DNA from: Alcanivorax sp. 1008
Lineage (GTDB): Bacteria > Pseudomonadota > Gammaproteobacteria > Pseudomonadales > Alcanivoracaceae
Length of the DNA stretch: 64,000 bases
Reading direction: 5' to 3'
Assembly (NCBI RefSeq): GCF_020667895.1
Contig: NZ_JAFMPS010000004.1
Span: 62,001 to 126,000, forward strand
Under the pieces are notes generated by a model. That model searched no databases. It was not told where the DNA came from and saw nothing but the letters and a program-made list of their open reading frames with translations. The translations under genes were made by a program, and so were the position numbers. Positions 1-64,000 of this stretch are shown piece after piece; the stretch's first letter is position 1; each line of letters opens with the position of its first letter.

Positions 1-1119
1 TATTGGGACTATCAGCAGATGGAAAAGTGGCGTGGAATGCGCGACGCATTCCGCGAACGGTCCAGTGAGCTACCCGGCGTGAAAGCAGGGCTCAACCCCT
101 CGGCACCACGCCCATCCACCTACCTTACCTGGCATTTTCTACATGAAAATCTGTGGATCTGGATGGTGGCACTGCTGGTTGCCATGCCCTTCGCCTGGCC
201 TGTAGAAAAGGAACTTGGCCATGGCAAAACTGCGGTGCTGTGGATCGTCACCGGAGTAGTGAGCGGACTCATCTATGTTGCCTTCCTGTCCTCCCGGTAT
301 CTTCCCCTAACCGGTAGCACGCCAATGGCCGCGGGACTCATTGGCATGTATGTGGGGCTATTCGGGTTACGCAAGCTGGATTTTCTATGGTTCGATCCAC
401 GTCAGAAAAAAATACGTAGCACTGCTTTGCCCGCCGCTGTAATTACGCCTTTGTTTTTTATCCTGCCGGTTTATGAAACCCTGTCCGGCGGCTCCGCAGC
501 TCATGTATGGGTGGCACAGATAGGCGCCCTATTGGCAGGTGCCGGCCTGGTTCATCTGGCGCGTCAGGCGGAAGTGCGTGGCGCAGAACAGCAAGTTGAT
601 GAAACAGATGACAGCGAGCGGCAGCTCCGTCAAAAACTGACCTCGGCCTGGGCATCAATGTCGGCCATGGCATTTCGCGATGCAGAACAGCAGTTCGAAG
701 CGGCCATGCAGATGGATCCAAATCAGTTCCTGCCGCTGACCGGGCTGTATCAGATCCGCAAACTGACACCGGAATCGGATAGCTTTCATCAAACCGCCCG
801 GCAAGTACTGGACGCAGACATCAGCGATGAAGGGCTGCTGCGCCAGCAATATAATATTTATCGAGACTATGTGAAGCGCTTGGACAGCGATGAGCAGATA
901 CCACTGGAAACCCGAGTGCGATTGATCGCCAATTTGAGCAAGCTGGGCGAAACAAAGGAGGCCGATCGACTGGCAACGGTTATCGAGAAACAGGGCGACA
1001 GACACCCGATGCTTGGCAAATCACTGTCACTACTGGCGCAAGCGTTAAGCAATAGTAATCAAGCGCGCAGCAACCACTTGAAAATGCTTGCCGTCAGACT
1101 TACCGAAGAATCCGTCTAG
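1..1119 (+). CDS. Rhomboid-like membrane protein with helical C-terminal region, 5' end missing
   Basis: The reading frame is open back to base 1 (six codons before the first ATG at 19), and the visible protein begins at what would be rhomboid transmembrane helix 2, so the N-terminus lies outside the window. Helices resemble a rhomboid core: an F-L-H-E-N stretch followed by P-V-E, then T-G-S-T-P-M-A-A-G where active proteases have G-x-S-G, then A-Q-I-G-A where they have A-H-x-G-G. Catalytic Ser and His therefore look replaced by Thr (codon 319-321) and Gln (517-519), suggesting a non-proteolytic member. About 170 C-terminal residues are soluble, helical and TPR-like. It converges on the next gene. 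Rhomboid assignment is by motif only. Confidence 0.7.
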   Translation, partial: YWDYQQMEKWRGMRDAFRERSSELPGVKAGLNPSAPRPSTYLTWHFLHENLWIWMVALLVAMPFAWPVEKELGHGKTAVLWIVTGVVSGLIYVAFLSSRYLPLTGSTPMAAGLIGMYVGLFGLRKLDFLWFDPRQKKIRSTALPAAVITPLFFILPVYETLSGGSAAHVWVAQIGALLAGAGLVHLARQAEVRGAEQQVDETDDSERQLRQKLTSAWASMSAMAFRDAEQQFEAAMQMDPNQFLPLTGLYQIRKLTPESDSFHQTARQVLDADISDEGLLRQQYNIYRDYVKRLDSDEQIPLETRVRLIANLSKLGETKEADRLATVIEKQGDRHPMLGKSLSLLAQALSNSNQARSNHLKMLAVRLTEESV

Positions 1120-1129
1120 GTTCACTGGA

Positions 1130-1150
1130 GCGCCGGCTGCTAACCGGCGC
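1130..1150. terminator. GC-rich hairpin between convergent genes, no T-tract
   Basis: Seven-base arms GCGCCGG (1130-1136) and CCGGCGC (1144-1150) enclose a seven-base loop. It sits between the stop of the rhomboid-like gene (1117-1119) and overlaps the stop codon of the opposing gene (1140-1142). There is no T-run on either side, so intrinsic termination would be weak. Confidence 0.35.
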
Positions 1151-2564
1151 CTGCCAGACCAAGCTCTGAGCGACATTGGCCTGCGATTTCACGAATCCGG
1201 TTGTCCGCCCGGTAGCGTGTTTCCACAAACCGGATATATTGCTCGGCCTTGGCAGGCAACTTGAACTCCGTGGCCAACAGTCGGGCAAGGAATAGATATG
1301 CCTCCGGAATGCCCGGCCAAGTGGGCGCCCGCTTGTGAATATCCAGCAACAAATTCACCGCCACCTTGGGCTGCCCCTGCTCGGCATAAAGCTGTGCCAT
1401 TTCCCAAGTCATCTGCACCGTATTGGGCTTGAATGCCGGGTCAATTTCGCGGCAGCGCCGTAACAGGTCTATGGCCCGGGTGGGGTGTTTGTTGTTTAGC
1501 AGCACCTTAAGGTAATTGTCAGCGAACTCCAGCTGCTCCTGCCGTCGCCCCAGCGCATCCAACAGACGTTCGTACTGCTCATTGAATTGCAGTGAGTCCT
1601 TATGTTTTTCCAGCTTGGCTTTGTACATGTTAACCAGCTTGTCAAAACGCCCCTCGCGAATCATGACTGCTTGCCGACGCTCCTCTTCCGGCCGGCGGCT
1701 GCGCCGACGGCGCTGGGCCCCTTCACTCAACGACTGTGACTCATAGCCAAGATTCTTTTGGTGGCGACAGATCAGATAACCGCTCAGATGAATGGTAACC
1801 AGCCACAACCAACCGATAATCAAAGCGGCCACGGGCCAGGACAGAAATCCCGGAAGTAGATCGTAGGCAATACTGATAAAAATGGCGCTGGCGGTGTGCA
1901 GGAAAAACATCACCGCAGCCATAGCCGGATATTCGAGACCCAACGCCAGTAACGTTGCCAGCCAGCGCTGAGGGGTAAACAACGCGCTCAACACATTGCC
2001 CTGCAGAAATACCTGAATCAGCAAAGCCGGCAACAGGAACCAGATTGCCAGAGTCATCAGGCTGCCCTGCAGCATGCCGTAGGTTATATAGGCATATCCG
2101 CTGGCAGCACCGCCGGCAGCAAATACCAACCACAGCTGGACACCCATGGGCCAATGCTCTGGCTTCAACATGGCCTGATAGTCCGGCGCCTTCATCATGC
2201 CGTCGGCGCTTTGCTGCATCACGTCTGCGCCGTAAATGCCGAACAGCAAGCCAATAGCCGCAGCGATAGCCAGCCCCGTCAGCCCTCCGGGCACCACGGC
2301 CATCAGAACCGATACCGCCGCCAGCACCACGGCAGAGTTTTTCACCAGAGGGTACTCAATAAAATGCGACAGGATTTCCCAGAACGGGTCCTGAGCAATG
2401 CGCCGCCCCACTTGCCGCAGGGGCTTATTGGTCAACAGCGAACGGGCGCGGCCACCGTCGGCGGTGTCATCCGAGGCGACACAGGTATCGCAGAACAGGA
2501 TGCCATCATCATTGTCGTACCACGTGGCCTGTTCGCCGGGATGGTACTTACAGGTCTGTTTCAT
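1140..2564 (-). CDS. Membrane protein with N-terminal zinc-finger-like motif and TPR-like C-terminus
   Basis: This 474-residue protein is not one I recognise by name. The N-terminus carries C5-x2-H8 and C25-x2-C28, a B-box-like zinc-binding pattern in a short cytosolic segment. Residues about 72-265 contain several hydrophobic helices resembling Yip1/DUF4013-type bundles. An Arg-rich stretch (about 283-297) follows, then a helical region to the end that reads like TPR repeats. A GGGGAG ribosome-binding site lies five bases before the ATG. It faces the rhomboid-like gene, whose C-terminus is also TPR-like. Function unknown; a role in assembling a membrane complex is a guess. Confidence 0.7.
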   Translation of the reverse strand: MKQTCKYHPGEQATWYDNDDGILFCDTCVASDDTADGGRARSLLTNKPLRQVGRRIAQDPFWEILSHFIEYPLVKNSAVVLAAVSVLMAVVPGGLTGLAIAAAIGLLFGIYGADVMQQSADGMMKAPDYQAMLKPEHWPMGVQLWLVFAAGGAASGYAYITYGMLQGSLMTLAIWFLLPALLIQVFLQGNVLSALFTPQRWLATLLALGLEYPAMAAVMFFLHTASAIFISIAYDLLPGFLSWPVAALIIGWLWLVTIHLSGYLICRHQKNLGYESQSLSEGAQRRRRSRRPEEERRQAVMIREGRFDKLVNMYKAKLEKHKDSLQFNEQYERLLDALGRRQEQLEFADNYLKVLLNNKHPTRAIDLLRRCREIDPAFKPNTVQMTWEMAQLYAEQGQPKVAVNLLLDIHKRAPTWPGIPEAYLFLARLLATEFKLPAKAEQYIRFVETRYRADNRIREIAGQCRSELGLAGAG

Positions 2565-2665
2565 TATTCTCTCCCCGGTCCGCCAGCCCCAGCTATATTG
2601 TCACCCTTATTCCACAGGTGACCTTATTAAGCCTTAATTCTTAAAGCAATCCGGTGTACTTCTCA

Positions 2666-4129
2666 ATGGATAAGCTGCTGTTAGCCCTGATAGCCGGTCT
2701 GCTCTACCCATTTTCCTTCTCTCCCTGGGATTGGTGGCCGCTGGTATTGCTGTCCATCGGCCTGTTCTGGTGGAGCCTGAATGGCGCCACCGCACGGCAG
2801 GGTGCGCTACGCGGCTTGCTGTTCGGCCTCGGCAGTTTCGGTGTCGGCATCAGCTGGCTACATGTCTCCATGCACCAATATGGCAGCACCCCTATGTGGC
2901 TGGCTGTGCCGATGACAGGCCTGTTTGCCACCGTGATGGCCCTGTTTCCCATGGCTTTGGGCTGGCTTACCGTGCAACTGGGCCGACGGGCACTGGTGTT
3001 TGTCGGTGGCTGGCTGCTGCTCGATTGGCTACGCAGCTGGCTGTTGACTGGTTTCCCATGGCTATACCCCGGTTACGCCATGATCGATACGCCGCTCGCA
3101 GAGCTGGCGCCTTGGGGTGGGGTATGGCTGGTATCACTGATTACCGTGGCCAGCGCTGTCTGGCTCACCGAGCTAGCCAAACGACGCGCCCGTCGGGAAC
3201 CGGCGCTACTACTGCTAGCCGTGGCAGGCTGGGTGCTAGCCCTGGTGCCGACCTCCTTCACCGAGCAATATGGCGACCCGATACCGGTCGCTCTTGCCCA
3301 GGGCAATGTGCCTCAGGATGTGCGCTGGCAGCTGACTCAGCAAGCCGCCACCCGTCAGATCTATGCTGATCTGACCGCCCAGGTCAGCCCGGGCCGATTG
3401 CTGATCTGGCCGGAAGCGGCAATCACCGAATTTTATCAGGATGCCGGTACTTTTCTGCGCCAGCAGGGCAACATAATGGCAGACCAGCAGGGCGCCCTTA
3501 TTAGCGGTATCCCGTGGCGCGAATGGGGCAGTGACGGCGCGGTTTATTACAACAGCGTCACCGTACTGGGCGGCGGAGAAGGCCTGTATCACAAACAGAA
3601 GCTGGTGCCCTTTGGCGAATATGTCCCGCTGCAGAGCCAGATCCGCGGCCTGATCCCCTTTTTCGACCTGCCCGCATCAAGCTTCTCCCGCGGCCGCCCG
3701 GATCAGGCCAACCTGAGCGCGCTGGGCCTGACCGTGTCGCCATTTATCTGTTATGAAATTCTCTACCCCTCCCTGGTCGCGCAACGCAGCCACAATAGCG
3801 ATGTGCTGCTGACCATCAGTAATGATGCCTGGTTTGGCACCTCTGCCGGTCCGCACCAGCATTTTCAGATGACCCGCATGCGCTCGCTGGAAACCGGGCG
3901 CTGGCTACTGCGCGCTACTAACAACGGGATCAGCGCCACAATCCGTCCAGATGGCACGGTGGCTGAGCGCTTGCCACAATTCCAGCGTGCCCTGCTGGAA
4001 ACGGAGGTGCGCACGGTCCGTGGTACTACACCGTTTATGCATAGCGGCCCATCCCCGGTGTTATTGCTCGCCATGGCAATGCTGGCATTCGGCAGAAGGC
4101 GGCGTCCGATGGGCAGCACCAGCGATTGA
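2666..4129 (+). CDS. lnt: Apolipoprotein N-acyltransferase
   Basis: Lnt adds the third acyl chain to the N-terminal cysteine of lipoproteins in the inner membrane. N-terminal hydrophobic helices are followed by a periplasmic nitrilase domain. Numbering from the ATG at 2666, the triad is visible: Glu250 in W-P-E-A-A, Lys310 before L-V-P-F-G-E-Y-V-P and Cys362 in F-I-C-Y-E. The length of 487 residues fits the family. An in-frame GTG at 2654 would add four residues; neither start has a clear Shine-Dalgarno sequence and the ATG is preferred because the membrane segment begins directly after it. The neighbours are not the usual ybeX/miaB set. Confidence 0.93.
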   Translation: MDKLLLALIAGLLYPFSFSPWDWWPLVLLSIGLFWWSLNGATARQGALRGLLFGLGSFGVGISWLHVSMHQYGSTPMWLAVPMTGLFATVMALFPMALGWLTVQLGRRALVFVGGWLLLDWLRSWLLTGFPWLYPGYAMIDTPLAELAPWGGVWLVSLITVASAVWLTELAKRRARREPALLLLAVAGWVLALVPTSFTEQYGDPIPVALAQGNVPQDVRWQLTQQAATRQIYADLTAQVSPGRLLIWPEAAITEFYQDAGTFLRQQGNIMADQQGALISGIPWREWGSDGAVYYNSVTVLGGGEGLYHKQKLVPFGEYVPLQSQIRGLIPFFDLPASSFSRGRPDQANLSALGLTVSPFICYEILYPSLVAQRSHNSDVLLTISNDAWFGTSAGPHQHFQMTRMRSLETGRWLLRATNNGISATIRPDGTVAERLPQFQRALLETEVRTVRGTTPFMHSGPSPVLLLAMAMLAFGRRRRPMGSTSD

Positions 4130-4192
4130 GTATCTCCTCTGAATACAGCGCCTGCGATAGCTATACTCTTTGGCATCATTAACATTCCTCAA

Positions 4193-4221
4193 TTGCTTTC
4201 GTATACCCATAGGGGTATAAA
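4193..4221 (+). promoter_or_regulatory. Promoter of the persulfide operon with CsoR/CstR-like operator
   Basis: A -35 TTGCTT (4193-4198) and a -10 TATAAA (4216-4221) are separated by 17 bases. An 18-bp near-palindrome at 4202-4219 of the form TATACCC..GGGGTATA (16 of 18 positions symmetric) covers most of the spacer and four bases of the -10. TACCC/GGGTA inverted repeats are the known type of site for CsoR-family regulators, including the persulfide sensor CstR. No such regulator is encoded in this window. Confidence 0.65.
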
Positions 4222-4252
4222 GTCGGCATCGTAATGCACAGGGAGATCTGCC

Positions 4253-5128
4253 ATGCAGAAGCCAGATGTGAAAGCTTTTTTCGATCCCGATACCTTTACG
4301 GTCAGCTATGTGGTCAGTGATCCGGCCACCAAACAATGCGCCATCGTCGACTCGGTGCTGGACTACAACCCCAATGCTGGCACCACCGATACCGGCTCCG
4401 CTGACCAGATCATCGACTACATCAAACAGCAGGGACTAAGCGTGCAGTGGCTGCTGGAAACCCATGTCCATGCGGATCATCTGTCTGCCGCGCCCTACCT
4501 GCAGGACAAGGTGGGCGGCAGGCTGGCCATCGGTAGCCACATCCGCACGGTTCAGGACACCTTCGGTAAAGTATTTAACGCGGGCAGTGAGTTCCAGCGC
4601 GACGGCAGCCAATTCAACCAGCTGTTCGATGATGGCGACACATTCAAGCTCGGCGAGATTGAGGCACATGCCATGCATACCCCGGGGCATACGCCGGCCT
4701 GTATGACCTACCTGATTGGTGATGCGGCCTTTGTTGGCGATACCCTGTTTATGCCGGATTACGGCACCGCACGCTGTGACTTCCCCGGAGGCGACGCCGC
4801 TGTGCTGTACCAGTCCGTACAAAAGATTTTCGCCCTGCCCGAACAGACACGTATGTTTCTATGCCATGACTACCTGCCTGCCGGGCGCACTGAATACGTC
4901 TGGGAAACCACCGTCGGCGCGCAAAAGCAGCAAAACATCCATATCCATCAGGGTATCAGCGAAAACGAATTCGTCGCCATGCGCACCAGGCGCGATGCTG
5001 ATCTGGACATGCCACGCCTGATTCTGCCATCCGTACAGGTCAATATGCGCGCTGGGCGCATGCCGCCGGCGGAAGACAATGGTATCCAGTATCTGAAGAT
5101 TCCGGTTAACGTGTTGGGGCGCAGCTGA
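4253..5128 (+). CDS. MBL-fold persulfide dioxygenase-like hydrolase (ETHE1/Blh family)
   Basis: This 291-residue metallo-beta-lactamase-fold protein has H71-x-H73-x-D75-H76, a later T-P-G-H-T metal His, G-D-T-L-F with the Asp ligand and a C-terminal L-C-H-D-Y-L. ETHE1-type members bind one iron and oxidise glutathione persulfide to sulfite; the Blh branch sits in BigR/CstR-controlled sulfide detoxification operons. An AGGGAG ribosome-binding site lies seven bases before the ATG. It is the first gene of a three-gene unit with DUF442 and SulP. The substrate is inferred from family and context rather than shown by a residue unique to persulfide enzymes. Confidence 0.85.
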   Translation: MQKPDVKAFFDPDTFTVSYVVSDPATKQCAIVDSVLDYNPNAGTTDTGSADQIIDYIKQQGLSVQWLLETHVHADHLSAAPYLQDKVGGRLAIGSHIRTVQDTFGKVFNAGSEFQRDGSQFNQLFDDGDTFKLGEIEAHAMHTPGHTPACMTYLIGDAAFVGDTLFMPDYGTARCDFPGGDAAVLYQSVQKIFALPEQTRMFLCHDYLPAGRTEYVWETTVGAQKQQNIHIHQGISENEFVAMRTRRDADLDMPRLILPSVQVNMRAGRMPPAEDNGIQYLKIPVNVLGRS

Positions 5129-5160
5129 ACGGCGCCACCACCCTATTCGGAGAGGCAAGA

Positions 5161-5595
5161 ATGGAATATCCGCAACTGAGTTCAACTCTGACCGTGGGCC
5201 CGCAGATTCGCCCTGAGGATTTGCAAGCGATTGCCGCAGCCGGTTACAAAACCGTGATTAACAATCGCCCCGACGGTGAAGCTATGGATCAGCCACAAGC
5301 GCAGCTAATGGCGCAGCAGGCAAATGCCCTGGGGATGGACTATTTTCATCAGCCAGTGGTTGGCGGCATGATCGGTGACAAGGAAATTGAAGAGTTCAGC
5401 CGGCTGATTGAAGGTGCAAAAAAGCCGGTGTTCGCCTACTGTCGTACCGGCACTCGCTGCACCGTTCTATGGGCCCTGTCGGAGGCCGGCAAACAGGCAC
5501 CGGAGAGCATCGTTAATCGTGCCGCTGAAGCAGGCTATGACATCAATGGCCTGCTGCCACAGCTTATCTCCCGCTGGCAGGACCAGCATGGCTGA
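5161..5595 (+). CDS. DUF442 (TIGR01244-type) phosphatase-fold protein
   Basis: This 144-residue protein matches the DUF442 family, often found fused to or next to Blh/ETHE1-like hydrolases. A Cys-containing loop, Y-C-R-T-G-T-R-C, near residues 97-105 resembles the P-loop of dual-specificity phosphatases and rhodanese-like sulfur carriers. The Arg stands five places after the Cys rather than six, which I recall as usual for this family. GGAGAGG precedes the ATG. It follows the dioxygenase by 32 bases and overlaps the SulP gene by 8. A role in handling sulfane sulfur is likely but unproven. Confidence 0.82.
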   Translation: MEYPQLSSTLTVGPQIRPEDLQAIAAAGYKTVINNRPDGEAMDQPQAQLMAQQANALGMDYFHQPVVGGMIGDKEIEEFSRLIEGAKKPVFAYCRTGTRCTVLWALSEAGKQAPESIVNRAAEAGYDINGLLPQLISRWQDQHG

Positions 5596-7315
5596 TCTGC
5601 GTCTGCGGCGTCTGCTACCCGCTCTGGAATGGCTCAGCACCTACCGGCGTACGGATGTAATTTCCGACGCCATGGCTGCCCTGATTGTCACCGTCATGCT
5701 GATCCCCCAGAGCCTCGCCTATGCCATGCTCGCCGGCCTGCCTGCGGAGGTAGGTCTGTACGCCAGCATGTTGCCTCTGCTCGGCTACGCCCTGTTTGGC
5801 TCCAGCAGGACTCTTGCGGTGGGGCCGGTGGCCGTAGCCTCCTTGATGACCGCTGCCGCGGTCAGCAAGGTGGCCGAGCCCGGCACCGACCAGTACCTTG
5901 CTGCCGCAGTGATTCTTGCGGTGCTATCCGGCGTCATGCTGTCCGCCATGGCAGTGCTACGCTTAGGCTGGATTGCCAACCTGCTATCCCACCCGGTAAT
6001 CGCAGGGTTTATTACTGCTTCGGGCATCCTGATTGCCACCAGCCAGCTCAAACATATTCTCGGCATCTCCGCCGGTGGCCATACACTGATCGAGATTTTC
6101 TCGCAGCTTGCCCCCCAGGTAGCTGCCACGCACATTCCCACTTTGCTTATTGGTCTGAGCGCACTGGCCTTTTTGTTCTGGGCGAGGAAAAAACTCAAAC
6201 CGCTGCTGCAAAAACTGAAACTGCCACCACTGGCAGTTGATTTACTGGCCCGCGCCGGCCCGGCTCTGGCAGTGATTCTGTCCACCGTGGTGGTAGCACG
6301 CCTGAATCTGGATCAGCAGGGGGTTCGCGTCGTTGGCCATGTACCTGGAGGCCTGCCTGAACTGGGCGTACCACAGTTTGATGCCGGACTGTGGCAGGCA
6401 CTGTTGGTGCCCGCCTTTCTGATCAGCTTGATCGGCTTTGTTGAATCCGTATCCGTTGCCCAGACACTGGCGGCCCGACGTCGCCAGCAAATCAATCCAA
6501 ATCACGAACTAGCCGGTCTGGGCGCGGCCAATATTGGCTCGGCACTTTCGGGTGGCTTTCCGGTTACCGGTGGCTTCGCCCGCTCCGTGGTCAACTTTGA
6601 TGCAGGCGCCGTTACCCCCATGGCCGGGATTTTTACTGCCATCGGCATTGGCCTGACCACCCTGTTCCTGACCGGCTGGTTTACCTTCCTGCCCAACGCC
6701 ACTCTTGCCGCCACCATTATCGTCGCGGTGCTATCGCTGGTGGACTTCGGCATCATCCGTCGCACTTGGCAATATTCGCGTATCGATTTCAGCGCCATGA
6801 TGCTGACCATGCTTGGCGTGTTCACCATCGGTGTTGAAGCCGGCGTGGTGATGGGCGTGGCGACTTCCCTGCTATTGTTCCTGTGGCGTACCAGCTCACC
6901 ACATATTGCGGTAGTGGGTCAGGTTCCTGGCACCGAGCATTTTCGCAATGTTAATCGTCATAAGGTGATCACCAGCCCCACTGTGCTATCCGTGCGAGTT
7001 GATGAATCGCTGTACTTTGCCAATGCCCGTTTTCTGGAGGACTCGATCTACAAGTCAGCCTTGCAGAACCCGCAGACACGACATGTGGTGCTGCAATGCT
7101 CTGCCGTCAATCTGATTGATGCCAGCGCCCTGGAAAGTCTGGAAGCGCTTAGCCAGCGACTGCAGGACGCCGGCATCATGCTGCACCTTTCCGAGATCAA
7201 GGGGCCGGTGATGGATGCGCTTAACAAGGTGGATTTTGTCGAGCACCTGAGTGGCAATATCTATCTGAGTCACTACTCGGCACTGGCGGAGCTGGATCCA
7301 GAGACCACACTCTAG
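5588..7315 (+). CDS. SulP-family anion/sulfate permease with STAS domain
   Basis: The ATG at 5588 is preceded by GCAGGA and overlaps the end of DUF442 by 8 bases, indicating translational coupling. The frame is open further upstream, but that part lies inside DUF442 and is not SulP-like. The 575-residue protein has the SulP signature near the N-terminus (T-V-M-L-I-P-Q-S-L-A-Y-A, then G-L-Y-A-S), about a dozen membrane helices, a late G-F-P-V-T-G-G-F-A-R-S motif and a C-terminal STAS domain from about residue 455. Context suggests export or import of sulfate, sulfite or thiosulfate linked to persulfide oxidation. Its stop codon overlaps that of the opposing gene. Confidence 0.9.
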   Translation: MADLRLRRLLPALEWLSTYRRTDVISDAMAALIVTVMLIPQSLAYAMLAGLPAEVGLYASMLPLLGYALFGSSRTLAVGPVAVASLMTAAAVSKVAEPGTDQYLAAAVILAVLSGVMLSAMAVLRLGWIANLLSHPVIAGFITASGILIATSQLKHILGISAGGHTLIEIFSQLAPQVAATHIPTLLIGLSALAFLFWARKKLKPLLQKLKLPPLAVDLLARAGPALAVILSTVVVARLNLDQQGVRVVGHVPGGLPELGVPQFDAGLWQALLVPAFLISLIGFVESVSVAQTLAARRRQQINPNHELAGLGAANIGSALSGGFPVTGGFARSVVNFDAGAVTPMAGIFTAIGIGLTTLFLTGWFTFLPNATLAATIIVAVLSLVDFGIIRRTWQYSRIDFSAMMLTMLGVFTIGVEAGVVMGVATSLLLFLWRTSSPHIAVVGQVPGTEHFRNVNRHKVITSPTVLSVRVDESLYFANARFLEDSIYKSALQNPQTRHVVLQCSAVNLIDASALESLEALSQRLQDAGIMLHLSEIKGPVMDALNKVDFVEHLSGNIYLSHYSALAELDPETTL

Positions 7316-7914
7316 CCGCGGATTTCATACCACAATAGCGCCAGCCACTCGTACCAGATTTCCGGCAACAGTAGTAACGCCCCGGCAGAAGGCATCCATG
7401 CCGGGGACGGCAACCTGTCCACCGGCGCCGCTATCACCTCGATGCCGGCGCGCTGAAACGAAAGCATGGCGCGGGTCATATGAGCCCGGTCGGTAACCAG
7501 CAACACCTGATCAATTCCCTTGCGCTGCAGTAGTGCAGCACTATTACGAGCGTTCTCGCGAGTATTACGACTGCGCTCCTCAAGCCAGATGGTCAGCCCA
7601 AATCCCTCACTGGCATCCGCCAGCAATCTGGCCTCGCTAACCTGCCCCTCCGTCGGTGGCCGGCCACCACCACTAATCAGCAAGGGCAACTGCCGCTGGC
7701 GTGACTCCTGCAAAGCGCGGGCCAAGCGGCGCAAGCCCATACGAGAGGAACGGCGCTGCCGGCCGCGGCCCACCAGGCCACCACCCAATACCACAACGCA
7801 ACGGGGCGTAGCTTCACTGTGGCTGCGTAAAGGCAAAGGCGGGTAGAGCTGCCGCACGATCGCCGGCAGCGTCCCGGCAACCAGCACCAGCACCAGCACA
7901 GCTCCAAGATTCAT
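7312..7914 (-). CDS. YdcF-like (DUF218) membrane-anchored protein
   Basis: This 200-residue DUF218 protein has an N-terminal hydrophobic anchor and the family landmarks V-V-V-L-G-G-G, then I-S-G-G, a middle E-x-x-S-x-N-T-x-E-N-A stretch and a late L-V-T-D-x-x-H-M-x-R. Members such as YdcF, SanA and ElyC act in envelope or cell-wall homeostasis, mostly with unknown chemistry. The start at 7914 precedes the anchor; a longer frame reaching 9075 runs antisense to leuS and is not credible. The stop codon (7312-7314) overlaps the SulP stop (7313-7315) on the opposite strand, so the two genes end inside one CTAG. Confidence 0.82.
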   Translation of the reverse strand: MNLGAVLVLVLVAGTLPAIVRQLYPPLPLRSHSEATPRCVVVLGGGLVGRGRQRRSSRMGLRRLARALQESRQRQLPLLISGGGRPPTEGQVSEARLLADASEGFGLTIWLEERSRNTRENARNSAALLQRKGIDQVLLVTDRAHMTRAMLSFQRAGIEVIAAPVDRLPSPAWMPSAGALLLLPEIWYEWLALLWYEIRG

Positions 7915-7935
7915 CTGCTTGCCGCCGCCATCTGA

Positions 7936-10454
<2,519 letters not shown>

Positions 10455-10455
<1 letters not shown>

Positions 10456-10952
10456 TGAAGATACTAGTGGTGCTTCTCAGTCTGACCCTGTCCGCATGCG
10501 GCTGGCAGTTTCGCGGCGAAGTAGCACCACTGCTGCTCGATACTTTGACCTTGCGCGGCGCCGAAGCACGAACTCGCTATGATATTGAGTCGGCGCTGCT
10601 GAAGCGCGATGTAATGGTTACTGATGCCGCCCCCATCACGATGCAACTGAGCCAGGAACGCTGGTGGAAAAGAACAGTTGTGGTAGATGCCCAGGGCCGT
10701 TCTGCGGGCATTGAACTACGCTATGAACTTCAATGGCAGCTAATCGATGCAGCCGGACCACCCCTCACCACACGTCGTCAAGTAGTCCTCACCAGGGTTT
10801 ATCAGGTGGACCCGACCAATGCACTGGCCACCAGCGATGAGGAGCAGCTGACTCGCGAAATTATGCGTCGTGATGCTGCTGAGTTGCTGATGCGACAACT
10901 CACCGCAGAAAGTAATTTGCTAAGCCTGCCCGCCGCCAACGAAGGCCTTTAA
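10455..10952 (+). CDS. lptE: LPS-assembly lipoprotein LptE
   Basis: LptE plugs the LptD barrel and helps place LPS in the outer leaflet. The 165-residue product has a lipoprotein signal with lipobox L-S-A-C and lipidation at Cys15, then G-W-Q-F-R-G and a small alpha/beta domain. The ATG overlaps the leuS TAA by one base. leuS-lptE-holA is the conserved order in pseudomonads and relatives, which supports the call since LptE sequences diverge strongly. Confidence 0.9.
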
Positions 10953-10957
10953 CCGCC

Positions 10958-11962
10958 ATGCAAATTCGCGCCGAACAGCTAGGCAAACATCTACAACAAT
11001 CATTGCTACCCGCCTATCTGATCGCCGGTGATGAGCCATTTCAGCTTGGCGAATGTGCTGACCTGTTGCGTCAGCGCGCACGGGAGCAAGGCTTTGATGA
11101 TCGACAAATCTTTACTGTCGTAGATCGGTTTGACTGGCATGAGCTGCGCAATGAAACCCAGAGCATGGGCCTGTTCGGTGGCCGGAAGCTGATTGAACTA
11201 CGTCTGGGGGAAAAACGGCCCGACAAAGACGGCAGCGCCGTGATCTGTCAGCTGCTGAATAATCCGCCGGACGATATTATGCTGCTGATCACCGCCAGCA
11301 AGCTTGATCGCAGGCGGGACGTTGGCAGCAAATGGGTAAGCGCCGTCGATAAAGTGGGCGGCATCACCGATATCTGGCCGATTGATGCCGGCCGCCTGCC
11401 AGGATGGATTGAGCAGCGCTGTAAGCAGCGAGGGCTGCAAGCAGACCGTGACGCCATCGCCTTGCTCAGCGAACTGAGCGAGGGCAACTTGCTTGCCTGT
11501 GCGCAGGAGATCGACAAACTGGCGCTATTATTTCCCGACCAGTCCGTTAGTGTCGGCGAGCTACAGCAGAGCGTTGGCGACTGTAGTCGTTATTCCATTT
11601 TCGATCTTACCGATGCATTAAGTCGCGACCCTGGCCGAGCTCTACGAATCCTTGATGGGCTGCGCGCCGAAGGCACGGACGAAGCACAGATTCTTTGGGC
11701 GCTGGCCAGAGAGGCGCGCATTTACGAAGCCTTTGTCAGCGGCCACGGCAGCAGCCAAAGACTGCCCCAGCAAAAAGCCGCCGAAGCAGAACGCCACGCC
11801 ATTCATTTGGGACTTCCCGCCATTGGCGCAGCTCTCGCTCTGGCTGCTCGGGTTGACCAAAGCATCAAGGGTATGCGTCCAGGTGACCCGCGTAGCGGCA
11901 ATACGGCTCTCACTCTAAAACTGGCCGGCCAGCCACTACCTGCGATCTTCGAGCTGATGTAG
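10958..11962 (+). CDS. holA: DNA polymerase III subunit delta
   Basis: The delta subunit opens the beta sliding clamp within the clamp-loader complex. The 334-residue protein begins with the family pattern L-x-P-A-Y-L-I-A-G-D-E-P-F-Q and has L-F-G-G-R-K-L-I-E-L in the N-terminal AAA+-like domain, which as usual for delta lacks a working Walker A motif. It starts 5 bases after lptE with only a weak ribosome-binding site, so coupled translation is likely. Confidence 0.95.
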   Translation: MQIRAEQLGKHLQQSLLPAYLIAGDEPFQLGECADLLRQRAREQGFDDRQIFTVVDRFDWHELRNETQSMGLFGGRKLIELRLGEKRPDKDGSAVICQLLNNPPDDIMLLITASKLDRRRDVGSKWVSAVDKVGGITDIWPIDAGRLPGWIEQRCKQRGLQADRDAIALLSELSEGNLLACAQEIDKLALLFPDQSVSVGELQQSVGDCSRYSIFDLTDALSRDPGRALRILDGLRAEGTDEAQILWALAREARIYEAFVSGHGSSQRLPQQKAAEAERHAIHLGLPAIGAALALAARVDQSIKGMRPGDPRSGNTALTLKLAGQPLPAIFELM

Positions 11963-12011
11963 GCAAAAACTGTGGTAACTTCCTGCATAGATCAGGCAAA
12001 AGGAGCTCGCC

Positions 12012-12836
12012 ATGCACAAAATTATCTTCCGGGGACAGATTCAGGCTGGTCAGGACAGCGCCACTGTTCGAGAGAATCTGGGAAAGCTCTTTCGTATTGA
12101 AGATGCTGAGCGCCTGGACGGACTATTCAGCGGCAACCCGGTCACCATCAAAAAAAGCCTTGATGAGGCCGCTGCCCGCAAATATCTGGCTGCACTGGAA
12201 AAAGCGGGTGCCAGAGTGGAAGTTGACCCACCTCTACCCGATCTGACCGGCGAGGGCGTGCCAGACTTCACTGACTTCCCGGAGATGCCCGCCGAGCAGG
12301 ATCTGAGCTTTGCCACCGTGATGCAGTCGTTCTCCGGGGAGCCGGAGCAGCCAGCTGAGCAGCCCCAGTCGGACAGCGTGGCAGCGGAAGTAGCGCAAGC
12401 TCCGCAACAGTCAGGACGGCGCAATTGGTGGCCACTGGCTGCCGGTGCGGCAGCCGCACTGGTGGTGGCAGCCATGTTCATTTTCTGGCCAGCGGATACT
12501 TCCGCTCCCATGTCTTCACAGGAACAGGAAAAGCTTGAGGCCTTGTTCGCCATTGCCGGGGAAGGCAGCGATGAAGAATTCAGCGCGGCACTGGCCAGTG
12601 TCAGCGATCCGGATATTCGCAAGGCCATGCATGAACTACGCGCCATGGTCGCCTCCGTTCAGGATATCCCCATGGATCAGCCAGCACCGGAGTTTGATAT
12701 GGAAGCCCTGCGCAATATTGCGGAAAACAGCAGTCAGGCTGAGTTTGATGCAGCCGTTCAGGCTGAAGCGGATGTCGATGCAAGACTTATTCTGCTGGAG
12801 CTACGAGCAGCCCATGAAGACGGCAACGGTGAATAA
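12012..12836 (+). CDS. Single-pass membrane protein with duplicated C-terminal repeat
   Basis: The 274-residue product has an N-terminal domain (1-72) of a type I have seen at the front of several gammaproteobacterial membrane proteins, containing F-S-G-x-P-V-T-I-K-K and a Leu/Ala-rich helix. An acidic, Gln-rich linker follows, then one transmembrane helix (141-158). The C-terminal part contains two 36-residue repeats (176-211 and 231-266) that align without gaps at 17 identical positions, both ending in E-L-R-A. A strong AAAGGAG lies eight bases before the ATG. Function unknown. Confidence 0.75.
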   Translation: MHKIIFRGQIQAGQDSATVRENLGKLFRIEDAERLDGLFSGNPVTIKKSLDEAAARKYLAALEKAGARVEVDPPLPDLTGEGVPDFTDFPEMPAEQDLSFATVMQSFSGEPEQPAEQPQSDSVAAEVAQAPQQSGRRNWWPLAAGAAAALVVAAMFIFWPADTSAPMSSQEQEKLEALFAIAGEGSDEEFSAALASVSDPDIRKAMHELRAMVASVQDIPMDQPAPEFDMEALRNIAENSSQAEFDAAVQAEADVDARLILLELRAAHEDGNGE

Positions 12837-12915
12837 TTTTGGCCCGGCCAGACCCGGCAGCGGTTGGCCACTGAGCCCATCATCCAGTTTTTGCTTTCAC
12901 TAAGACAGGTAAACC

Positions 12916-13770
12916 ATGGCGTCACGCAGTCAGGATACTTCATCGATCAGCTTTACCGCCCTTTACACCGGTCACGTCTGGTATGCCAATGGATTGTCTG
13001 CACCGGCGTTTCACACCCGCCGCGGTAGCTTTTTCTATCATGCTCTGGCGCCTTTCGAGTATGTGGGCGGCAAAATGGCTGGCGGCAATATCCGCACCTT
13101 TCTGCTACAGCGCCATCACCTGATTGATGAGTTGGTGCGCGAAGCCATTGAGCAGCGCGGCGTTAGTCAAATTCTGGAAATCGCCTGTGGTTTATCTCCA
13201 CGCGGTTATCGATTTCGCCAGCAATATCCGGATCTGACTTATGTGGAGGCAGACCTGCCCGATATGGCCGCGCGCAAACACCGGCTACTGTCTTCGCAAC
13301 ATTGCCTGAATGATCATCACCGGGTAGTGCCGCTGAATATTTTTTCTGTGGATGGCATTGATGCGATGGAGACTATTGCGGAGAAATGTTTCGACCGTAG
13401 CAAGCCATTGCTGGTAATAACCGAGGGGTTGGTAAACTACTTCTCACTGGAGTCCATCAGTCCATTCTGGCAACGCCTGCAAACGCTGCTATCCAGCTTT
13501 GCCGGCGGCACTTACCTGACTGACAACTATCCACTGTTTCACGACCACCCGCTGCACCGCACCATGAAAACTCTGGGCGGCATGCTGGGCGCTGCCTCAC
13601 GCAGTGAAGTCAGCTTCCATTTCGGCAGCGACGAGGAAGCAACCGAGTGTTTCCTCAGCTGCGGCTTCAAGCAAACCACCGTGCACAACCCGAAGGACTA
13701 CTACGATCGCCTGCCGATTCCACGCAGCCGGGGCAATCCATTTGTCCGCGTTATAGAAGCCAGAACCTGA
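12916..13770 (+). CDS. SAM-dependent methyltransferase, leucine carboxyl methyltransferase-like
   Basis: This 284-residue protein has the class I motif I-L-E-I-A-C-G-L-S-P-R-G near residue 92, an acidic residue after strand 2 (V-E-A-D-L-P-D) and L-V-I-T-E-G-L-V-N-Y-F, which together match the LCM/PPM1-like bacterial family. Members methylate small molecules or carboxylates; the substrate here cannot be read from sequence. AGGTAA precedes the ATG. Its TGA (13768-13770) directly abuts the stop of the opposing nadE. Confidence 0.82.
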   Translation: MASRSQDTSSISFTALYTGHVWYANGLSAPAFHTRRGSFFYHALAPFEYVGGKMAGGNIRTFLLQRHHLIDELVREAIEQRGVSQILEIACGLSPRGYRFRQQYPDLTYVEADLPDMAARKHRLLSSQHCLNDHHRVVPLNIFSVDGIDAMETIAEKCFDRSKPLLVITEGLVNYFSLESISPFWQRLQTLLSSFAGGTYLTDNYPLFHDHPLHRTMKTLGGMLGAASRSEVSFHFGSDEEATECFLSCGFKQTTVHNPKDYYDRLPIPRSRGNPFVRVIEART

Positions 13771-15396
13771 TCAGTCTCCTGGCCGCCAACCATTGGTAAT
13801 CGGATAACGCCGGTCCTTGCCAAAGGCCCGGCGAGTTACCCGTGGCCCGGTCGGCGACTGACGGCGCTTATACTCATTGCGATCCACCATGCGCACAATG
13901 CGGTACACCGTGTCGCGGTCATAACCAGCTCGAATCACCGCTTCAGCGCTGTAATCCTGCTCAACGTACAGCTCCAGAACAGTGTCGAGCAGATCATAAT
14001 CTGGAAGTGAGTCCTGATCCTTCTGATCCGGCGCCAACTCTGCCGAGGGTGGCCGCTCAATAACCCGTCGTGGAATAATGTCTGTGCCAGCTTTCTGGTT
14101 ACGATATTCAGAAAGTCGATAAACCCAGGTTTTCGGTACATCTTTCAGGACATCGAAACCACCAGCCATATCCCCATAAAGGGTCGAGTAACCGACGGCA
14201 ACTTCACTCTTGTTACCGGTAGTCAGCACTAATTGTCCGGTTTTGTTGGATAACGCCATCAGTAATACACCCCGGCATCGAGCCTGAAGGTTTTCTTCCG
14301 TGGCATCCGCCGGCAAGCCGGAGAATGGCTCGCGCAGAATATCCATAAATGCATCCACCGCCGACTCGATCTCCAGCACCTGATAGCCGACGCCAAGATT
14401 CTTTGCTTGCCGGGCGGCATCTTCAAGACTCATTTCCGAGGTATAGCGAAACGGCATCATCACCGCGTTGACTCGATCTGCACCAAGGGCATCCACGGCC
14501 ACCATCAGCGTCAGCGCCGAATCAATCCCACCGGACAGCCCAAGAAGCGCTCCACGGAAACCATTCTTTTCAATGTAATCTCGCGTCGCCAGCACCAGCG
14601 CTTGATAGACGCTGTCGAGCTGATCGGGCACAGAGAGCTGCTCGCCCTGCAGTTCCACACCCTGCACTGCAGCCTGAACATCCACGGGCACCAAAGCTTC
14701 GCTGAAGAACCCTCCTTGCACAGCTACGCTGCCATCCGCATTGACTGCAAAAGAGCCACCATCAAAAACCAGCTCATCCTGACCACCAACCAGATTGCAA
14801 TAAATAACCGGCAAGTTGGTTTCCCGGGCACGGGCACTGACCTGCTCAACCCGTTCATCATGCTTATCGCGACGAAAAGGTGAGGCGTTAATATTGATCA
14901 AAAGCTGAGCACCGGCGTCACGGGCCGCCGCCGCCGGGCCGGTGTGCCAAATATCCTCACACACCGTTAAACCAATCTGCAGGCCGCCGACTTCAATCAA
15001 CATCGGCTGATCACCGGTGTGAAAATAGCGCTTTTCGTCGAACACCCGGTAGTTCGGCAAACACTGCTTGAAATACTCTTGCTGCGGACGAAGCTCTCCG
15101 GGACGCAGCAACCCTGCCACGTTATAACGCCGACCATTACGCACGGCGGGATAGCCAAGCACCAACGGCACACTGACCGCTGAGGCGATATGCCCCAGGG
15201 CTTCTTCAATACGAGTATTCAGACTTGGCCGCAGCAACAGATCCTCCGGCGGATAGCCGGTAAGACACAGTTCCGGAAAAATCACCAGATCGGCGCCCAG
15301 TAGACGCCGTGCTTCCTCACAGGCAGCAATGACCCGCTGGCTATTGCCCTCGATGTCTCCCACATGAAAATTACGCTGGGCGATGACCACTCGCAT
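13771..15396 (-). CDS. nadE: Glutamine-dependent NAD+ synthetase
   Basis: It converts deamido-NAD to NAD with ATP and glutamine. The 541-residue protein has an N-terminal nitrilase-type glutaminase domain with Glu42 (F-P-E-L), Lys110 (K-Q-C-L-P-N-Y) and Cys146 (V-C-E-D-I-W), then an ATP-pyrophosphatase synthetase domain with S-G-G-I-D-S at 288-293. The ATG at 15396 is chosen because M-R-V-V-I-A-Q starts the nitrilase fold; the longer frame to 15600 runs into the divergent gene. No terminator is visible at the abutting 3' ends. Confidence 0.96.
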   Translation of the reverse strand: MRVVIAQRNFHVGDIEGNSQRVIAACEEARRLLGADLVIFPELCLTGYPPEDLLLRPSLNTRIEEALGHIASAVSVPLVLGYPAVRNGRRYNVAGLLRPGELRPQQEYFKQCLPNYRVFDEKRYFHTGDQPMLIEVGGLQIGLTVCEDIWHTGPAAAARDAGAQLLININASPFRRDKHDERVEQVSARARETNLPVIYCNLVGGQDELVFDGGSFAVNADGSVAVQGGFFSEALVPVDVQAAVQGVELQGEQLSVPDQLDSVYQALVLATRDYIEKNGFRGALLGLSGGIDSALTLMVAVDALGADRVNAVMMPFRYTSEMSLEDAARQAKNLGVGYQVLEIESAVDAFMDILREPFSGLPADATEENLQARCRGVLLMALSNKTGQLVLTTGNKSEVAVGYSTLYGDMAGGFDVLKDVPKTWVYRLSEYRNQKAGTDIIPRRVIERPPSAELAPDQKDQDSLPDYDLLDTVLELYVEQDYSAEAVIRAGYDRDTVYRIVRMVDRNEYKRRQSPTGPRVTRRAFGKDRRYPITNGWRPGD

Positions 15397-15482
15397 GCCG
15401 ATACTCCATTTGTCATTTCCTTGCCGTGGTAGCGATTGTACTCTGTAACTCGCATGGTCTGCGTTACCTGAGGAGGCGCTTA

Positions 15483-15731
15483 ATGGGACTAATACGGTTA
15501 TTACTTGTTGCTGCCCTGATCTGGCTGGTCTGGCGGGTAGTTCGCCAGACCCTGCTGGGGGCAACGCGGGAGGGTGCTGCGCCACAGGACCAGACTCCAC
15601 AGAGCCAGAAAATGGTGCGCTGTGACTGGTGTCAGGTGCACACCCCGGAAGCCCAGACAGTACGCCTGGAGGAGCGCCACTTCTGCAGCGAAGATCATCG
15701 CCAGCAGTGGCTGGAAAAGCACCATGACTGA
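15483..15731 (+). CDS. PP0621-family small membrane protein with CxxC motifs
   Basis: The 82-residue product has one N-terminal membrane helix and a C-terminal zinc-ribbon-like segment, V-R-C-D-W-C-x-V-H, then H-F-C-S-x-x-H, ending in W-L. This is the pattern of the PP0621 family, which commonly stands before pilS in pseudomonads. AGGAGG (15471-15476) lies six bases before the ATG and fixes the start. The stop overlaps the pilS start by 8 bases, implying coupled translation. Role unknown. Confidence 0.85.
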   Translation: MGLIRLLLVAALIWLVWRVVRQTLLGATREGAAPQDQTPQSQKMVRCDWCQVHTPEAQTVRLEERHFCSEDHRQQWLEKHHD

Positions 15732-17292
15732 CCGCTATATCTTTTGGACCCCTGCCCGGGTCTATGCTGCCTATAGAGTGGTACTGGCAGTGATTCTGGT
15801 GGTGGTGTTTTATCTGGCTCCCAGCAGCGTCATGACGGACACGGGGCAGCCGGCGCTGTTTATCTTCACGGCGGTGATTTATCTGATAATCACCCTGATT
15901 TCCGCCGCATTGATGTCGCCCCTGCGTCGGCGCTTCCCTAACTGGTCATCATTGCTGCCCATCGTCGCCGATATCGTGCTGCTGACATTACTGATCCACG
16001 CCAGCGGCGGCACCAAAAGCACGCTGTCTGTCTTGCTGATGGTCACCGTTGCCTCTGCCAGTATTCTGCTTCCGGGCCGAGGCGGGTTATTGGTGGCGGC
16101 CCTGGCCAGCATGACTGTGATGTTCGAGCAGTTCTGGTTTTCCATTCAGCTTAATCGTGGCAATCCATGGCACCTGACTGAATCCGCCATGCTTGGTTTC
16201 GCCTTCTTTGTCACCGCCATCATTATTCATCTGATTGCCCAGAGGCTGGCACTAAGCGAGGCGCTGGCAGAAACCCGCCATAAGGCAATTGAACAGCTGG
16301 AGGAGCTGAACTGGCAAATCATTCAGCGCATGCGTACCGGCATTATCGTATTCGATCGCAGTCAGCGCATTGTGCGGGCCAACAAGGCCGCTGAAGCACT
16401 GATGGTGTCTGGCTCGGGCACACTTATCAACAGCTTGCTGCCACCGGCCCTGATTTCTATGCTGCGCCAGTGGCACAGCAACCCCATGCAGCATAGGCCT
16501 GCGGTCCAGCTGATACCCGGCGGCGCCACCGTGCTGGTACGGTTCGCCATGCTTGAGAATGAAGTTCAGCCACTGACGCTTGCCTTTCTGGAAGATCAAC
16601 GCAAGCTTGCCCAAGAAGCACAGCAGTTGAAGCTGGCATCTCTGGGCCGCATGTCCGCCACCATCGCCCATGAAATCCGCAATCCCCTTTCTGCCATCAG
16701 CCATGCCACTGGCCTGTTGGCAGAGGCGCAACTGGAGGATGGTGATCGACGGCTGCTGGATATCGTTTCCGCCAATGTCGCCCGCATGAACGGCATCATC
16801 AACGATGTACTGAATCTGTCGCGGCGACAGAGCAGCGCCGCAGAACGGATTGTGTTATCTGAATTCATCGGTCGCATCTGCAAGCAGTGGCATCAGCGCG
16901 GCAAGTCGGATCAACAAATCCGCGCCAGTATTCCCGCCAACTTGAATATCCGCTTTGACCCCGGGCAGCTTGAGCAGATCATCGACAACCTGATCGGCAA
17001 CGCTTTCCGCCATGGTGGCGAAGACGCCTGCGTGGAGCTCAGCGCCGGAGTCCAGAAAGACTCCGGCTTACCCTGGTTAAAAGTCTCTGATGACGGCCCA
17101 GGCATACCTGAAGGAGTCCGCCCTAACCTGTTTGAGCCATTCTTCACTACCTCTCATCAGGGCACTGGGTTAGGCCTATTTGTCTGCCGCGAATTGTGTG
17201 AATCCAATCAAGCCCAACTTGATTTGGTCGACACCGTGATCGGCGCCAGCTTTATGATAACCTTCGCCCATCCGGACAGAGTATTTCAATAA
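15724..17292 (+). CDS. pilS: Type IV pilus sensor kinase PilS
   Basis: PilS senses pilin levels in the inner membrane and controls PilR. The 522-residue protein has about six hydrophobic helices in residues 15-175, a PAS-like domain (I-I-V-F-D-R-S-Q-R-I-V-R-A-N), the H-box A-H-E-I-R-N-P-L with His316, and a HATPase domain with N-L-I-G-N-A and D-D-G-P-G-I-P. The ATG at 15724 overlaps the preceding gene. pilR follows nine bases later. The neighbourhood matches pilS-pilR-thiO in Pseudomonas. Confidence 0.94.
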   Translation: MTDRYIFWTPARVYAAYRVVLAVILVVVFYLAPSSVMTDTGQPALFIFTAVIYLIITLISAALMSPLRRRFPNWSSLLPIVADIVLLTLLIHASGGTKSTLSVLLMVTVASASILLPGRGGLLVAALASMTVMFEQFWFSIQLNRGNPWHLTESAMLGFAFFVTAIIIHLIAQRLALSEALAETRHKAIEQLEELNWQIIQRMRTGIIVFDRSQRIVRANKAAEALMVSGSGTLINSLLPPALISMLRQWHSNPMQHRPAVQLIPGGATVLVRFAMLENEVQPLTLAFLEDQRKLAQEAQQLKLASLGRMSATIAHEIRNPLSAISHATGLLAEAQLEDGDRRLLDIVSANVARMNGIINDVLNLSRRQSSAAERIVLSEFIGRICKQWHQRGKSDQQIRASIPANLNIRFDPGQLEQIIDNLIGNAFRHGGEDACVELSAGVQKDSGLPWLKVSDDGPGIPEGVRPNLFEPFFTTSHQGTGLGLFVCRELCESNQAQLDLVDTVIGASFMITFAHPDRVFQ

Positions 17293-17301
17293 AGGGACAA
17301 C

Positions 17302-18687
17302 ATGACTCAAGGCACTCAACGCGTTCTGGTTGTCGACGACGAGGCAGACCTTCGCGAACTACTGGTGATTACCCTAGGAAGAATGAAGCTGGAGGCGGAA
17401 GCCGTCGGCACACTGGAAGATGCATTTCGCGTAATGTCTGAATCTTCCTTCGACCTCTGCCTGACCGACATGAATCTGCCCGATGGCAACGGCATTGATC
17501 TGGTGCGTCATGCCAGTCGGCGCTATCCGGACATGCCCATCGCCATGATTACTGCCCACGGCAGCATGGAAACTGCCACTCAAGCCATGAAGGAAGGGGC
17601 CTTTGACTTTATTGCCAAACCCGTCACCCTGGACCGGCTGCGTCAACTTATTGATGACGGTCTGGATATCCGCCGCCAGGGGCCGGCAGAGGAATCCGTA
17701 GAGCAGCTGATCGGTGATCACCCGATCATGCAGGCGTTGCGCGAACAGATCGGCAAGTTGTCGCGCAGTCAGGCGCCAATCTACATTGCCGGCGAATCAG
17801 GCAGCGGCAAGGAGCGAGTTGCCCGTTTGATTCATGGCGTTGGCTCGCGCCGGGAAAAACCTTTTGTTGCGGTTAACTGCGGCGCCATTCCTTCCGAACT
17901 GATGGAAAGCGAGTTCTTTGGTCACCGTAAAGGCAGCTTTACTGGCGCCTACGAGGACCGCAAAGGGCTTTTTCGGGAAGCAGACGGCGGCACCCTGTTT
18001 CTGGATGAAGTTGCCGACCTGCCCTTGCATATGCAGGTCAAGTTGCTACGTGCCATTCAGGAAAAATCTGTTCGGCCAATCGGCGAGTCACGTGAATTTC
18101 CCGTCAATGTCAGGCTACTCAGCGCCACCCACAAAAGCCTTGCCCGCGAAGTTGCGGAAGATCGCTTCCGACAGGATCTATACTATCGACTGAACGTTAT
18201 TGAAACTCGGGTTCCTTCGCTACGTGAAAGAGCCTGCGACATACCAGCGCTGGCGAACCATATTCTGGGACGACTATGTCAGCTGTGGAATCTGCCGCTA
18301 CCACAAATCACTGACGATGCCTGGCAGGCATTAAAGAACTACCCTTTCCCCGGCAATGTCCGCGAGCTGGAAAATATTCTTGAGCGGGCCCTCACACTAT
18401 CTGACGGTCAGCAGATTGGCAGCTCTCACCTGCAACTGCCAGAAGCCGATATCAACGAAATTGGCCAGCCAGGCGGTGCCCTGCCAAGCCGCCCAGCGGG
18501 CATGCCGCTGGAGGATTTTTTGCAGGAGGTGGAACGCACCGAGCTGCTGCGCGCTCTGGAAGCAACCCACTGGAACCGCACTGCAGCGGCGAAAAAACTT
18601 GGCATGACCTTCCGCTCACTACGTTACCGACTGCAGAAGTTATCGCTGGATCAGGGCGGTGACGATGAAGAAGACGAAACCGAGTAA
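17302..18687 (+). CDS. pilR: Sigma-54-dependent response regulator PilR
   Basis: PilR is an NtrC-family activator of the major pilin promoter. The 461-residue protein has a receiver domain with D12/D13 acidic pocket and Asp56 (L-T-D-M-N-L-P), an AAA+ domain with G-E-S-G-S-G-K-E (Walker A), the sigma-54 contact loop as G-S-F-T-G-A rather than GAFTGA, and a Fis-type helix-turn-helix (N-R-T-A-A-A-K-K-L-G-M). The 3' end overlaps thiO on the opposite strand by 37 bases. I could not identify a convincing -24/-12 promoter in the window for it to act on. Confidence 0.95.
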   Translation: MTQGTQRVLVVDDEADLRELLVITLGRMKLEAEAVGTLEDAFRVMSESSFDLCLTDMNLPDGNGIDLVRHASRRYPDMPIAMITAHGSMETATQAMKEGAFDFIAKPVTLDRLRQLIDDGLDIRRQGPAEESVEQLIGDHPIMQALREQIGKLSRSQAPIYIAGESGSGKERVARLIHGVGSRREKPFVAVNCGAIPSELMESEFFGHRKGSFTGAYEDRKGLFREADGGTLFLDEVADLPLHMQVKLLRAIQEKSVRPIGESREFPVNVRLLSATHKSLAREVAEDRFRQDLYYRLNVIETRVPSLRERACDIPALANHILGRLCQLWNLPLPQITDDAWQALKNYPFPGNVRELENILERALTLSDGQQIGSSHLQLPEADINEIGQPGGALPSRPAGMPLEDFLQEVERTELLRALEATHWNRTAAAKKLGMTFRSLRYRLQKLSLDQGGDDEEDETE

Positions 18688-19727
18688 GGGGCAGGATTAC
18701 AAAAGGGCGTCTCGCCACTGATTAGCTCAGCCACTAATCTTGCACTGGCGGGCCCACAGACCAGACCATTACGAAAGTGTCCGGTATTCACCCACAGTCG
18801 ATCATGGCTGTCCGGCACCTGACCGATAATCGGCACAGGGCGCTTGCACCCCGGGCGAATCCCGCTCCACTGTGCCAGCGGTTGCTCCTTCTGCAACACT
18901 GGCCACAGCTGCGCAACCGTCTCCGCAAGCTGCTTGCATGCACGCTCGGTGGGGCGCCCATCCCATTGATCCGGCTCCACGGTAGATCCGGCCAGCAGCA
19001 GGCCGCCTGAACGGGGAATCAGGTAGCCCTGCTCAGTCAGCAGCACTTTCTCGGGAAAAGCTTGCGGTGCTTGGTACAGTAACATCTGACCCTTTACCGG
19101 ATAGGTTAGCGACACCAGCTCAGGCAATAACTTGTGACTCCATGCCCCCGCAGTAATAAGCGCATGATCGGCCTCCAGCACGCCACAACTGGCTTCCAGA
19201 CGCACACCAGATGGAGAGCTGGCAACCGCTTCCACATGGCCCTGTAACCAACGAATAGAGCTTTTCTGGACCAGCATGGCCAGCCCCTTAAGCAAGCGCG
19301 GATTACGTATCCGGGCAACGTCGGGCAAGCATATTGCTGACTGCTCTAACCATGGAAACCAGCTCGCCGCAGCATCCGCCTGCAGAGCAATGTTGTTCGA
19401 TGCCGCCCAGTCGCTGGCCTGACGCTGCTCAGCCCCATCAACCAGCACCACCATGCCACCACCCAGCAGCTCCGGGTCCCTCCCCCCGGCTTGAATAATA
19501 CGTTGCTGCCATGTGGCGTAATCACGCCGGACATTGCCAGTCAAAGGCAACAAAGAGGAGGGATAACGCCAGGGAAACAGGGGCGATAAAATGCCACCGC
19601 CAGCCCAGGAGGCGGACGGGCGGGCTGGACCCGCATCAAGCAGGGATACCTGCCAGCCTCGGTCGCTCAGCTCCAAGGCCGACAACAGACCAGCGACACC
19701 CGCGCCGACAACTACCACACGCGACAC
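18651..19727 (-). CDS. thiO: FAD-dependent glycine/D-amino-acid oxidase
   Basis: ThiO-type enzymes oxidise glycine to iminoacetate for thiazole synthesis. The 358-residue protein has the Rossmann motif V-V-G-A-G-V-A-G near the N-terminus, a W-A-G-G-G-I-L-S-P-L stretch after the first FAD segment, and late S-G-I-R-P and N-T-G-H-F-R-N-G-L motifs of the DAO family. Its tail (S-V followed by a run of serines and P-P) is encoded by the antisense of the acidic end of pilR, a 37-base convergent overlap. A gene of this family also follows pilR in Pseudomonas. Amino acid preference is not readable. Confidence 0.88.
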   Translation of the reverse strand: MSRVVVVGAGVAGLLSALELSDRGWQVSLLDAGPARPSASWAGGGILSPLFPWRYPSSLLPLTGNVRRDYATWQQRIIQAGGRDPELLGGGMVVLVDGAEQRQASDWAASNNIALQADAAASWFPWLEQSAICLPDVARIRNPRLLKGLAMLVQKSSIRWLQGHVEAVASSPSGVRLEASCGVLEADHALITAGAWSHKLLPELVSLTYPVKGQMLLYQAPQAFPEKVLLTEQGYLIPRSGGLLLAGSTVEPDQWDGRPTERACKQLAETVAQLWPVLQKEQPLAQWSGIRPGCKRPVPIIGQVPDSHDRLWVNTGHFRNGLVCGPASARLVAELISGETPFCNPAPYSVSSSSSSPP

Positions 19728-19744
19728 AAACTACTCCAACCCTG

Positions 19745-19774
19745 CCCCGATAAACCCTACTACACCCCGATAAA
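19745..19774. repeat. Short tandem direct repeat between thiO and pilE
   Basis: The decamer CCCCGATAAA occurs at 19745-19754 and again at 19765-19774, a 20-base period, within the 52-base gap between pilE and thiO. It could be a two-site operator for thiO or chance. Confidence 0.3.
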
Positions 19775-19779
19775 AAAGA

Positions 19780-20196
19780 TTACTTCCAGGGGTTGCTGCC
19801 CGGTGCACAGGTTGTGTCGTTGGCCTTGTCCAGACAGGTCTGCCCCTGATGATCAATACCAATAGCGCCGGTACCGGCCTGCGGCCCCTTGGGTACCGCA
19901 AGCAGAACAATCTCCTGATTATTAGCGGAGATAGTGGCACTAAAAGTATAGCGGTCTGCTAAAGGCATGGTTGCTGGCACAGTATAGCCCTGATAGCTGA
20001 AGCGCTGCGCCCGGTAGGCCTCGGCACCAGCCATCAATGACATCAGTTCTCCCTGGGCACGCTGTTGGTTAGTAGCCTGAACCTGCCGGGTGTAGGCCGG
20101 GTAAGCCACGGCAGCAATAATGCCGACGATAGCCATCACGATCATAAGCTCAATCAGGGTAAAACCTGCCTGCCCCATTCGCCGTTCACTTTGCAT
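19780..20196 (-). CDS. pilE: Type IV pilin-like protein PilE
   Basis: The 138-residue protein has a prepilin peptidase site, Q-A-G followed by F-T-L-I-E-L with Glu5, a hydrophobic alpha-helix (M-I-V-M-A-I-V-G-I-I-A-A-V-A-Y-P) and two cysteines near the C-terminus that would form the D-loop. GAGGTG four bases upstream supports the ATG at 20196; the leader is then 11 residues. PilE is a minor pilin that works with FimU, PilV, PilW, PilX and PilY1 in pilus priming. In Pseudomonas it ends the minor-pilin operon; here fimT on the opposite strand separates it from pilY1. Confidence 0.85.
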   Translation of the reverse strand: MQSERRMGQAGFTLIELMIVMAIVGIIAAVAYPAYTRQVQATNQQRAQGELMSLMAGAEAYRAQRFSYQGYTVPATMPLADRYTFSATISANNQEIVLLAVPKGPQAGTGAIGIDHQGQTCLDKANDTTCAPGSNPWK

Positions 20197-20378
20197 AGAG
20201 CACCTCATTAGATTTACTTAATCCAAGCATACCTCAATCAGGCGGCCAACTGGCAGCAGGTCCGCACACTGACAGACACCACATTGTTTGTCTGACAAGC
20301 CTGCCCGCTGGCCACCGACTTCCTGCCAACAGACAACCCTCTACATTGAGCCTTTCTGGAAGAGCCATGGAGGCCGCC

Positions 20379-20867
20379 ATGAAAGGCATCACCCTGATTG
20401 AGCTGATCTGCGCCCTGGCCATCATCAGCATAAGCTCGCTTATCGCCGCCCCGGCCTTTGACCGGATGATTCAACAGCAGCGGGTTGTGCACAGCACTAA
20501 TCGCATTATCGGCCTGATGCAGCTGGGCCGCAGTGAGGCTCTGAGTATCGGCGAGGTCATGCTGTGTGACGCCCGGCAGGGCTGCAATGACTTCGACCAT
20601 ACGGATCTTCTAGGCCTTTACCGCACAGATAACGCACAAAGCCCGGAGCGACTCCTTACCCGGCTACAGCTGCCTGAAGGCGTTAGCGTGCGCTGGCGCC
20701 GTTTCCGCGGCAATGCCTTGATATTCCGCCCCGATGGCAGGACCCATTATCAAAATGGCCATTTTTTTATTTGTAATAGCCATGCGGCGAGAAAAATCAT
20801 CATGAGCTGGTCAAGCCATGCACGTATCGAAAAGGCGGAACCAGATCAGGAGTGCGGACAGATTTAA
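20379..20867 (+). CDS. fimT: FimT/GspH-like pseudopilin
   Basis: GGAGG (20369-20373) lies five bases before the ATG at 20379, giving a very short leader M-K-G followed by I-T-L-I-E-L with Glu5; the upstream ATG at 20367 has poorer spacing. The 162-residue product has a hydrophobic pilin helix and a GspH-like domain with paired cysteines (L-C-D-A-R-Q-G-C). FimT is linked to DNA binding and uptake by type IV pili in some species. It is the only pilus-structural gene here on the plus strand and sits near thiO as in Pseudomonas. Confidence 0.82.
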   Translation: MKGITLIELICALAIISISSLIAAPAFDRMIQQQRVVHSTNRIIGLMQLGRSEALSIGEVMLCDARQGCNDFDHTDLLGLYRTDNAQSPERLLTRLQLPEGVSVRWRRFRGNALIFRPDGRTHYQNGHFFICNSHAARKIIMSWSSHARIEKAEPDQECGQI

Positions 20868-20888
20868 CTATTACCGTACCAATAAAAA

Positions 20889-20911
20889 CCGGGCCCTGAG
20901 GCCCGGCTTTT
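20889..20911. terminator. Bidirectional intrinsic terminator between fimT and pilY1
   Basis: Arms CCGGGCC (20889-20895) and GGCCCGG (20900-20906) with a four-base loop are followed on the plus strand by C-TTTT and preceded by AAAAA, so both converging genes can use it. Confidence 0.8.
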
Positions 20912-20924
20912 ATTGCTCTTCACA

Positions 20925-23900
20925 TCACGGTGCTGTGGCGTTCGGGTCAGGCACCTTATCGGCCTCACTCGGCTGCAGCTGGTACCAGCTACCGCGGCGC
21001 ACCCCGGTATTGCCCAGCGACTCATCACCGGCCACCTCAGTACCGATAATCACCAGCACTTTCTCACCATCCGACAGCAAGGTCGGGCTTGGTGGCGGCA
21101 CATCCTGAGCAAGCTCTTTACGGCGATCGCCGCCGAGCTCACCGTCATTAGTCAGGGAGGCACCCTGACCACTGACCAGATCCACCACATAGAGGTAGGT
21201 AGTACCGATTCTCACCGCGCAGTCATTGCCATCCAGAGAGCTATCGTCAGCTGAAGGCTCATAGGTGGTGAAGAAGATACGGTTATTGAACACCACCGAA
21301 GCTGACAGGGACTTCTCTCCATCACCAACCAGCGGCAACTTCCAGCCCACCTTGTCTGGATCTGCCGCACCACTACTACTCAAAGTATCAAGCGTCGCAG
21401 CAGTTATCAGTGAGGTCGGCGCAGAACCGGCGAACTTGTTCGATGAGTCACGCTGTACGCCATCGTCGCGGATCACAAAGAAGTAGTCGTCCGTCTTCTC
21501 CGACAGCGGATGAGTCCGGTAGCCGGAACCAATAGAGATGTAGAGGCTCTCCTGGGTACCGTCTTCCGAACGCACATAGCTGATTGACGGTGCGTAGTAG
21601 AAGCGACGGTTATTGGCTACACCAGTGCCGGACAGATCAGCAAGACGACGCACCTTGGAAGCAGTCACGTTGGCATCATCCAGATCGACACGGAACACCT
21701 GGCCGCCTAGATCAGCGAAGTAGAAGAAGTCTGCTACGCCATCAAAGTTACCATCCACCACCGAAATGGTTGACGGTACGCTCCACTTCATGGAGGCCAC
21801 AGAGGTAGTCGCACCATTCGCCCCGGCAGACCACAGCAACTGACCGGTCAGCGCATCGACAACATAGATTGCATTACCCATGCTATCGCCCGCACTTCGA
21901 GCAGCATCCTGCTTACCATCATGACCAGCCGGATCATAGCCGCCACCGAACACCAGCGCCGCACGCTTGACGCCACCCACCTTGACCTGAGTCAGAGTCG
22001 GCTGGGACCAGGTCTGGCCAAGACGTTCGAAACCAGTATCACCACGATTAATCTGCCAAAGCATTTTCGGCGAAGTGCCGGTGGCATCCAATGCGTAGTA
22101 ACTGGTACCGCCACGACGCATGCCACCATAGATATACACCTTGCTAGGCGCAGAGGACGGGCTTGCACCCGGACGGCGCCATGCGGTCCAGCTTCCATCC
22201 ATGCCATAGATCTGACGATCATTGTTGAAAGCCAGTCCAGGACGGTTGGTGGTGAACTTGTTCGCCTTGCGAATCATTTCATTCGGCATGAAGGCCCACA
22301 CTTCCTGGCCCGTCTGCGAGCTGATGGCGCGCAACATGCCATCGTTACCGGAGACGAAAATGCCGTTGTTGTCACTGCTACCACCATAGTTCACCAGCAC
22401 TGGCTCACTGTGCAGCGGGTCACCCCAGGAGACCTTCAGCATGTCCTTGAGTTCGGTCACCTGCTCCTCAGTGGCAGAGGAAGGCAGGCCATAGAAGGTC
22501 GGGGTATTGTCGTTGAGCCAATCAAGCTGCTGCATGGCACCGAATTCATCGGTGTAGAACAGGCGACGGTTCGCGACTTTCTCCCGAGCTCCACCCTTGC
22601 GCACATCCGCGCCATCAATGGTGGAACTCCAGAAGCTCTTGGAGTTTTCCGAGAAGAAACCGGTAGCCTGATCAACCGCCGGGCCATTGGTAGCGCGGAT
22701 CTGATCATCAACCACGCGATAGCGCTTCAGGTTGCCTTCCCAGTAACTGGACTTCTTCGGCTCAAACACCGCGTAATATAGCTGGTCCAAATGCTCAAGG
22801 CGGTTCATCTGGTTCACCGCCACACCTGGCGCGGAGAATGAACGGGAATTATCGGCAATCAGGTTAACGATATCGGAGAACGCCTTAACCAACTGATCAC
22901 TGTCATCAGCGTTAATAGTGCCATCTTCGCCATCCGTGGAGACCCTCTCCATGTCCGAGCGATTACCACCCATGTAAAGACCAATGTTGTAAGTCTTCAC
23001 CTTGGTCTTTTTGGCGTTGTTATCGCTGTAAAGATAGTTCGACACCTTAACCTGGCAGTTATAGGAGTTATTGCTTCCACAATCCACAAAGCCCTGGTTA
23101 CCTGGCTGGTCATTGCTACTGGGCGACCCGTCAGTAAACAGAATAACGTGGTTGCTCTCGCACTGGTTGTTTACATTGATCGGAGAGACGTACTTGCCAC
23201 CGCTAATAATCGGTTCTTCTTTGACGCAGAAGGTCTCCAGATCACATTGCTCTTCATAGATCGGCTCCCACTGGAAGTAGGTTTCCTCTCGTTCGAAGTA
23301 GGTCGTTTCACGGGCCTGATAGGTATACTTTGCCTGCTGATAGTAACGACGCCCCTCCCAGCACTGATTTGTTCTTGTCCGTCCGATTCGGACACGGACT
23401 CTGTCCCGGTAGAAATTGCTATCGTTCACTTCTGGGCAGTTCCGCCGGTCAGCACCACTGTAGATGGTGATTGTCTCTTCCCAGTCACTCCAGCGGCGGC
23501 AGTCGCTGTACCAGGTGTTACAGGTGTCACCGAAGGGCAGATTTTCCCACTCAGAAAAACGGCGGCAGTTCTGTGAATCATCCAAATCACAGGTGTCTCC
23601 GCTAGGCAGAGTAGTCCAGTTACCCCGTTCCACACGACAGGCGTCACGATTGGTATCGCACCAGTCGACAATTTTTTCCTCGTCTGCGATCTCGCTGGTG
23701 CACAAGCCATCGTTGACATCACAGAAAGCCACTTCCTCCGGATCTTCCTTGCCGATCAGCACATCACGGCAACCCACCTCACGGGTGTCTTCCTCCAGAC
23801 AGATGGAAGTCCTGGCTCCATTCTGCGCGGTGCCGTAGCGGGGCTCCATACCCATCATGTAGCGAGTAGCTTCAGCATAGGCGCGGCCGGTGGGCGTATC

Positions 23901-24413
23901 CCCCGCAGGCTGAGCTCCCGGAAAGTCGCCGCGTGTGTTGTTGCCCGCGTCATTGAGCTTGGCGATTTCTTCCAGCATCACGGCTCTGGAACCTTCCGTA
24001 ACATCCGTTACCGGCACCAGTACGCGGCCACCCTGCTGACCTACGCCATCATATTTATCCCAGATATCATTGATCCGGTAGTTGAACCGGCCCAAGCCAA
24101 GGCGCACACCATCGGGTACATCCTCAAGCATGTCTTTCAGAGCGCTTTGCAACACATTGATACGGCGCTTGGTGTAATCCGAACACCAGCCGGCGTCGTA
24201 GCCACCATTGCCACTCACAGAGTTCTCGCACCAACGCATACTGCCCGACGTATCCAGCATGATGAATACATTGGCAATGGGTTTGTTCTGGTCGTTATCG
24301 GCCTGAGCAGCAGAGAAGAAGATTTCTGTGTCATCCGCATAGACTGCCGTTGGCGATAACAACACCGCCAAAGCAATCAGTGAAGCCTTTCCTAACTCGC
24401 GTATTGTTTTCAT
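20925..24413 (-). CDS. pilY1: Type IV pilus tip adhesin/mechanosensor PilY1
   Basis: The 1162-residue product has a signal peptide (cleavage near A26), a von Willebrand A domain with MIDAS D54-T-S-G-S58 and a C-terminal PilY1 beta-propeller with an EF-hand-like calcium loop D-G-N-F-D-G-V-A-D near residues 885-893. The VWA domain is split: its next strand (H-V-I-L-F-T-D-G-S) only comes at about 422, after a Cys-rich insertion. Within it four Cys pairs (231/238, 252/259, 275/283, 298/305) recur every 21-23 residues. GAGGTGGGG precedes the ATG at 24413. The gene ends the fimU-pilV-pilW-pilX-pilY1 operon. Confidence 0.92.
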   Translation of the reverse strand: MKTIRELGKASLIALAVLLSPTAVYADDTEIFFSAAQADNDQNKPIANVFIMLDTSGSMRWCENSVSGNGGYDAGWCSDYTKRRINVLQSALKDMLEDVPDGVRLGLGRFNYRINDIWDKYDGVGQQGGRVLVPVTDVTEGSRAVMLEEIAKLNDAGNNTRGDFPGAQPAGDTPTGRAYAEATRYMMGMEPRYGTAQNGARTSICLEEDTREVGCRDVLIGKEDPEEVAFCDVNDGLCTSEIADEEKIVDWCDTNRDACRVERGNWTTLPSGDTCDLDDSQNCRRFSEWENLPFGDTCNTWYSDCRRWSDWEETITIYSGADRRNCPEVNDSNFYRDRVRVRIGRTRTNQCWEGRRYYQQAKYTYQARETTYFEREETYFQWEPIYEEQCDLETFCVKEEPIISGGKYVSPINVNNQCESNHVILFTDGSPSSNDQPGNQGFVDCGSNNSYNCQVKVSNYLYSDNNAKKTKVKTYNIGLYMGGNRSDMERVSTDGEDGTINADDSDQLVKAFSDIVNLIADNSRSFSAPGVAVNQMNRLEHLDQLYYAVFEPKKSSYWEGNLKRYRVVDDQIRATNGPAVDQATGFFSENSKSFWSSTIDGADVRKGGAREKVANRRLFYTDEFGAMQQLDWLNDNTPTFYGLPSSATEEQVTELKDMLKVSWGDPLHSEPVLVNYGGSSDNNGIFVSGNDGMLRAISSQTGQEVWAFMPNEMIRKANKFTTNRPGLAFNNDRQIYGMDGSWTAWRRPGASPSSAPSKVYIYGGMRRGGTSYYALDATGTSPKMLWQINRGDTGFERLGQTWSQPTLTQVKVGGVKRAALVFGGGYDPAGHDGKQDAARSAGDSMGNAIYVVDALTGQLLWSAGANGATTSVASMKWSVPSTISVVDGNFDGVADFFYFADLGGQVFRVDLDDANVTASKVRRLADLSGTGVANNRRFYYAPSISYVRSEDGTQESLYISIGSGYRTHPLSEKTDDYFFVIRDDGVQRDSSNKFAGSAPTSLITAATLDTLSSSGAADPDKVGWKLPLVGDGEKSLSASVVFNNRIFFTTYEPSADDSSLDGNDCAVRIGTTYLYVVDLVSGQGASLTNDGELGGDRRKELAQDVPPPSPTLLSDGEKVLVIIGTEVAGDESLGNTGVRRGSWYQLQPSEADKVPDPNATAP

Positions 24414-24421
24414 ACCCCACC

Positions 24422-24967
24422 TCACTGGATTTCACTGCCGGGGACCATGCCCCGACGGAGAGCCTGCTGAACATGCCGGTTACTCAAACCGTAACCTACC
24501 AACGTACTGTTACCTTGAATCGTTAACTCAAAATCTGCGATCAACACACCACCACCGCCAGCACTACTAATCTGGTTTCCCGAGGTAGCCGAATATCCGG
24601 TGGAAGCGGCCCGAGCTTCAGCTCTGACCAAACCGCGGGAGTCAAAGCGGGAGGTATCGGTACACGCAGTGGTTGTTCTGCCTCCTTCGGTAATACACCA
24701 GACCAGAGTGTTGCCATTGAACAAGTTAACAACCTGGTCGTAATCGGCACCGCTAGCAGTATCATTGAACTCGGAAATGCTAAACAGGGTTTCTGCTATG
24801 GCTGACTCGGCCGCTTCAAAGGCAATGGCATCCAGTTGCACACCGGTAGCCACCTTGGCGGAAAAGGCGCTGGAGCGCATGGCAGTCACACCAATAATGG
24901 AAATCACCAGCAGCACCAGAAGAGCTGCCATCAACGCCATGCCTTGCTGTTGATTGATCGTCTTCAT
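24422..24967 (-). CDS. pilX: Minor pilin PilX
   Basis: The 181-residue protein has a prepilin site Q-G followed by M-A-L-M-A-A-L-L-V-L-L-V and no Glu5, as usual for PilX/GspK-type pilins thought to sit at the filament tip. The ATG at 24967 shares the four bases ATGA with the pilW stop, which fixes the start and shows coupling. An Ala/Glu-rich helix (F-E-A-A-E-S-A-I-A) is typical of PilX. pilY1 starts eight bases after its stop. Confidence 0.88.
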   Translation of the reverse strand: MKTINQQQGMALMAALLVLLVISIIGVTAMRSSAFSAKVATGVQLDAIAFEAAESAIAETLFSISEFNDTASGADYDQVVNLFNGNTLVWCITEGGRTTTACTDTSRFDSRGLVRAEARAASTGYSATSGNQISSAGGGGVLIADFELTIQGNSTLVGYGLSNRHVQQALRRGMVPGSEIQ

Positions 24968-25674
24968 AGGGTTTCCCAATTCAGATTGCGAAGCATCACC
25001 GTGGTGAAAAATACACGGCGGGTAACGTTATCGGCACCGGTATTAATCTGGCGATCGTAAAGCTGCCAGGAACGAGTTGCATTCTGTGGCAGGGCCGGAC
25101 TATTCGAGCCCAGCAACAACCCCAGACGTATAGCGACCACAGGACGAGCGAGACCGGCAGCGGCACCAGCGCCGACATAGGCAAAGGGCCCTGCCACCTC
25201 GTCCTGCACCGTATCGACGCCATACTGCACGCGGAACCCCTCGACACCATCGAGTAGCACCACATCACCGCCACCGAGACTGCCATCACAGCGCAGCTCA
25301 CCGGCGGCGTTGACAAAGTAGATATTGGTCAAGGCAACGGGCACTGCACTGACCGAGCCCTGGCAATCTTGAGTGCCAACGTAACTCACCTGAATGCGAT
25401 CGAAAGGATTCCCGTCGACGCTGCCAGTGCCACCAAAAATAATACCGTCGTCATTGGCCACCGTCGCGCCACTATAGCCGGCCCGACGAATGTCATCAGA
25501 CAGAAAACGCAGCGCCAACTGGCCGTCATCCAACACCCGCGCCAGGGACTGCTGGGTGATAAAAGTACGCTGGTTAACACCGAATAACTGGACCGCAGCC
25601 AGAGTGAGCATGGAGCCCAATACCAGCGACACCATCAACTCAACAATACTGAAGCCGTACATGGTTTTTTTCAT
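24964..25674 (-). CDS. pilW: Minor pilin PilW
   Basis: The 236-residue product begins with a short leader and the prepilin site Y-G followed by F-S-I-V-E-L-M (Glu5), then a long hydrophobic helix and R-F-L-S-D-D-I-R-R-A-G-Y-S-G, the hallmark of PilW. The ATG at 25674 overlaps the pilV stop in ATGA. It should bridge PilX and PilV in the priming complex. Confidence 0.9.
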   Translation of the reverse strand: MKKTMYGFSIVELMVSLVLGSMLTLAAVQLFGVNQRTFITQQSLARVLDDGQLALRFLSDDIRRAGYSGATVANDDGIIFGGTGSVDGNPFDRIQVSYVGTQDCQGSVSAVPVALTNIYFVNAAGELRCDGSLGGGDVVLLDGVEGFRVQYGVDTVQDEVAGPFAYVGAGAAAGLARPVVAIRLGLLLGSNSPALPQNATRSWQLYDRQINTGADNVTRRVFFTTVMLRNLNWETL

Positions 25675-26204
25675 GGCCGACGAGCCTCCATAACCACGCA
25701 TGGCTCAGACGTGCTGATCACGTCACCTACGAAACAGTCCGCCGGAGCAGCGCCCTGCCAACTGACCACCACACAACTCGGGGTGCCGACACCTGTACAA
25801 CCATCCCGGGCCGCTATCATGCCCAGCGGCAGAGTGTTGCTGACGATCCAGGAAAGCTGTGCAATATCAGCCGCAGCCTGAACATCCGGCGTACATGCCG
25901 CAGCGCCCATACAGGCCGTAGGAAAATTGCCACCTGACGCAGCCGACGTAGCGGGCCAACTCGTGACATCGAAGTAAATATCGCCCGCCGCGGTTGCCGA
26001 GTTAACCAGCAGGCGCTCCAGCGCATCCTTGGCCACCAGCGTTGCCTGCGTTCGGTAGCTGGCCGTTTCCGCCCCGCGCAGAGCAAACATCTGCATGCCG
26101 GCATAACCAAGCACACCCACAGCGACCACCAGAATAGCCACAAGAATCTCAATCATGCCGACCCCTTGCTGGGCCTTAAGCATTTTCCGTGCGGTGACTT
26201 TCAT
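25671..26204 (-). CDS. pilV: Minor pilin PilV
   Basis: The 177-residue protein has the prepilin site Q-Q-G followed by V-G-M-I-E-I-L-V-A-I-L-V (Glu5) and the PilV-like A-L-R-G-A-E-T-A-S-Y-R-T-Q-A segment. Several C-terminal cysteines could form disulfides. The start codon shares one base with the upstream stop (TGATG). Confidence 0.88.
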   Translation of the reverse strand: MKVTARKMLKAQQGVGMIEILVAILVVAVGVLGYAGMQMFALRGAETASYRTQATLVAKDALERLLVNSATAAGDIYFDVTSWPATSAASGGNFPTACMGAAACTPDVQAAADIAQLSWIVSNTLPLGMIAARDGCTGVGTPSCVVVSWQGAAPADCFVGDVISTSEPCVVMEARRP

Positions 26205-26686
26205 CAGCAGGTCCCATCCGTATTAGTGACTCGACCGAACGGCGATACCTGAAGCACCCGGGCCCGGCCAGAGCTGCTACACAAATCAAACCGGGTGCCC
26301 CCGCCGGCCATTAATCCATTGGCCTGAAAAACCATTTCCAGAGCACTGGCTCCGCCGGTCTTGGTGATATTCACGTCGCCGCTCTGGGGAAAGGAAGTAT
26401 CGCGCTCACTGCGCTCGCTAACCGGAATCACTGCGGGATACAGATACTGCACCTGCCAACCGCTGGCCCAGCCACCTGCAAGGGCCTGAATACGCACATC
26501 AATGCGCAGATTAACTGCCTGATTGCGTGCGGTATTAACCGCCGCCACCAAGTCTGATGTGCTGGCACGCAGACGTGAATTCGCCTGGGACGCCTGAAAG
26601 GAGGGAACAGCGAATGCCAGCATGATGCCGAGGATCGCCACCCCGAACATCAACTCGAGCACTGTTACTCCCTGTTGTTTGCGCAT
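26204..26686 (-). CDS. fimU: Minor pilin FimU/FimT-like (GspH family)
   Basis: The 160-residue protein starts M-R-K-Q-Q-G followed by V-T-V-L-E-L-M with Glu5, a GspH domain and a C-terminal F-G-R-V-T-N-T-D-G-T-C typical of FimU. Earlier in-frame starts up to 26758 would lengthen the leader and lack good ribosome-binding sites. It is the first gene of the minor-pilin operon. Whether to name it FimU or FimT depends on a tree; operon position favours FimU. Confidence 0.84.
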   Translation of the reverse strand: MRKQQGVTVLELMFGVAILGIMLAFAVPSFQASQANSRLRASTSDLVAAVNTARNQAVNLRIDVRIQALAGGWASGWQVQYLYPAVIPVSERSERDTSFPQSGDVNITKTGGASALEMVFQANGLMAGGGTRFDLCSSSGRARVLQVSPFGRVTNTDGTC

Positions 26687-26787
26687 CTTTCCGTTCAATT
26701 CTGCCTCCCGACTATGCGACATCCTGACTACAGTGGTGTGCCCACTAAGGATTACCATGAGTGCAGGCTAGCGGTTCTGCAGAGAAG

Positions 26788-26801
26788 TGCCATTCATGGC
26801 A
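26788..26801. promoter_or_regulatory. Palindrome upstream of the minor-pilin operon
   Basis: TGCCAT-TC-ATGGCA is a perfect inverted repeat in the 229-base gap between ispH and fimU, about 100 bases before the fimU start. The gap shows no other clear structure. On the minus strand a TGGCAC followed by TGCAG looks sigma-54-like, but the spacing is one base short. Confidence 0.3.
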
Positions 26802-26915
26802 GACAAGCGGGCAGAGCGCCTACCTGAACGGTCGCCCTGAACAGACAAGAATCCTGACTAATAACAAAGGATTGTGACGCAGTTGGCGGTTTGCAATCTG
26901 GCCGGCGGCGGCAGC

Positions 26916-27863
26916 TTAGCCGGAAGTGATATCGCGCAGACCGCGAGGCAGGGAGAAGCGGATGTTTTCTTCGCGGCCAACCAGCTCCTCCGGCTCATGG
27001 CCGCCCAGTTCACGCAGTCGGGCCACCACCCGGCGCACCAGCTCCTCCGGGGCGCTAGCGCCCGCGGTGACGCCTATGCGGCGGCAGTCAACCAGCCATT
27101 CCGGATCGATCTCTTCAGGGCCATCAATCAGCAGCGCCGGGGTGCCGCAGCGCTGGGCCAGCTCGGCCAACCGATTGGAGTTGGAGCTGTTCGGCGAACC
27201 CACCACCAGAACCCGATCACATTCCAGCGCCAACTGGCGCACCGCATCCTGACGATTAGTGGTGGCATAGCAGATATCTTCGCGCTTTGGACCCAATATG
27301 GCGGGGAACTTGCTGCGAAGTGCGTCGATAATCCTTGCGGTGTCATCTACCGACAGGGTCGTCTGAGTGACGAAAGCGAGCTTTTCCGGGTCTCTAACCT
27401 GCAGACTGGCAACATCGCCCTCGTCCTCCACCAGATACATCTCGCCGCCAAAGCTGCGATCGTACTGCCCCATGGTGCCCTCTACCTCCGGGTGGCCCTG
27501 GTGGCCGATCAGAATCGCTTCGCGACCTTCGCGGGCGTACCTCATCACCTCCATGTGCACCTTGGTAACCAACGGGCAAGTGGCATCGAATACCTGCAGC
27601 TGGCGCTGACCAGCCTCATCCTGCACCGCCCGGGCCACACCATGGGCGGAGAAGATGACAATCGCATCTTCCGGCACCTCGTGCAGCTCGTCGACGAACA
27701 CCGCACCACGCTGGCGCAGGTCATCCACCACAAATTTGTTATGCACGACCTCATGGCGCACATAGACCGGGGGCCCAAAGGCAGTCAGGGCCCGATTAAC
27801 AATCTCTATTGCACGATCGACTCCAGCACAGAAGCCGCGGGGGTTGGCGAGACGGATTTCCAT
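26916..27863 (-). CDS. ispH: 4-hydroxy-3-methylbut-2-enyl diphosphate reductase
   Basis: IspH makes IPP and DMAPP in the last step of the MEP pathway. The 315-residue protein has the three iron-sulfur cluster cysteines C12 (G-F-C-A-G), C96 (A-T-C-P) and C198 ([10 protein letters not shown]), plus V-V-G-S-x-N-S-S-N-S and T-A-G-A-S-A-P. It is the last gene of the murJ-ribF-ileS-lspA-fkpB-ispH run, with 13 bases after fkpB. Confidence 0.97.
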
Positions 27864-27876
27864 GGCGTTACCCCTA

Positions 27877-28350
27877 TTACAAACGGATCGTTACCGGCTG
27901 CTCCGGCACATCGCGCTCTACGGTAAGAATCTCGACTTCAAAAGTAAGATCCCGGCCGGCTAACGGATGATTGAAATCCACCGTCACCCAGTTATCTTCG
28001 ATCTGACTGATGACTCCCGGCAGCTCGGCACCGGAAGCATCACGAAAGCTGACCACCACGCCAGCCTCCAGCGTCATTCCCTCAGCAAACTCATCCTGAC
28101 GAAACTGCTGAATGTTGTCCGGGTTATAGGCGCCAAAACCTTTGTCCGCCTCTATATAAACACTGCGCTTGTCGCCCGCCTTGAGGCCTAGCAGCGCGCG
28201 CTCAAAGCCTGGCAACAATGATTCATCACCCCAGACAAAAGAAGCTGGCTGGCCGGAAAACGTGGAATCCATTTCGGTGCCGTCCATCAAGCGCACCGCA
28301 AAATGCAGTGTCACCCGGGTATCCGGCCCGGCCCTAAGCTGGTCAGTCAT
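27877..28350 (-). CDS. fkpB: FKBP-type peptidyl-prolyl isomerase, SlpA type
   Basis: The 157-residue protein has a split FKBP domain with an inserted flap (G-F-E-R-A-L-L-G-L then N-H-P-L-A-G) as in SlpA/FkpB, a cytosolic isomerase and chaperone. The ATG at 28350 overlaps the lspA stop in ATGA. Conserved lspA-fkpB-ispH order supports the call. Confidence 0.94.
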
Positions 28351-28865
28351 GAAGCACTCTTATTGCGGCCCAAAAACATATCGACGATCAGTAATACGGC
28401 ACCCACTGTGATGGCGCTGTCAGCGACATTGAAAGCCGGAAAGTGATAGCCGGCCCAATGGAAATCGAGAAAGTCGACCACATGACCCAGAGTCACCCGG
28501 TCCCACAGGTTGCCCAGCGCACCACCAAGAATCAACGCCAGGGCAATGGCCACCATGCGCTCGCCACGCAGCTTTAATAGCCAGCCAACGATCACCACGG
28601 AAGCAACCACCGCAACCAGGGTAAAGAACCAGCGCTGCCAACCGCCCGCTTCTGCCAGAAAGCTGAATGCAGCACCGCTGTTATAGGCAAGGGTAAAATT
28701 GAAAAACGGCAACACTTCAATGCGCTGATAAAGCTGCAGTGCATTTTCTGCCAGCGACTTGGTCCACAGATCAATAGCCAACACTACAGCACTGAGCCAC
28801 AGCCAAAGCAGATTACGATATTGCAAACCATTACCGGATTTAGGCTCACCCACGGTGTCACGCAT
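28347..28865 (-). CDS. lspA: Lipoprotein signal peptidase
   Basis: LspA cleaves prolipoproteins after lipidation. The 172-residue protein has four membrane helices, [15 protein letters not shown] and F-N-V-A-D-S with the second catalytic Asp; the first lies in V-V-D-F. The ATG at 28865 overlaps the end of ileS by 8 bases; longer in-frame starts lie within ileS coding sequence and are not supported. Confidence 0.95.
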
Positions 28866-31671
28866 AATGACGCACTTCCCCATCTCCATCGACGTTATCA
28901 ATACAGCGGCCACACAGTTCAGGATGAGCTGCATGCTGACCAACATCCTCACGGTGGTGCCAGCAACGTGCGCACTTTGTATACCCAGAAGCGCTGATGC
29001 TGATTTTCAGACCAGACACCAGAGAAGCGGTGAGATCTGCCGGCGCCGCACTTAAGGGCTTAAGCGCTGCCGTTGATGTAATGGTGACAAAACGCAGCTC
29101 ATCTCCAAGGCGATTAAGCAGAGCAGTGAGTGAGTCATCAGCATAGAGCACTGCATCCGCTGCCAGATTGGCTTTCACCACTTTCTGGTTGCGGGCATCT
29201 TCAATGGCCTTGTTTATGGCTTGCTTGACCAGCAAAACCTGCTGCCAGAAGTCACGGCCCAGCTCCGCATTCATCGGCAACTCCGCCAGATCACCGTACC
29301 ATTGCTCAAGGAACACAGATTCACTGCGCTCACCGGGCAGGTGCTGCCAGATTTCTTCGGCAGTGAAGGACAGGATTGGCGCCACCCAGCGTGCCAGCGC
29401 TTCACTGATGTGCCATAAAGCGGTCTGACAGGAGCGCCGCGCCAGAGAGTCCGCCTGACAGGTGTACTGGCGATCCTTGATGATATCGAGATAGAAACCG
29501 CCCAGATCAATGGAGCAAAAGTGATGCACTTTCTGATAGATCTGATGAAACTGATAGGTCTCGTACAAACCGACGATTTCTTGCTGCAATCTGGCGGCAC
29601 GGTCAACCACCCAACGATCCAGCGCCAACATATCCTCGTTAGCCACCGCATTCTCTGTGGGCACAAAGCCATTCAAATTTGCGAGCAAGAATCGTGCGGT
29701 ATTACGAATACGTCGATAGCTGTCCGCCATCTGCGCCAGAATGTTCTTCGACACACTCATCTCGCCACGATAATCCGTAGCCGCAACCCATAAACGCAGA
29801 ATATCGGCACCCAGATCATTGGTCACTTCCTGTGGCGCAATAACATTGCCGAGCGACTTTGACATTTTGCGGCCCTGCTCATCGACGGTAAAGCCGTGCG
29901 TCAGAACAGTGCGATAAGGCGCTGCGTCGCGCACCCCGAGACTGGTCAGCAGCGATGACTGAAACCAGCCACGATGCTGATCGGAACCTTCAAGATACAG
30001 GTCCGCCGGACAACCCAGTGCCGGGTTCTGGTCTAGCACGGCAAAATGGGTAACACCAGAATCAAACCAGACATCCAGAGTATCGGTGACCTTGCTGTAA
30101 CGCTCCGCATCAGCGCCGAGCAGCTCACTGGCGTCCATTTCAAACCAAGCATTAATCCCGCCCTGCTCAACGCGTTTGGCTACTTCTTCAATAAGCCGAG
30201 GCGTCTGCGGGTGAAGCTCTGCGGTTTGACGATCAACAAACAGGGCGATGGGCACACCCCAGGTGCGCTGACGGGAAATACACCAGTCCGGGCGATCTTT
30301 CATCATGCCTTCAATACGGGCCTTGCCCCACTCCGGCAACCACTGCACTTCATCGATAGTCTCAACAGCGCGCTTGTGCAGGCCAGCGGCATCCATACTG
30401 ATAAACCATTGCGCCGTGGCGCGAAAAATCAGCGGGGTTTTATGGCGCCAGCAATGTGGATAGCTGTGCTGAATTTTTTCGTGGGCAACCAGACGACCTG
30501 CCCCAGCAAGCGCATCAATTACCGGCTCATTAGCCTTGCTGACATGCATGCCACCAACCACACCAAGGTCGGCGATAAATAGGCCGTTGTCCTGTACTGG
30601 ATTGAATACTTCCAGGCCATACTTCTGACCAACTATAAAGTCATCCTGGCCATGTCCTGGCGCCGTATGCACACAACCGGTGCCCGCATCCGTGGTGACA
30701 TGATCACCAAGAATAACTGGCACCTGTCGATCATACAGTGGGTGGTCCAGCAGAAGCCCCTCAAGTTTTTCACCTGTAAACACGGCGGATCTTGAAACAT
30801 TTTCCAGCTTGGCTCGGGCCAGCACATCGTCTGCCAACGCTTCAGCAACCACCAGTTGCTTTTGCACGCCATCACGCTCGCCACTAACAACCACGTAGTC
30901 CAGCTGGCCATTTAATGCCACCGCCATATTGGCGGGAATGGTCCATGGTGTGGTGGTCCAGATCACGATTTCGGCATTGTCCGCTGTGATGCCACTGCGC
31001 ACGGCAAAGTCGGACGCATGGGCAACAGGAAAACCAACATCGATGGCATGGGAGGTCTTGTCCTGATACTCGACCTCCGCTTCCGCCAAAGCCGAGGCGC
31101 AATCGAGACACCAATGCACCGGCTTGAAACCCTTGGTTAAATGACCGTTCTCAACGATCTTGCCGAGCGCGCGAATAATATTGGCTTCGAAATCGAAGTT
31201 CATGGTCAGATAGGGATTATCCCAATCGCCAAATACACCAAGGCGAATAAAGTCCGCTTTCTGCCCTTCTACCTGACTGGCCGCATACTTGCGGCATTCA
31301 TCGCGAAAAGTTTTAGCGTCGACTTTCTGGCCGGCTTTACCGATTTTCTGCTCAACCTTGTGCTCAATCGGCAAACCATGACAATCCCAGCCCGGCACAT
31401 AGGGGGCATCAAACCCGCTCAAACCTCGCGACTTGACGATCATATCCTTGATGATTTTGTTCACGGCATGGCCAATATGAATATTGCCATTGGCATACGG
31501 AGGGCCGTCATGCAGCACAAATCTGGGCCGTCCTGCAGCCTGCTGACGAATCTTCTGGTACAGGTTTTTCGCCTTCCAGTCGTCCAGGCGTTTCGGTTCC
31601 TGCTGGGCCAAGCCGGCCTTCATGGGAAAGCCGGTTTCGGGAAGATTCAGCGTAGCCTTGTAATCGGTCAT
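28858..31671 (-). CDS. ileS: Isoleucyl-tRNA synthetase
   Basis: The 937-residue enzyme has H-I-G-H at 65-68, the CP1 editing domain, K-M-S-K-S near 602-606 and a C-terminal zinc finger C-A-R-C-W-H-H with a later C-G-R-C. The start at 31671 gives the usual [11 protein letters not shown] opening; an upstream extension to 31815 would run into ribF. ribF lies 13 bases upstream and lspA overlaps downstream, the standard gammaproteobacterial order. Confidence 0.97.
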
Positions 31672-31684
31672 GAATAACAGTCCG

Positions 31685-32614
31685 TCATGATTGGCTGAAA
31701 AACGCTTTCGCGTTATCGATATCGGCATGGATCGCCGCACTGAGCGACTCCAGTCCGTCAAATTTTTTCTCTTTACGCAGAAAGTGGAGAAACTCCACTT
31801 CCAGATAGCGACCATACAGATCGCCAGAAAAATCGAGCAGATGTACTTCCAGTCTATTATCTACGCCGTTCACCGTTGGCCGGGTGCCAACATTGGCAAC
31901 TCCCTGTGCACCTTTAAGCCCAGCACCGTTGACTCGCACCGCATACACGCCTGCCACCGGGGACTGGACCCGGCGCATGGCCAAATTGGCAGTTGGCACG
32001 CCAATCTGACGGCCCCGCTTGTCACCATGCCGTACCCGCCCACTAATGGTGTAAGGGTGGCCGAGCAGTTGCGCGGCCTGCTGCAAATCACCCTGCTGCA
32101 GTACCGTACGGACACGGGTACTGGAGACTCGCTCACCGACAACTTCAAAGGTCGGCGTATCACTAACGGTAAAACCGTGCAACGCGCCGGCCTGCTGCAA
32201 ATAGGCAAAATCCCCGCAGCGGTCAGCGCCGAAGCGGAAATCATCGCCCACCACCAGAGACTGGATACCCAGCCCCCGTACCAACAGGTTGTCGACAAAC
32301 TCCGCAGCACTCTGACTGCGGAAACGTTGATTAAATCGGCAGCACAGCACCTGATCGACTCCCGCCTGACGCAATGCACGTACTTTGTCGCGCAGGGTCA
32401 TTAGCCGTGGCGGTGCTTTTTCCGGGGTAAAAAACTCAGCCGGCTGCGGCTCAAACAGAATCACCGTTGACAGCACCTTGCTGCGCCGTGCCTCAGCAAT
32501 CACCTGATCAAGAATCCGCCGATGACCAGTATGCACACCGTCAAAGTTGCCGATAGTGGCAACGCCGCCCCGGTGGGCGGGGCGCAAATTGTGCATTCCC
32601 CGGATCAGTTCCAT
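31685..32614 (-). CDS. ribF: Bifunctional riboflavin kinase/FMN adenylyltransferase
   Basis: RibF makes FMN and FAD. The 309-residue protein has the nucleotidyltransferase motif [10 protein letters not shown] in the N-terminal half and the kinase motif G-V-P-T-A-N-L in the C-terminal half, with R-L-E-V-H-L-L-D-F. It sits between murJ (28 bases) and ileS (13 bases). Its products serve the flavoproteins here, including ThiO and ApbE. Confidence 0.96.
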
Positions 32615-32642
32615 CAGCGTCTCAATACATTGAAGCGCTGGA

Positions 32643-34217
32643 TTATACGGGCCCGCGCCGGAGGTGACGAGGTCTCAAACCGAGTAATCCAAGACCAAGG
32701 AAATAAGCCAGCGCGCCAGCGGCCACCACAGCGACAATAAAGCTGCCGCGCTGCCAGGCCAGCCCCGTGTGCCACAGGTCGCTGTGCCCGTTTAGCCACC
32801 ACACCACGGCCACCATTGCCGCCGCACCGCCCAGCAGACGAACAAAGAACGCAGTCCAGCCTGGCGATGGTCGATAAACTCCCGCTGAGACAAGACCGCG
32901 ATACAGCAGTGCCGCGTTAAGCCAGGCAGATAGCGCCGTCGCCATTGCCAGACCCACATGGCGTAGATGCCAGACCAGCAGCAGGTTAAACACCATATTG
33001 GCGACCATGGCAATAATGCCGATACGCACCGGAGTTTTAGTGTCCTGACGGGCGAAGTAGCCGGGCGCCAGCACCTTTATCAGCATAAAGGCCACCACCC
33101 CGGCGCTGTAAGCCTGCAACGACAGGGACGCCTGATGAACATCGAAGGCGCCAAACTCGCCGTACTGGAACAACGCCGACAATAACGGCTTGGCCATCAC
33201 CAGCAAGGCCAGGCCGGCAGGCAGGCCGAGCAGCAATACCATGCGGATGGCCCAATCCAGCGTCCGGGAAAACTCCTCCGTAGACGCTGCGGCATGCTTC
33301 TTGGACAGACTGGGCAGAATTACCGTGCCAATGGCGATAGCGAAAATACCCAGGGGCAGCTCCACCAGTCGATCAGAGTAATACAGCCAAGTGACCGAAC
33401 CGGTTTCCAGCAACGACGCCAGCACCGTATCCAGAAGCAAATTTATCTGGCTGACTGAGACACCGAAAATGGCCGGCGCCATCAATGCCAGAATGCGTTT
33501 CACTCCAGGATCCCGCCAAGAAACCTGCGGCTTGGGCATCAGCCCGAGACGAGTCAGAAATGGCAACTGGAACAACAATTGCGCCATACCGGCAATCAAC
33601 ACCCCCCAGGCCAGCGCCACGGCCATGCGTTGATCGCTAAACAACGGAGTCAGAAACAGGGCGCTGCCGATCAGGGAAATATTCAGCAGCACCGGGGTAA
33701 AGGCGGGCACCGCGAAGCGCCCCCAAGTATTCAGGATCGCTCCGGAAAAGGCGGTCAGGGCAATAAAGAATAGATAGGGAAAAGTCAGGCGCAGCATTTC
33801 CACGGCCAACGCCCGTTTGGCCGGGTCATCGCCAAAGCCCGGCGCAAACAGGGTAATCAGCAACGGAGCACCAACCACCCCAACCACCGACACCAACCCC
33901 AGTGTCATGCCCAGAGTTCCGGCCACCCGGTTAATCAGCAGCTGAACGGCAGCCTGAGTGCCATTGGTACGATATTCAGACAGCACCGGCACAAAAGCCT
34001 GATTGAAGGCTCCTTCGGCAAACAACCGGCGCAGAAAATTGGGAATACGAAAAGCGACGAAGAAGGCATCTGTGCCAGCTGAGACGCCCAGATAACGGGC
34101 CAGCACCACATCACGGATCAGGCCGAGGACGCGCGAAAGCATGGTCATGCTGCTGACCACCACAGTAGACGCCATCAGCCCGCCTTTTTTGTTCTGTGCG
34201 CCCTGCTGCTCCGTCAT
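32643..34217 (-). CDS. murJ: Lipid II flippase MurJ
   Basis: The 524-residue MOP-superfamily protein has about 14 membrane helices and the MurJ landmarks S-R-V-L-G-L-I-R-D near the N-terminus, F-R-I-P-N-F-L-R-R-L-F-A-E-G-A-F and P-x-Y-F-A-R-Q-D-T-K-T-P. It moves lipid II across the inner membrane for peptidoglycan synthesis. It heads the minus-strand operon, with rpsT divergent as in many gammaproteobacteria. Confidence 0.95.
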   Translation of the reverse strand: MTEQQGAQNKKGGLMASTVVVSSMTMLSRVLGLIRDVVLARYLGVSAGTDAFFVAFRIPNFLRRLFAEGAFNQAFVPVLSEYRTNGTQAAVQLLINRVAGTLGMTLGLVSVVGVVGAPLLITLFAPGFGDDPAKRALAVEMLRLTFPYLFFIALTAFSGAILNTWGRFAVPAFTPVLLNISLIGSALFLTPLFSDQRMAVALAWGVLIAGMAQLLFQLPFLTRLGLMPKPQVSWRDPGVKRILALMAPAIFGVSVSQINLLLDTVLASLLETGSVTWLYYSDRLVELPLGIFAIAIGTVILPSLSKKHAAASTEEFSRTLDWAIRMVLLLGLPAGLALLVMAKPLLSALFQYGEFGAFDVHQASLSLQAYSAGVVAFMLIKVLAPGYFARQDTKTPVRIGIIAMVANMVFNLLLVWHLRHVGLAMATALSAWLNAALLYRGLVSAGVYRPSPGWTAFFVRLLGGAAAMVAVVWWLNGHSDLWHTGLAWQRGSFIVAVVAAGALAYFLGLGLLGLRPRHLRRGPV

Positions 34218-34292
34218 GCTGACCTGATCTGACCGATAATCGGCGAAGGTTAGCGGATGGACGGATTCACCGCCAGCAGGCCTATTTCTGCC

Positions 34293-34321
34293 TTGACAAG
34301 AGCCAGACCCGACGGCATAGT
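34293..34321 (+). promoter_or_regulatory. rpsT promoter with GC-rich discriminator
   Basis: A perfect -35 TTGACA (34293-34298), 17-base spacer and -10 CATAGT (34316-34321) are followed directly by TGCGGGCC, the GC-rich discriminator expected of stringently controlled ribosomal promoters. The leader to the start codon is about 90 bases and contains GC-rich inverted segments. Confidence 0.7.
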
Positions 34322-34420
34322 TGCGGGCCTTTCGGGCAGGGGCCCGGATTTCCCGAATCCCTCCCGCAACGATAAACCCAGAAGCCGCCCGGCTTTAACC
34401 AGATATATAGGAGCAAGACC

Positions 34421-34696
34421 TTGGCCAACTCACCGCAAGCGCGTAAGCGTGCTCGTCAGGCGGAGAAGCGTCGTCAGCACAATGCAGCAATGCGCTCCAT
34501 GGTGCGGACCTACCTGAAGAAGGTAAACGCGGCCATTGCTTCCGGTGACCAGCAGTCTGCTCAGCAAGCATTCTCTACGGCTGTATCGGTCCTGGACAAG
34601 GCCACCCGCAAAGGTAAATTCCACGTGAACAAAGCTGCTCGTCACAAGAGCCGCCTGAACGCGAAGATCAAGGCAATGGGTCAGGCTGCCGCCTGA
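34421..34696 (+). CDS. rpsT: Small ribosomal subunit protein bS20 (TTG start)
   Basis: The 91-residue basic protein begins (M)-A-N-S-P-Q-A-R-K-R-A-R-Q and has the L-D-K-A-x-x-K-G-x-x-H-x-N-K-A-A-R-x-K-S-R-L motif of bS20. The start codon is TTG, with GGAG seven bases upstream. A UUG start is also used by Escherichia coli rpsT, where it contributes to autoregulation by S20, so this is probably a conserved control feature. Confidence 0.97.
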   Translation: MANSPQARKRARQAEKRRQHNAAMRSMVRTYLKKVNAAIASGDQQSAQQAFSTAVSVLDKATRKGKFHVNKAARHKSRLNAKIKAMGQAAA

Positions 34697-34725
34697 TTGT
34701 TGTTGCCCTGATCGGGAATAAAAAG

Positions 34726-34748
34726 CCGGCCTTATGGCCGGTTTTTTT
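34726..34748 (+). terminator. Intrinsic terminator of rpsT
   Basis: CCGGCC (34726-34731), a TTAT loop and GGCCGG (34736-34741) are followed by seven T. Confidence 0.9.
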
Positions 34749-34777
34749 ATGGCTGCTTTTTGGGTTGTTTGGAGTTG

Positions 34778-34820
34778 GGCAGTGAACGTCCCGCCCCTCG
34801 AGCCGGCGACGTTCACTGCC
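34778..34820. repeat. 13-bp inverted repeat between rpsT and proB
   Basis: Perfect arms GGCAGTGAACGTC (34778-34790) and GACGTTCACTGCC (34808-34820) flank a 17-base GC-rich spacer. There is no T-run on either side. It lies beyond the rpsT terminator and 13 bases after the proB stop, so it could end proB transcripts or protect their 3' end. Confidence 0.6.
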
Positions 34821-34833
34821 AAGCCCGAAAGAA

Positions 34834-35940
34834 TCAGAAAACAACCATGTTATCCCGATGAATCAACTCAGGCTCACTGACGTAACCAAGCACGTCCTGA
34901 ATCTCGCTGCTTTTGCGCCGCCGAATCAGCAACGCCTCTTCCGCATCGTAGTTGACCAACCCACAGGCAATACGCTTGCCACTCTCATCCTCGCAAGAAA
35001 CCATCTCGCCACGAGAAAACTCACCGAAGACATCCACCACGCCGACTGGCAGCAGACTCGAGCCAGACTCCTGCAAGCGCAAGACCGCACCGGCATCCAG
35101 CACCAGACGCCCTCGCATCTGCAGGTGGCCAGCCAACCACTGCTTGCGCGCATTAAACACTGAAGTATCCGGCAGTAGGGTGGTTCCAGGCGCTGCACCC
35201 TCGGCAAGGGCCGTCAGCACATCGGGGCTGCGACCAGAGCAAATATGGGTGCTTGCGCCAGAACGGGCAGCCAACTCAGCGGCACGAACCTTGGTGATCA
35301 TGCCACCACGACCCAAACCACTGACCGAGCCGCCAGCCACTAGCTGAAGATGTGGATCCGAGGCCAGCGCCTCACGAATCATTGGCGCGGAAGGATCAGA
35401 GCGAGGATCACGCTCATACAAACCGTCCTGATCCGTCAGAATTACCAGACGCTCTGCCACGGCCAGATTGGCCACCAACGCCGCCAGCGTATCGTTGTCA
35501 CCAAAACGAATTTCGTCAGTGACCACGCTGTCGTTTTCATTGATCACTGGAATCACCCCAAGGCCAAGCAAGGTCATCAGGGTGGAGCGGGCATTCAGGT
35601 AACGCTTGCGATCAGACAGATCATCATGGGTCAGCAGAATTTGAGCGGTATGCATGCCATGGGTCTGAAAGCAGGTTTCCCAAGCCTGTACCAGGCCCAT
35701 CTGCCCTACCGCTGCGGCAGCCTGTAATTCATGCACAGACTCCGGCCGGCTTTTCCAACCAAGCCGGGATATGCCCTCAGCAACCGCGCCGGAAGACACC
35801 ACCACCACCTCGATGCCACGCTGACGCAGATCGGCCATCCGGTCGACCCACAACTGCATCAACGCCCGATCCAGTCCCTGACCATTGTTGGTCAGCAGGG
35901 CACTGCCAATTTTGATTACCCAGCGTCCGCGACGCTCCAT
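34834..35940 (-). CDS. proB: Glutamate 5-kinase
   Basis: ProB catalyses the first step of proline synthesis and is normally feedback-inhibited by proline. The 368-residue protein has the kinase motifs [15 protein letters not shown]-x-G, I-N-E-N-D-S-V and G-R-G-G-M-I-T-K, and a C-terminal PUA domain. The ATG at 35940, with GGAG just upstream, is preferred to the GTG at 35946. It follows obg by 14 bases. Confidence 0.95.
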
Positions 35941-35954
35941 AACCACTCCGTTTA

Positions 35955-37136
<1,182 letters not shown>

Positions 37137-37168
37137 TCACTTCCGCCCAATGGAACTGTCTGATACGA

Positions 37169-37202
37169 AAAAGCCCCGTCAGGATTACCTGACGGGGCTT
37201 TT
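37169..37202 (-). terminator. Intrinsic terminator of rplU-rpmA
   Basis: A 15-bp perfect stem (37169-37183 with 37188-37202) with core GCCCCGTCAGG and a four-base loop carries A/T runs at its base. On the minus strand it ends in a T-run 20 bases beyond the rpmA stop and before obg. Confidence 0.85.
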
Positions 37203-37221
37203 CACTTTCTTCAACCAGGTG

Positions 37222-37482
37222 TCAGGCAACCGGTTCGATGGTAACGAACTTACGGTTGTTTGGTCCCTTCACTTCAAACTTCACTCGGCCAGTGGCGGTA
37301 GCGAAGATGGTGTGGTCACGGCCGAGGCCGGTATTCACGCCTGTGTGGAACTGGGTGCCGCGCTGACGCACGATGATTTCACCGGCATTCACCAGCTGGC
37401 CACCAAAGCGCTTTACGCCAAGGCGTTTACTTTCTGAATCGCGGCCGTTACGGCTGGAGCCCGCTGCCTTCTTATGTGCCAT
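37222..37482 (-). CDS. rpmA: Large ribosomal subunit protein bL27
   Basis: The 86-residue protein starts [16 protein letters not shown], the bL27 N-terminus that reaches the peptidyl transferase centre, and continues with the G-x-I-I-V-R-Q-R-G-T pattern. It follows rplU by 27 bases. Confidence 0.98.
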
Positions 37483-37509
37483 TGTTCATATCCTCCGTCG
37501 GATCGCCGA

Positions 37510-37821
37510 TCAGGCTTTGATGCCAGTAATTTTAACTTCCGTAAACCACTGGCGATGGCCAGCTTGGCGACGGTAGTGCTTACGGCGACGAAACTTCACG
37601 ATGCGAATTTTGTCGTGACGGCCCTGGGAAACCACCTCGGCGGTTACCTTGGCGCCAGCAACACGGGGCTGACCCACGTTGATGTTGTCACCATCAGCCA
37701 CCAGCAGAACCTCGTCAAAATCAACGTTTTCGCCAGTGCCTACTTCAAGCTTTTCAATGCGCAGGACATCGCCCTGCTCGACACGGTATTGCTTACCACC
37801 GGTCTTGATTACTGCGTACAT
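37510..37821 (-). CDS. rplU: Large ribosomal subunit protein bL21
   Basis: The 103-residue protein starts [14 protein letters not shown] and has K[15 protein letters not shown], the RNA-binding signature of bL21. The ATG at 37821 is the conserved start. A minus-strand promoter lies about 85 bases upstream. Confidence 0.98.
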
Positions 37822-37905
37822 AACACTTTCCTTACATAGCCCCCGGCGGCGGACCTTACGGGTCACTTGACGAGCCACGGCGACGGATTGAGTTCAGGGG
37901 CGCGG

Positions 37906-37935
37906 ATTGTAGGCCATCTGCACCCCGAAAGGCAA
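37906..37935 (-). promoter_or_regulatory. Putative rplU promoter
   Basis: Read on the minus strand, TTGCCT (37935-37930) and TACAAT (37911-37906) are separated by 18 bases, pointing at rplU with a leader of about 80 bases. Confidence 0.5.
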
Positions 37936-37953
37936 CGGTAGCGCCCTTTCACC

Positions 37954-37981
37954 TTGACGCGCCTCCCACCCCTGCTAGCAT
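37954..37981 (+). promoter_or_regulatory. Putative ispB promoter
   Basis: TTGACG (37954-37959), 16 bases, then TAGCAT (37976-37981), about 25 bases before the ispB ATG. It is divergent from the rplU promoter. Confidence 0.5.
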
Positions 37982-38006
37982 TGCCGCACTTAATCCGGAT
38001 GCCCCC

Positions 38007-38981
38007 ATGGAATTCAAAGATATCTACGCCGTTGTAGCCGACGATTTCGCCTCGGTTAACCGCTTTATCAGCGATCGCCTGAACACTAATGTGCCGATGA
38101 TCAGGGAAGTCGGCGAGTATATCGTTGGCTCCGGCGGCAAGCGTCTGCGGCCACTGGTGGCCATACTGTCAGCCCGCGCCTGTGGTTACACCGCTGACAA
38201 GCATATCCACGTGGCGGCTATCATCGAGTTTCTGCATACCGCCACCCTGCTACATGACGATGTGGTGGATGAATCCAGCCTGCGCCGCGGCCGACCAACG
38301 GTAAACGCGGTGTGGGGTAATGCTGCCAGCGTATTAGTGGGCGACTTCCTGATCTCACGGGCCTTCCAGCTGGTGGTTGAGGTCGGCGACCTGACCCTGA
38401 TGGACATCCTTGCCGACAGCACCAACATCATTTCCGAAGGCGAAGTGCTGCAACTGATCAACTGCCGCGACCCGGCAACCAGCGAAGAGCGCTATATGCG
38501 CGTGATCCACCATAAAACCGCGAAAATGTTCGAATCCGCCGCGGAAACTGGCGCGGTACTGGCGCTCGGCAAGCAGCAGCCGGAGCTACGCGACAATCTG
38601 GCAGCCTACGGCCGCCATCTGGGCATTGCTTTCCAGCTGGTGGACGATGTCCTTGATTATGTGGGTGATGCGGACGAGCTGGGCAAAAATGTGGGCGATG
38701 ATCTTGCCGAGGGCAAGCCGACCCTGCCATTAATTCATGCCATGCGTCAGGGCACCCCGGCGCAGGCATCAATGATCCGTGACGCCATTCTCAAAGGTGG
38801 CCTCGATAAACTCGACGAAATTCTTGCCGTGGTGCGCGACAGCGGCAGTCTTGAATACACCATGGCCAAAGCCCGCGAGCAAACCGAACTAGCCTTGGCC
38901 GCACTTGTCAGACTTCCCGCCTCTGCCTACCGTGAGTCGCTTGAAGCACTGGCCCGCGAGGCCGTTAACCGTCATTTCTGA
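38007..38981 (+). CDS. ispB: All-trans polyprenyl diphosphate synthase (octaprenyl type)
   Basis: The 324-residue enzyme makes the quinone side chain. It has the first Asp-rich motif D84-D-V-V-D88 in L-L-H-D-D-V-V-D, the second L-V-D-D-V-L-D-Y, and G-G-K-R-L-R-P-L for the diphosphate. Chain length (C40 or C45) cannot be read with confidence. Position opposite rplU-rpmA-obg is conserved in gammaproteobacteria. Confidence 0.95.
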   Translation: MEFKDIYAVVADDFASVNRFISDRLNTNVPMIREVGEYIVGSGGKRLRPLVAILSARACGYTADKHIHVAAIIEFLHTATLLHDDVVDESSLRRGRPTVNAVWGNAASVLVGDFLISRAFQLVVEVGDLTLMDILADSTNIISEGEVLQLINCRDPATSEERYMRVIHHKTAKMFESAAETGAVLALGKQQPELRDNLAAYGRHLGIAFQLVDDVLDYVGDADELGKNVGDDLAEGKPTLPLIHAMRQGTPAQASMIRDAILKGGLDKLDEILAVVRDSGSLEYTMAKAREQTELALAALVRLPASAYRESLEALAREAVNRHF

Positions 38982-39012
38982 TGACCACCCGAATGACCAA
39001 GGAGCCCCACCC

Positions 39013-39600
39013 ATGATTCGCCTGATCAGTGCCGCCCTGCTCGCCAGCACCCTGTCCGCCTGCGCCCTGAGCCCGCAGATGATCGATATCGTGCCGAAGC
39101 CCGAGGTGGTAACCCGCAATGCCGGCAACAATCAGGCCGTCAGCGTGTCCACCTCGGACCAGCGCAGCAGCCCGGAATTCGGTACCCGCGGTGGCGTATA
39201 TGGTGAAACCAGCCTGCTGCGCGCCAGCAATGACATGACCGGGGCGATCACCCTGGCGGTTCGTCAGGGCCTGCAACAGCAGGGCTTCAATGCTTATAAC
39301 CCGGCTGACGGCGCCAGCGCACTGGAAGTTCGCGTTGTTGAGTTCAGCTATATCCCGGAGGAAGGATCGGTGGTCAACCGGGTAGACGTAAAGGCCGAAA
39401 TACATGCCGTAGCACGCAACAATCAGGGTGATGAATTCCGTGGCGTATATCGTGCCGGCAACACCTACGAACAACCACTGACACCATCCGCCAAGCGCAA
39501 CATGATGATGCTCAACGAAGTGCTTGATCGCGCCCTGCGCCAGCTACTGGCGGATGACAAACTGCTGACTTTCCTTAGCGGCAGCGTTACCGCCCCATGA
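39013..39600 (+). CDS. YajG-family lipoprotein
   Basis: AAGGAG (38999-39004) eight bases before the ATG sets the start. The 195-residue product has a signal peptide with lipobox L-S-A-C, so it is lipidated at Cys17, and no Asp at position +2, which favours the outer membrane. The remainder matches the YajG-like pattern (I-x-P-K-P-E-V near the start, S-D-Q-R-S, V-R-Q-G-L-x-x-Q-G-F). Function unknown. It overlaps the next gene in ATGA. Confidence 0.82.
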   Translation: MIRLISAALLASTLSACALSPQMIDIVPKPEVVTRNAGNNQAVSVSTSDQRSSPEFGTRGGVYGETSLLRASNDMTGAITLAVRQGLQQQGFNAYNPADGASALEVRVVEFSYIPEEGSVVNRVDVKAEIHAVARNNQGDEFRGVYRAGNTYEQPLTPSAKRNMMMLNEVLDRALRQLLADDKLLTFLSGSVTAP

Positions 39601-40187
39601 CCCTGACCTGGCAAGGGCTGTTCTGGCTGACCCTTATCTGGTCTGGCTGGCAGCCCTTTGACCAGACCACCTGGGCACTGGAGGTCGCACCGGCGCTGAT
39701 GGCTTGGGCCATTTTAGTTGGCACTGGCAGGCGCTTTGCCTTCACCCCAATGATTTACACCCTGATATTGATTCACTGCATCATTTTGATGATAGGTGGC
39801 AAATATACCTATGCGCTGGTGCCTGCCGGGGACTGGCTATCCGACCTGTTCGGTTGGTCACGCAATAACTACGACAAGCTCGGCCATCTGGCTCAGGGCT
39901 TTGTACCAGCCATGGTAGCCAGAGAGCTATTTATTCGCCTGAAAATAGTTAGCAGTGCTGGCTGGCGCTTCGCCTTGATCGTGCTCAGCGTGCTCGGCAT
40001 CAGCGCTGCCTATGAACTGATTGAATGGTGGGTTGCTTTGCTTAGCGAAGAAGCCGCCGAATCTTTCCTCGGCACACAGGGTTATGTCTGGGACACCCAG
40101 TCGGATATGTTCATGGCCCTGCTCGGCGCCATTGCAGCACTGCTGGCGCTGGGAAAGTGGCATGACCGACAGATTGCCCACCTTTAA
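39597..40187 (+). CDS. DUF2238 integral membrane protein
   Basis: The 196-residue protein has about six hydrophobic helices with G-G-K-Y-T-Y-A, N-N-Y-D-K-L-G-H-L-A-Q-G-F and Y-E-L-I-E-W-W, ending W-D-T-Q-S-D-M-F-M-A-L-x-G, the signature of DUF2238 (YjdF-like). Conserved Asp, His and Glu in membrane segments suggest catalysis or ion handling. Coupled to the lipoprotein gene by the four-base overlap. Confidence 0.85.
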   Translation: MTLTWQGLFWLTLIWSGWQPFDQTTWALEVAPALMAWAILVGTGRRFAFTPMIYTLILIHCIILMIGGKYTYALVPAGDWLSDLFGWSRNNYDKLGHLAQGFVPAMVARELFIRLKIVSSAGWRFALIVLSVLGISAAYELIEWWVALLSEEAAESFLGTQGYVWDTQSDMFMALLGAIAALLALGKWHDRQIAHL

Positions 40188-40224
40188 GCTGGCCATGGAT
40201 TACGGCTCTGAAAGCAACCGCTGA

Positions 40225-40962
40225 TTATGCCGGGATCGTGGACGTTCCAGCTTCGACTTGAAGCAGCTGGGAATAGTCGCAGAACTGCGTCACCTGCTGC
40301 AGATGGCATATCAATCTCTCGGCAAGATGGTTTTGCAGATCAAACGGGTGCAAGCCGACTCGCAACACGCTGCCCGTGCGCCTGGCCAACGCCAAATTGA
40401 ACTGATTGCTTGCAGAAAGAAACATCGTTCGCATGGCGTTATCCGCTTCGTAGCCCGTCAAAGGCAAGCGCTGATGAAATTGATCGGTCAAACGAACCAC
40501 ACCGCTTAGCGTTTCCATCAAGGCAAACGGTAGTGCCTGCTGCGCCGTCCTGTTGAGCCGACCAACCGCCCAGGCCGGAGGCACATACAGCGGCCCCAGC
40601 GGTAAATCATGCTCGGCAAACCAGGCATGACAGCGCAGTATCAGTGACATCAGCTCATGGGAGGGACGGGACAGGTGCTCCGCCGCATCGCGGGACAGCA
40701 TCAAACTGTGCAAGTGATGAAATAAAGAGCGGCTTTTTCTTGCCCGATGATCCCAACCATGGCCCGCCAATGGGTGACCCGCCGCAGCCAGGCGCCGCAA
40801 CCATGCCAAATCATCCACACACCAATGCCGACCGGGCACTACCAGCAGGGTGATATGTTGCGGCTGCAACTCAGGCACGGACACAAAAAGCTGAGTCAAC
40901 ATGGCGCTGATCGCAGGCCGTGTCTCCGGCATCACATCATGGATAGACAATAGAGCGCGCAT
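40225..40962 (-). CDS. DUF2334-type polysaccharide deacetylase-like protein
   Basis: The 245-residue protein has an NodB-like fold by motif: S-I-H-D-V at the N-terminus (metal Asp), G-H-G-W-D-H-R (metal His pair), Y-V-P-P-A-W in the middle and G-L-H-P-F-D-L near the end. It probably deacetylates a sugar polymer or glycolipid. Its start codon shares one base with the stop of the glycosyltransferase, so the two are co-translated and probably act on the same glycan or lipid. Confidence 0.85.
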   Translation of the reverse strand: MRALLSIHDVMPETRPAISAMLTQLFVSVPELQPQHITLLVVPGRHWCVDDLAWLRRLAAAGHPLAGHGWDHRARKSRSLFHHLHSLMLSRDAAEHLSRPSHELMSLILRCHAWFAEHDLPLGPLYVPPAWAVGRLNRTAQQALPFALMETLSGVVRLTDQFHQRLPLTGYEADNAMRTMFLSASNQFNLALARRTGSVLRVGLHPFDLQNHLAERLICHLQQVTQFCDYSQLLQVEAGTSTIPA

Positions 40963-42131
40963 CAGATCTCAGCAGTGGCCGCCAGACGGCGCAACAAGGC
41001 AAAGGTTGGCGATGGCAGAGGACGAGGCAAATGGGCCGCCTGACGGGCAGCAATTCGCAGCACCTGCGACCATTGGCCAAGGCTCTGCTCGTTTATTTCC
41101 CGCGCCGCCCGCTCTCCTTCCAGCATCATCTGCCGCCGTGCTTCCCGCGGCATCTGCTCAAGCCGCCGCAACGCCAGCAATGGTGACTCATGGGCATGCA
41201 TCACGAAAAGACCGCCAGCCAGTTCCGGCCAATCGTTAATGCCGCAGGCCGGCGTCACCATTACCAATCGACGCCGCGCCATAGCCTCCAGCGCAACCGT
41301 GCCGAAAGCCTCTACGGAAGATGGCAAGATTAGCAAATCATGTTTATCCACTTGCTGGACCACAGTTTCGCGCGAGCACCAACCATGGAAGCTGAGATTG
41401 CTTTGCTGGCGCACATGACGCTCAACCATGGCCCGCAAGGGCCCATCACCAACTATAGAAAACTGCAGGTCCGGCCGTGCCTTCGACAATGCCAGAAACT
41501 GATCCAGATTTTTCTCCGCCGCCAACCGGCCGACAAACAGCACATGCCTAACCTGTCCAGCGGGCTCAGTTATCGGCGTTTGAATAAACTGCGGCGCTAG
41601 CGGCGTGCCAACCAGATGAGGACTGAAAATACCCAGTTCACGCAGCTGACTCATCATCGGCTCGCTAATCGTTGCCACCGATGCTGCACGCCGAAACATC
41701 CAGCGATTAAGCCATCCGAGAGCACGGCGGGCGACACCAGCGAACCAGCCACGCCAGTAAAGATTGACCAGACTGTGATAATCGGTCTGATGGGTTACGC
41801 ACACAGGAATACCAAGACGGGCTGCAATCCAGCTGGCTGCGAAAGAAAAAACTCCTGGGCCAGGAATGACAATAACGTGGGGCTTCATGGTCATGATCCG
41901 CTGGGTCAACCAGCGCATTCTTGGCAAGAATAAACGTTGCGTGGGATCGCCAGGCATCGGCAGGGACAAACCCTGACATGGATGCGGCTCATCCAGTCGC
42001 GGCGACACCAGTTCAACCTGCGCAACCCGCGTCTCAAGATGGGCCACCAGGTCCTGAAAATAGGTGCCGACACCATTGCGTCCCTGAATGGCATCCACAA
42101 CAAACAGAATTCGAAGTTCGCTGGTTTTCAT
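40962..42131 (-). CDS. GT4-family glycosyltransferase
   Basis: The 389-residue protein has the GT-B fold pattern of family 4: an N-terminal G-V-G-T-Y loop, H-Q-T-D-Y-H, then F-V-G-R-L-A-A-E-K-N-L and P-S-S-V-E-A-F-G-T-V-A-L-E-A-M-A (nucleotide-binding E-x7-E). The closest architectures I recall are mannosyl- or sulfoquinovosyl-type lipid glycosyltransferases. Paired with the deacetylase, it may glycosylate a membrane lipid. Acceptor unknown. Confidence 0.85.
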   Translation of the reverse strand: MKTSELRILFVVDAIQGRNGVGTYFQDLVAHLETRVAQVELVSPRLDEPHPCQGLSLPMPGDPTQRLFLPRMRWLTQRIMTMKPHVIVIPGPGVFSFAASWIAARLGIPVCVTHQTDYHSLVNLYWRGWFAGVARRALGWLNRWMFRRAASVATISEPMMSQLRELGIFSPHLVGTPLAPQFIQTPITEPAGQVRHVLFVGRLAAEKNLDQFLALSKARPDLQFSIVGDGPLRAMVERHVRQQSNLSFHGWCSRETVVQQVDKHDLLILPSSVEAFGTVALEAMARRRLVMVTPACGINDWPELAGGLFVMHAHESPLLALRRLEQMPREARRQMMLEGERAAREINEQSLGQWSQVLRIAARQAAHLPRPLPSPTFALLRRLAATAEI

Positions 42132-42200
42132 GGCCGCCAGTGTGGCCCGGCCATGTTCCGAAAATATGACAGCGATGGGTCAAATTGTTAGCAGCTATAC

Positions 42201-42827
42201 TCACCGCAATGAGCCATCAACCAACTCCACCAGACGACCATTAAATACATGACTCATGATTCTGGCCATCTCCGGTGCCGCCACCTGCATGTCGCCGGCA
42301 ATCCACTGGCGCAGCCCCGCCAGGGAAGCTCCAGACACCATGCTGACAACAATCTCCACCTGCTGACGATCCACCGGCTGAACACCTCGCTGGCGCAGCA
42401 GCGCTCCCAGCACGCGAGCAAAATAACGACGCAGCAGGGACAGGCTCAGATCCGATTGGGCCGGGTCTGCCAGCAGGCGCAGGATATCCGGGTGCTGCCT
42501 GGCCACCACCATGGCCATCAGATTGATTTGCTCGGACAGACTATCGTCGAAATTCTGGAAAAGCGGCTCCGCCTGCTGCCAGAAACCGTCGAACAGCTCG
42601 TCCAGCGTGGCCCGGTAAAGCTCTTCCCGATTACGGTAGTAGCGGTACAGGTTTTGCCTCGACATACCCGCCTCTGCCGCCACCTCCGCCATCTTCACCC
42701 CACGGTAGCCGTGGGCTGCGGCCAGCCGGATAAAGCCCTGCCGGATCAGCATGCGAGTACGCTCATCCGCGTTTTGGGCAGGACTACTTGACAGTTCGCC
42801 ATTGGTGTCGCGTGTCACAGCCGCCAC
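42201..42827 (-). CDS. TetR-family regulator
   Basis: The 208-residue protein (GTG start) has the N-terminal helix-turn-helix V-A-A-E-A-G-M-S-R-Q-N-L-Y-R-Y-Y-R-N-R-E-E-L, followed by a helical ligand-binding domain. It is divergent from the desaturase gene with 45 bases between starts, so it probably controls that gene and itself. No clear palindrome was found in the gap. Acyl-CoA ligands are common for such neighbours but not shown. Confidence 0.88.
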   Translation of the reverse strand: MAAVTRDTNGELSSSPAQNADERTRMLIRQGFIRLAAAHGYRGVKMAEVAAEAGMSRQNLYRYYRNREELYRATLDELFDGFWQQAEPLFQNFDDSLSEQINLMAMVVARQHPDILRLLADPAQSDLSLSLLRRYFARVLGALLRQRGVQPVDRQQVEIVVSMVSGASLAGLRQWIAGDMQVAAPEMARIMSHVFNGRLVELVDGSLR

Positions 42828-42872
42828 TCTTTGCCATAAATAGGGTGTTTACTTTGTCCCGGAGCGACCCCA

Positions 42873-43754
42873 ATGGCAAGCCTGCCAACCGACAATATGG
42901 AGCTATTCAATGCTCTGAAGAAGCGCCCTTACATCGCCTGGCCAACGGTGATCCTTCTGCTGGCCTGCCATACGGTGATTTTTTCCAGCTGGGCACTGGT
43001 GCTGACGGAGCAGATGCCACTGTGGGCGGGCTGTGTGGCCAACAGTATCGCCATGTACTTCCTGTTCAGCCCCATCCATGACGCAATCCATCATGCAATG
43101 AGCACCAACGACAAGATCAACCAGTTCTTCGTCTACTTGATCCTGCTGCCGATCGTGCCCTTCTCTGATGGCCAGATGCTCCGTGTCGGACACATGATGC
43201 ACCATCGCTTTGCCAATGAACCGGAGAAGGATCCGGATCACTTCACCATGACCGCCCCCCTGCCCGCGCTGTGGATCTGGTTCTTCTGGGACTTTAACTA
43301 TCTAATCTACTACCTGCGCAACAAGGAGCGGTTCGCCAAGATGTACGTTGGCCATCCGTTACGTGACACCATCATGGTGTGGACCCTTGCCTTGGCTGTC
43401 GGCTGGTTCTATCCGATGGAAGTAATCTTCCTGTGGCTGATCCCGTCAAGGATGATGGCGTGGACAATCGCGCTCGTGTTTATGTACCTGCCCCATTATC
43501 CCCATGACATCGCCCACAATGATGCCCCCTATCAGGCTACTCATATGCGTCGCGGCCTGGACTGGCTGATGACCCCACTGATGGCATGGCAGAACTACCA
43601 TCTGGTTCACCACCTTTACCCGACGGTGCCGTTCTATCGTTACCGTCGCCTGTGGAATGCCCGGCAGAAATTCCATGAAAGTCATAACCCGTCCACGGTG
43701 GGGTCCCTGTCCCTGCAGCCGGATCGGATCAAAAACGAAGTGTCATCTGCTTGA
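42873..43754 (+). CDS. Membrane fatty acid desaturase/hydroxylase family protein
   Basis: The 293-residue membrane protein has three His boxes: H69-D-A-I-H-H74, H107-M-M-H-H111 and N-Y-H-L-V-H-H-L-Y-P near 247, plus an extra L-P-H-Y-P-H-D-I-A-H. These bind a diiron centre in membrane desaturases, hydroxylases and carotenoid hydroxylases. Four or so helices surround them. CGGAG precedes the ATG. Substrate unknown; the TetR neighbour and the lipid genes around it favour an acyl chain. Confidence 0.85.
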   Translation: MASLPTDNMELFNALKKRPYIAWPTVILLLACHTVIFSSWALVLTEQMPLWAGCVANSIAMYFLFSPIHDAIHHAMSTNDKINQFFVYLILLPIVPFSDGQMLRVGHMMHHRFANEPEKDPDHFTMTAPLPALWIWFFWDFNYLIYYLRNKERFAKMYVGHPLRDTIMVWTLALAVGWFYPMEVIFLWLIPSRMMAWTIALVFMYLPHYPHDIAHNDAPYQATHMRRGLDWLMTPLMAWQNYHLVHHLYPTVPFYRYRRLWNARQKFHESHNPSTVGSLSLQPDRIKNEVSSA

Positions 43755-43761
43755 CTTGTTT

Positions 43762-43802
43762 TAGTCCCATGCTTGTCATCCTTGATGATCGGCATGGGAC
43801 TA
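43762..43802. repeat. Two-level inverted repeat after the desaturase gene
   Basis: TAGTCCCATGC (43762-43772) pairs with GCATGGGACTA (43792-43802), and inside it TCATC (43776-43780) pairs with GATGA (43784-43788). It starts eight bases after the desaturase stop and ends just before the sulfotransferase GTG. There is no T-run. Confidence 0.55.
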
Positions 43803-43806
43803 TATC

Positions 43807-44985
43807 GTGACCAACAGGCTCTCGTTCTGGCACCTGTTCTGGCGCAGTTTCTTCCCCGATAGACACAGCGCCTACCGACAGTTCTCTCTGCAGCGTGTAG
43901 CAATAATGCTACTGTTCTGGCCGGCATTTCTGACAATAGCCCTGATCAACCGCCTGTCCCTGTGGCTCGACACCCTGCTATTTCCTGAGTTCGAAAATAT
44001 TGAGATTTATCAGCCCGTATTTGTTGTTGGCATCCCACGCAGCGGCACAACATTTCTACATCGATTACTGGCAGCGGACGACGAACGATTTACCACCACC
44101 GCACTATGGGAGCTGATATTCGCCCCTTCCATTTTGCAACGCCGTTTCTGGATCGCTTTTGCTCACCTCGATGGTAAATTAGGCAGGCCATTTTCCCGTC
44201 TGCTGCATTTTCTCGAACGTGCAGCACTTGGTGGCCTGGATGGCATTCACAAAACCGGACTACTTGACCCAGAGGAGGACTATTTAGCGATGGCTCCCCA
44301 TTTGGGCTGCTTCTTACTGATCCTGCCTTTGGGTGACGCGTCCCTGTGGAAACTGGCCCATCTGGACACAGCCGTAGATCAAAAACAGCGCAGACACTTA
44401 ACCAGCGTGTACCGTCAACTGATCCAGCGACATCTTTATGTTCATGGCGCGGACAAAACTTTCCTGTCAAAGAATCCCTCTTTTACTCCCTGGATGGAAA
44501 GCCTGAAGGACGAGTTCCCCGACAGCCGCTTTATCGCTTGCATTCGTTCTCCCCAGCAGGCCTTACCCTCACAGATCAGCTCCATACTGCCCGGTACAAA
44601 AATATTTTCCGGGAAGCCAGACCTGAACTGGTGGCGAGATGGGTTAACCGACATGCTGCTGCATTACTACGACATACTAATGCAGCGCCATCAACAGTGG
44701 ACCGAGAAGGAAATTCAGATCATCAGGATGAATCAACTTGCCAGCGCGCCGATGACATCAATCGGCTGGCTATACAAGAATTTTGGCTGGCACATGGGCG
44801 AGCCATATCGACGCTGGCTTGAAAGTGAGGATGATAAAGCCGGAAGCCATCGCAGCGGGCATCAATATACAGCAAAAAAACTGGGAATTGATGCCGCTGA
44901 CATCGAGAGAAGATTTCATCAACCGATGGATTACTTTCAGCTAGCCGACCGCCCTTGTCAAAATGGTTTCAGTCGAACTGACTAA
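43807..44985 (+). CDS. Sulfotransferase family protein
   Basis: The 392-residue protein (GTG start) has a hydrophobic N-terminal segment and the PAPS-binding P-loop G-I-P-R-S-G-T-T-F-L-H, with the 3'-phosphate motif F-I-A-C-I-R-S-P further on. It should transfer sulfate from PAPS to a hydroxyl group, plausibly a lipid or hydroxylated acyl chain given the desaturase/hydroxylase next door. Its bases look more AT-rich than its neighbours by eye, hinting at transfer. It overlaps the crotonase gene by 17 bases at the 3' end. Confidence 0.85.
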   Translation: MTNRLSFWHLFWRSFFPDRHSAYRQFSLQRVAIMLLFWPAFLTIALINRLSLWLDTLLFPEFENIEIYQPVFVVGIPRSGTTFLHRLLAADDERFTTTALWELIFAPSILQRRFWIAFAHLDGKLGRPFSRLLHFLERAALGGLDGIHKTGLLDPEEDYLAMAPHLGCFLLILPLGDASLWKLAHLDTAVDQKQRRHLTSVYRQLIQRHLYVHGADKTFLSKNPSFTPWMESLKDEFPDSRFIACIRSPQQALPSQISSILPGTKIFSGKPDLNWWRDGLTDMLLHYYDILMQRHQQWTEKEIQIIRMNQLASAPMTSIGWLYKNFGWHMGEPYRRWLESEDDKAGSHRSGHQYTAKKLGIDAADIERRFHQPMDYFQLADRPCQNGFSRTD

Positions 44986-45745
44986 AGTCAGGCTTACGCT
45001 TTTGCATAAATGCCTGCATCGCTTCTCGAGCCTCCGGCGATACCAAACGCTTGGCAAAAGCATCCCCCTCAATGGCCATATGGCTGCGCAACCGCTCGTC
45101 AAATGGCGCACGCATCAGCTGCTTGGTTAAACGCACTGCTGCTGCCGGCTGCGCAGCAATCCTCGCAGCTTGCTGGCGAGCATGTGGAAAATACTCGTCA
45201 TCGGATAAACGGGCATTAGCAATGCCCAACTGACAAGCACGGTCAGCATCAATAGTTTCACCCAGCATGAGCAGCTCGGCAGCGCGCTGATGCCCAATCA
45301 ATAACGGCAAAAGGTAACTGGAGCCCGCCTCCGGGCACAGGCCCAGCGAAGTAAACGGCATCTGCAACCTGGCGGATTCGCCCACATAAACCAGGTCACA
45401 GTGCAACAGCAGTGTGGTACCAACACCCACTGCAGGACCATTAACGGCAGCAATTAACGGCTTGGGGAAAACCGCCAGCTTAGCCAGCAAAATCATTACT
45501 GGCGCATCTTCACCAAGTGGCGGGTTCTGTAAAAAATCCACCATATCGTTACCGGCGGTAAAACACTCCTGAGTACCGGTAATCAGCAGTGCGCGGATTA
45601 AAGGATCAGCCTCAGCACGGTCAAATGCCTTGTTGATTGCGGTATACATAGCGTGGGTCAGTGCATTCTTGCGATCGGGCCGCTGGATGGAAACTTCCAA
45701 CACGCCACCACTCTCACTGACAACGATTTCTTTACACTCTGTCAT
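44969..45745 (-). CDS. Enoyl-CoA hydratase/isomerase (crotonase family)
   Basis: The 258-residue protein has the crotonase oxyanion segments F-T-A-G-N-D-M and A-A-V-N-G-P-A-V-G-V-G, then F-T-S-L-G-L-C-P-E-A-G-S-S with a Glu in the isomerase-type position. It likely acts on enoyl-CoA esters in fatty acid breakdown. It is last in the AraC-SDR-HIT-CPXCG-crotonase run, nine bases after the CPXCG gene. Confidence 0.9.
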   Translation of the reverse strand: MTECKEIVVSESGGVLEVSIQRPDRKNALTHAMYTAINKAFDRAEADPLIRALLITGTQECFTAGNDMVDFLQNPPLGEDAPVMILLAKLAVFPKPLIAAVNGPAVGVGTTLLLHCDLVYVGESARLQMPFTSLGLCPEAGSSYLLPLLIGHQRAAELLMLGETIDADRACQLGIANARLSDDEYFPHARQQAARIAAQPAAAVRLTKQLMRAPFDERLRSHMAIEGDAFAKRLVSPEAREAMQAFMQKRKPDFSQFD

Positions 45746-45754
45746 TACTCTCTC

Positions 45755-45940
45755 TCAGTCTCGATCAGTGCCCACAAATACCTGCGGCATCCCGTCATCC
45801 CCGACACAGACACTGACGTTAATGGGACTACAGCAGACACTGCAGTCTTCGATATAGCACTGCTCTGATACGGAGCAATCGATTAACAATTCGATCGACT
45901 CGCCACAGTAGGGGCAGCCACAAAATATGCTCTCAAGCAC
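45755..45940 (-). CDS. CPXCG-motif cysteine-rich small protein
   Basis: This 61-residue protein (GTG start) matches the CPXCG family: C-P-Y-C-G near the start, C-S-V-x-x-Q-C-Y-I-E-D-C and C-C-S-P-I, about nine cysteines with a zinc-ribbon look. The tail I-x-V-x-V-x-x-D-D-G is family-like. It overlaps the HIT gene by 8 bases. Function unknown. Confidence 0.85.
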   Translation of the reverse strand: MLESIFCGCPYCGESIELLIDCSVSEQCYIEDCSVCCSPINVSVCVGDDGMPQVFVGTDRD

Positions 45941-46346
45941 AGCGGTAACTCAACCGTTCGCGCAATGGTTTAATCCAGTGTGGCTGGCCACTCTCAGGCC
46001 ACGGCACAACCGCTCCATTGCCCCACACGGGACCAGGCCAGCAGGGATCACCTTGCTGCCGGGCGATGATATGAATGTGTAACTGCGGCACCAGGTTGCC
46101 AAGAGCACCGATATTCATTTTCAGCGCACCGGTCAGGGACTGCAGGTGCAGCGCACAGCGATTCACCAGATCAAGCAACTCATGCTGCTCGTCAGCATCA
46201 AGTTCATACCACTCGCGAATATTATCGTGCTTTGGCACCAACACCAGCCAGGCAAAGCGCTGGTCGTTCATCCAACGAATCCAGCAAAACGTCGTCTCAC
46301 CAAGGGACCGGGTATCCGCCAGCAGGCGTGGATGCAACTCAGCCAC
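45933..46346 (-). CDS. HIT-domain protein
   Basis: The chosen GTG at 46346 gives 137 residues, V-A-E-L-H-P-R-L-L-A-D-T, and overlaps the end of the SDR gene by 8 bases; a TTG at 46337 is the alternative. The HIT region reads N-I-G-A-L-G-N-L-V-P-Q-L-H-I-H-I-I-A-R, so only two of the three usual histidines are present. I recall this as normal for this gammaproteobacterial subfamily. Likely a nucleotide-binding hydrolase-fold protein. Confidence 0.85.
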   Translation of the reverse strand: MAELHPRLLADTRSLGETTFCWIRWMNDQRFAWLVLVPKHDNIREWYELDADEQHELLDLVNRCALHLQSLTGALKMNIGALGNLVPQLHIHIIARQQGDPCWPGPVWGNGAVVPWPESGQPHWIKPLRERLSYRCA

Positions 46347-47139
46347 TAACGATATCCAGCATTGCGGACCCACCCAGCAATGACACACCACCATCCAGAG
46401 CAACCACCTGCCCGGTCATATATCCCGTTAACGGGCTAACCATCAGCATGGCCATCTGGGCCATTTCGTCCACCATGGAGAACCGGCCAAGCGGCAGCCG
46501 GGTGCGAATCTCATCGCCCTTGTCTGCTGCCAGCAGGTCGCCGCCAACCGTGCCGGCGACATAACCCGGTGACAGCGCATTAACTCGCACACCGCGCTTG
46601 CCCCACTCGATAGCAAGGGTCTTTACCAGCATGTCAACGGCGGCTTTTGCAGCACAGACATGAGCCTGATAAGGCATGGGCATCTGCGACTGCGGCGCCG
46701 TAATGGCGAGCATCTTTACGTTGCTGCCAGCCAGGTGCGGGAAGGCTGCCTTGAAGGTGTGAAATGTTCCCTTCAAATCAATATCCACCACCGCACTAAA
46801 ACCGTTACTACTAATGGCCTCCGCCGGGGCGAGAAAATTACCAGCGGCGCCGGCAACTACTATTTCGTATGCACCAAAATGGTCAGCACCTTGTTGCGCA
46901 GCTTCATTCATCGCCTCTGCATCGCGAACATCTGCAGAAAAGCCGATTGCCTCTCCACCGGCCTTTTCAATCATCTCCCGGGTTTCATCAAGCTTCTCAA
47001 GCCGCCGACCGACCATCACCACGCGAGCACCATGAGCGGCAAGCATGCGGGCAATACCCTGATTAATTCCACTACCGGCACCGGTGACCAAGGCCGTTTC
47101 GCCGGCCAGCATGTCCCGGGGAAGATACAAACTATGCAT
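46339..47139 (-). CDS. SDR oxidoreductase, 2,4-dienoyl-CoA reductase-like
   Basis: The 266-residue protein has the cofactor motif T-G-A-G-S-G-I-N-Q-G and R-V-N-x-L-S-P-G. The active-site region reads Q-A-H-V-C-A-A-K-A-A-V-D-M-L, lacking the standard Tyr four residues before Lys, as in peroxisomal-type 2,4-dienoyl-CoA reductases. With the crotonase in the same operon this suggests breakdown of unsaturated fatty acids. AGGAGA seven bases upstream fixes the ATG. Confidence 0.87.
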   Translation of the reverse strand: MHSLYLPRDMLAGETALVTGAGSGINQGIARMLAAHGARVVMVGRRLEKLDETREMIEKAGGEAIGFSADVRDAEAMNEAAQQGADHFGAYEIVVAGAAGNFLAPAEAISSNGFSAVVDIDLKGTFHTFKAAFPHLAGSNVKMLAITAPQSQMPMPYQAHVCAAKAAVDMLVKTLAIEWGKRGVRVNALSPGYVAGTVGGDLLAADKGDEIRTRLPLGRFSMVDEMAQMAMLMVSPLTGYMTGQVVALDGGVSLLGGSAMLDIVSG

Positions 47140-47192
47140 TATCTATCTCCTTGCCAGCACCCTGGTGGCACTGTCCGTTCAGTGATGCCAAT

Positions 47193-48206
47193 TCAACGGC
47201 GATAGTCGGAAGGACTACGACCGGTCCAGCGGCGAAACGCACGGGCAAAATTGGATGCATCGGAATAACCCAGCTGTACTGCAATATCGTCGACGGTGAT
47301 TTCCGTCTGCGTCAGGTATTCAACGGCCAGCCCCTTGCGCAGGTCGTCGAGAATTTTCTGATAGCTGGTACCCAACTGCTGCAGCTTGCGCTTCAAGGTC
47401 CGCGATGACATGTGCAGGTCGGAAGCGGCCTCATCCACGGAAGGAAAGCGACCTGACTGCGCCAGAATTATCCGTCGCACCTGGTTGAGCAGCTTTGGTG
47501 GCGACTTGATATTCGCCATCTCTTGTTCGCACTGAGCCTCCGCCATTCTTGCCAGACGAGGGTCGGCGAAACGTAGCCTCTGCTCCAACCGCGATGCGGG
47601 AAAACGCATTTGGTTATATGCACAGTCAAATAGCACTGGCACCGGGATCAGCGGCTTCATGCGCGCATAATAATCCGGCTCAGGAAAAGCAAAACGTAGC
47701 TCGCCGTCCATGGGCACTTCACCCAGTAGCTTCAGCCCCATAAAGTGAAAACTACTGAACAGGCTCTCCACCACAAATGGCTGCAGGTCATTCAGTGCCA
47801 CCAGCTCATCCAGCTCCAGTATCGCCGTATCCCCCTCCACCTTAAGCTGCAGGTCAACGATAGTGGTACGAGTGCGGAAAAACTTTACTGCCAGCTCCAC
47901 CGCATCACGCAGTGTTTCACTACTCATTGCGGCGTAGCCAAGAAAGCCATGGGATGACAGCGTCAGAGTGGCGCCAAAATCCCAACCAAGCCAGGGCGCT
48001 CCGGTCAGCTTCATGGCGCGCCTTATTACATCAACAAAATCCTGTAATGGAAGTCGTGCAGACGGATCACGAAAATCCGACTCGCTGGCATCATCGGGCA
48101 ACAGGTCCGCCGCCTTCACCCCGTAACGCTCAACCGTGGCTAACAATAACGGCGCGTACTCAGTGGAGACGGAGTACTCGTCCGGATTCATTTTCAGAAT
48201 GGTCAT
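47193..48206 (-). CDS. AraC-family regulator with OruR-type sensing domain
   Basis: The 337-residue protein has an N-terminal domain of the Arabinose_bd/OruR type and a C-terminal double helix-turn-helix (S-V-D-E-A-A-S-D-L-H-M-S-S-R-T-L-K-R-K-L and V-D-D-I-A-V-Q-L-G-Y-S-D). It precedes the SDR operon by 53 bases on the same strand and is divergent from the diiron gene, so it may control either. Lipid-responsive regulators of this type are common in hydrocarbon degraders. Confidence 0.9.
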   Translation of the reverse strand: MTILKMNPDEYSVSTEYAPLLLATVERYGVKAADLLPDDASESDFRDPSARLPLQDFVDVIRRAMKLTGAPWLGWDFGATLTLSSHGFLGYAAMSSETLRDAVELAVKFFRTRTTIVDLQLKVEGDTAILELDELVALNDLQPFVVESLFSSFHFMGLKLLGEVPMDGELRFAFPEPDYYARMKPLIPVPVLFDCAYNQMRFPASRLEQRLRFADPRLARMAEAQCEQEMANIKSPPKLLNQVRRIILAQSGRFPSVDEAASDLHMSSRTLKRKLQQLGTSYQKILDDLRKGLAVEYLTQTEITVDDIAVQLGYSDASNFARAFRRWTGRSPSDYRR

Positions 48207-48281
48207 GCGATGAACTCTCTAAGTCGGCGCCAACACATGGCGCAAAATGACCGGCTAATGACACAAGATAACCTCGGCCCA

Positions 48282-48311
48282 TTGCCTCCTGCAAGGCAAA
48301 CTGGCCCTAAT
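48282..48311 (+). promoter_or_regulatory. Putative promoter of the diiron gene with inverted repeat
   Basis: TTGCCT (48282-48287), 18 bases, then CCTAAT (48306-48311). TTGCCT pairs with AGGCAA (48294-48299), so the -35 is one arm of an inverted repeat that the divergent AraC regulator could bind. GGCGCC/GGCGC lies nearer that regulator. Confidence 0.35.
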
Positions 48312-48334
48312 GTCACATATCAGGGAGATTTCTT

Positions 48335-49174
48335 ATGACCGCTCATGCTGCAGTGCTTTCCCGGCCGGCCATACAGGTGCGTCGACTTGGCCTGAAAATC
48401 AGCGCCAGCGTGCCAAAGCATTTTTTTGCGGACGACCCCTTTCTAAGTGCCTTCTACGCGGCCATGTCCACCGTATTTCCAGATGGCGAGCGCTTTTTCA
48501 TTGACTCGGTGCGGCACTACCAGAAAGAGCTCTCCGACCCTAACCTGATCAGCGAGGTGCGTAAGTTTATCGGTCAGGAGGCCCATCACGGTCAGGAACA
48601 CGAAGCTTTCAATGAATGGTTAGAGGAAAAGGGTTACCCCATCGCCCCGGTGCTAAAGCGCGTTCAGGAAGGCCTTAACATGGCCCGCCAGCGCCTCGGG
48701 CCGCGTCAGCAGCTGGCAATGACGCTGGCTTTGGAGCACTTCACTGCAATCATGGCCAATCAGTTCCTTACCCGGCCAGAAATCTCTGAAGCTTTGCACC
48801 CGGAGATCCGCGCCCTGTTCAGCTGGCATGCGGTGGAGGAAACCGAGCACAAGGCGGTGGCCTATGATGTCTATCAGGCCACCGGCGGTGGCTACTGGAA
48901 CCGGGTATTGATGATGGTTCAGATCACCATGCTGTTCTGGATGCGTATCACCGCAATCACCCATGCCTACCTGAAAAGCGAAGGCAATGGCGGCCTGATG
49001 CGCATGCTGCGCGGTGGCTGGTGGTTGGTCGGCAACCCGGGGCCGCTGCGCCGACTGATCCCTGAGTATCTGGACTATTTCCGCCCTGGCTTCCACCCCT
49101 GGCAGCACGACAACCGGGCATTGATCGCGCCATTTCAAGATGAACTGCAGGATCGAGTTATCGCTCGTAACTGA
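48335..49174 (+). CDS. PF10118-type protein, predicted ferritin-like diiron enzyme
   Basis: The 279-residue protein matches the family usually labelled metal-dependent hydrolase. Its conserved residues read as a four-helix diiron site: Glu52 (G-E-R-F-F), E82-x-x-H85, Glu134 (L-E-H-F) and E169-x-x-H172 (E-E-T-E-H). That is a full set of carboxylate/His ligands spaced like ferritin-like oxygenases. A membrane-associated hydrophobic helix follows (about 188-205). AGGGAG precedes the ATG. An oxidative role in lipid metabolism is my inference. Confidence 0.8.
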   Translation: MTAHAAVLSRPAIQVRRLGLKISASVPKHFFADDPFLSAFYAAMSTVFPDGERFFIDSVRHYQKELSDPNLISEVRKFIGQEAHHGQEHEAFNEWLEEKGYPIAPVLKRVQEGLNMARQRLGPRQQLAMTLALEHFTAIMANQFLTRPEISEALHPEIRALFSWHAVEETEHKAVAYDVYQATGGGYWNRVLMMVQITMLFWMRITAITHAYLKSEGNGGLMRMLRGGWWLVGNPGPLRRLIPEYLDYFRPGFHPWQHDNRALIAPFQDELQDRVIARN

Positions 49175-49181
49175 CATCCGT

Positions 49182-49214
49182 GAACGGCACTGATCTTTTT
49201 CGTCAGTGCCGTTC
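49182..49214. repeat. 12-bp hairpin with T-rich loop after the diiron gene
   Basis: GAACGGCACTGA (49182-49193) and TCAGTGCCGTTC (49203-49214) flank a nine-base loop containing TTTTT. It starts eight bases after the stop; no T-run follows the stem. Confidence 0.55.
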
Positions 49215-49265
49215 GCCAATCACCTTGATAGCGTTGCCTCTCCCGCCCCGAGAGAGGACTTCCCA

Positions 49266-50093
49266 ATGACTAATCTGTCCGGCAAAACACTGTTTATCAC
49301 CGGCGCCAGTCGCGGCATTGGCAAGGCCATCGGTGAACGCGCCGCCCGCGACGGCGCCAACATCGTGCTGTTTGCGAAAACCACCGAACCACACCCTAAG
49401 CTGCCCGGCACTCTGTACAGCGCCGCTGAGGATATTGAGAAGGCAGGTGGCAAGGCATTGGTGTGCGTCGGCGACGTGCGCGAAGAGAGCCAGGTGGCTG
49501 CGGCAGTGGAGAGCGCCGTGGCAACCTTCGGCGGCATCGATATTCTGATCAACAATGCCAGCGCCATTTCCCTGACAGGCACCGAAAGCACGGACATGAA
49601 AAAATACGATCTGATGCACCAGATCAATACCCGCGGCACCTTCATGACCAGCCGGCTATGCCTGCCACATCTGAAAAAAGCAGCTAATCCCCATGTACTG
49701 AATCTGGCACCGCCTCTGAATATGAGCCCGATGTGGTTCGGCCGCCATGTGGCCTACACCATGGCCAAGTACGGCATGAGCCTGTGTGTGCTGGGCATGG
49801 CGGAAGAGTTCAAAGGCAAAGTAGCCTTCAATGCCCTGTGGCCGAAAACCGTAATCAATACTGCAGCGGTGAAGAACCAGCTTGGTGGCATCGCAGAAGT
49901 CACCCATGCCCGCCAGCCGACCATCATGGCGGATGCTGCCCATGCCATCCTGTGCCGGGACGCCCGCAGTTGCTCGGGCAACTTTTTTATTGATGAGGAC
50001 CTGCTACGCAGTGAAGGGGTAACGGATTTCCGCGCCTATCAGGTCGATTCCAGTCTACGGGAAGACCAGCTGATGCCAGACTTCTTCCTGTAA
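49266..50093 (+). CDS. SDR oxidoreductase, HSDL2-like
   Basis: The 275-residue protein has T-G-A-S-R-G-I-G-K-A-I-G, N-N-A-S-A-I, and the catalytic Y-x-x-x-K in Y-T-M-A-K-Y-G-M. The F-A-K-T-T-E-P-H-P-K-L-P-G-T and W-P-x-T motifs resemble HSDL2-like reductases linked to lipid metabolism. GAGAGGA precedes the ATG at 49266. It follows the diiron gene on the same strand after a hairpin. Confidence 0.88.
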   Translation: MTNLSGKTLFITGASRGIGKAIGERAARDGANIVLFAKTTEPHPKLPGTLYSAAEDIEKAGGKALVCVGDVREESQVAAAVESAVATFGGIDILINNASAISLTGTESTDMKKYDLMHQINTRGTFMTSRLCLPHLKKAANPHVLNLAPPLNMSPMWFGRHVAYTMAKYGMSLCVLGMAEEFKGKVAFNALWPKTVINTAAVKNQLGGIAEVTHARQPTIMADAAHAILCRDARSCSGNFFIDEDLLRSEGVTDFRAYQVDSSLREDQLMPDFFL

Positions 50094-50096
50094 TTC

Positions 50097-50117
50097 GCCT
50101 GACAAAAAATGTCAGGC
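50097..50117. repeat. Hairpin with A5 loop after the SDR gene
   Basis: GCCTGACA (50097-50104), five A, TGTCAGGC (50110-50117), directly after the SDR stop. The loop is T5 on the minus strand; no T-run follows on the plus strand. Confidence 0.5.
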
Positions 50118-50162
50118 TGCGCCCCACACCGCCAGCCGAATTGCTCAGGGTAGCACAATGGC

Positions 50163-50191
50163 CTGCCAACCAATTGTTTTAAAACAATAAT
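50163..50191 (+). promoter_or_regulatory. Promoter with 16-bp palindrome in the spacer
   Basis: CTGCCA (50163-50168), 17 bases, AATAAT (50186-50191). The perfect palindrome ATTGTTTTAAAACAAT (50173-50188) fills the spacer and touches the -10, and an outer pair GCCTGCC (50161-50167)/GGCAGGC (50198-50204) frames it. It looks like a repressor-controlled promoter for the 62-residue protein. Confidence 0.5.
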
Positions 50192-50218
50192 TTACCAGGC
50201 AGGCTTTGGCACGGATCT

Positions 50219-50260
50219 CGCTTCACTTGTTCAGACAAACGAATCTGAGCAGGTGAAGCG
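50219..50260 (+). promoter_or_regulatory. 5' leader hairpin sequestering a ribosome-binding site
   Basis: Bases 50219-50235 pair with 50244-50260 over 17 positions (15 Watson-Crick, 2 G-U) around an eight-base loop. The 3' arm contains the Shine-Dalgarno AGGTGA (50251-50256), and the ATG starts at 50262. In RNA the site would be closed unless the stem melts or is opened. Confidence 0.65.
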
Positions 50261-50261
50261 C

Positions 50262-50450
50262 ATGAGCAATGTTATCAAGCTAGGCAGCAAGTCACCGCAG
50301 CGCGCCGTAGAAGCACTAAATCGTATGACCGGGTTGGTGTTCGATCACTGGCCTGAGTCGCTAATCGGTCTGACCCCTCAGGATGAGCCTGAGCGCCAGC
50401 ACGATAAAGGCACGGTGTTGAAGCTGGCCCGACGTAGCGCCAGCGTTTGA
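50262..50450 (+). CDS. 62-residue protein of unknown function
   Basis: AGGTGA lies five bases before the ATG at 50262; a GTG at 50253 is less likely because it lies inside that site. The product is small and basic at the end (R-R-S-A-S-V), with N-V-I-K-L-G near the start and F-D-H-W-P-E in the middle, no membrane helix or signal. I do not recognise it. Its stop lies one base from the stop of the opposing gene, and the elaborate promoter and leader argue that it is real. Confidence 0.6.
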   Translation: MSNVIKLGSKSPQRAVEALNRMTGLVFDHWPESLIGLTPQDEPERQHDKGTVLKLARRSASV

Positions 50451-50451
50451 T

Positions 50452-50832
50452 TCAGTAGTTGGAAATCAGCTTATCCTCACGTCGCAGGGCATTGCCCCGA
50501 CGCTGCACAAACAGCTCATCGACCTGAAAACGCATGGACGGGTCTGACAGGCGTACCAACACCTGAACCCTGCCTACTTTGCCGGTAAAGCGCATCCGCA
50601 CAAGTCCAGACATAAGGTTGCTGGACTCGCCTGTGACCGAAGATCGATCGATCAGGCAATCATGCTCACCGGACTCGTCGTCATAACGCATCAGCAGGCT
50701 CACCTCGCCTGTGGCGCCCATCACCTTGATCCAGCTGGCCACATTGAACTCCGCCTCCCAAATCCGCAGCTTTGGTGGACGCCCCTCTTCCCAGATTCGC
50801 GCGGGCACATCAGAAATATGTTTATCAATCAT
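50452..50832 (-). CDS. Conserved-looking hypothetical protein
   Basis: A 126-residue soluble protein with mixed alpha/beta character, an early I-W-E-E-G-R-P-P-K-L segment and a basic C-terminus. AAGGTGG lies seven bases before the ATG. It contains no motif I recognise; the length and beta-rich pattern loosely recall PilZ-like domains but the R-x-x-x-R motif is missing. Convergent with the 62-residue gene, spacing one base. Confidence 0.55.
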   Translation of the reverse strand: MIDKHISDVPARIWEEGRPPKLRIWEAEFNVASWIKVMGATGEVSLLMRYDDESGEHDCLIDRSSVTGESSNLMSGLVRMRFTGKVGRVQVLVRLSDPSMRFQVDELFVQRRGNALRREDKLISNY

Positions 50833-51065
50833 CGCAGCACCACCTTAGGCCAAGCTTGGGGTAAGCATAAATCATTAGCCAACCCCCATACCGTGCACTA
50901 GCCGACCTGGTAAAGTTGACCCGCTTCACACTAGTGAGCCCTTTAACATTTTTTCTGGCGTGCCCAATTGTCTGACAGGCAAAGCCGGCCCACGCCGCTA
51001 TCGCCCCTATTCTGCCTGCACTGCAACCGCAGCCAATTTTTTCAACCGTTTACGAGGGAGCCATC

Positions 51066-51494
51066 ATGGGCGAACTGAAAGATATCCGCGCACAGCAGGA
51101 AAACCTGGTCAACCGAGCCCGCGAACTGGGCAACAAGCTTTACCTGGCCGGTCTGGGCGCAGTGACCAAGGCCGAAGCCACCTCGAACGAGCTTCTTGAA
51201 GAATATGTTGCCCGTGGCACCGCTGAGTTCGGCGAAGCTGCAGACAGCAAGCCCAAGGCCGTGCTGGCTAGCCGTGGCGCTCTGGCTGCCGCTCGCGAGC
51301 TGCTCGAAGCTGCTCCTGAGAAGCGCAAGGCTCTGTATGAGCGCTTTGTTGACGCCGGCCGTGGCCAGCGTGGCGAGAAAGCCGCTGAAACCAATGAGTT
51401 CGTGTTGGCAGGTCTGGGCGCAGTACAAACCGCCCGCGAAGAGAGCGAAAAGCTGTTCAATGAGCTGGTCGCTACCGGCGAGCAACGCGCCTGA
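51066..51494 (+). CDS. Phasin-like granule-associated protein with duplicated motif
   Basis: The 142-residue helical, Ala/Glu-rich protein carries the phasin-type motif L-A-G-L-G-A-V twice: residues 25-51 and 112-138 align without gaps with 14 of 27 identical. Such motifs occur once in PhaI/PhaF-type phasins that coat polyhydroxyalkanoate or lipid inclusions. GAGGGAG precedes the ATG and a strong terminator follows. No PHA synthase lies in the window, so the inclusion could be wax ester or triacylglycerol. Confidence 0.75.
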   Translation: MGELKDIRAQQENLVNRARELGNKLYLAGLGAVTKAEATSNELLEEYVARGTAEFGEAADSKPKAVLASRGALAAARELLEAAPEKRKALYERFVDAGRGQRGEKAAETNEFVLAGLGAVQTAREESEKLFNELVATGEQRA

Positions 51495-51523
51495 TTCTTA
51501 CCTGACTGAATATCTCCGTTTTT

Positions 51524-51550
51524 GAGGGGCCTCTGGCCCCTCTTTTTTTT
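51524..51550 (+). terminator. Intrinsic terminator of the phasin-like gene
   Basis: GAGGGGCC (51524-51531), TCT loop, GGCCCCTC (51535-51542), then eight T. Confidence 0.92.
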
Positions 51551-51610
51551 GCCCATGGAGCGGCGCTAGCGGCTAAGATGGATCATTCGCCAGGGCCACA
51601 GGATCAGATC

Positions 51611-52939
51611 ATGGCAAAAGAAAAAAAACCCTTCGGCGCCACCACCCATGCTGGCCGACTGTTAAAGCTGACCGGCATGACCACCTCCATTGCCTCACGG
51701 GTGGCAGGCCATCAGGTCAAAAAGCTGTTTCAGGATGAAGCAGCACAGCAGCGCGACAGAGAAAAGCTGATGCGTGATGTGGGTCGTCAGGTGGCGGAAA
51801 CACTGGGCCAGATGAAGGGCGCAGTAATGAAGGTCGGGCAGATCGCCTCACAGATGCAGGATCTGCTTCCTGCAGAAATCGCCGAAGCCCTGACTGTGCT
51901 GCAAAAAGCCTCTGCACCGATGCCTTTTTCCATTATTAAACGTCAGCTGAAAAAAGAACTTGGCGACGACCCGGCCAACCTGTTTGCCACCTTTGAAGAA
52001 AAGCCTTTCGCCGCCGCCTCAATTGGTCAGGTGCACCGAGCCACCTTGCAAGATGGCAGCGCAGTAGTAGTCAAAGTTCAGTATCCCGCGGTCAAGTCAT
52101 CCATCGATTCAGATATGCGACAACTGCGCCGCATCCTCCGACTTGGCGCCCTGTTCAAGGTTAACGAAGCGACTCTGGATGCCATCTTCAGCGAGATTCG
52201 TGAGCAGCTCGAGGAAGAGCTGGACTACGTTCAGGAAGCTGCCAACCTGACAAAGTTTCGCGAGTTCCATCGCCCTGAGCCGTGGATCATTATTCCCGAG
52301 GTGGTCGATGAACTAAGCTCAGAGCAGGTTCTCACCTTGCGCTATGAGCCAGGCGACGACCTGGATACCGTGGAGCATAGCGATGCCTACGATCAGGCCC
52401 TGCGCAATCAACTTGGCTCGCGGCTATTTGATGCCATGGGCCGGGAAATGTTTCTGCTCAGAGAAGTGCACTGTGACCCTCATCCGGGCAACTTTGCCTT
52501 CAGGCCGGATGGCAGCGTAGTGATGTACGATTTCGGCGCCGTGAAACGCATTCCTGAAGAAGATATCAAAGCGCTCAAGGATCTCACTCTTGCTGCTTAC
52601 CAGGGCGACTACGAAGCGCTGGATAAACTGCTAGTGGATCTGGATGTACGCAAGGGTGATGGCCCCCGGGTGGGTGGTGACTTTTACCGCCCATGGGTGG
52701 AAATGCTATTACCCGCTTTTGGCAACGAACCGTTCGACTTTGCCAACTCACGACTGCATATTGAGCTGGTCAAGCACACTCGCGCCGTGCCCTGGAAGTA
52801 TCTGGAGTCGTTCCAGCCATCGCCACGTACTCTGTTAATTAACCGGGTACTGGGCGGCCATTACTGGACCTTAAAGCGGCTGGGTGTGAACTATGCGTTC
52901 CGCGAGAATGTGGAAAAAACACTCGCTGAAGTGAACTGA
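51611..52939 (+). CDS. ABC1/UbiB-family atypical kinase
   Basis: The 442-residue protein has the ABC1 hallmarks: K-V-G-Q (KxGQ) near 77, an A-A-A-S nucleotide loop in place of the usual Gly-rich loop, V-V-V-K-V-Q-Y-P with the catalytic Lys, E-E-E-L-D-Y, and H-C-D-P-H-P-G-N-F with D-F-G-A. Family members support quinone or lipid metabolism. It is a second ABC1 type rather than ubiB itself, as no ubiE/ubiJ is near. ATG at 51611 preferred over 51578. Confidence 0.9.
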   Translation: MAKEKKPFGATTHAGRLLKLTGMTTSIASRVAGHQVKKLFQDEAAQQRDREKLMRDVGRQVAETLGQMKGAVMKVGQIASQMQDLLPAEIAEALTVLQKASAPMPFSIIKRQLKKELGDDPANLFATFEEKPFAAASIGQVHRATLQDGSAVVVKVQYPAVKSSIDSDMRQLRRILRLGALFKVNEATLDAIFSEIREQLEEELDYVQEAANLTKFREFHRPEPWIIIPEVVDELSSEQVLTLRYEPGDDLDTVEHSDAYDQALRNQLGSRLFDAMGREMFLLREVHCDPHPGNFAFRPDGSVVMYDFGAVKRIPEEDIKALKDLTLAAYQGDYEALDKLLVDLDVRKGDGPRVGGDFYRPWVEMLLPAFGNEPFDFANSRLHIELVKHTRAVPWKYLESFQPSPRTLLINRVLGGHYWTLKRLGVNYAFRENVEKTLAEVN

Positions 52940-52942
52940 TAT

Positions 52943-52966
52943 GGCGGGCCACTGAAACGGCCCGCC
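52943..52966. terminator. GC-rich hairpin between convergent genes, no T-tract
   Basis: GGCGGGCC (52943-52950) and GGCCCGCC (52959-52966), eight-base loop, between the ABC1 kinase and DUF2333 stops. It lacks a T-run in both directions. Confidence 0.5.
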
Positions 52967-52972
52967 GATGCA

Positions 52973-53941
52973 TCAGCCCTGAGACAGCAGCTGGCGCAAA
53001 TCAAGCAACGCCGCATTGGCCCGGGAAATATAGTTAGCCATCACCAGAGAGTGGTTAGCCAACACGCCGAAGCCCGAGCCATTCAGAATAATCGGGCTCC
53101 AGATGGTTTCCTGAGTGCCCTCCAGTTCGCGAATAACCTGCTGGTAGCTAACCATCGCGTTCTTCTTGGCCAGCACATCAGCAAAATCATGCTCTGCTGC
53201 CCTGAGAAAATGGATCAACGCCCAGCAACCACCTCGGGCCTCGTAGAAAACATCATCAATATCCATCCACGGAGTTTTTTCACGCTTGCTATCAACCTGC
53301 CCCTCAATGGCCTCCTGGCCAACACTCTGGCTGAGCTGCTGGGACATGGCACCGAGCCGATTCTGAACATCTCCCAGCCAATAGGACAGATTATCCGCCC
53401 GGGCATAGAAGCGTGACTCATTTTCACCCAGCCGGGACCGATAACGTTTCAGCGCATCGATACCGCGTCGGTACTCCCGCTCGGTGGCAGGGATGGCCCA
53501 GCTGGCGTTATCAAAGTTGAACTGTGGCTCGGCCCTCATCAGGTCGGCGTCGTCTTCGCTCTGTGATTGAGAGCGGCTCATATCACGGCGCATCACCCGG
53601 GTCATGTCACGGATTTGCACCACCACACCAAACTCCCAGCTAGGCATATTATCCAGCCATAACCGGTGCGGCAGCATGTCGTTGCTAAGATAGCCACCCG
53701 GCTTATCTAGCAGGGTTTCAGCAACCATGATCAGAGCCGACGTGGTGGCATCGCCAGTCACAGCATCCGGCACCACCTCCACCACTACCAGATCCGGCTC
53801 CTGGCTCCAGTACCATCCCAGCCCGGCATCCACCAGCAACAACAGGACTATCAACGCCACCGCTGCCCGCCAGACGCGGTTATTACCCGGGTCCAGCAAT
53901 CTATCGCCCACCGTCTCGGTCATATTGTCTGGAAGTTTCAT
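52973..53941 (-). CDS. DUF2333 family membrane-anchored protein
   Basis: The 322-residue protein has one N-terminal membrane helix (about 25-47) and a periplasmic helical domain with G-G-Y-L-S-N-D, P-S-W-E-F-G-V-V-V-Q-I-R-D and F-Y-E-A-R-G, matching DUF2333. AGGAG precedes the ATG by five bases. It follows the sensor kinase by 30 bases on the same strand and may be read from the same transcript. Function unknown. Confidence 0.87.
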   Translation of the reverse strand: MKLPDNMTETVGDRLLDPGNNRVWRAAVALIVLLLLVDAGLGWYWSQEPDLVVVEVVPDAVTGDATTSALIMVAETLLDKPGGYLSNDMLPHRLWLDNMPSWEFGVVVQIRDMTRVMRRDMSRSQSQSEDDADLMRAEPQFNFDNASWAIPATEREYRRGIDALKRYRSRLGENESRFYARADNLSYWLGDVQNRLGAMSQQLSQSVGQEAIEGQVDSKREKTPWMDIDDVFYEARGGCWALIHFLRAAEHDFADVLAKKNAMVSYQQVIRELEGTQETIWSPIILNGSGFGVLANHSLVMANYISRANAALLDLRQLLSQG

Positions 53942-53971
53942 GTTACTCCTGCTGATTATCCCGAATAGTGC

Positions 53972-55327
53972 CTAGACTACCCCAGAGGCCTCAACGACAA
54001 CAGGCAAACGAATCACCACCGCCGCCGGCTGCCCATCCTGACGGGGCTGAAAACTGATTTCGCCGCCACAGCACTCAACGATTCTGCGCACTATAGATAG
54101 CCCCAGTCCGGTACCTGACACGCCATGGTCACCACGCAAAAAACGCTCTCCCTCACGACCTGCCATTTGCGCAGGCATGCCCGGGCCTCCGTCCTCAACG
54201 CGCAGATCTAACATCCCTCGGTCTACCGTTGCCTTAACCACAATCAGGCTGCCAGATGGCGAATAGCGAATGGCATTATCAACCAGGTTACGCAACAGCG
54301 TGGCAAGCAGCTCCGAATCCAGCCGAACCTCTACCTGCTCAACACCCTCAGGCTCCAGAGCTAACTCCTGTTCGGCAGAATCGGCGTGGGGGAGCATGTC
54401 TGCCAGCACTTGACGCAGTACCGGCATCACAGCAACAGGGCGACTTTCAACCGCTATATCTGCATCCAAACGGGCGAGAAACAGCAGCTGCTTGACCGTA
54501 CGAGCTGCCCGATCGATTCCTGCCTGCAACTGATCGAGGGCATGGCCCCGCTCCGCCGTTGACTCAGCCCTCTTCGCATTTTCTGCGTGCAGCCGCAGAA
54601 TGCTGAGCAACGTGCGTAGCTCATGGGCGGAGTCATCAGTGAAGCGCTTCTCCCTTGCCAGCACTTCATCAATACGCGCCAACAGTCGATTGAGCTCCCT
54701 GACAAACAAATGCAGTTCGGCCACGTCACTACCGTACTCAAGGGCTTTCAGGTGGCGCTCGTCACGCTCACGGAGAGCCCGCTCCAGCTCCGCCAATGGG
54801 CGCAAGCCACGGCGCAAAGCCCAAAGCAGGGCGAGAATCAGAAAAGGCCAAACCAGCAGGAATGGGGTTACGATTGCGAGCATTGCCTCATTAGACAACT
54901 CATCACGCACATGTTGCTCTTCGGCCACCATAAGCCATTTGCCATCGCTCAACGGCTGGGAAAATACATGCCAATGGCGCTGTCCCACGGTCTGCACGGA
55001 AACGCCAGGCACCAGGGGGCCCAGCACTTCATCCAGCGCCACTGATGTGCTGAACAATAGCTCACCCTGGGCAGAAACATGCTGCACTGCCACGTAGCGC
55101 TCATAGCTATGCCCGGGCGCGGGCAAGACACGCACCGTCAGCGCTGCTTCAGCATCACTTTGCTCCAGCCAGCTGGCCAACAGTCGACCACGCTGAACCA
55201 ACTGGCCATCAAACAGCTCCTCTACCTGGTGTCCGGCAATCCAGTAAACCAGTGAGGTCACAAGAATTCCTGCAGCAAACAGAACCGCCGTCAGGGAAAA
55301 AATAAGAAAGCGTCGAATAGAGAACAT
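53972..55327 (-). CDS. Sensor histidine kinase (QseC/PmrB-like)
   Basis: The 451-residue kinase has two membrane helices (about 7-30 and 150-171) around a periplasmic domain of roughly 115 residues, a HAMP-like linker, the H-box with His235 and a HATPase domain (N-L-V-D-N-A-I-R-Y-S-P, D-G-G-P-G-M, G-T-G-L-G-L-S-I-V). The H-box reads H-E-L-R-T-L-L, with Leu240 replacing the usual Pro. It shares one base with the regulator stop, so the pair is co-translated. Confidence 0.92.
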   Translation of the reverse strand: MFSIRRFLIFSLTAVLFAAGILVTSLVYWIAGHQVEELFDGQLVQRGRLLASWLEQSDAEAALTVRVLPAPGHSYERYVAVQHVSAQGELLFSTSVALDEVLGPLVPGVSVQTVGQRHWHVFSQPLSDGKWLMVAEEQHVRDELSNEAMLAIVTPFLLVWPFLILALLWALRRGLRPLAELERALRERDERHLKALEYGSDVAELHLFVRELNRLLARIDEVLAREKRFTDDSAHELRTLLSILRLHAENAKRAESTAERGHALDQLQAGIDRAARTVKQLLFLARLDADIAVESRPVAVMPVLRQVLADMLPHADSAEQELALEPEGVEQVEVRLDSELLATLLRNLVDNAIRYSPSGSLIVVKATVDRGMLDLRVEDGGPGMPAQMAGREGERFLRGDHGVSGTGLGLSIVRRIVECCGGEISFQPRQDGQPAAVVIRLPVVVEASGVV

Positions 55328-55986
55328 CAGCGTGTCACCAATTGATAACCGACTCCGCGCACGGTGCGAATCAGATCGGTGCCGAGTTTCTTACGCAGGT
55401 GATGGATATGCACTTCCAGAGCGTTACTCTCCACGTCCTCTGACCAGCCATACAACTCTTGCTCCAGGCGATCCCGGGTCAGCACTCGCCCGGCATCACG
55501 TGCCAGCGCCATCAGCAGCACAGTTTCACGACGCGACAGGGCCACCGGCTCACCATTCAAGACCACCTCAAGAGTGTCGCTATTGATCGCCAGCGTCCCC
55601 ACCACAATCTGCTGCACGGGCTGGTCCGCAAGACGTCGCATGCGCGCGCGAATACGGGCGCGCAGTTCATCCATCTCGAAGGGCTTCACCAGATAGTCGT
55701 CGGCCCCTGCATCCAAACCTGCCACACGGTCCGGCAACTGATCGCGGGCAGAAAGAATAAGCACGGGAACCGGGTTATCGCCGGCCCGCAAGCGACGCAG
55801 TGCCTGCATGCCATCCATTCCCGGCAATCCAAGATCTAGCAGCACCAGGTCAAAGTGGCCATTCTTCAGGGCGCCCTCCACCTCACTACCAGAGGTAATC
55901 CAGTCAACGGTGAAATGATCCGCCCGCAAAGCACACTGCAAACCATCACCAAGCAGTTGATCATCTTCGACCAGCAGAATCCGCAT
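55327..55986 (-). CDS. OmpR-family response regulator (QseB/PmrA-like)
   Basis: The 219-residue protein has the receiver acidic pair E7-D8-D9, phosphoacceptor Asp in L-L-D-L-G-L-P-G, the K-P-F switch, and a winged-helix domain (L-S-R-R-E-T, V-E-S-N-A-L-E-V-H-I-H-H-L-R-K-K-L, R-G-V-G-Y). It starts at 55986 after AGGAAC; longer starts extend into ApbE coding sequence. TTAAG-type boxes of the kind bound by this subgroup lie at the operon promoter near 58939-58987. Confidence 0.93.
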   Translation of the reverse strand: MRILLVEDDQLLGDGLQCALRADHFTVDWITSGSEVEGALKNGHFDLVLLDLGLPGMDGMQALRRLRAGDNPVPVLILSARDQLPDRVAGLDAGADDYLVKPFEMDELRARIRARMRRLADQPVQQIVVGTLAINSDTLEVVLNGEPVALSRRETVLLMALARDAGRVLTRDRLEQELYGWSEDVESNALEVHIHHLRKKLGTDLIRTVRGVGYQLVTR

Positions 55987-56008
55987 TACCTGTTCCTCTT
56001 GATACTGA

Positions 56009-56887
56009 CTAGTCCCAAAGACCCCAATAGCGCACATTCTGGGCCTGCAAAAAGGCCTCGGCATCTTTTCCACGCAGCAACGCCAGAGTGGCCAACATCC
56101 CGGCCTCGGTACAACGGGCAGCGACCACAGTAATGGAATGTGGTCCGCCCTCCACCGGCCAACCACTGAGCGGATCAAGAATATGACTATAGCGTTTGCC
56201 GGCGCGCAGCAGAAAACGGCGGGTATCGCCGCTGGTGGCGACGGCGCCCTGGCTCAGGGATATCTGCCCGGCCACGCCGTCATTACGAAGATTTTCAATG
56301 CCAACCTGCCATGGCTTTTGTGCGCAAGCGACCAAGTCGCCGCCAAAATTGATAAGCAGGTCAACGGAGGTGTGCTGACGGGCAAGCAACAGCGCCCGAT
56401 CAACCGCATACTCTTTACCGATGCCACCCAGATCGACCTCCATGCCGGCGGGCATACGCAAACGGCCTTGCTCTCTCTCAACCTTATCCCAGCCGATCAG
56501 CGGTAATAGCTGCGCCACTTCCTCAGCGGAAGGAATTCTGTCGGAGCCGTCAAAGCGCCAAACCCGGCGCAACACTCCGGAGGTGATATCGAAGCGGCCG
56601 TCACTGAGTTGCCAGCAGCTATGGGCGTAATCCAGCAAGCGTTCCAGCTCGTCGTCCAGCTCCACCCACTCGCCATTGGCGTCACGGATCCGGGCAATGA
56701 TGTTGTCATCCCGATAACGGGAAAAGCGCTGCTCGACTCGCCAGGCTTCCGCCGCCACCAGATCGGTTACATGCTGGGCAAGCACCCTGCTGACATCACG
56801 CAACTGCACCTCGCAAGGGCTGGCCATGGCTTCAAATCGGCCAATCCAGCCCTCGCGGGTGCGACTCAGTCGGGTTTCTCCGGCCAT
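56009..56887 (-). CDS. ApbE-like FAD:protein FMN transferase, no visible signal peptide
   Basis: ApbE enzymes attach FMN covalently to Ser/Thr of target proteins. The 292-residue protein has D-L-G-G-I-G-K-E-Y-A-V-D, L-L-I-N-F-G-G-D-L, G-A-V-A-T-S-G and H-I-L-D-P-L-S-G-W-P-V. The N-terminus is charged, without a lipoprotein or Sec signal, and no longer start is available, which points to a cytosolic enzyme unlike most ApbE. No FMN-binding domain or D-x-x-S/T-G-A-S/T site is visible in its neighbours, so the target is unknown. Confidence 0.9.
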   Translation of the reverse strand: MAGETRLSRTREGWIGRFEAMASPCEVQLRDVSRVLAQHVTDLVAAEAWRVEQRFSRYRDDNIIARIRDANGEWVELDDELERLLDYAHSCWQLSDGRFDITSGVLRRVWRFDGSDRIPSAEEVAQLLPLIGWDKVEREQGRLRMPAGMEVDLGGIGKEYAVDRALLLARQHTSVDLLINFGGDLVACAQKPWQVGIENLRNDGVAGQISLSQGAVATSGDTRRFLLRAGKRYSHILDPLSGWPVEGGPHSITVVAARCTEAGMLATLALLRGKDAEAFLQAQNVRYWGLWD

Positions 56888-56901
56888 CGCCCCATCTCTG
56901 C

Positions 56902-58200
56902 TTACCAGTAGAAGCGATAGCCTACCTGACCAATCACGGCACTGACATCCGCAGCATCGGTGTCACCGGATTGTTGCATGAACTCAAGTCGTGTATCCCA
57001 CCTGCGTCCATTAGCCAGCTCGCGACCAAACTTCACCCCTACGGTGGTATCGGTCAGCTTGCCAAGGCGGTAATCACCACTGGCGTAATCGTTACTGGCC
57101 ACAATCGCGTTATAGTCGACCTCGGTGAGGGACTCATACCAGAAGTCCGCCTCGGTCTGGGTGTAGTAGCGCACGTGTGGCTGAACGAACCAGCCGTTCT
57201 CCAGCTGCCAGCGATACTTCAAGTCGAGGGTATGAGAGCTGATGCCCCAGTCATCGGTCATAAACCGATAACCGACAGCAATCACATCATCGTTCTCTCT
57301 GGAATAGCGGTTCTCCCAGTAAAGTGCATGCTTGGTGCGCGAATCTGGACGCAGCTCATAAACCTGACCATCGCCAGGGCCAATGTTCGCGCCGCCGAGA
57401 TCTTCCGCCTCCAGAGGCAGCCCGGTCAATTCGTCAATCAGTGTCACCACCTTGTAGGGGTCTGTCATATAACCGCTAGCCGCTGACACATTGTAGTTCA
57501 GCTGCATGATCCAGCGACGGTTCATGACCTGTGTCCAGCCCAGCAATGCATCAGTTACTGTGCGAGACTCACTGCTGTCCAGACGCAAACCGTCGCTCTG
57601 CAGGGTCAACGGGTCAGGCACACCTCCAACCGGCTCGATGGTGTCGCTTTCCAGGCCAAGCAGGAATGAAAGTGTGGTGTTTTTCTGATTCAGATCCAGG
57701 CTCAGACCCGCATTGGCACCGACCGAGAAGAAGTCATATTCATTGGAAAAATTCAGCCCGCTGGTAGCCCGCAGGTTGCGATTAAGCAGCCAGCTGTACT
57801 GGGCGCTCACCGCCACACGGGTGTCCTTGAATGAGTCATCCAGAGGCACATCACCGGCATTAACCTGATAGACGTCTTTACCCGACGGACTGGTAAAGGT
57901 TTGTGGCGCCCCCAACACTGCGGCACCGTTATGTGAATTGCCAGTCAGGGAGTCCACCGTCAACTTCAGATCCAGTTTACTTTCGTTCTCGAAAGTACGG
58001 CTGGCTTTAATGACAGGCTCAATCGCAGAAACACGATCGGTTTCCGAGTAGAGCAACATAGTGCCGTCTACTTTCCACTGATCCGTTGGCGCATCCGCTG
58101 CCAGTGCAGGCACGCCCAGCAAAGCGCAGCTGGCCAGCGCCAGAGTCTTGGCCACAGAGCCGGCACAAGCCATTGATTGATTTTGCTTTTTCAGTTGCAT
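56902..58200 (-). CDS. DUF3570 outer-membrane beta-barrel protein
   Basis: The 432-residue protein has a signal peptide (cleavage near A-L-A, residue 35), then alternating beta-strand patterns to a C-terminal G-Y-R-F-Y-W, the aromatic end recognised by the BAM machinery. Motifs match DUF3570 (F-T-S-P-S-G-K, Y-D-F-F-S-V-G, W-E-N-R-Y-S-R). Its ATG lies 10 bases inside the DUF4266 gene, and its Shine-Dalgarno GGAGGTGG is part of the DUF4266 C-terminal codons. Probably a pore or assembly partner for the small lipoprotein. Confidence 0.88.
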   Translation of the reverse strand: MQLKKQNQSMACAGSVAKTLALASCALLGVPALAADAPTDQWKVDGTMLLYSETDRVSAIEPVIKASRTFENESKLDLKLTVDSLTGNSHNGAAVLGAPQTFTSPSGKDVYQVNAGDVPLDDSFKDTRVAVSAQYSWLLNRNLRATSGLNFSNEYDFFSVGANAGLSLDLNQKNTTLSFLLGLESDTIEPVGGVPDPLTLQSDGLRLDSSESRTVTDALLGWTQVMNRRWIMQLNYNVSAASGYMTDPYKVVTLIDELTGLPLEAEDLGGANIGPGDGQVYELRPDSRTKHALYWENRYSRENDDVIAVGYRFMTDDWGISSHTLDLKYRWQLENGWFVQPHVRYYTQTEADFWYESLTEVDYNAIVASNDYASGDYRLGKLTDTTVGVKFGRELANGRRWDTRLEFMQQSGDTDAADVSAVIGQVGYRFYW

Positions 58201-58412
58201 CCGCAGCCACCTCCACCAAATCCACGACCACCACTGGAGCCTTCCTTGGAGAAGTAGATATGGTCATCAAAGGCATCATCGAGACCGTCCGCTTCACCGG
58301 GAATCATCGCTTCACGAGCCAGCACATCACGCTCCCAGGGATTTACCCCAAGATTCTGACAACCGGCCAGTACCAGCAGACAACTTGCTGCCACAATTAA
58401 ACGCATCATCAT
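58191..58412 (-). CDS. DUF4266 small lipoprotein with GGGCGCN C-terminus
   Basis: This 73-residue protein has a lipobox L-A-G-C (Cys18) and the DUF4266 signature P-W-E-R-D-V-L-A, H-I-Y-F-S-K-E and a Gly-rich tail ending G-G-G-C-G-C-N. The tail could bind metal or be a thiol substrate of the TlpA thioredoxin encoded just before. The ATG overlaps the tlpA stop in ATGA. Outer-membrane lipidation is likely as residue +2 is Gln. Confidence 0.9.
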   Translation of the reverse strand: MMMRLIVAASCLLVLAGCQNLGVNPWERDVLAREAMIPGEADGLDDAFDDHIYFSKEGSSGGRGFGGGGCGCN

Positions 58413-58897
58413 TTCTGCTCCTCCAGCAGCCGGCGCAGCCCGGCTTCATATTCATCAGTACGATCAGCACGGAAGCCAATATGGCGGGCCAACTCCTTAC
58501 CATCCGGGCCAATCATCACGGCGGAGGGCATACCTTGTAGCTGATACTGCTCTGCTAATCCGCCGGCAGGGTCCATCACTAAAGTAAAGTGGGCTGCATG
58601 GTCGGCCAGAAAACGTTCTGCATCTGCGTGACGACGATCAACATTAATTCCGACAATTTTCAGTCCCTGTGCGGCATACTTCGCCTGCATCTCATTCAAC
58701 CAGGGGAAGGACTGTCGGCAGGGCACGCACCAGCTGGCCCAGAAATCCAGATAGATAACCTTTGCCTCCGGATACAGTGCCGGGGAAAATTGTTCCGCCG
58801 ACAGTTCCTGCTCAGCCGACAATGCGGGCAGCGCAGCACCCGCCACAATAAGGGCGATAAAGACATTCAAGGTTCTTATAAAACGTAGTCGACGCAT
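58409..58897 (-). CDS. TlpA-like periplasmic thioredoxin
   Basis: The 162-residue protein has a signal peptide (to about 28) and a thioredoxin fold with W-A-S-W-C57-V-P-C60 and the cis-Pro segment G-M-P-S-A. TlpA-type proteins reduce disulfides in the periplasm, using electrons from DsbD, whose gene lies divergently next door. The ATG at 58897, with GGAG eight bases upstream, is chosen over TTG at 58909. It heads the six-gene operon. Confidence 0.9.
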   Translation of the reverse strand: MRRLRFIRTLNVFIALIVAGAALPALSAEQELSAEQFSPALYPEAKVIYLDFWASWCVPCRQSFPWLNEMQAKYAAQGLKIVGINVDRRHADAERFLADHAAHFTLVMDPAGGLAEQYQLQGMPSAVMIGPDGKELARHIGFRADRTDEYEAGLRRLLEEQK

Positions 58898-58920
58898 GAT
58901 GGGCTCCAATTCAGACAGCC

Positions 58921-59003
58921 CCAGTTTCAGCCGGCTGCCTTAACGCAATCTTAAGGACCTGTCCGCCACTGTTAAGATAGCGTTAAGCGAAGTTACGGAA
59001 ACT
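58921..59003. promoter_or_regulatory. Divergent promoter region with two PmrA/QseB-type boxes
   Basis: Between tlpA and dsbD, GTTAAG-N5-GTTAAG stands at 58971-58987 on the plus strand and CTTAAG-N5-GTTAAG at 58955-58939 on the minus strand, 15 bases apart. Exactly 10 bases beyond each box, in its own direction, comes GAAACT (58998-59003 plus; 58928-58923 minus). Direct TTAAG repeats with an 11-bp period are the known site type of PmrA/QseB regulators. GAAACT is a weak -10 (3 of 6). Confidence 0.7.
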
Positions 59004-59047
59004 TGTCCACTACCGGGATGTCCACCGGGTCGACAACGGAGACACTG

Positions 59048-60895
59048 ATGTACAGATTTTTACTCGCCATCGCCGCCAGCATGCTTCTGCTTATGGGGCA
59101 GGTTCACGGCAGCCCCTTTACAGGCACTCAAGACGATATCCCGCTGGCCAGCGATGCCATGCAGGTAAGTGCCTTTGCGGAGCCTGAGCAGCAGCAGATC
59201 CGTGTAGTAGTAGACCTTTACCCGGGCGTTTACCTTTATCAGCACAGCCTGGGCCTGCGCCTGCTGGATGAAAACGGCAACCTTCTGAGTGACTTTGCTG
59301 ACTTTCAGCCCCCCGCCGGCAAAGCCAAGGTCGATGAGATATTTGGCAACGTAGAGGTCTATTACGACCAACTGGAATTCACTGTTTCCCTGGATAGCGT
59401 GCCCCTGGTGGCCACAGTGCTGGAGCTGGACCACCAAGGTTGCCTGGAGAATGTGCTGTGCTACACCCCGCAAACTGCTCGCATTCCGCTGGTATTCGTT
59501 GCCAAGCCAGAGCCGGTGGCAGTTACCGCCAGCAGCGCTCAGGTCAGCTTTATGGATACACTCACTTCAGACAGTGCCGGCGCGTTCAGTGACTGGATGG
59601 GCAGCCACGGCCTCGGCATGGTGCTACTACTGTTTTTTGCCGGCGGCCTGCTGCTCGCTTTCACCCCCTGTGTTTTCCCCATGATTCCAATTCTATCCGG
59701 AATTATCGCCGGCGCTGATAATCCTGGAGCAGGTCGCGGCTTCATGCTTAGCAGTGCCTATGTGCTCGGCGTGGCCGTTCCCTATACCATCGCCGGCCTG
59801 CTGGTCGCCATGTTTGGTGCCGGCATGAACCTGCAGTACATACTCCAGCAACCGGCTGCCATTATTGTTTCGACCATCATCTTTGTGGTGCTGGCGCTGG
59901 CCATGTTCGGCCTTTACGAGCTGCAACTGCCAGCCGCGCTGCGCAACCGACTTAACTCCATGGGCGAAGGTCGCAACGGCGGATCGCTTTGGGGCGCCGG
60001 ACTGATTGGCGCAATTTCCGCATTGGTGGTATCCCCTTGTGTGACCCCGATTCTGGCCGGTGCACTGGTCTACGTTGCTGCCAGCGGCGATGCACTTACC
60101 GGCGCACTTAGCCTGTTTGCGCTATCCATGGGCATGGGTTTTCCGCTGATTATGTTCGGTACCGGAGGCGGACATTTGCTGCCTAAAGCCGGCGCCTGGA
60201 TGGAAGATATCAAACGCTTTTTCGGCGTGCTGATGCTCGGCGTGGCCGTCTGGCTGCTTGGCCGGGTGATACCAGCCAGCCTGACCCTGGCACTGTACGG
60301 CCTGTTGCTGACCAGCTACGGAGTCTGGCTTGGCGCACTGGAACCGGTTCAGGCCGGACAGTCACGGCTTAAGAAAACTCTGGCTCTGGTGATGGCACTA
60401 TACGGCGCAATCATGCTGGTGGGGGCCGCTGGTGGTGGCACTGACCCGCTACAACCGCTTGATCGACCGGCCGCTGTTGCAGAGGTCGGTACGGCCGCTA
60501 CTGCAGCGCACGGGGCATGGCTGAAGGTTAAGGGTTCAGATGCATTACAGCAGCAGCTGGATCAGGCCCGGCGCGACGGCCAGCCGGTGCTGGTGGACTT
60601 TTATGCCGACTGGTGCGCGGCCTGCAAGGTTCTGGAGGAGAAGACCCTTAACCAGAGCGATGTGCTTGCAGCTCTGGCAACCCGGAACTACCGCCTGATC
60701 AAGGCCGATATTACCGAAGTCAACCGTGACAACCAGGGGATCATGCAGCGATTTGGCATTATCGGCCTGCCTTGCCTGATTTTCTTTGATAGTGATGGCA
60801 ATGAGGTCGCTGGTAGCCGCATATTAGGTGAAATGGGACCAGAGTCCTTCGTTTTACACCTGAAAACGAAGGTATCTGCAGCGAACACGCAGTGA
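59048..60895 (+). CDS. dsbD: Thiol:disulfide interchange protein DsbD
   Basis: DsbD carries electrons from cytosolic thioredoxin to periplasmic thiol proteins. The 615-residue protein has a signal peptide, an N-terminal domain with Cys132/Cys138, a membrane core with Cys208 (T-P-C-V-F-P) and Cys331 (S-P-C-V-T-P), and a C-terminal thioredoxin domain with C523-A-A-C526. The ATG at 59048 sits before the signal peptide; upstream in-frame residues are not signal-like. Divergent from the tlpA operon with a shared regulatory region; aroQ-accB-accC-prmA follow as in Pseudomonas. Confidence 0.95.
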   Translation: MYRFLLAIAASMLLLMGQVHGSPFTGTQDDIPLASDAMQVSAFAEPEQQQIRVVVDLYPGVYLYQHSLGLRLLDENGNLLSDFADFQPPAGKAKVDEIFGNVEVYYDQLEFTVSLDSVPLVATVLELDHQGCLENVLCYTPQTARIPLVFVAKPEPVAVTASSAQVSFMDTLTSDSAGAFSDWMGSHGLGMVLLLFFAGGLLLAFTPCVFPMIPILSGIIAGADNPGAGRGFMLSSAYVLGVAVPYTIAGLLVAMFGAGMNLQYILQQPAAIIVSTIIFVVLALAMFGLYELQLPAALRNRLNSMGEGRNGGSLWGAGLIGAISALVVSPCVTPILAGALVYVAASGDALTGALSLFALSMGMGFPLIMFGTGGGHLLPKAGAWMEDIKRFFGVLMLGVAVWLLGRVIPASLTLALYGLLLTSYGVWLGALEPVQAGQSRLKKTLALVMALYGAIMLVGAAGGGTDPLQPLDRPAAVAEVGTAATAAHGAWLKVKGSDALQQQLDQARRDGQPVLVDFYADWCAACKVLEEKTLNQSDVLAALATRNYRLIKADITEVNRDNQGIMQRFGIIGLPCLIFFDSDGNEVAGSRILGEMGPESFVLHLKTKVSAANTQ

Positions 60896-60960
60896 TTTGT
60901 AACTAGCCTTGTAAAGCCCTTCCACCTTTGGGCGTTTCCCCCTAGACTTCCCGGTCATAT

Positions 60961-60991
60961 GGAAAAAGGTGCCGATTCGGCACCTTTTTCC
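60961..60991 (+). terminator. Intrinsic terminator of dsbD
   Basis: A 14-bp perfect stem (60961-60974 with 60978-60991), core AAAAAGGTGCCG, loop ATT, with T5 in the 3' arm. It separates dsbD from aroQ. Confidence 0.85.
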
Positions 60992-61037
60992 TCCAAGTTC
61001 AGCACAATTAACGAACTTTTGCCCGGGAGCAGCCACT

Positions 61038-61481
61038 TTGGCGACGATTCTGGTACTTCATGGCCCCAATTTGAACCTGCTCGGCAGCCGCGAGCCGGAC
61101 ACTTATGGCCACCTCACTCTGGCACACATCAATCAGTCTCTGGTTGATCAGGCCAAGGCTCGCGGGCATCACCTGCTAAGCCTGCAGAGCAACGCCGAAT
61201 ACGAGCTGGTCGACCGGATTCAGGCCGCCCGTAGCGAGGGTGTAGATTTCATCCTCATCAATCCGGCGGCGTTTACTCATACCAGCGTGGCGTTACGCGA
61301 TGCCCTGCTCGCTGTGGCCATCCCGTTTATCGAAGTGCACCTGTCCAACGTGCATCGCCGCGAAGCATTTCGGCACCACTCCTATTTTTCCGATATTGCT
61401 GAGGGCGTCATCGTCGGGCTGGGCGCAGACGGTTACCGCCTGGCCCTGGATGCCGCACTCTCCAGGCTCGAAAAACCCTGA
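61038..61481 (+). CDS. aroQ: Type II 3-dehydroquinate dehydratase (TTG start)
   Basis: AroQ makes 3-dehydroshikimate in the shikimate pathway. The 147-residue protein starts (M)[15 protein letters not shown], has the catalytic Tyr23 and Arg18 loop (S-R-E-P-D-T-Y-G), N-P-A-A-F-T-H-T-S and E-V-H-L-S-N. The start is a TTG at 61038 with GGGAG eight bases upstream; an ATG at 60969 in the same frame adds 23 unrelated residues and overlaps the terminator stem. Confidence 0.94.
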
Positions 61482-61516
61482 ACTGAATAAACCGAACTGA
61501 ATAACAGGAACTGGAC

Positions 61517-61975
61517 ATGGATATTCGTAAAGTCAAAAAACTCATTGAACTGCTGGAAGAATCAGGCATCGATGAACTGGAAATCCGCGAAGGCGAAGAG
61601 TCCGTTCGCATCAGCCGTAACAATCGCAGTGCAGCAGCTATGCCCATGCAGCAAGCCTATTACTCGCCTGCTCCCGCAGCGGCACCAGCGGCTGCACCTG
61701 CGGCCACCCCGGCTGCAGCAGAGGTTGCCAGCCAACCAGCTGGCCACAAGGTTCGCTCCCCCATGGTTGGTACCTTCTACCGCTCCCCTTCTCCAGAGGC
61801 ACCATCCTTCGTGGAAGTGGGGAAAACTGTCAAAGCAGGCGATGTGCTGTGCATCATCGAAGCGATGAAAATGATGAACCAGATCGAAGCGGACAAGTCC
61901 GGCACCATAGAGGCCATTTTGGTAGAAAACGGTGAGCCGGTGGAGTTTGACCAGCCCCTGTTCAGCATCGTCTGA
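61517..61975 (+). CDS. accB: Biotin carboxyl carrier protein of acetyl-CoA carboxylase
   Basis: The 152-residue protein has an N-terminal dimer segment ([10 protein letters not shown]), an Ala/Pro-rich linker (about 50-75) and the biotinyl domain with E-A-M-K118-M-M. AGGAA precedes the ATG. accC follows after 14 bases. Confidence 0.97.
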
Positions 61976-61989
61976 CGGGGAGATACGTC

Positions 61990-63336
61990 ATGCTTGAGAA
62001 AGTTCTGATTGCTAACCGCGGCGAAATTGCCCTGCGTATTTTGCGCGCCTGCCGCGAGCTAGGCATTCGCACCGTCGCCGTCTATTCGAAAGCGGACCGT
62101 GACCTGATGCATGTTCGCCTTGCAGATGAAGCTGTTTGCATTGGCCCGGCACCGAGTAGCCAGTCCTATCTGAATATTCCTTCCATCATCAGCGCCGCCG
62201 AAGTGACGGATGCGGATGCCATCCACCCGGGCTACGGTTTTCTTGCGGAAAACGCAGACTTCGCAGAAATCGTGGAGCGCTCCGGCTTTACCTTTATCGG
62301 CCCGCGCGCGGAAACCATTCGCCTGATGGGCAACAAGGTTTCTGCCATCGAAGCCATGAAGAAGGCCGGCGTGCCAACGGTGCCTGGCTCAGGCGGCCCG
62401 GTGGGTGAAGATGCCGACGAAGCACTGCGCCTGGGTCGGGAAATAGGGTATCCGGTGATCATCAAAGCAGCAGCAGGTGGTGGTGGCCGCGGCATGCGCG
62501 TGGTGGAAAGCGAGCATCAGCTGCTCAACGCCATCACCTTGACTCGCTCGGAAGCCAAAAATGCTTTTGGCGACGACACCGTATATATGGAGAAATTTCT
62601 CCAACATCCGCGCCATGTGGAAATTCAGGTACTGGCTGATGGTCAGGGCAACGTGGTGCATCTGGGGGATCGGGACTGCTCTCTTCAGCGCCGCCATCAA
62701 AAAGTGGTAGAGGAAGCGCCCGCGCCGGGCATTCCTGAGGACATCAAGCAAGAGGTTGCGGAGCGCTGTGTCCGTGCCTGCCTGGAGATCAACTATCGTG
62801 GCGCCGGCACCTTCGAGTTCTTATACGAAGATGGCCACTTCTACTTTATCGAGATGAACACCCGAGTACAGGTAGAGCACCCGGTCAGCGAAATGATCAC
62901 CGGCGTGGATATCGTCAAGCAGCAACTTTTGGTTGCAGGCGGACAGGCCCTGCAGATTCGCCAGTCTGATGTGGTCATGAATGGCCATGCCATCGAAGTG
63001 CGAATCAACGCTGAAGACCCCCATACCTTTACTCCAAGCCCGGGCAAGATCAGTTACTTCCACGCTCCGGGCGGTAATGGTGTTCGCGTCGACTCCCACA
63101 TCTATTCCGGCTATACCGTGCCACCCTATTACGACTCTCTGATCGGCAAGCTGATCACCTGGGGGCCAGACCGGGCCACCGCCTTTGCGCGCATGCGTAA
63201 CGCACTGGAAGAGGTCGTGGTAGAAGGCATCAAGACCAATATCCCGCTGCATCGCGACAAAATTTTCCGCGACAAGGGCTTCGCCGCCGGTGGTATCGAT
63301 ATTCACTATCTGGAAAAAAAGCTGCGCACCCAGTAA
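61990..63336 (+). CDS. accC: Biotin carboxylase subunit of acetyl-CoA carboxylase
   Basis: The 448-residue ATP-grasp enzyme starts [14 protein letters not shown] and has [18 protein letters not shown], and [10 protein letters not shown]. It carboxylates the biotin of AccB to feed malonyl-CoA synthesis. GGGGAG precedes the ATG. Confidence 0.98.
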
Positions 63337-63340
63337 CACT

Positions 63341-63378
63341 CATGGTTCATCCGTCCGTACTGGTTCGGATGAACCATG
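63341..63378. repeat. 13-bp inverted repeat between accC and prmA
   Basis: CATGGTTCATCCG (63341-63353) and CGGATGAACCATG (63366-63378) are perfect arms around a 12-base loop, starting four bases after the accC stop. No T-run follows. It may end accC transcripts or stabilise their 3' end. Confidence 0.55.
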
Positions 63379-63413
63379 GCATAATCGCGCCTCGCTGATT
63401 ATCGGGAGCCCCC

Positions 63414-64000
63414 ATGGCCTGGCTGCAAATTCACATCCCCTCGGACGCCGGCCATGCCGAGCCTTTGCAGGACCTGCTCGCCGAACTGGGTGCGGAGGCG
63501 GTGACCTGCACCGACGCCGCTGATCAACCTATTTTCGAGCCGCCCCCAGGTGCCACACCGCTGTGGCAGCAAACCGTAGTCACCGCCCTGTTTGACAGGG
63601 ACACTGATGCCAATCTGCTGCGGGCAGCGATTGAGTCTGCATTGGGCCCGTTGGCAGACTTCCATCAGGAGATAGTTGAAGACCAGCCGTGGGAGCGGGC
63701 CTGGATGGAAGACTTCAAACCCATGCAGTTTGGTCAGCGCCTTTGGATCGTACCCAGCTGGAGCGAGGCTCCTGATCCGCAGGCGATCAACATAAAGCTG
63801 GATCCCGGTCTGGCATTCGGCACCGGAACCCATGAAACCACGTCGCTTTGCCTAAGCTGGCTGGATAGCGCCAACGTTGCCAACAAACAGGTTCTGGACT
63901 TCGGTTGCGGCTCCGGAATTCTTGCCATTGCGGCACTGCTACTGGGAGCGGAAAGCGCCGTAGGCTGTGATCTGGATCCACAGGCCCTGCTGGCAACTAA
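63414..64000 (+). CDS. prmA: Ribosomal protein L11 methyltransferase, 3' end outside the window
   Basis: About 195 residues are visible: M-A-W-L-Q-I at the N-terminus, P-W-E-R-A-W-M-E-D-F-K-P, L-D-P-G-L-A-F-G-T-G-T-H-E-T-T and the SAM motif V-L-D-F-G-C-G-S-G-I-L. PrmA trimethylates L11. GGGAG five bases before the ATG sets the start. The gene runs off the window end. Confidence 0.95.
   Translation, partial: MAWLQIHIPSDAGHAEPLQDLLAELGAEAVTCTDAADQPIFEPPPGATPLWQQTVVTALFDRDTDANLLRAAIESALGPLADFHQEIVEDQPWERAWMEDFKPMQFGQRLWIVPSWSEAPDPQAINIKLDPGLAFGTGTHETTSLCLSWLDSANVANKQVLDFGCGSGILAIAALLLGAESAVGCDLDPQALLAT

Follow-up and report, generated by a model that had tools for sequence, protein, structure and literature searches.

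A proposed PmrA-type switch and an unusual, probably cytosolic ApbE at a DUF3570/DUF4266 locus of Alcanivorax: a possible thiol-to-flavin relay to the cell surface

With roughly even confidence, we read the locus described here, part of a 64,000-nucleotide stretch of Alcanivorax sp. 1008 DNA (the window), as a branch of the DUF3570/DUF4266/ApbE "DsbD system" that is placed under its own PmrA-like two-component system and forms a relay from DsbD through TlpA and a CxC tail to FMN at the cell surface. The core gene set is already known, having been published as the "DsbD system" (Méheust 2021, eLife; PMC8238504); what is new here is its proposed switch, together with an unusual, probably cytosolic flavin-attaching enzyme. 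The host is an oil-associated marine bacterium.

The divergent locus and its conservation

An ORF check of the window recovers a six-gene minus-strand set (tlpA, DUF4266, DUF3570, apbE, response regulator, histidine kinase) with dsbD divergent from it, and a profile search of the window ORFs places all gene assignments above the Pfam cut-off:

59048..60895, plus strand: dsbD, inner-membrane thiol reductase (Pfam DsbD_TM 2.6e-82, DsbD_N, Thioredoxin_7)
58409..58897, minus strand: tlpA-like periplasmic thioredoxin (Pfam Redoxin/AhpC-TSA/Thioredoxin_8; CVPC active site; signal peptide)
58191..58412, minus strand: DUF4266 small lipoprotein (Pfam 6.7e-21; lipobox LAGC, +2 Gln; Gly-rich C-terminus)
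58194..58208, minus strand: C-terminal GCGCN (CxC) of DUF4266, its final codons overlapping the DUF3570 start (ATGCAACTGA)
56902..58200, minus strand: DUF3570 (Pfam 1.1e-113; AlphaFold2 mean pLDDT 88.4; fold matches to outer-membrane barrels)
56009..56887, minus strand: apbE flavin transferase (Pfam ApbE 1.2e-66; no signal peptide; Glu159 and Gly263 substitutions)
55327..55986, minus strand: PmrA/QseB-like response regulator (Pfam Response_reg and Trans_reg_C; best PDB match Klebsiella BasR/PmrA)
53972..55327, minus strand: QseC/PmrB-like sensor histidine kinase (Pfam HisKA and HATPase_c; cysteine-free sensor domain)

The tlpA and DUF4266 genes overlap by 4 bases, DUF4266 and DUF3570 by 10, and the response regulator and kinase by 1; gaps of 14 and 22 bases separate DUF3570 from apbE and apbE from the response regulator, respectively. 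Coordinates and ORFs confirm the tight six-gene cluster facing dsbD that a preliminary description of this DNA had reported, with 150 bases between the ATG codons of tlpA (58897) and dsbD (59048). The divergent order is identical in 13 of the 13 Alcanivoracaceae loci examined, namely those with a full-length DUF3570, which argues that the arrangement is not a product of chance. A survey of about 100 gammaproteobacterial DUF3570 loci found DUF4266 immediately 5' of DUF3570 with about two exceptions; outside the Alcanivoracaceae, the DsbD and two-component genes are often not adjacent to the DUF3570 operon. The association of DsbD, thioredoxin, and DUF4266 has itself been published (PMC8238504). 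Family synteny, DUF4266–DUF3570 linkage, and that report bear out the preliminary proposal of one conserved envelope redox module with DsbD included; random co-occurrence, which it had named as telling against the proposal, was looked for and not observed.

Like the DsbD systems of Méheust et al., the window combines ApbE, DUF3570, a thioredoxin-like protein, a DUF4266 protein with a CxC end, and a divergent dsbD; unlike them, it has TGNS as its flavinylation motif and has lost the second one. A term search of that paper turned up neither a two-component kinase nor a promoter box nor a barrel, and the missing signal peptide and active-site swap of the linked ApbE were likewise not encountered there (PMC8238504). 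The CxC-x terminus is invariant, occurring in 152 of 152 DUF4266 homologues, and Asp is absent from the lipoprotein +2 position in these homologues, which fits outer-membrane sorting.

PmrA-type boxes and the two-component pair

PmrA half-sites (CTTAAG/xTTAAx) occur in tandem, spaced by 5 bases (PMC3973317), and boxes of this type serve both transcriptional directions of the locus as candidates:

58972..58987, plus strand: PmrA-type box for dsbD (TTAAGATAGCGTTAAG), present in the majority of the 13 family loci
58939..58954, minus strand: PmrA-type box for the tlpA operon (TTAAGATTGCGTTAAG), with TTAA-N7-TTAA 5' of the first gene in 50/53 regulator-bearing loci

The box (CTTAAG-N5-CTTAAG) stands before tlpA in 50 of the 53 loci with the regulator as against 25 of 95 without it (Fisher p 6e-17), and outside the Alcanivoracaceae it is found in 31 of 34 regulator-bearing loci (p 2e-11), both p-values being computed on related homologues and so overstating independence. 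Half-sites at other spacings are present in only about 2 of the 53 regulator-bearing loci, and a −10-like TAnnnT stands at a fixed 10-base offset 3' of the box in 77%, against a background of 28%. This spacing-specific tracking of the regulator upholds the earlier assignment of the two-component pair to the module; it also gives a first clue to the conditions under which the system operates.

The window genome and a sister genome carry the same four perfect boxes—two at tlpA/dsbD, and one each before eptA and a gtrA/glycosyltransferase operon—and a genome-wide scan of both revealed no perfect box beyond these loci. At the level of sequence, the regulator link would join the DUF3570 system to lipid A modification. 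A box also lies 5' of trxB in three Alcanivorax genomes only, in a count that leaves out three genomes, the window's among them; trxB was rejected as a regulon member in the window genome, where the genome-wide scan places every perfect box at the tlpA/dsbD, eptA, or gtrA loci.

The best NCBIfam model for the response regulator is PmrA, at 240 bits and below the cut-off of 330, and its recognition helix (LEVHIHHLR) is close to that of PmrA. The system resembles PmrAB (BasRS) of enteric bacteria in its PmrA/QseB-like regulator, in half-sites 5 bases apart, and in an eptA with the same box; unlike PmrAB, its regulator falls below the PmrA equivalog cut-off, its sensor (about 120 aa) is QseC-like and without ExxE, and its main target is a redox operon. 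ExxE motifs are the iron-sensing motifs of the PmrAB sensor, and with none in the window sensor, iron sensing of that type by the kinase was discarded. Cysteine is absent from the sensor domain in the window and in nearly all relatives; thiol-based redox sensing by the kinase was rejected on this ground, and the preliminary suggestion that the pair senses redox stress is unlikely where thiols are the means. Metal sensing by the pair is plausible.

A signal-less ApbE and its predicted barrel substrate

Three sites bear on flavin attachment:

57934..57954, minus strand: flavinylation motif DSLTGNS, DUF3570 residues 83–89, predicted acceptor Ser89 (motif in 151/153 loci)
56411..56413, minus strand: ApbE Glu159 codon, usually Gly in AKGY (E in 127/129 linked ApbEs; G in 6/6 exported controls)
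56099..56101, minus strand: ApbE Gly263 codon, at the Mg-binding Asp position (G in 126/129 linked ApbEs; D in 6/6 controls)

DUF3570 is flavinylated in Chlorobium luteolum, where it has two [S/T]GA[S/T] motifs (PMC8238504). The preliminary description gave ApbE an unknown partner to flavinylate, but this view has been overtaken: DUF3570 has been published as an ApbE substrate, and the window DUF3570 carries DSLTGNS. Compared with the flavinylation consensus D-x-x-[ST]-G-A-[ST] (PMC12052999), the Alcanivorax motif has TGNS instead of TGAS (A-to-N) and keeps the acceptor Ser; at the second site, the window protein reads NGAA. An A-to-V change at the motif Ala cut flavinylation by half in a different protein (PMC12052999), and DUF3570 of this genus may accordingly be modified only in part or not at all. 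An acceptor Ser/Thr is nonetheless kept in at least 151 of 153 DUF3570s.

AlphaFold2 models DUF3570 as a closed 16-strand barrel with an even strand number and a C-terminal Trp; its long loops all project from one end, where Ser89 is also placed. The model suggests an outer-membrane barrel, in keeping with the barrel named in the preliminary description, with the FMN acceptor Ser89 predicted at the extracellular end; the orientation is likewise a prediction. The fold search gave porin-type matches, none standing out beyond general barrels, and the sequence search no solved DUF3570 structure. Conservation is equal in loops and strands (2.86 vs. 2.85 bits, p 0.44), which excludes its concentration in the extracellular loops as a whole; loop 2 is highly conserved (3.11 bits).

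The window ApbE has neither signal peptide nor lipobox, and a hydrophobic N-terminus is found in 0 of 127 linked ApbEs (those at about 130 DUF3570 loci); both other ApbEs of the window genome carry one. When aligned to solved ApbEs, Gly263 falls at FmnB Asp301 and Vibrio cholerae Asp285, and throughout the linked subfamily this loss of Asp is paired with the conserved Glu. Like V. cholerae ApbE, Listeria FmnB, and the cytosolic ApbE of Klebsiella, the window enzyme belongs to the same family and keeps its catalytic Ser and His; unlike them, it has Asp-to-Gly and Gly-to-Glu changes and an additional conserved Cys25, and it lacks a signal peptide despite an exported target. A 2025 review of ApbE, in the part available to us, gives cytosolic enzymes for intracellular targets only.

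The proposed relay and competing readings

In the sequence of events that we infer, the kinase would detect envelope stress, metal or cationic, and the regulator would bind both PmrA-type boxes, so that dsbD and the tlpA operon are induced at the same time. Cytosolic ApbE would place FMN on Ser89 of the unfolded DUF3570 precursor prior to export, and DUF3570 would then enter the outer membrane with its flavin positioned at the barrel's extracellular end. Reducing equivalents might pass from DsbD to TlpA and on to the CxC tail of DUF4266 as an outer-membrane lipoprotein, and from that tail to the flavin and a cell-surface acceptor, for example Fe(III) or Cu(II). Weighing against this relay are the TGNS motif of the genus, the loss of the Mg-binding Asp from ApbE (in FmnB, alanine at Mg-contacting residues greatly reduced or abolished activity; PMC8906456), and the frequent separation of dsbD and the two-component genes from the operon outside the Alcanivoracaceae. 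We hold more tentatively to the fuller reading in which a subfamily of cytosolic ApbEs whose catalytic carboxylate has moved flavinylates the barrel precursor before export, giving a surface FMN that is thiol-reduced via the CxC lipoprotein: a haem-free conduit under PmrA-type stress control. If true, a path for electrons across the outer membrane that needs no haem would be new, and the prediction of ApbE substrates would have to allow for a cytosolic subfamily that lacks the Mg-binding Asp and modifies an exported protein. All the carriers proposed here are named, and each offers a conserved residue for mutation.

A role in metal handling is less probable, though it is the strongest of the competitors: the DUF4266 CxC would bind Cu(I), Zn, or Fe, DsbD and TlpA would keep the tail reduced, DUF3570 would be a metal-responsive pore, and the flavin would adjust the redox state of the metal, serving its uptake or detoxification. 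(This reading stands close to that of the preliminary description.) Several neighborhoods point this way: in Alteromonadales the operon runs on through response regulator, kinase, cupredoxin, membrane protein, and OMP; Marinobacter has ZrgA zinc-uptake genes close to the locus; next to the box-sharing eptA lie a short gene, cupredoxin-like by eye, and a P-type heavy-metal ATPase carrying HMA domains; and VIT1 iron transporters occur in 25 clusters (PMC8238504). However, a CxC ending a Gly-rich tail would suit thiol exchange too, the window operon contains no metal transporter, and the membrane protein beside the cupredoxin has no Pfam match. It is rather improbable that the pair instead serves disulfide homeostasis, raising DsbD/TlpA reducing power under envelope stress with DUF3570 and ApbE as a side function. 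The model would be DsbRS of Pseudomonas aeruginosa, which responds to copper and induces dsbDEG (PMC10141476) and, as the window pair would, controls dsb genes under stress; the trxB boxes of three Alcanivorax genomes lend this some weight. Yet the window pair, unlike DsbRS, would target the DUF3570 operon, which the box tracks even where dsbD lies elsewhere; the invariant core is DUF4266 plus DUF3570, and the window sensor domain is free of cysteine.

The least probable alternative, and one that we doubt strongly, is that the operon ApbE no longer modifies DUF3570, the flavin step being vestigial or directed at another target. The Asp-to-Gly change (126 of 129) and the TGNS motif of the window genus favor it. 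Against it, all readable sequences retain the catalytic-triad residues Ser219 and His235, the loss of Asp is coupled to the conserved Glu across the subfamily as a whole, and DUF3570 retains its acceptor Ser/Thr as described above.

Some smaller observations concern gene boundaries. Three genomes have DUF3570 ORFs of about 900 aa, whose extra part contains no convincing Pfam domain, and these were dismissed as natural fusions. The dsbD product lies over the cut-off of NCBIfam PRK00293 and has a signal-like N-terminus (MYRFLLAIAASMLLLMGQVHG); its start is ATG 59048, with a TTG at 59003 also possible. Beyond the kinase, a further gene may be the seventh of the operon, following after a 30-base gap and occupying the same place in 13 of 13 family loci:

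52973..53941, minus strand: DUF2333 (Pfam 4.8e-138)

Gene order and published flavinylation clusters

The preliminary description gave correct coordinates in the window sequence for all six minus-strand genes and the divergent dsbD, and Pfam backs the identity of every gene it named. Within the minus-strand operon, genes overlap by 1, 4 and 10 bases or are separated by 14 and 22 bases; the tlpA/dsbD region spans 150 bases, given a dsbD start at ATG 59048. In all 13 family loci with full-length DUF3570, dsbD is divergent from tlpA-DUF4266-DUF3570-apbE-response regulator-histidine kinase, with aroQ-accB beyond dsbD and the following gene adjoining the kinase:

52973-53941: DUF2333, 30 bases after the kinase in the window

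Across about 100 gammaproteobacterial loci, DUF4266 lies immediately 5' of DUF3570 with almost no exceptions, usually preceded by a TlpA-like gene. The window genome is a member of the Alcanivoracaceae: the closest named DUF3570 relative (97% identity) belongs to an Alcanivoracaceae metagenome-assembled genome. At 58191-58200, the DUF4266 stop and DUF3570 start share ATGCAACTGA, so that one stretch of bases encodes both Cys-Asn at the DUF4266 end and Met-Gln-Leu at the beginning of DUF3570; the CxC-Asn end of DUF4266 is retained even at loci without this overlap. At one of the 13 loci, in an Alcanivorax genome (L042:7493-8865), DUF3570 occupies two frames, possibly a pseudogene or sequencing error, and the other operon genes are present.

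The core gene set and the partner of ApbE are already known, because both are described in PMC8238504: 285 'DsbD' flavinylation clusters typically contain ApbE, DUF3570, a thioredoxin-like protein and DUF4266, and the C. luteolum DUF3570 is flavinylated by its own ApbE. The 'unknown partner' of the preliminary description had thus been published as DUF3570. A hybrid thioredoxin/flavin relay has been proposed for these clusters (PMC8238504); a term search of the paper turned up neither a histidine kinase nor a promoter nor a barrel.

The predicted FMN site of DUF3570 and its barrel model

57934-57954, minus strand: predicted flavinylation motif DSLTGNS, DUF3570 residues 83-89

The consensus published for ApbE targets is D-x-x-[S/T]-G-A-[S/T], and in another protein an A-to-V change lowered flavinylation to about 50% (PMC12052999). 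With the acceptor Ser/Thr required and any residue allowed directly before it, 151 of 153 loci fit the motif; Asn at that place (TGNS rather than TGAS) is confined to the genus Alcanivorax among the loci compared. Unlike the C. luteolum protein, the window DUF3570 lacks a second motif and has NGAA instead.

An AlphaFold2 model from 45 sequences (mean pLDDT 88.4) has 16 long strands, and Foldseek and VIA-align place it as a general outer-membrane barrel. Its long loops (87-124, 189-210, 244-286 and 349-381) all lie on one side, which is read as extracellular because both ends are taken as periplasmic, as in aligned porins and OmpG. Ser89 is accordingly predicted by the model at the start of loop 2, on the extracellular side. 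Loop 2 is highly conserved (3.11 bits); DUF3570 loops as a class are not more conserved than strands.

From gene-level facts displayed by the loci themselves, we infer a path in which electrons would pass from DsbD to TlpA, the DUF4266 CxC, FMN-DUF3570 and a surface acceptor, DUF3570 being flavinylated in the cytosol prior to export.

The linked ApbE subfamily and other DUF3570 forms

The window ApbE begins MAGETRLSRTREGWIGRFEAMASPCE and has no signal peptide; a hydrophobic N-terminus was found in none of 127 DUF3570-linked ApbEs. A signal peptide or lipobox is present in ApbEs adjoining a shorter DUF3570 type and in the two other ApbEs of the window genome. Among 129 aligned linked ApbEs, 126 have Gly where FmnB has its Mg-binding Asp301 (PMC8906456), and 127 have Glu in place of the Gly that follows Lys; six exported control ApbEs have Asp and Gly at these positions. 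The catalytic Ser and His are retained and Cys25 is conserved. Glu159 may replace the missing carboxylate.

The shorter type carries the motif D-x-x-S-[SAG]-A-S. The window genome has it in a second tlpA-DUF4266-DUF3570 cluster, located outside the window. In this tlpA2 cluster (L043:7149-8961, G000:C60), DUF3570 has 375 aa and reads SAAS/TTAS where the motif would be; two small OMP-like genes precede the cluster, apbE is not adjacent, and the distance to an exported ApbE (L119:4497-5495) is about 10 kb. DUF3570 ORFs of about 900 aa also occur (L123:7491-10244, L134:6363-9050, L145:7266-10004), their C-terminal ~370 aa without a convincing Pfam domain.

The two-component pair and PmrA-type boxes

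The nearest solved structure to the response regulator is Klebsiella PmrA/BasR, and VHIH is retained in its recognition helix; its score falls under the PmrA equivalog cut-off. PmrA boxes have half-sites CTTAAG and xTTAAT five bases apart (PMC3973317), and two PmrA-type boxes (CTTAAG-N5-CTTAAG) occupy the tlpA/dsbD region in the window and most family loci, with a -10-like TAnnnT 10 bases 3' of the box. In the 250 bases before the first gene, TTAA-N7-TTAA is present in 50/53 regulator-bearing loci against 25/95 without the regulator (p 6e-17), and in 31/34 regulator-bearing loci outside Alcanivoracaceae (p 2e-11), p-values that are indicative only, since relatives within a family do not count as independent; other spacings occur in about 2/53 regulator-bearing loci. 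The window and sister genomes each carry four perfect boxes, at the same three loci:

tlpA/dsbD region
eptA
gtrA-glycosyltransferase-PMT operon

The majority of boxes lie directly 5' of genes, whereas the majority of reversed-control-pattern matches are intragenic, and eptA-like genes of three other Alcanivoracaceae genomes have a box near their start. The simplest reading of these sequences is that the local regulator would bind the boxes; the window genome also encodes a second regulator, 42% identical to it. The box-bearing operon at L122:1348-4166 (gtrA, a family 2 glycosyltransferase and a PMT-type transferase; window and sister genomes) possibly modifies lipid A or a surface glycan. In three Alcanivorax genomes (L285, L294, L303), a box with retained half-sites and differing spacers lies 5' of trxB (thioredoxin reductase).

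The preliminary description had the pair sensing metal or redox stress. The window kinase sensor domain contains no cysteine. In several Alteromonadales, the DUF3570 operon extends into response regulator-kinase-cupredoxin-membrane protein-OMP, with a box before tlpA there as well; this cupredoxin extension points to metal without proving it. At L247:11198-14986, and at L248, L251, L256 and L138, a cupredoxin, a 260-aa membrane protein (no Pfam match) and a small OMP-like protein accompany the two-component and DUF3570 genes. At L121:2503-8152, a box-bearing eptA has two neighbours of interest for metal handling: an HMA-domain heavy-metal ATPase of the P type, and a short cupredoxin-looking gene.
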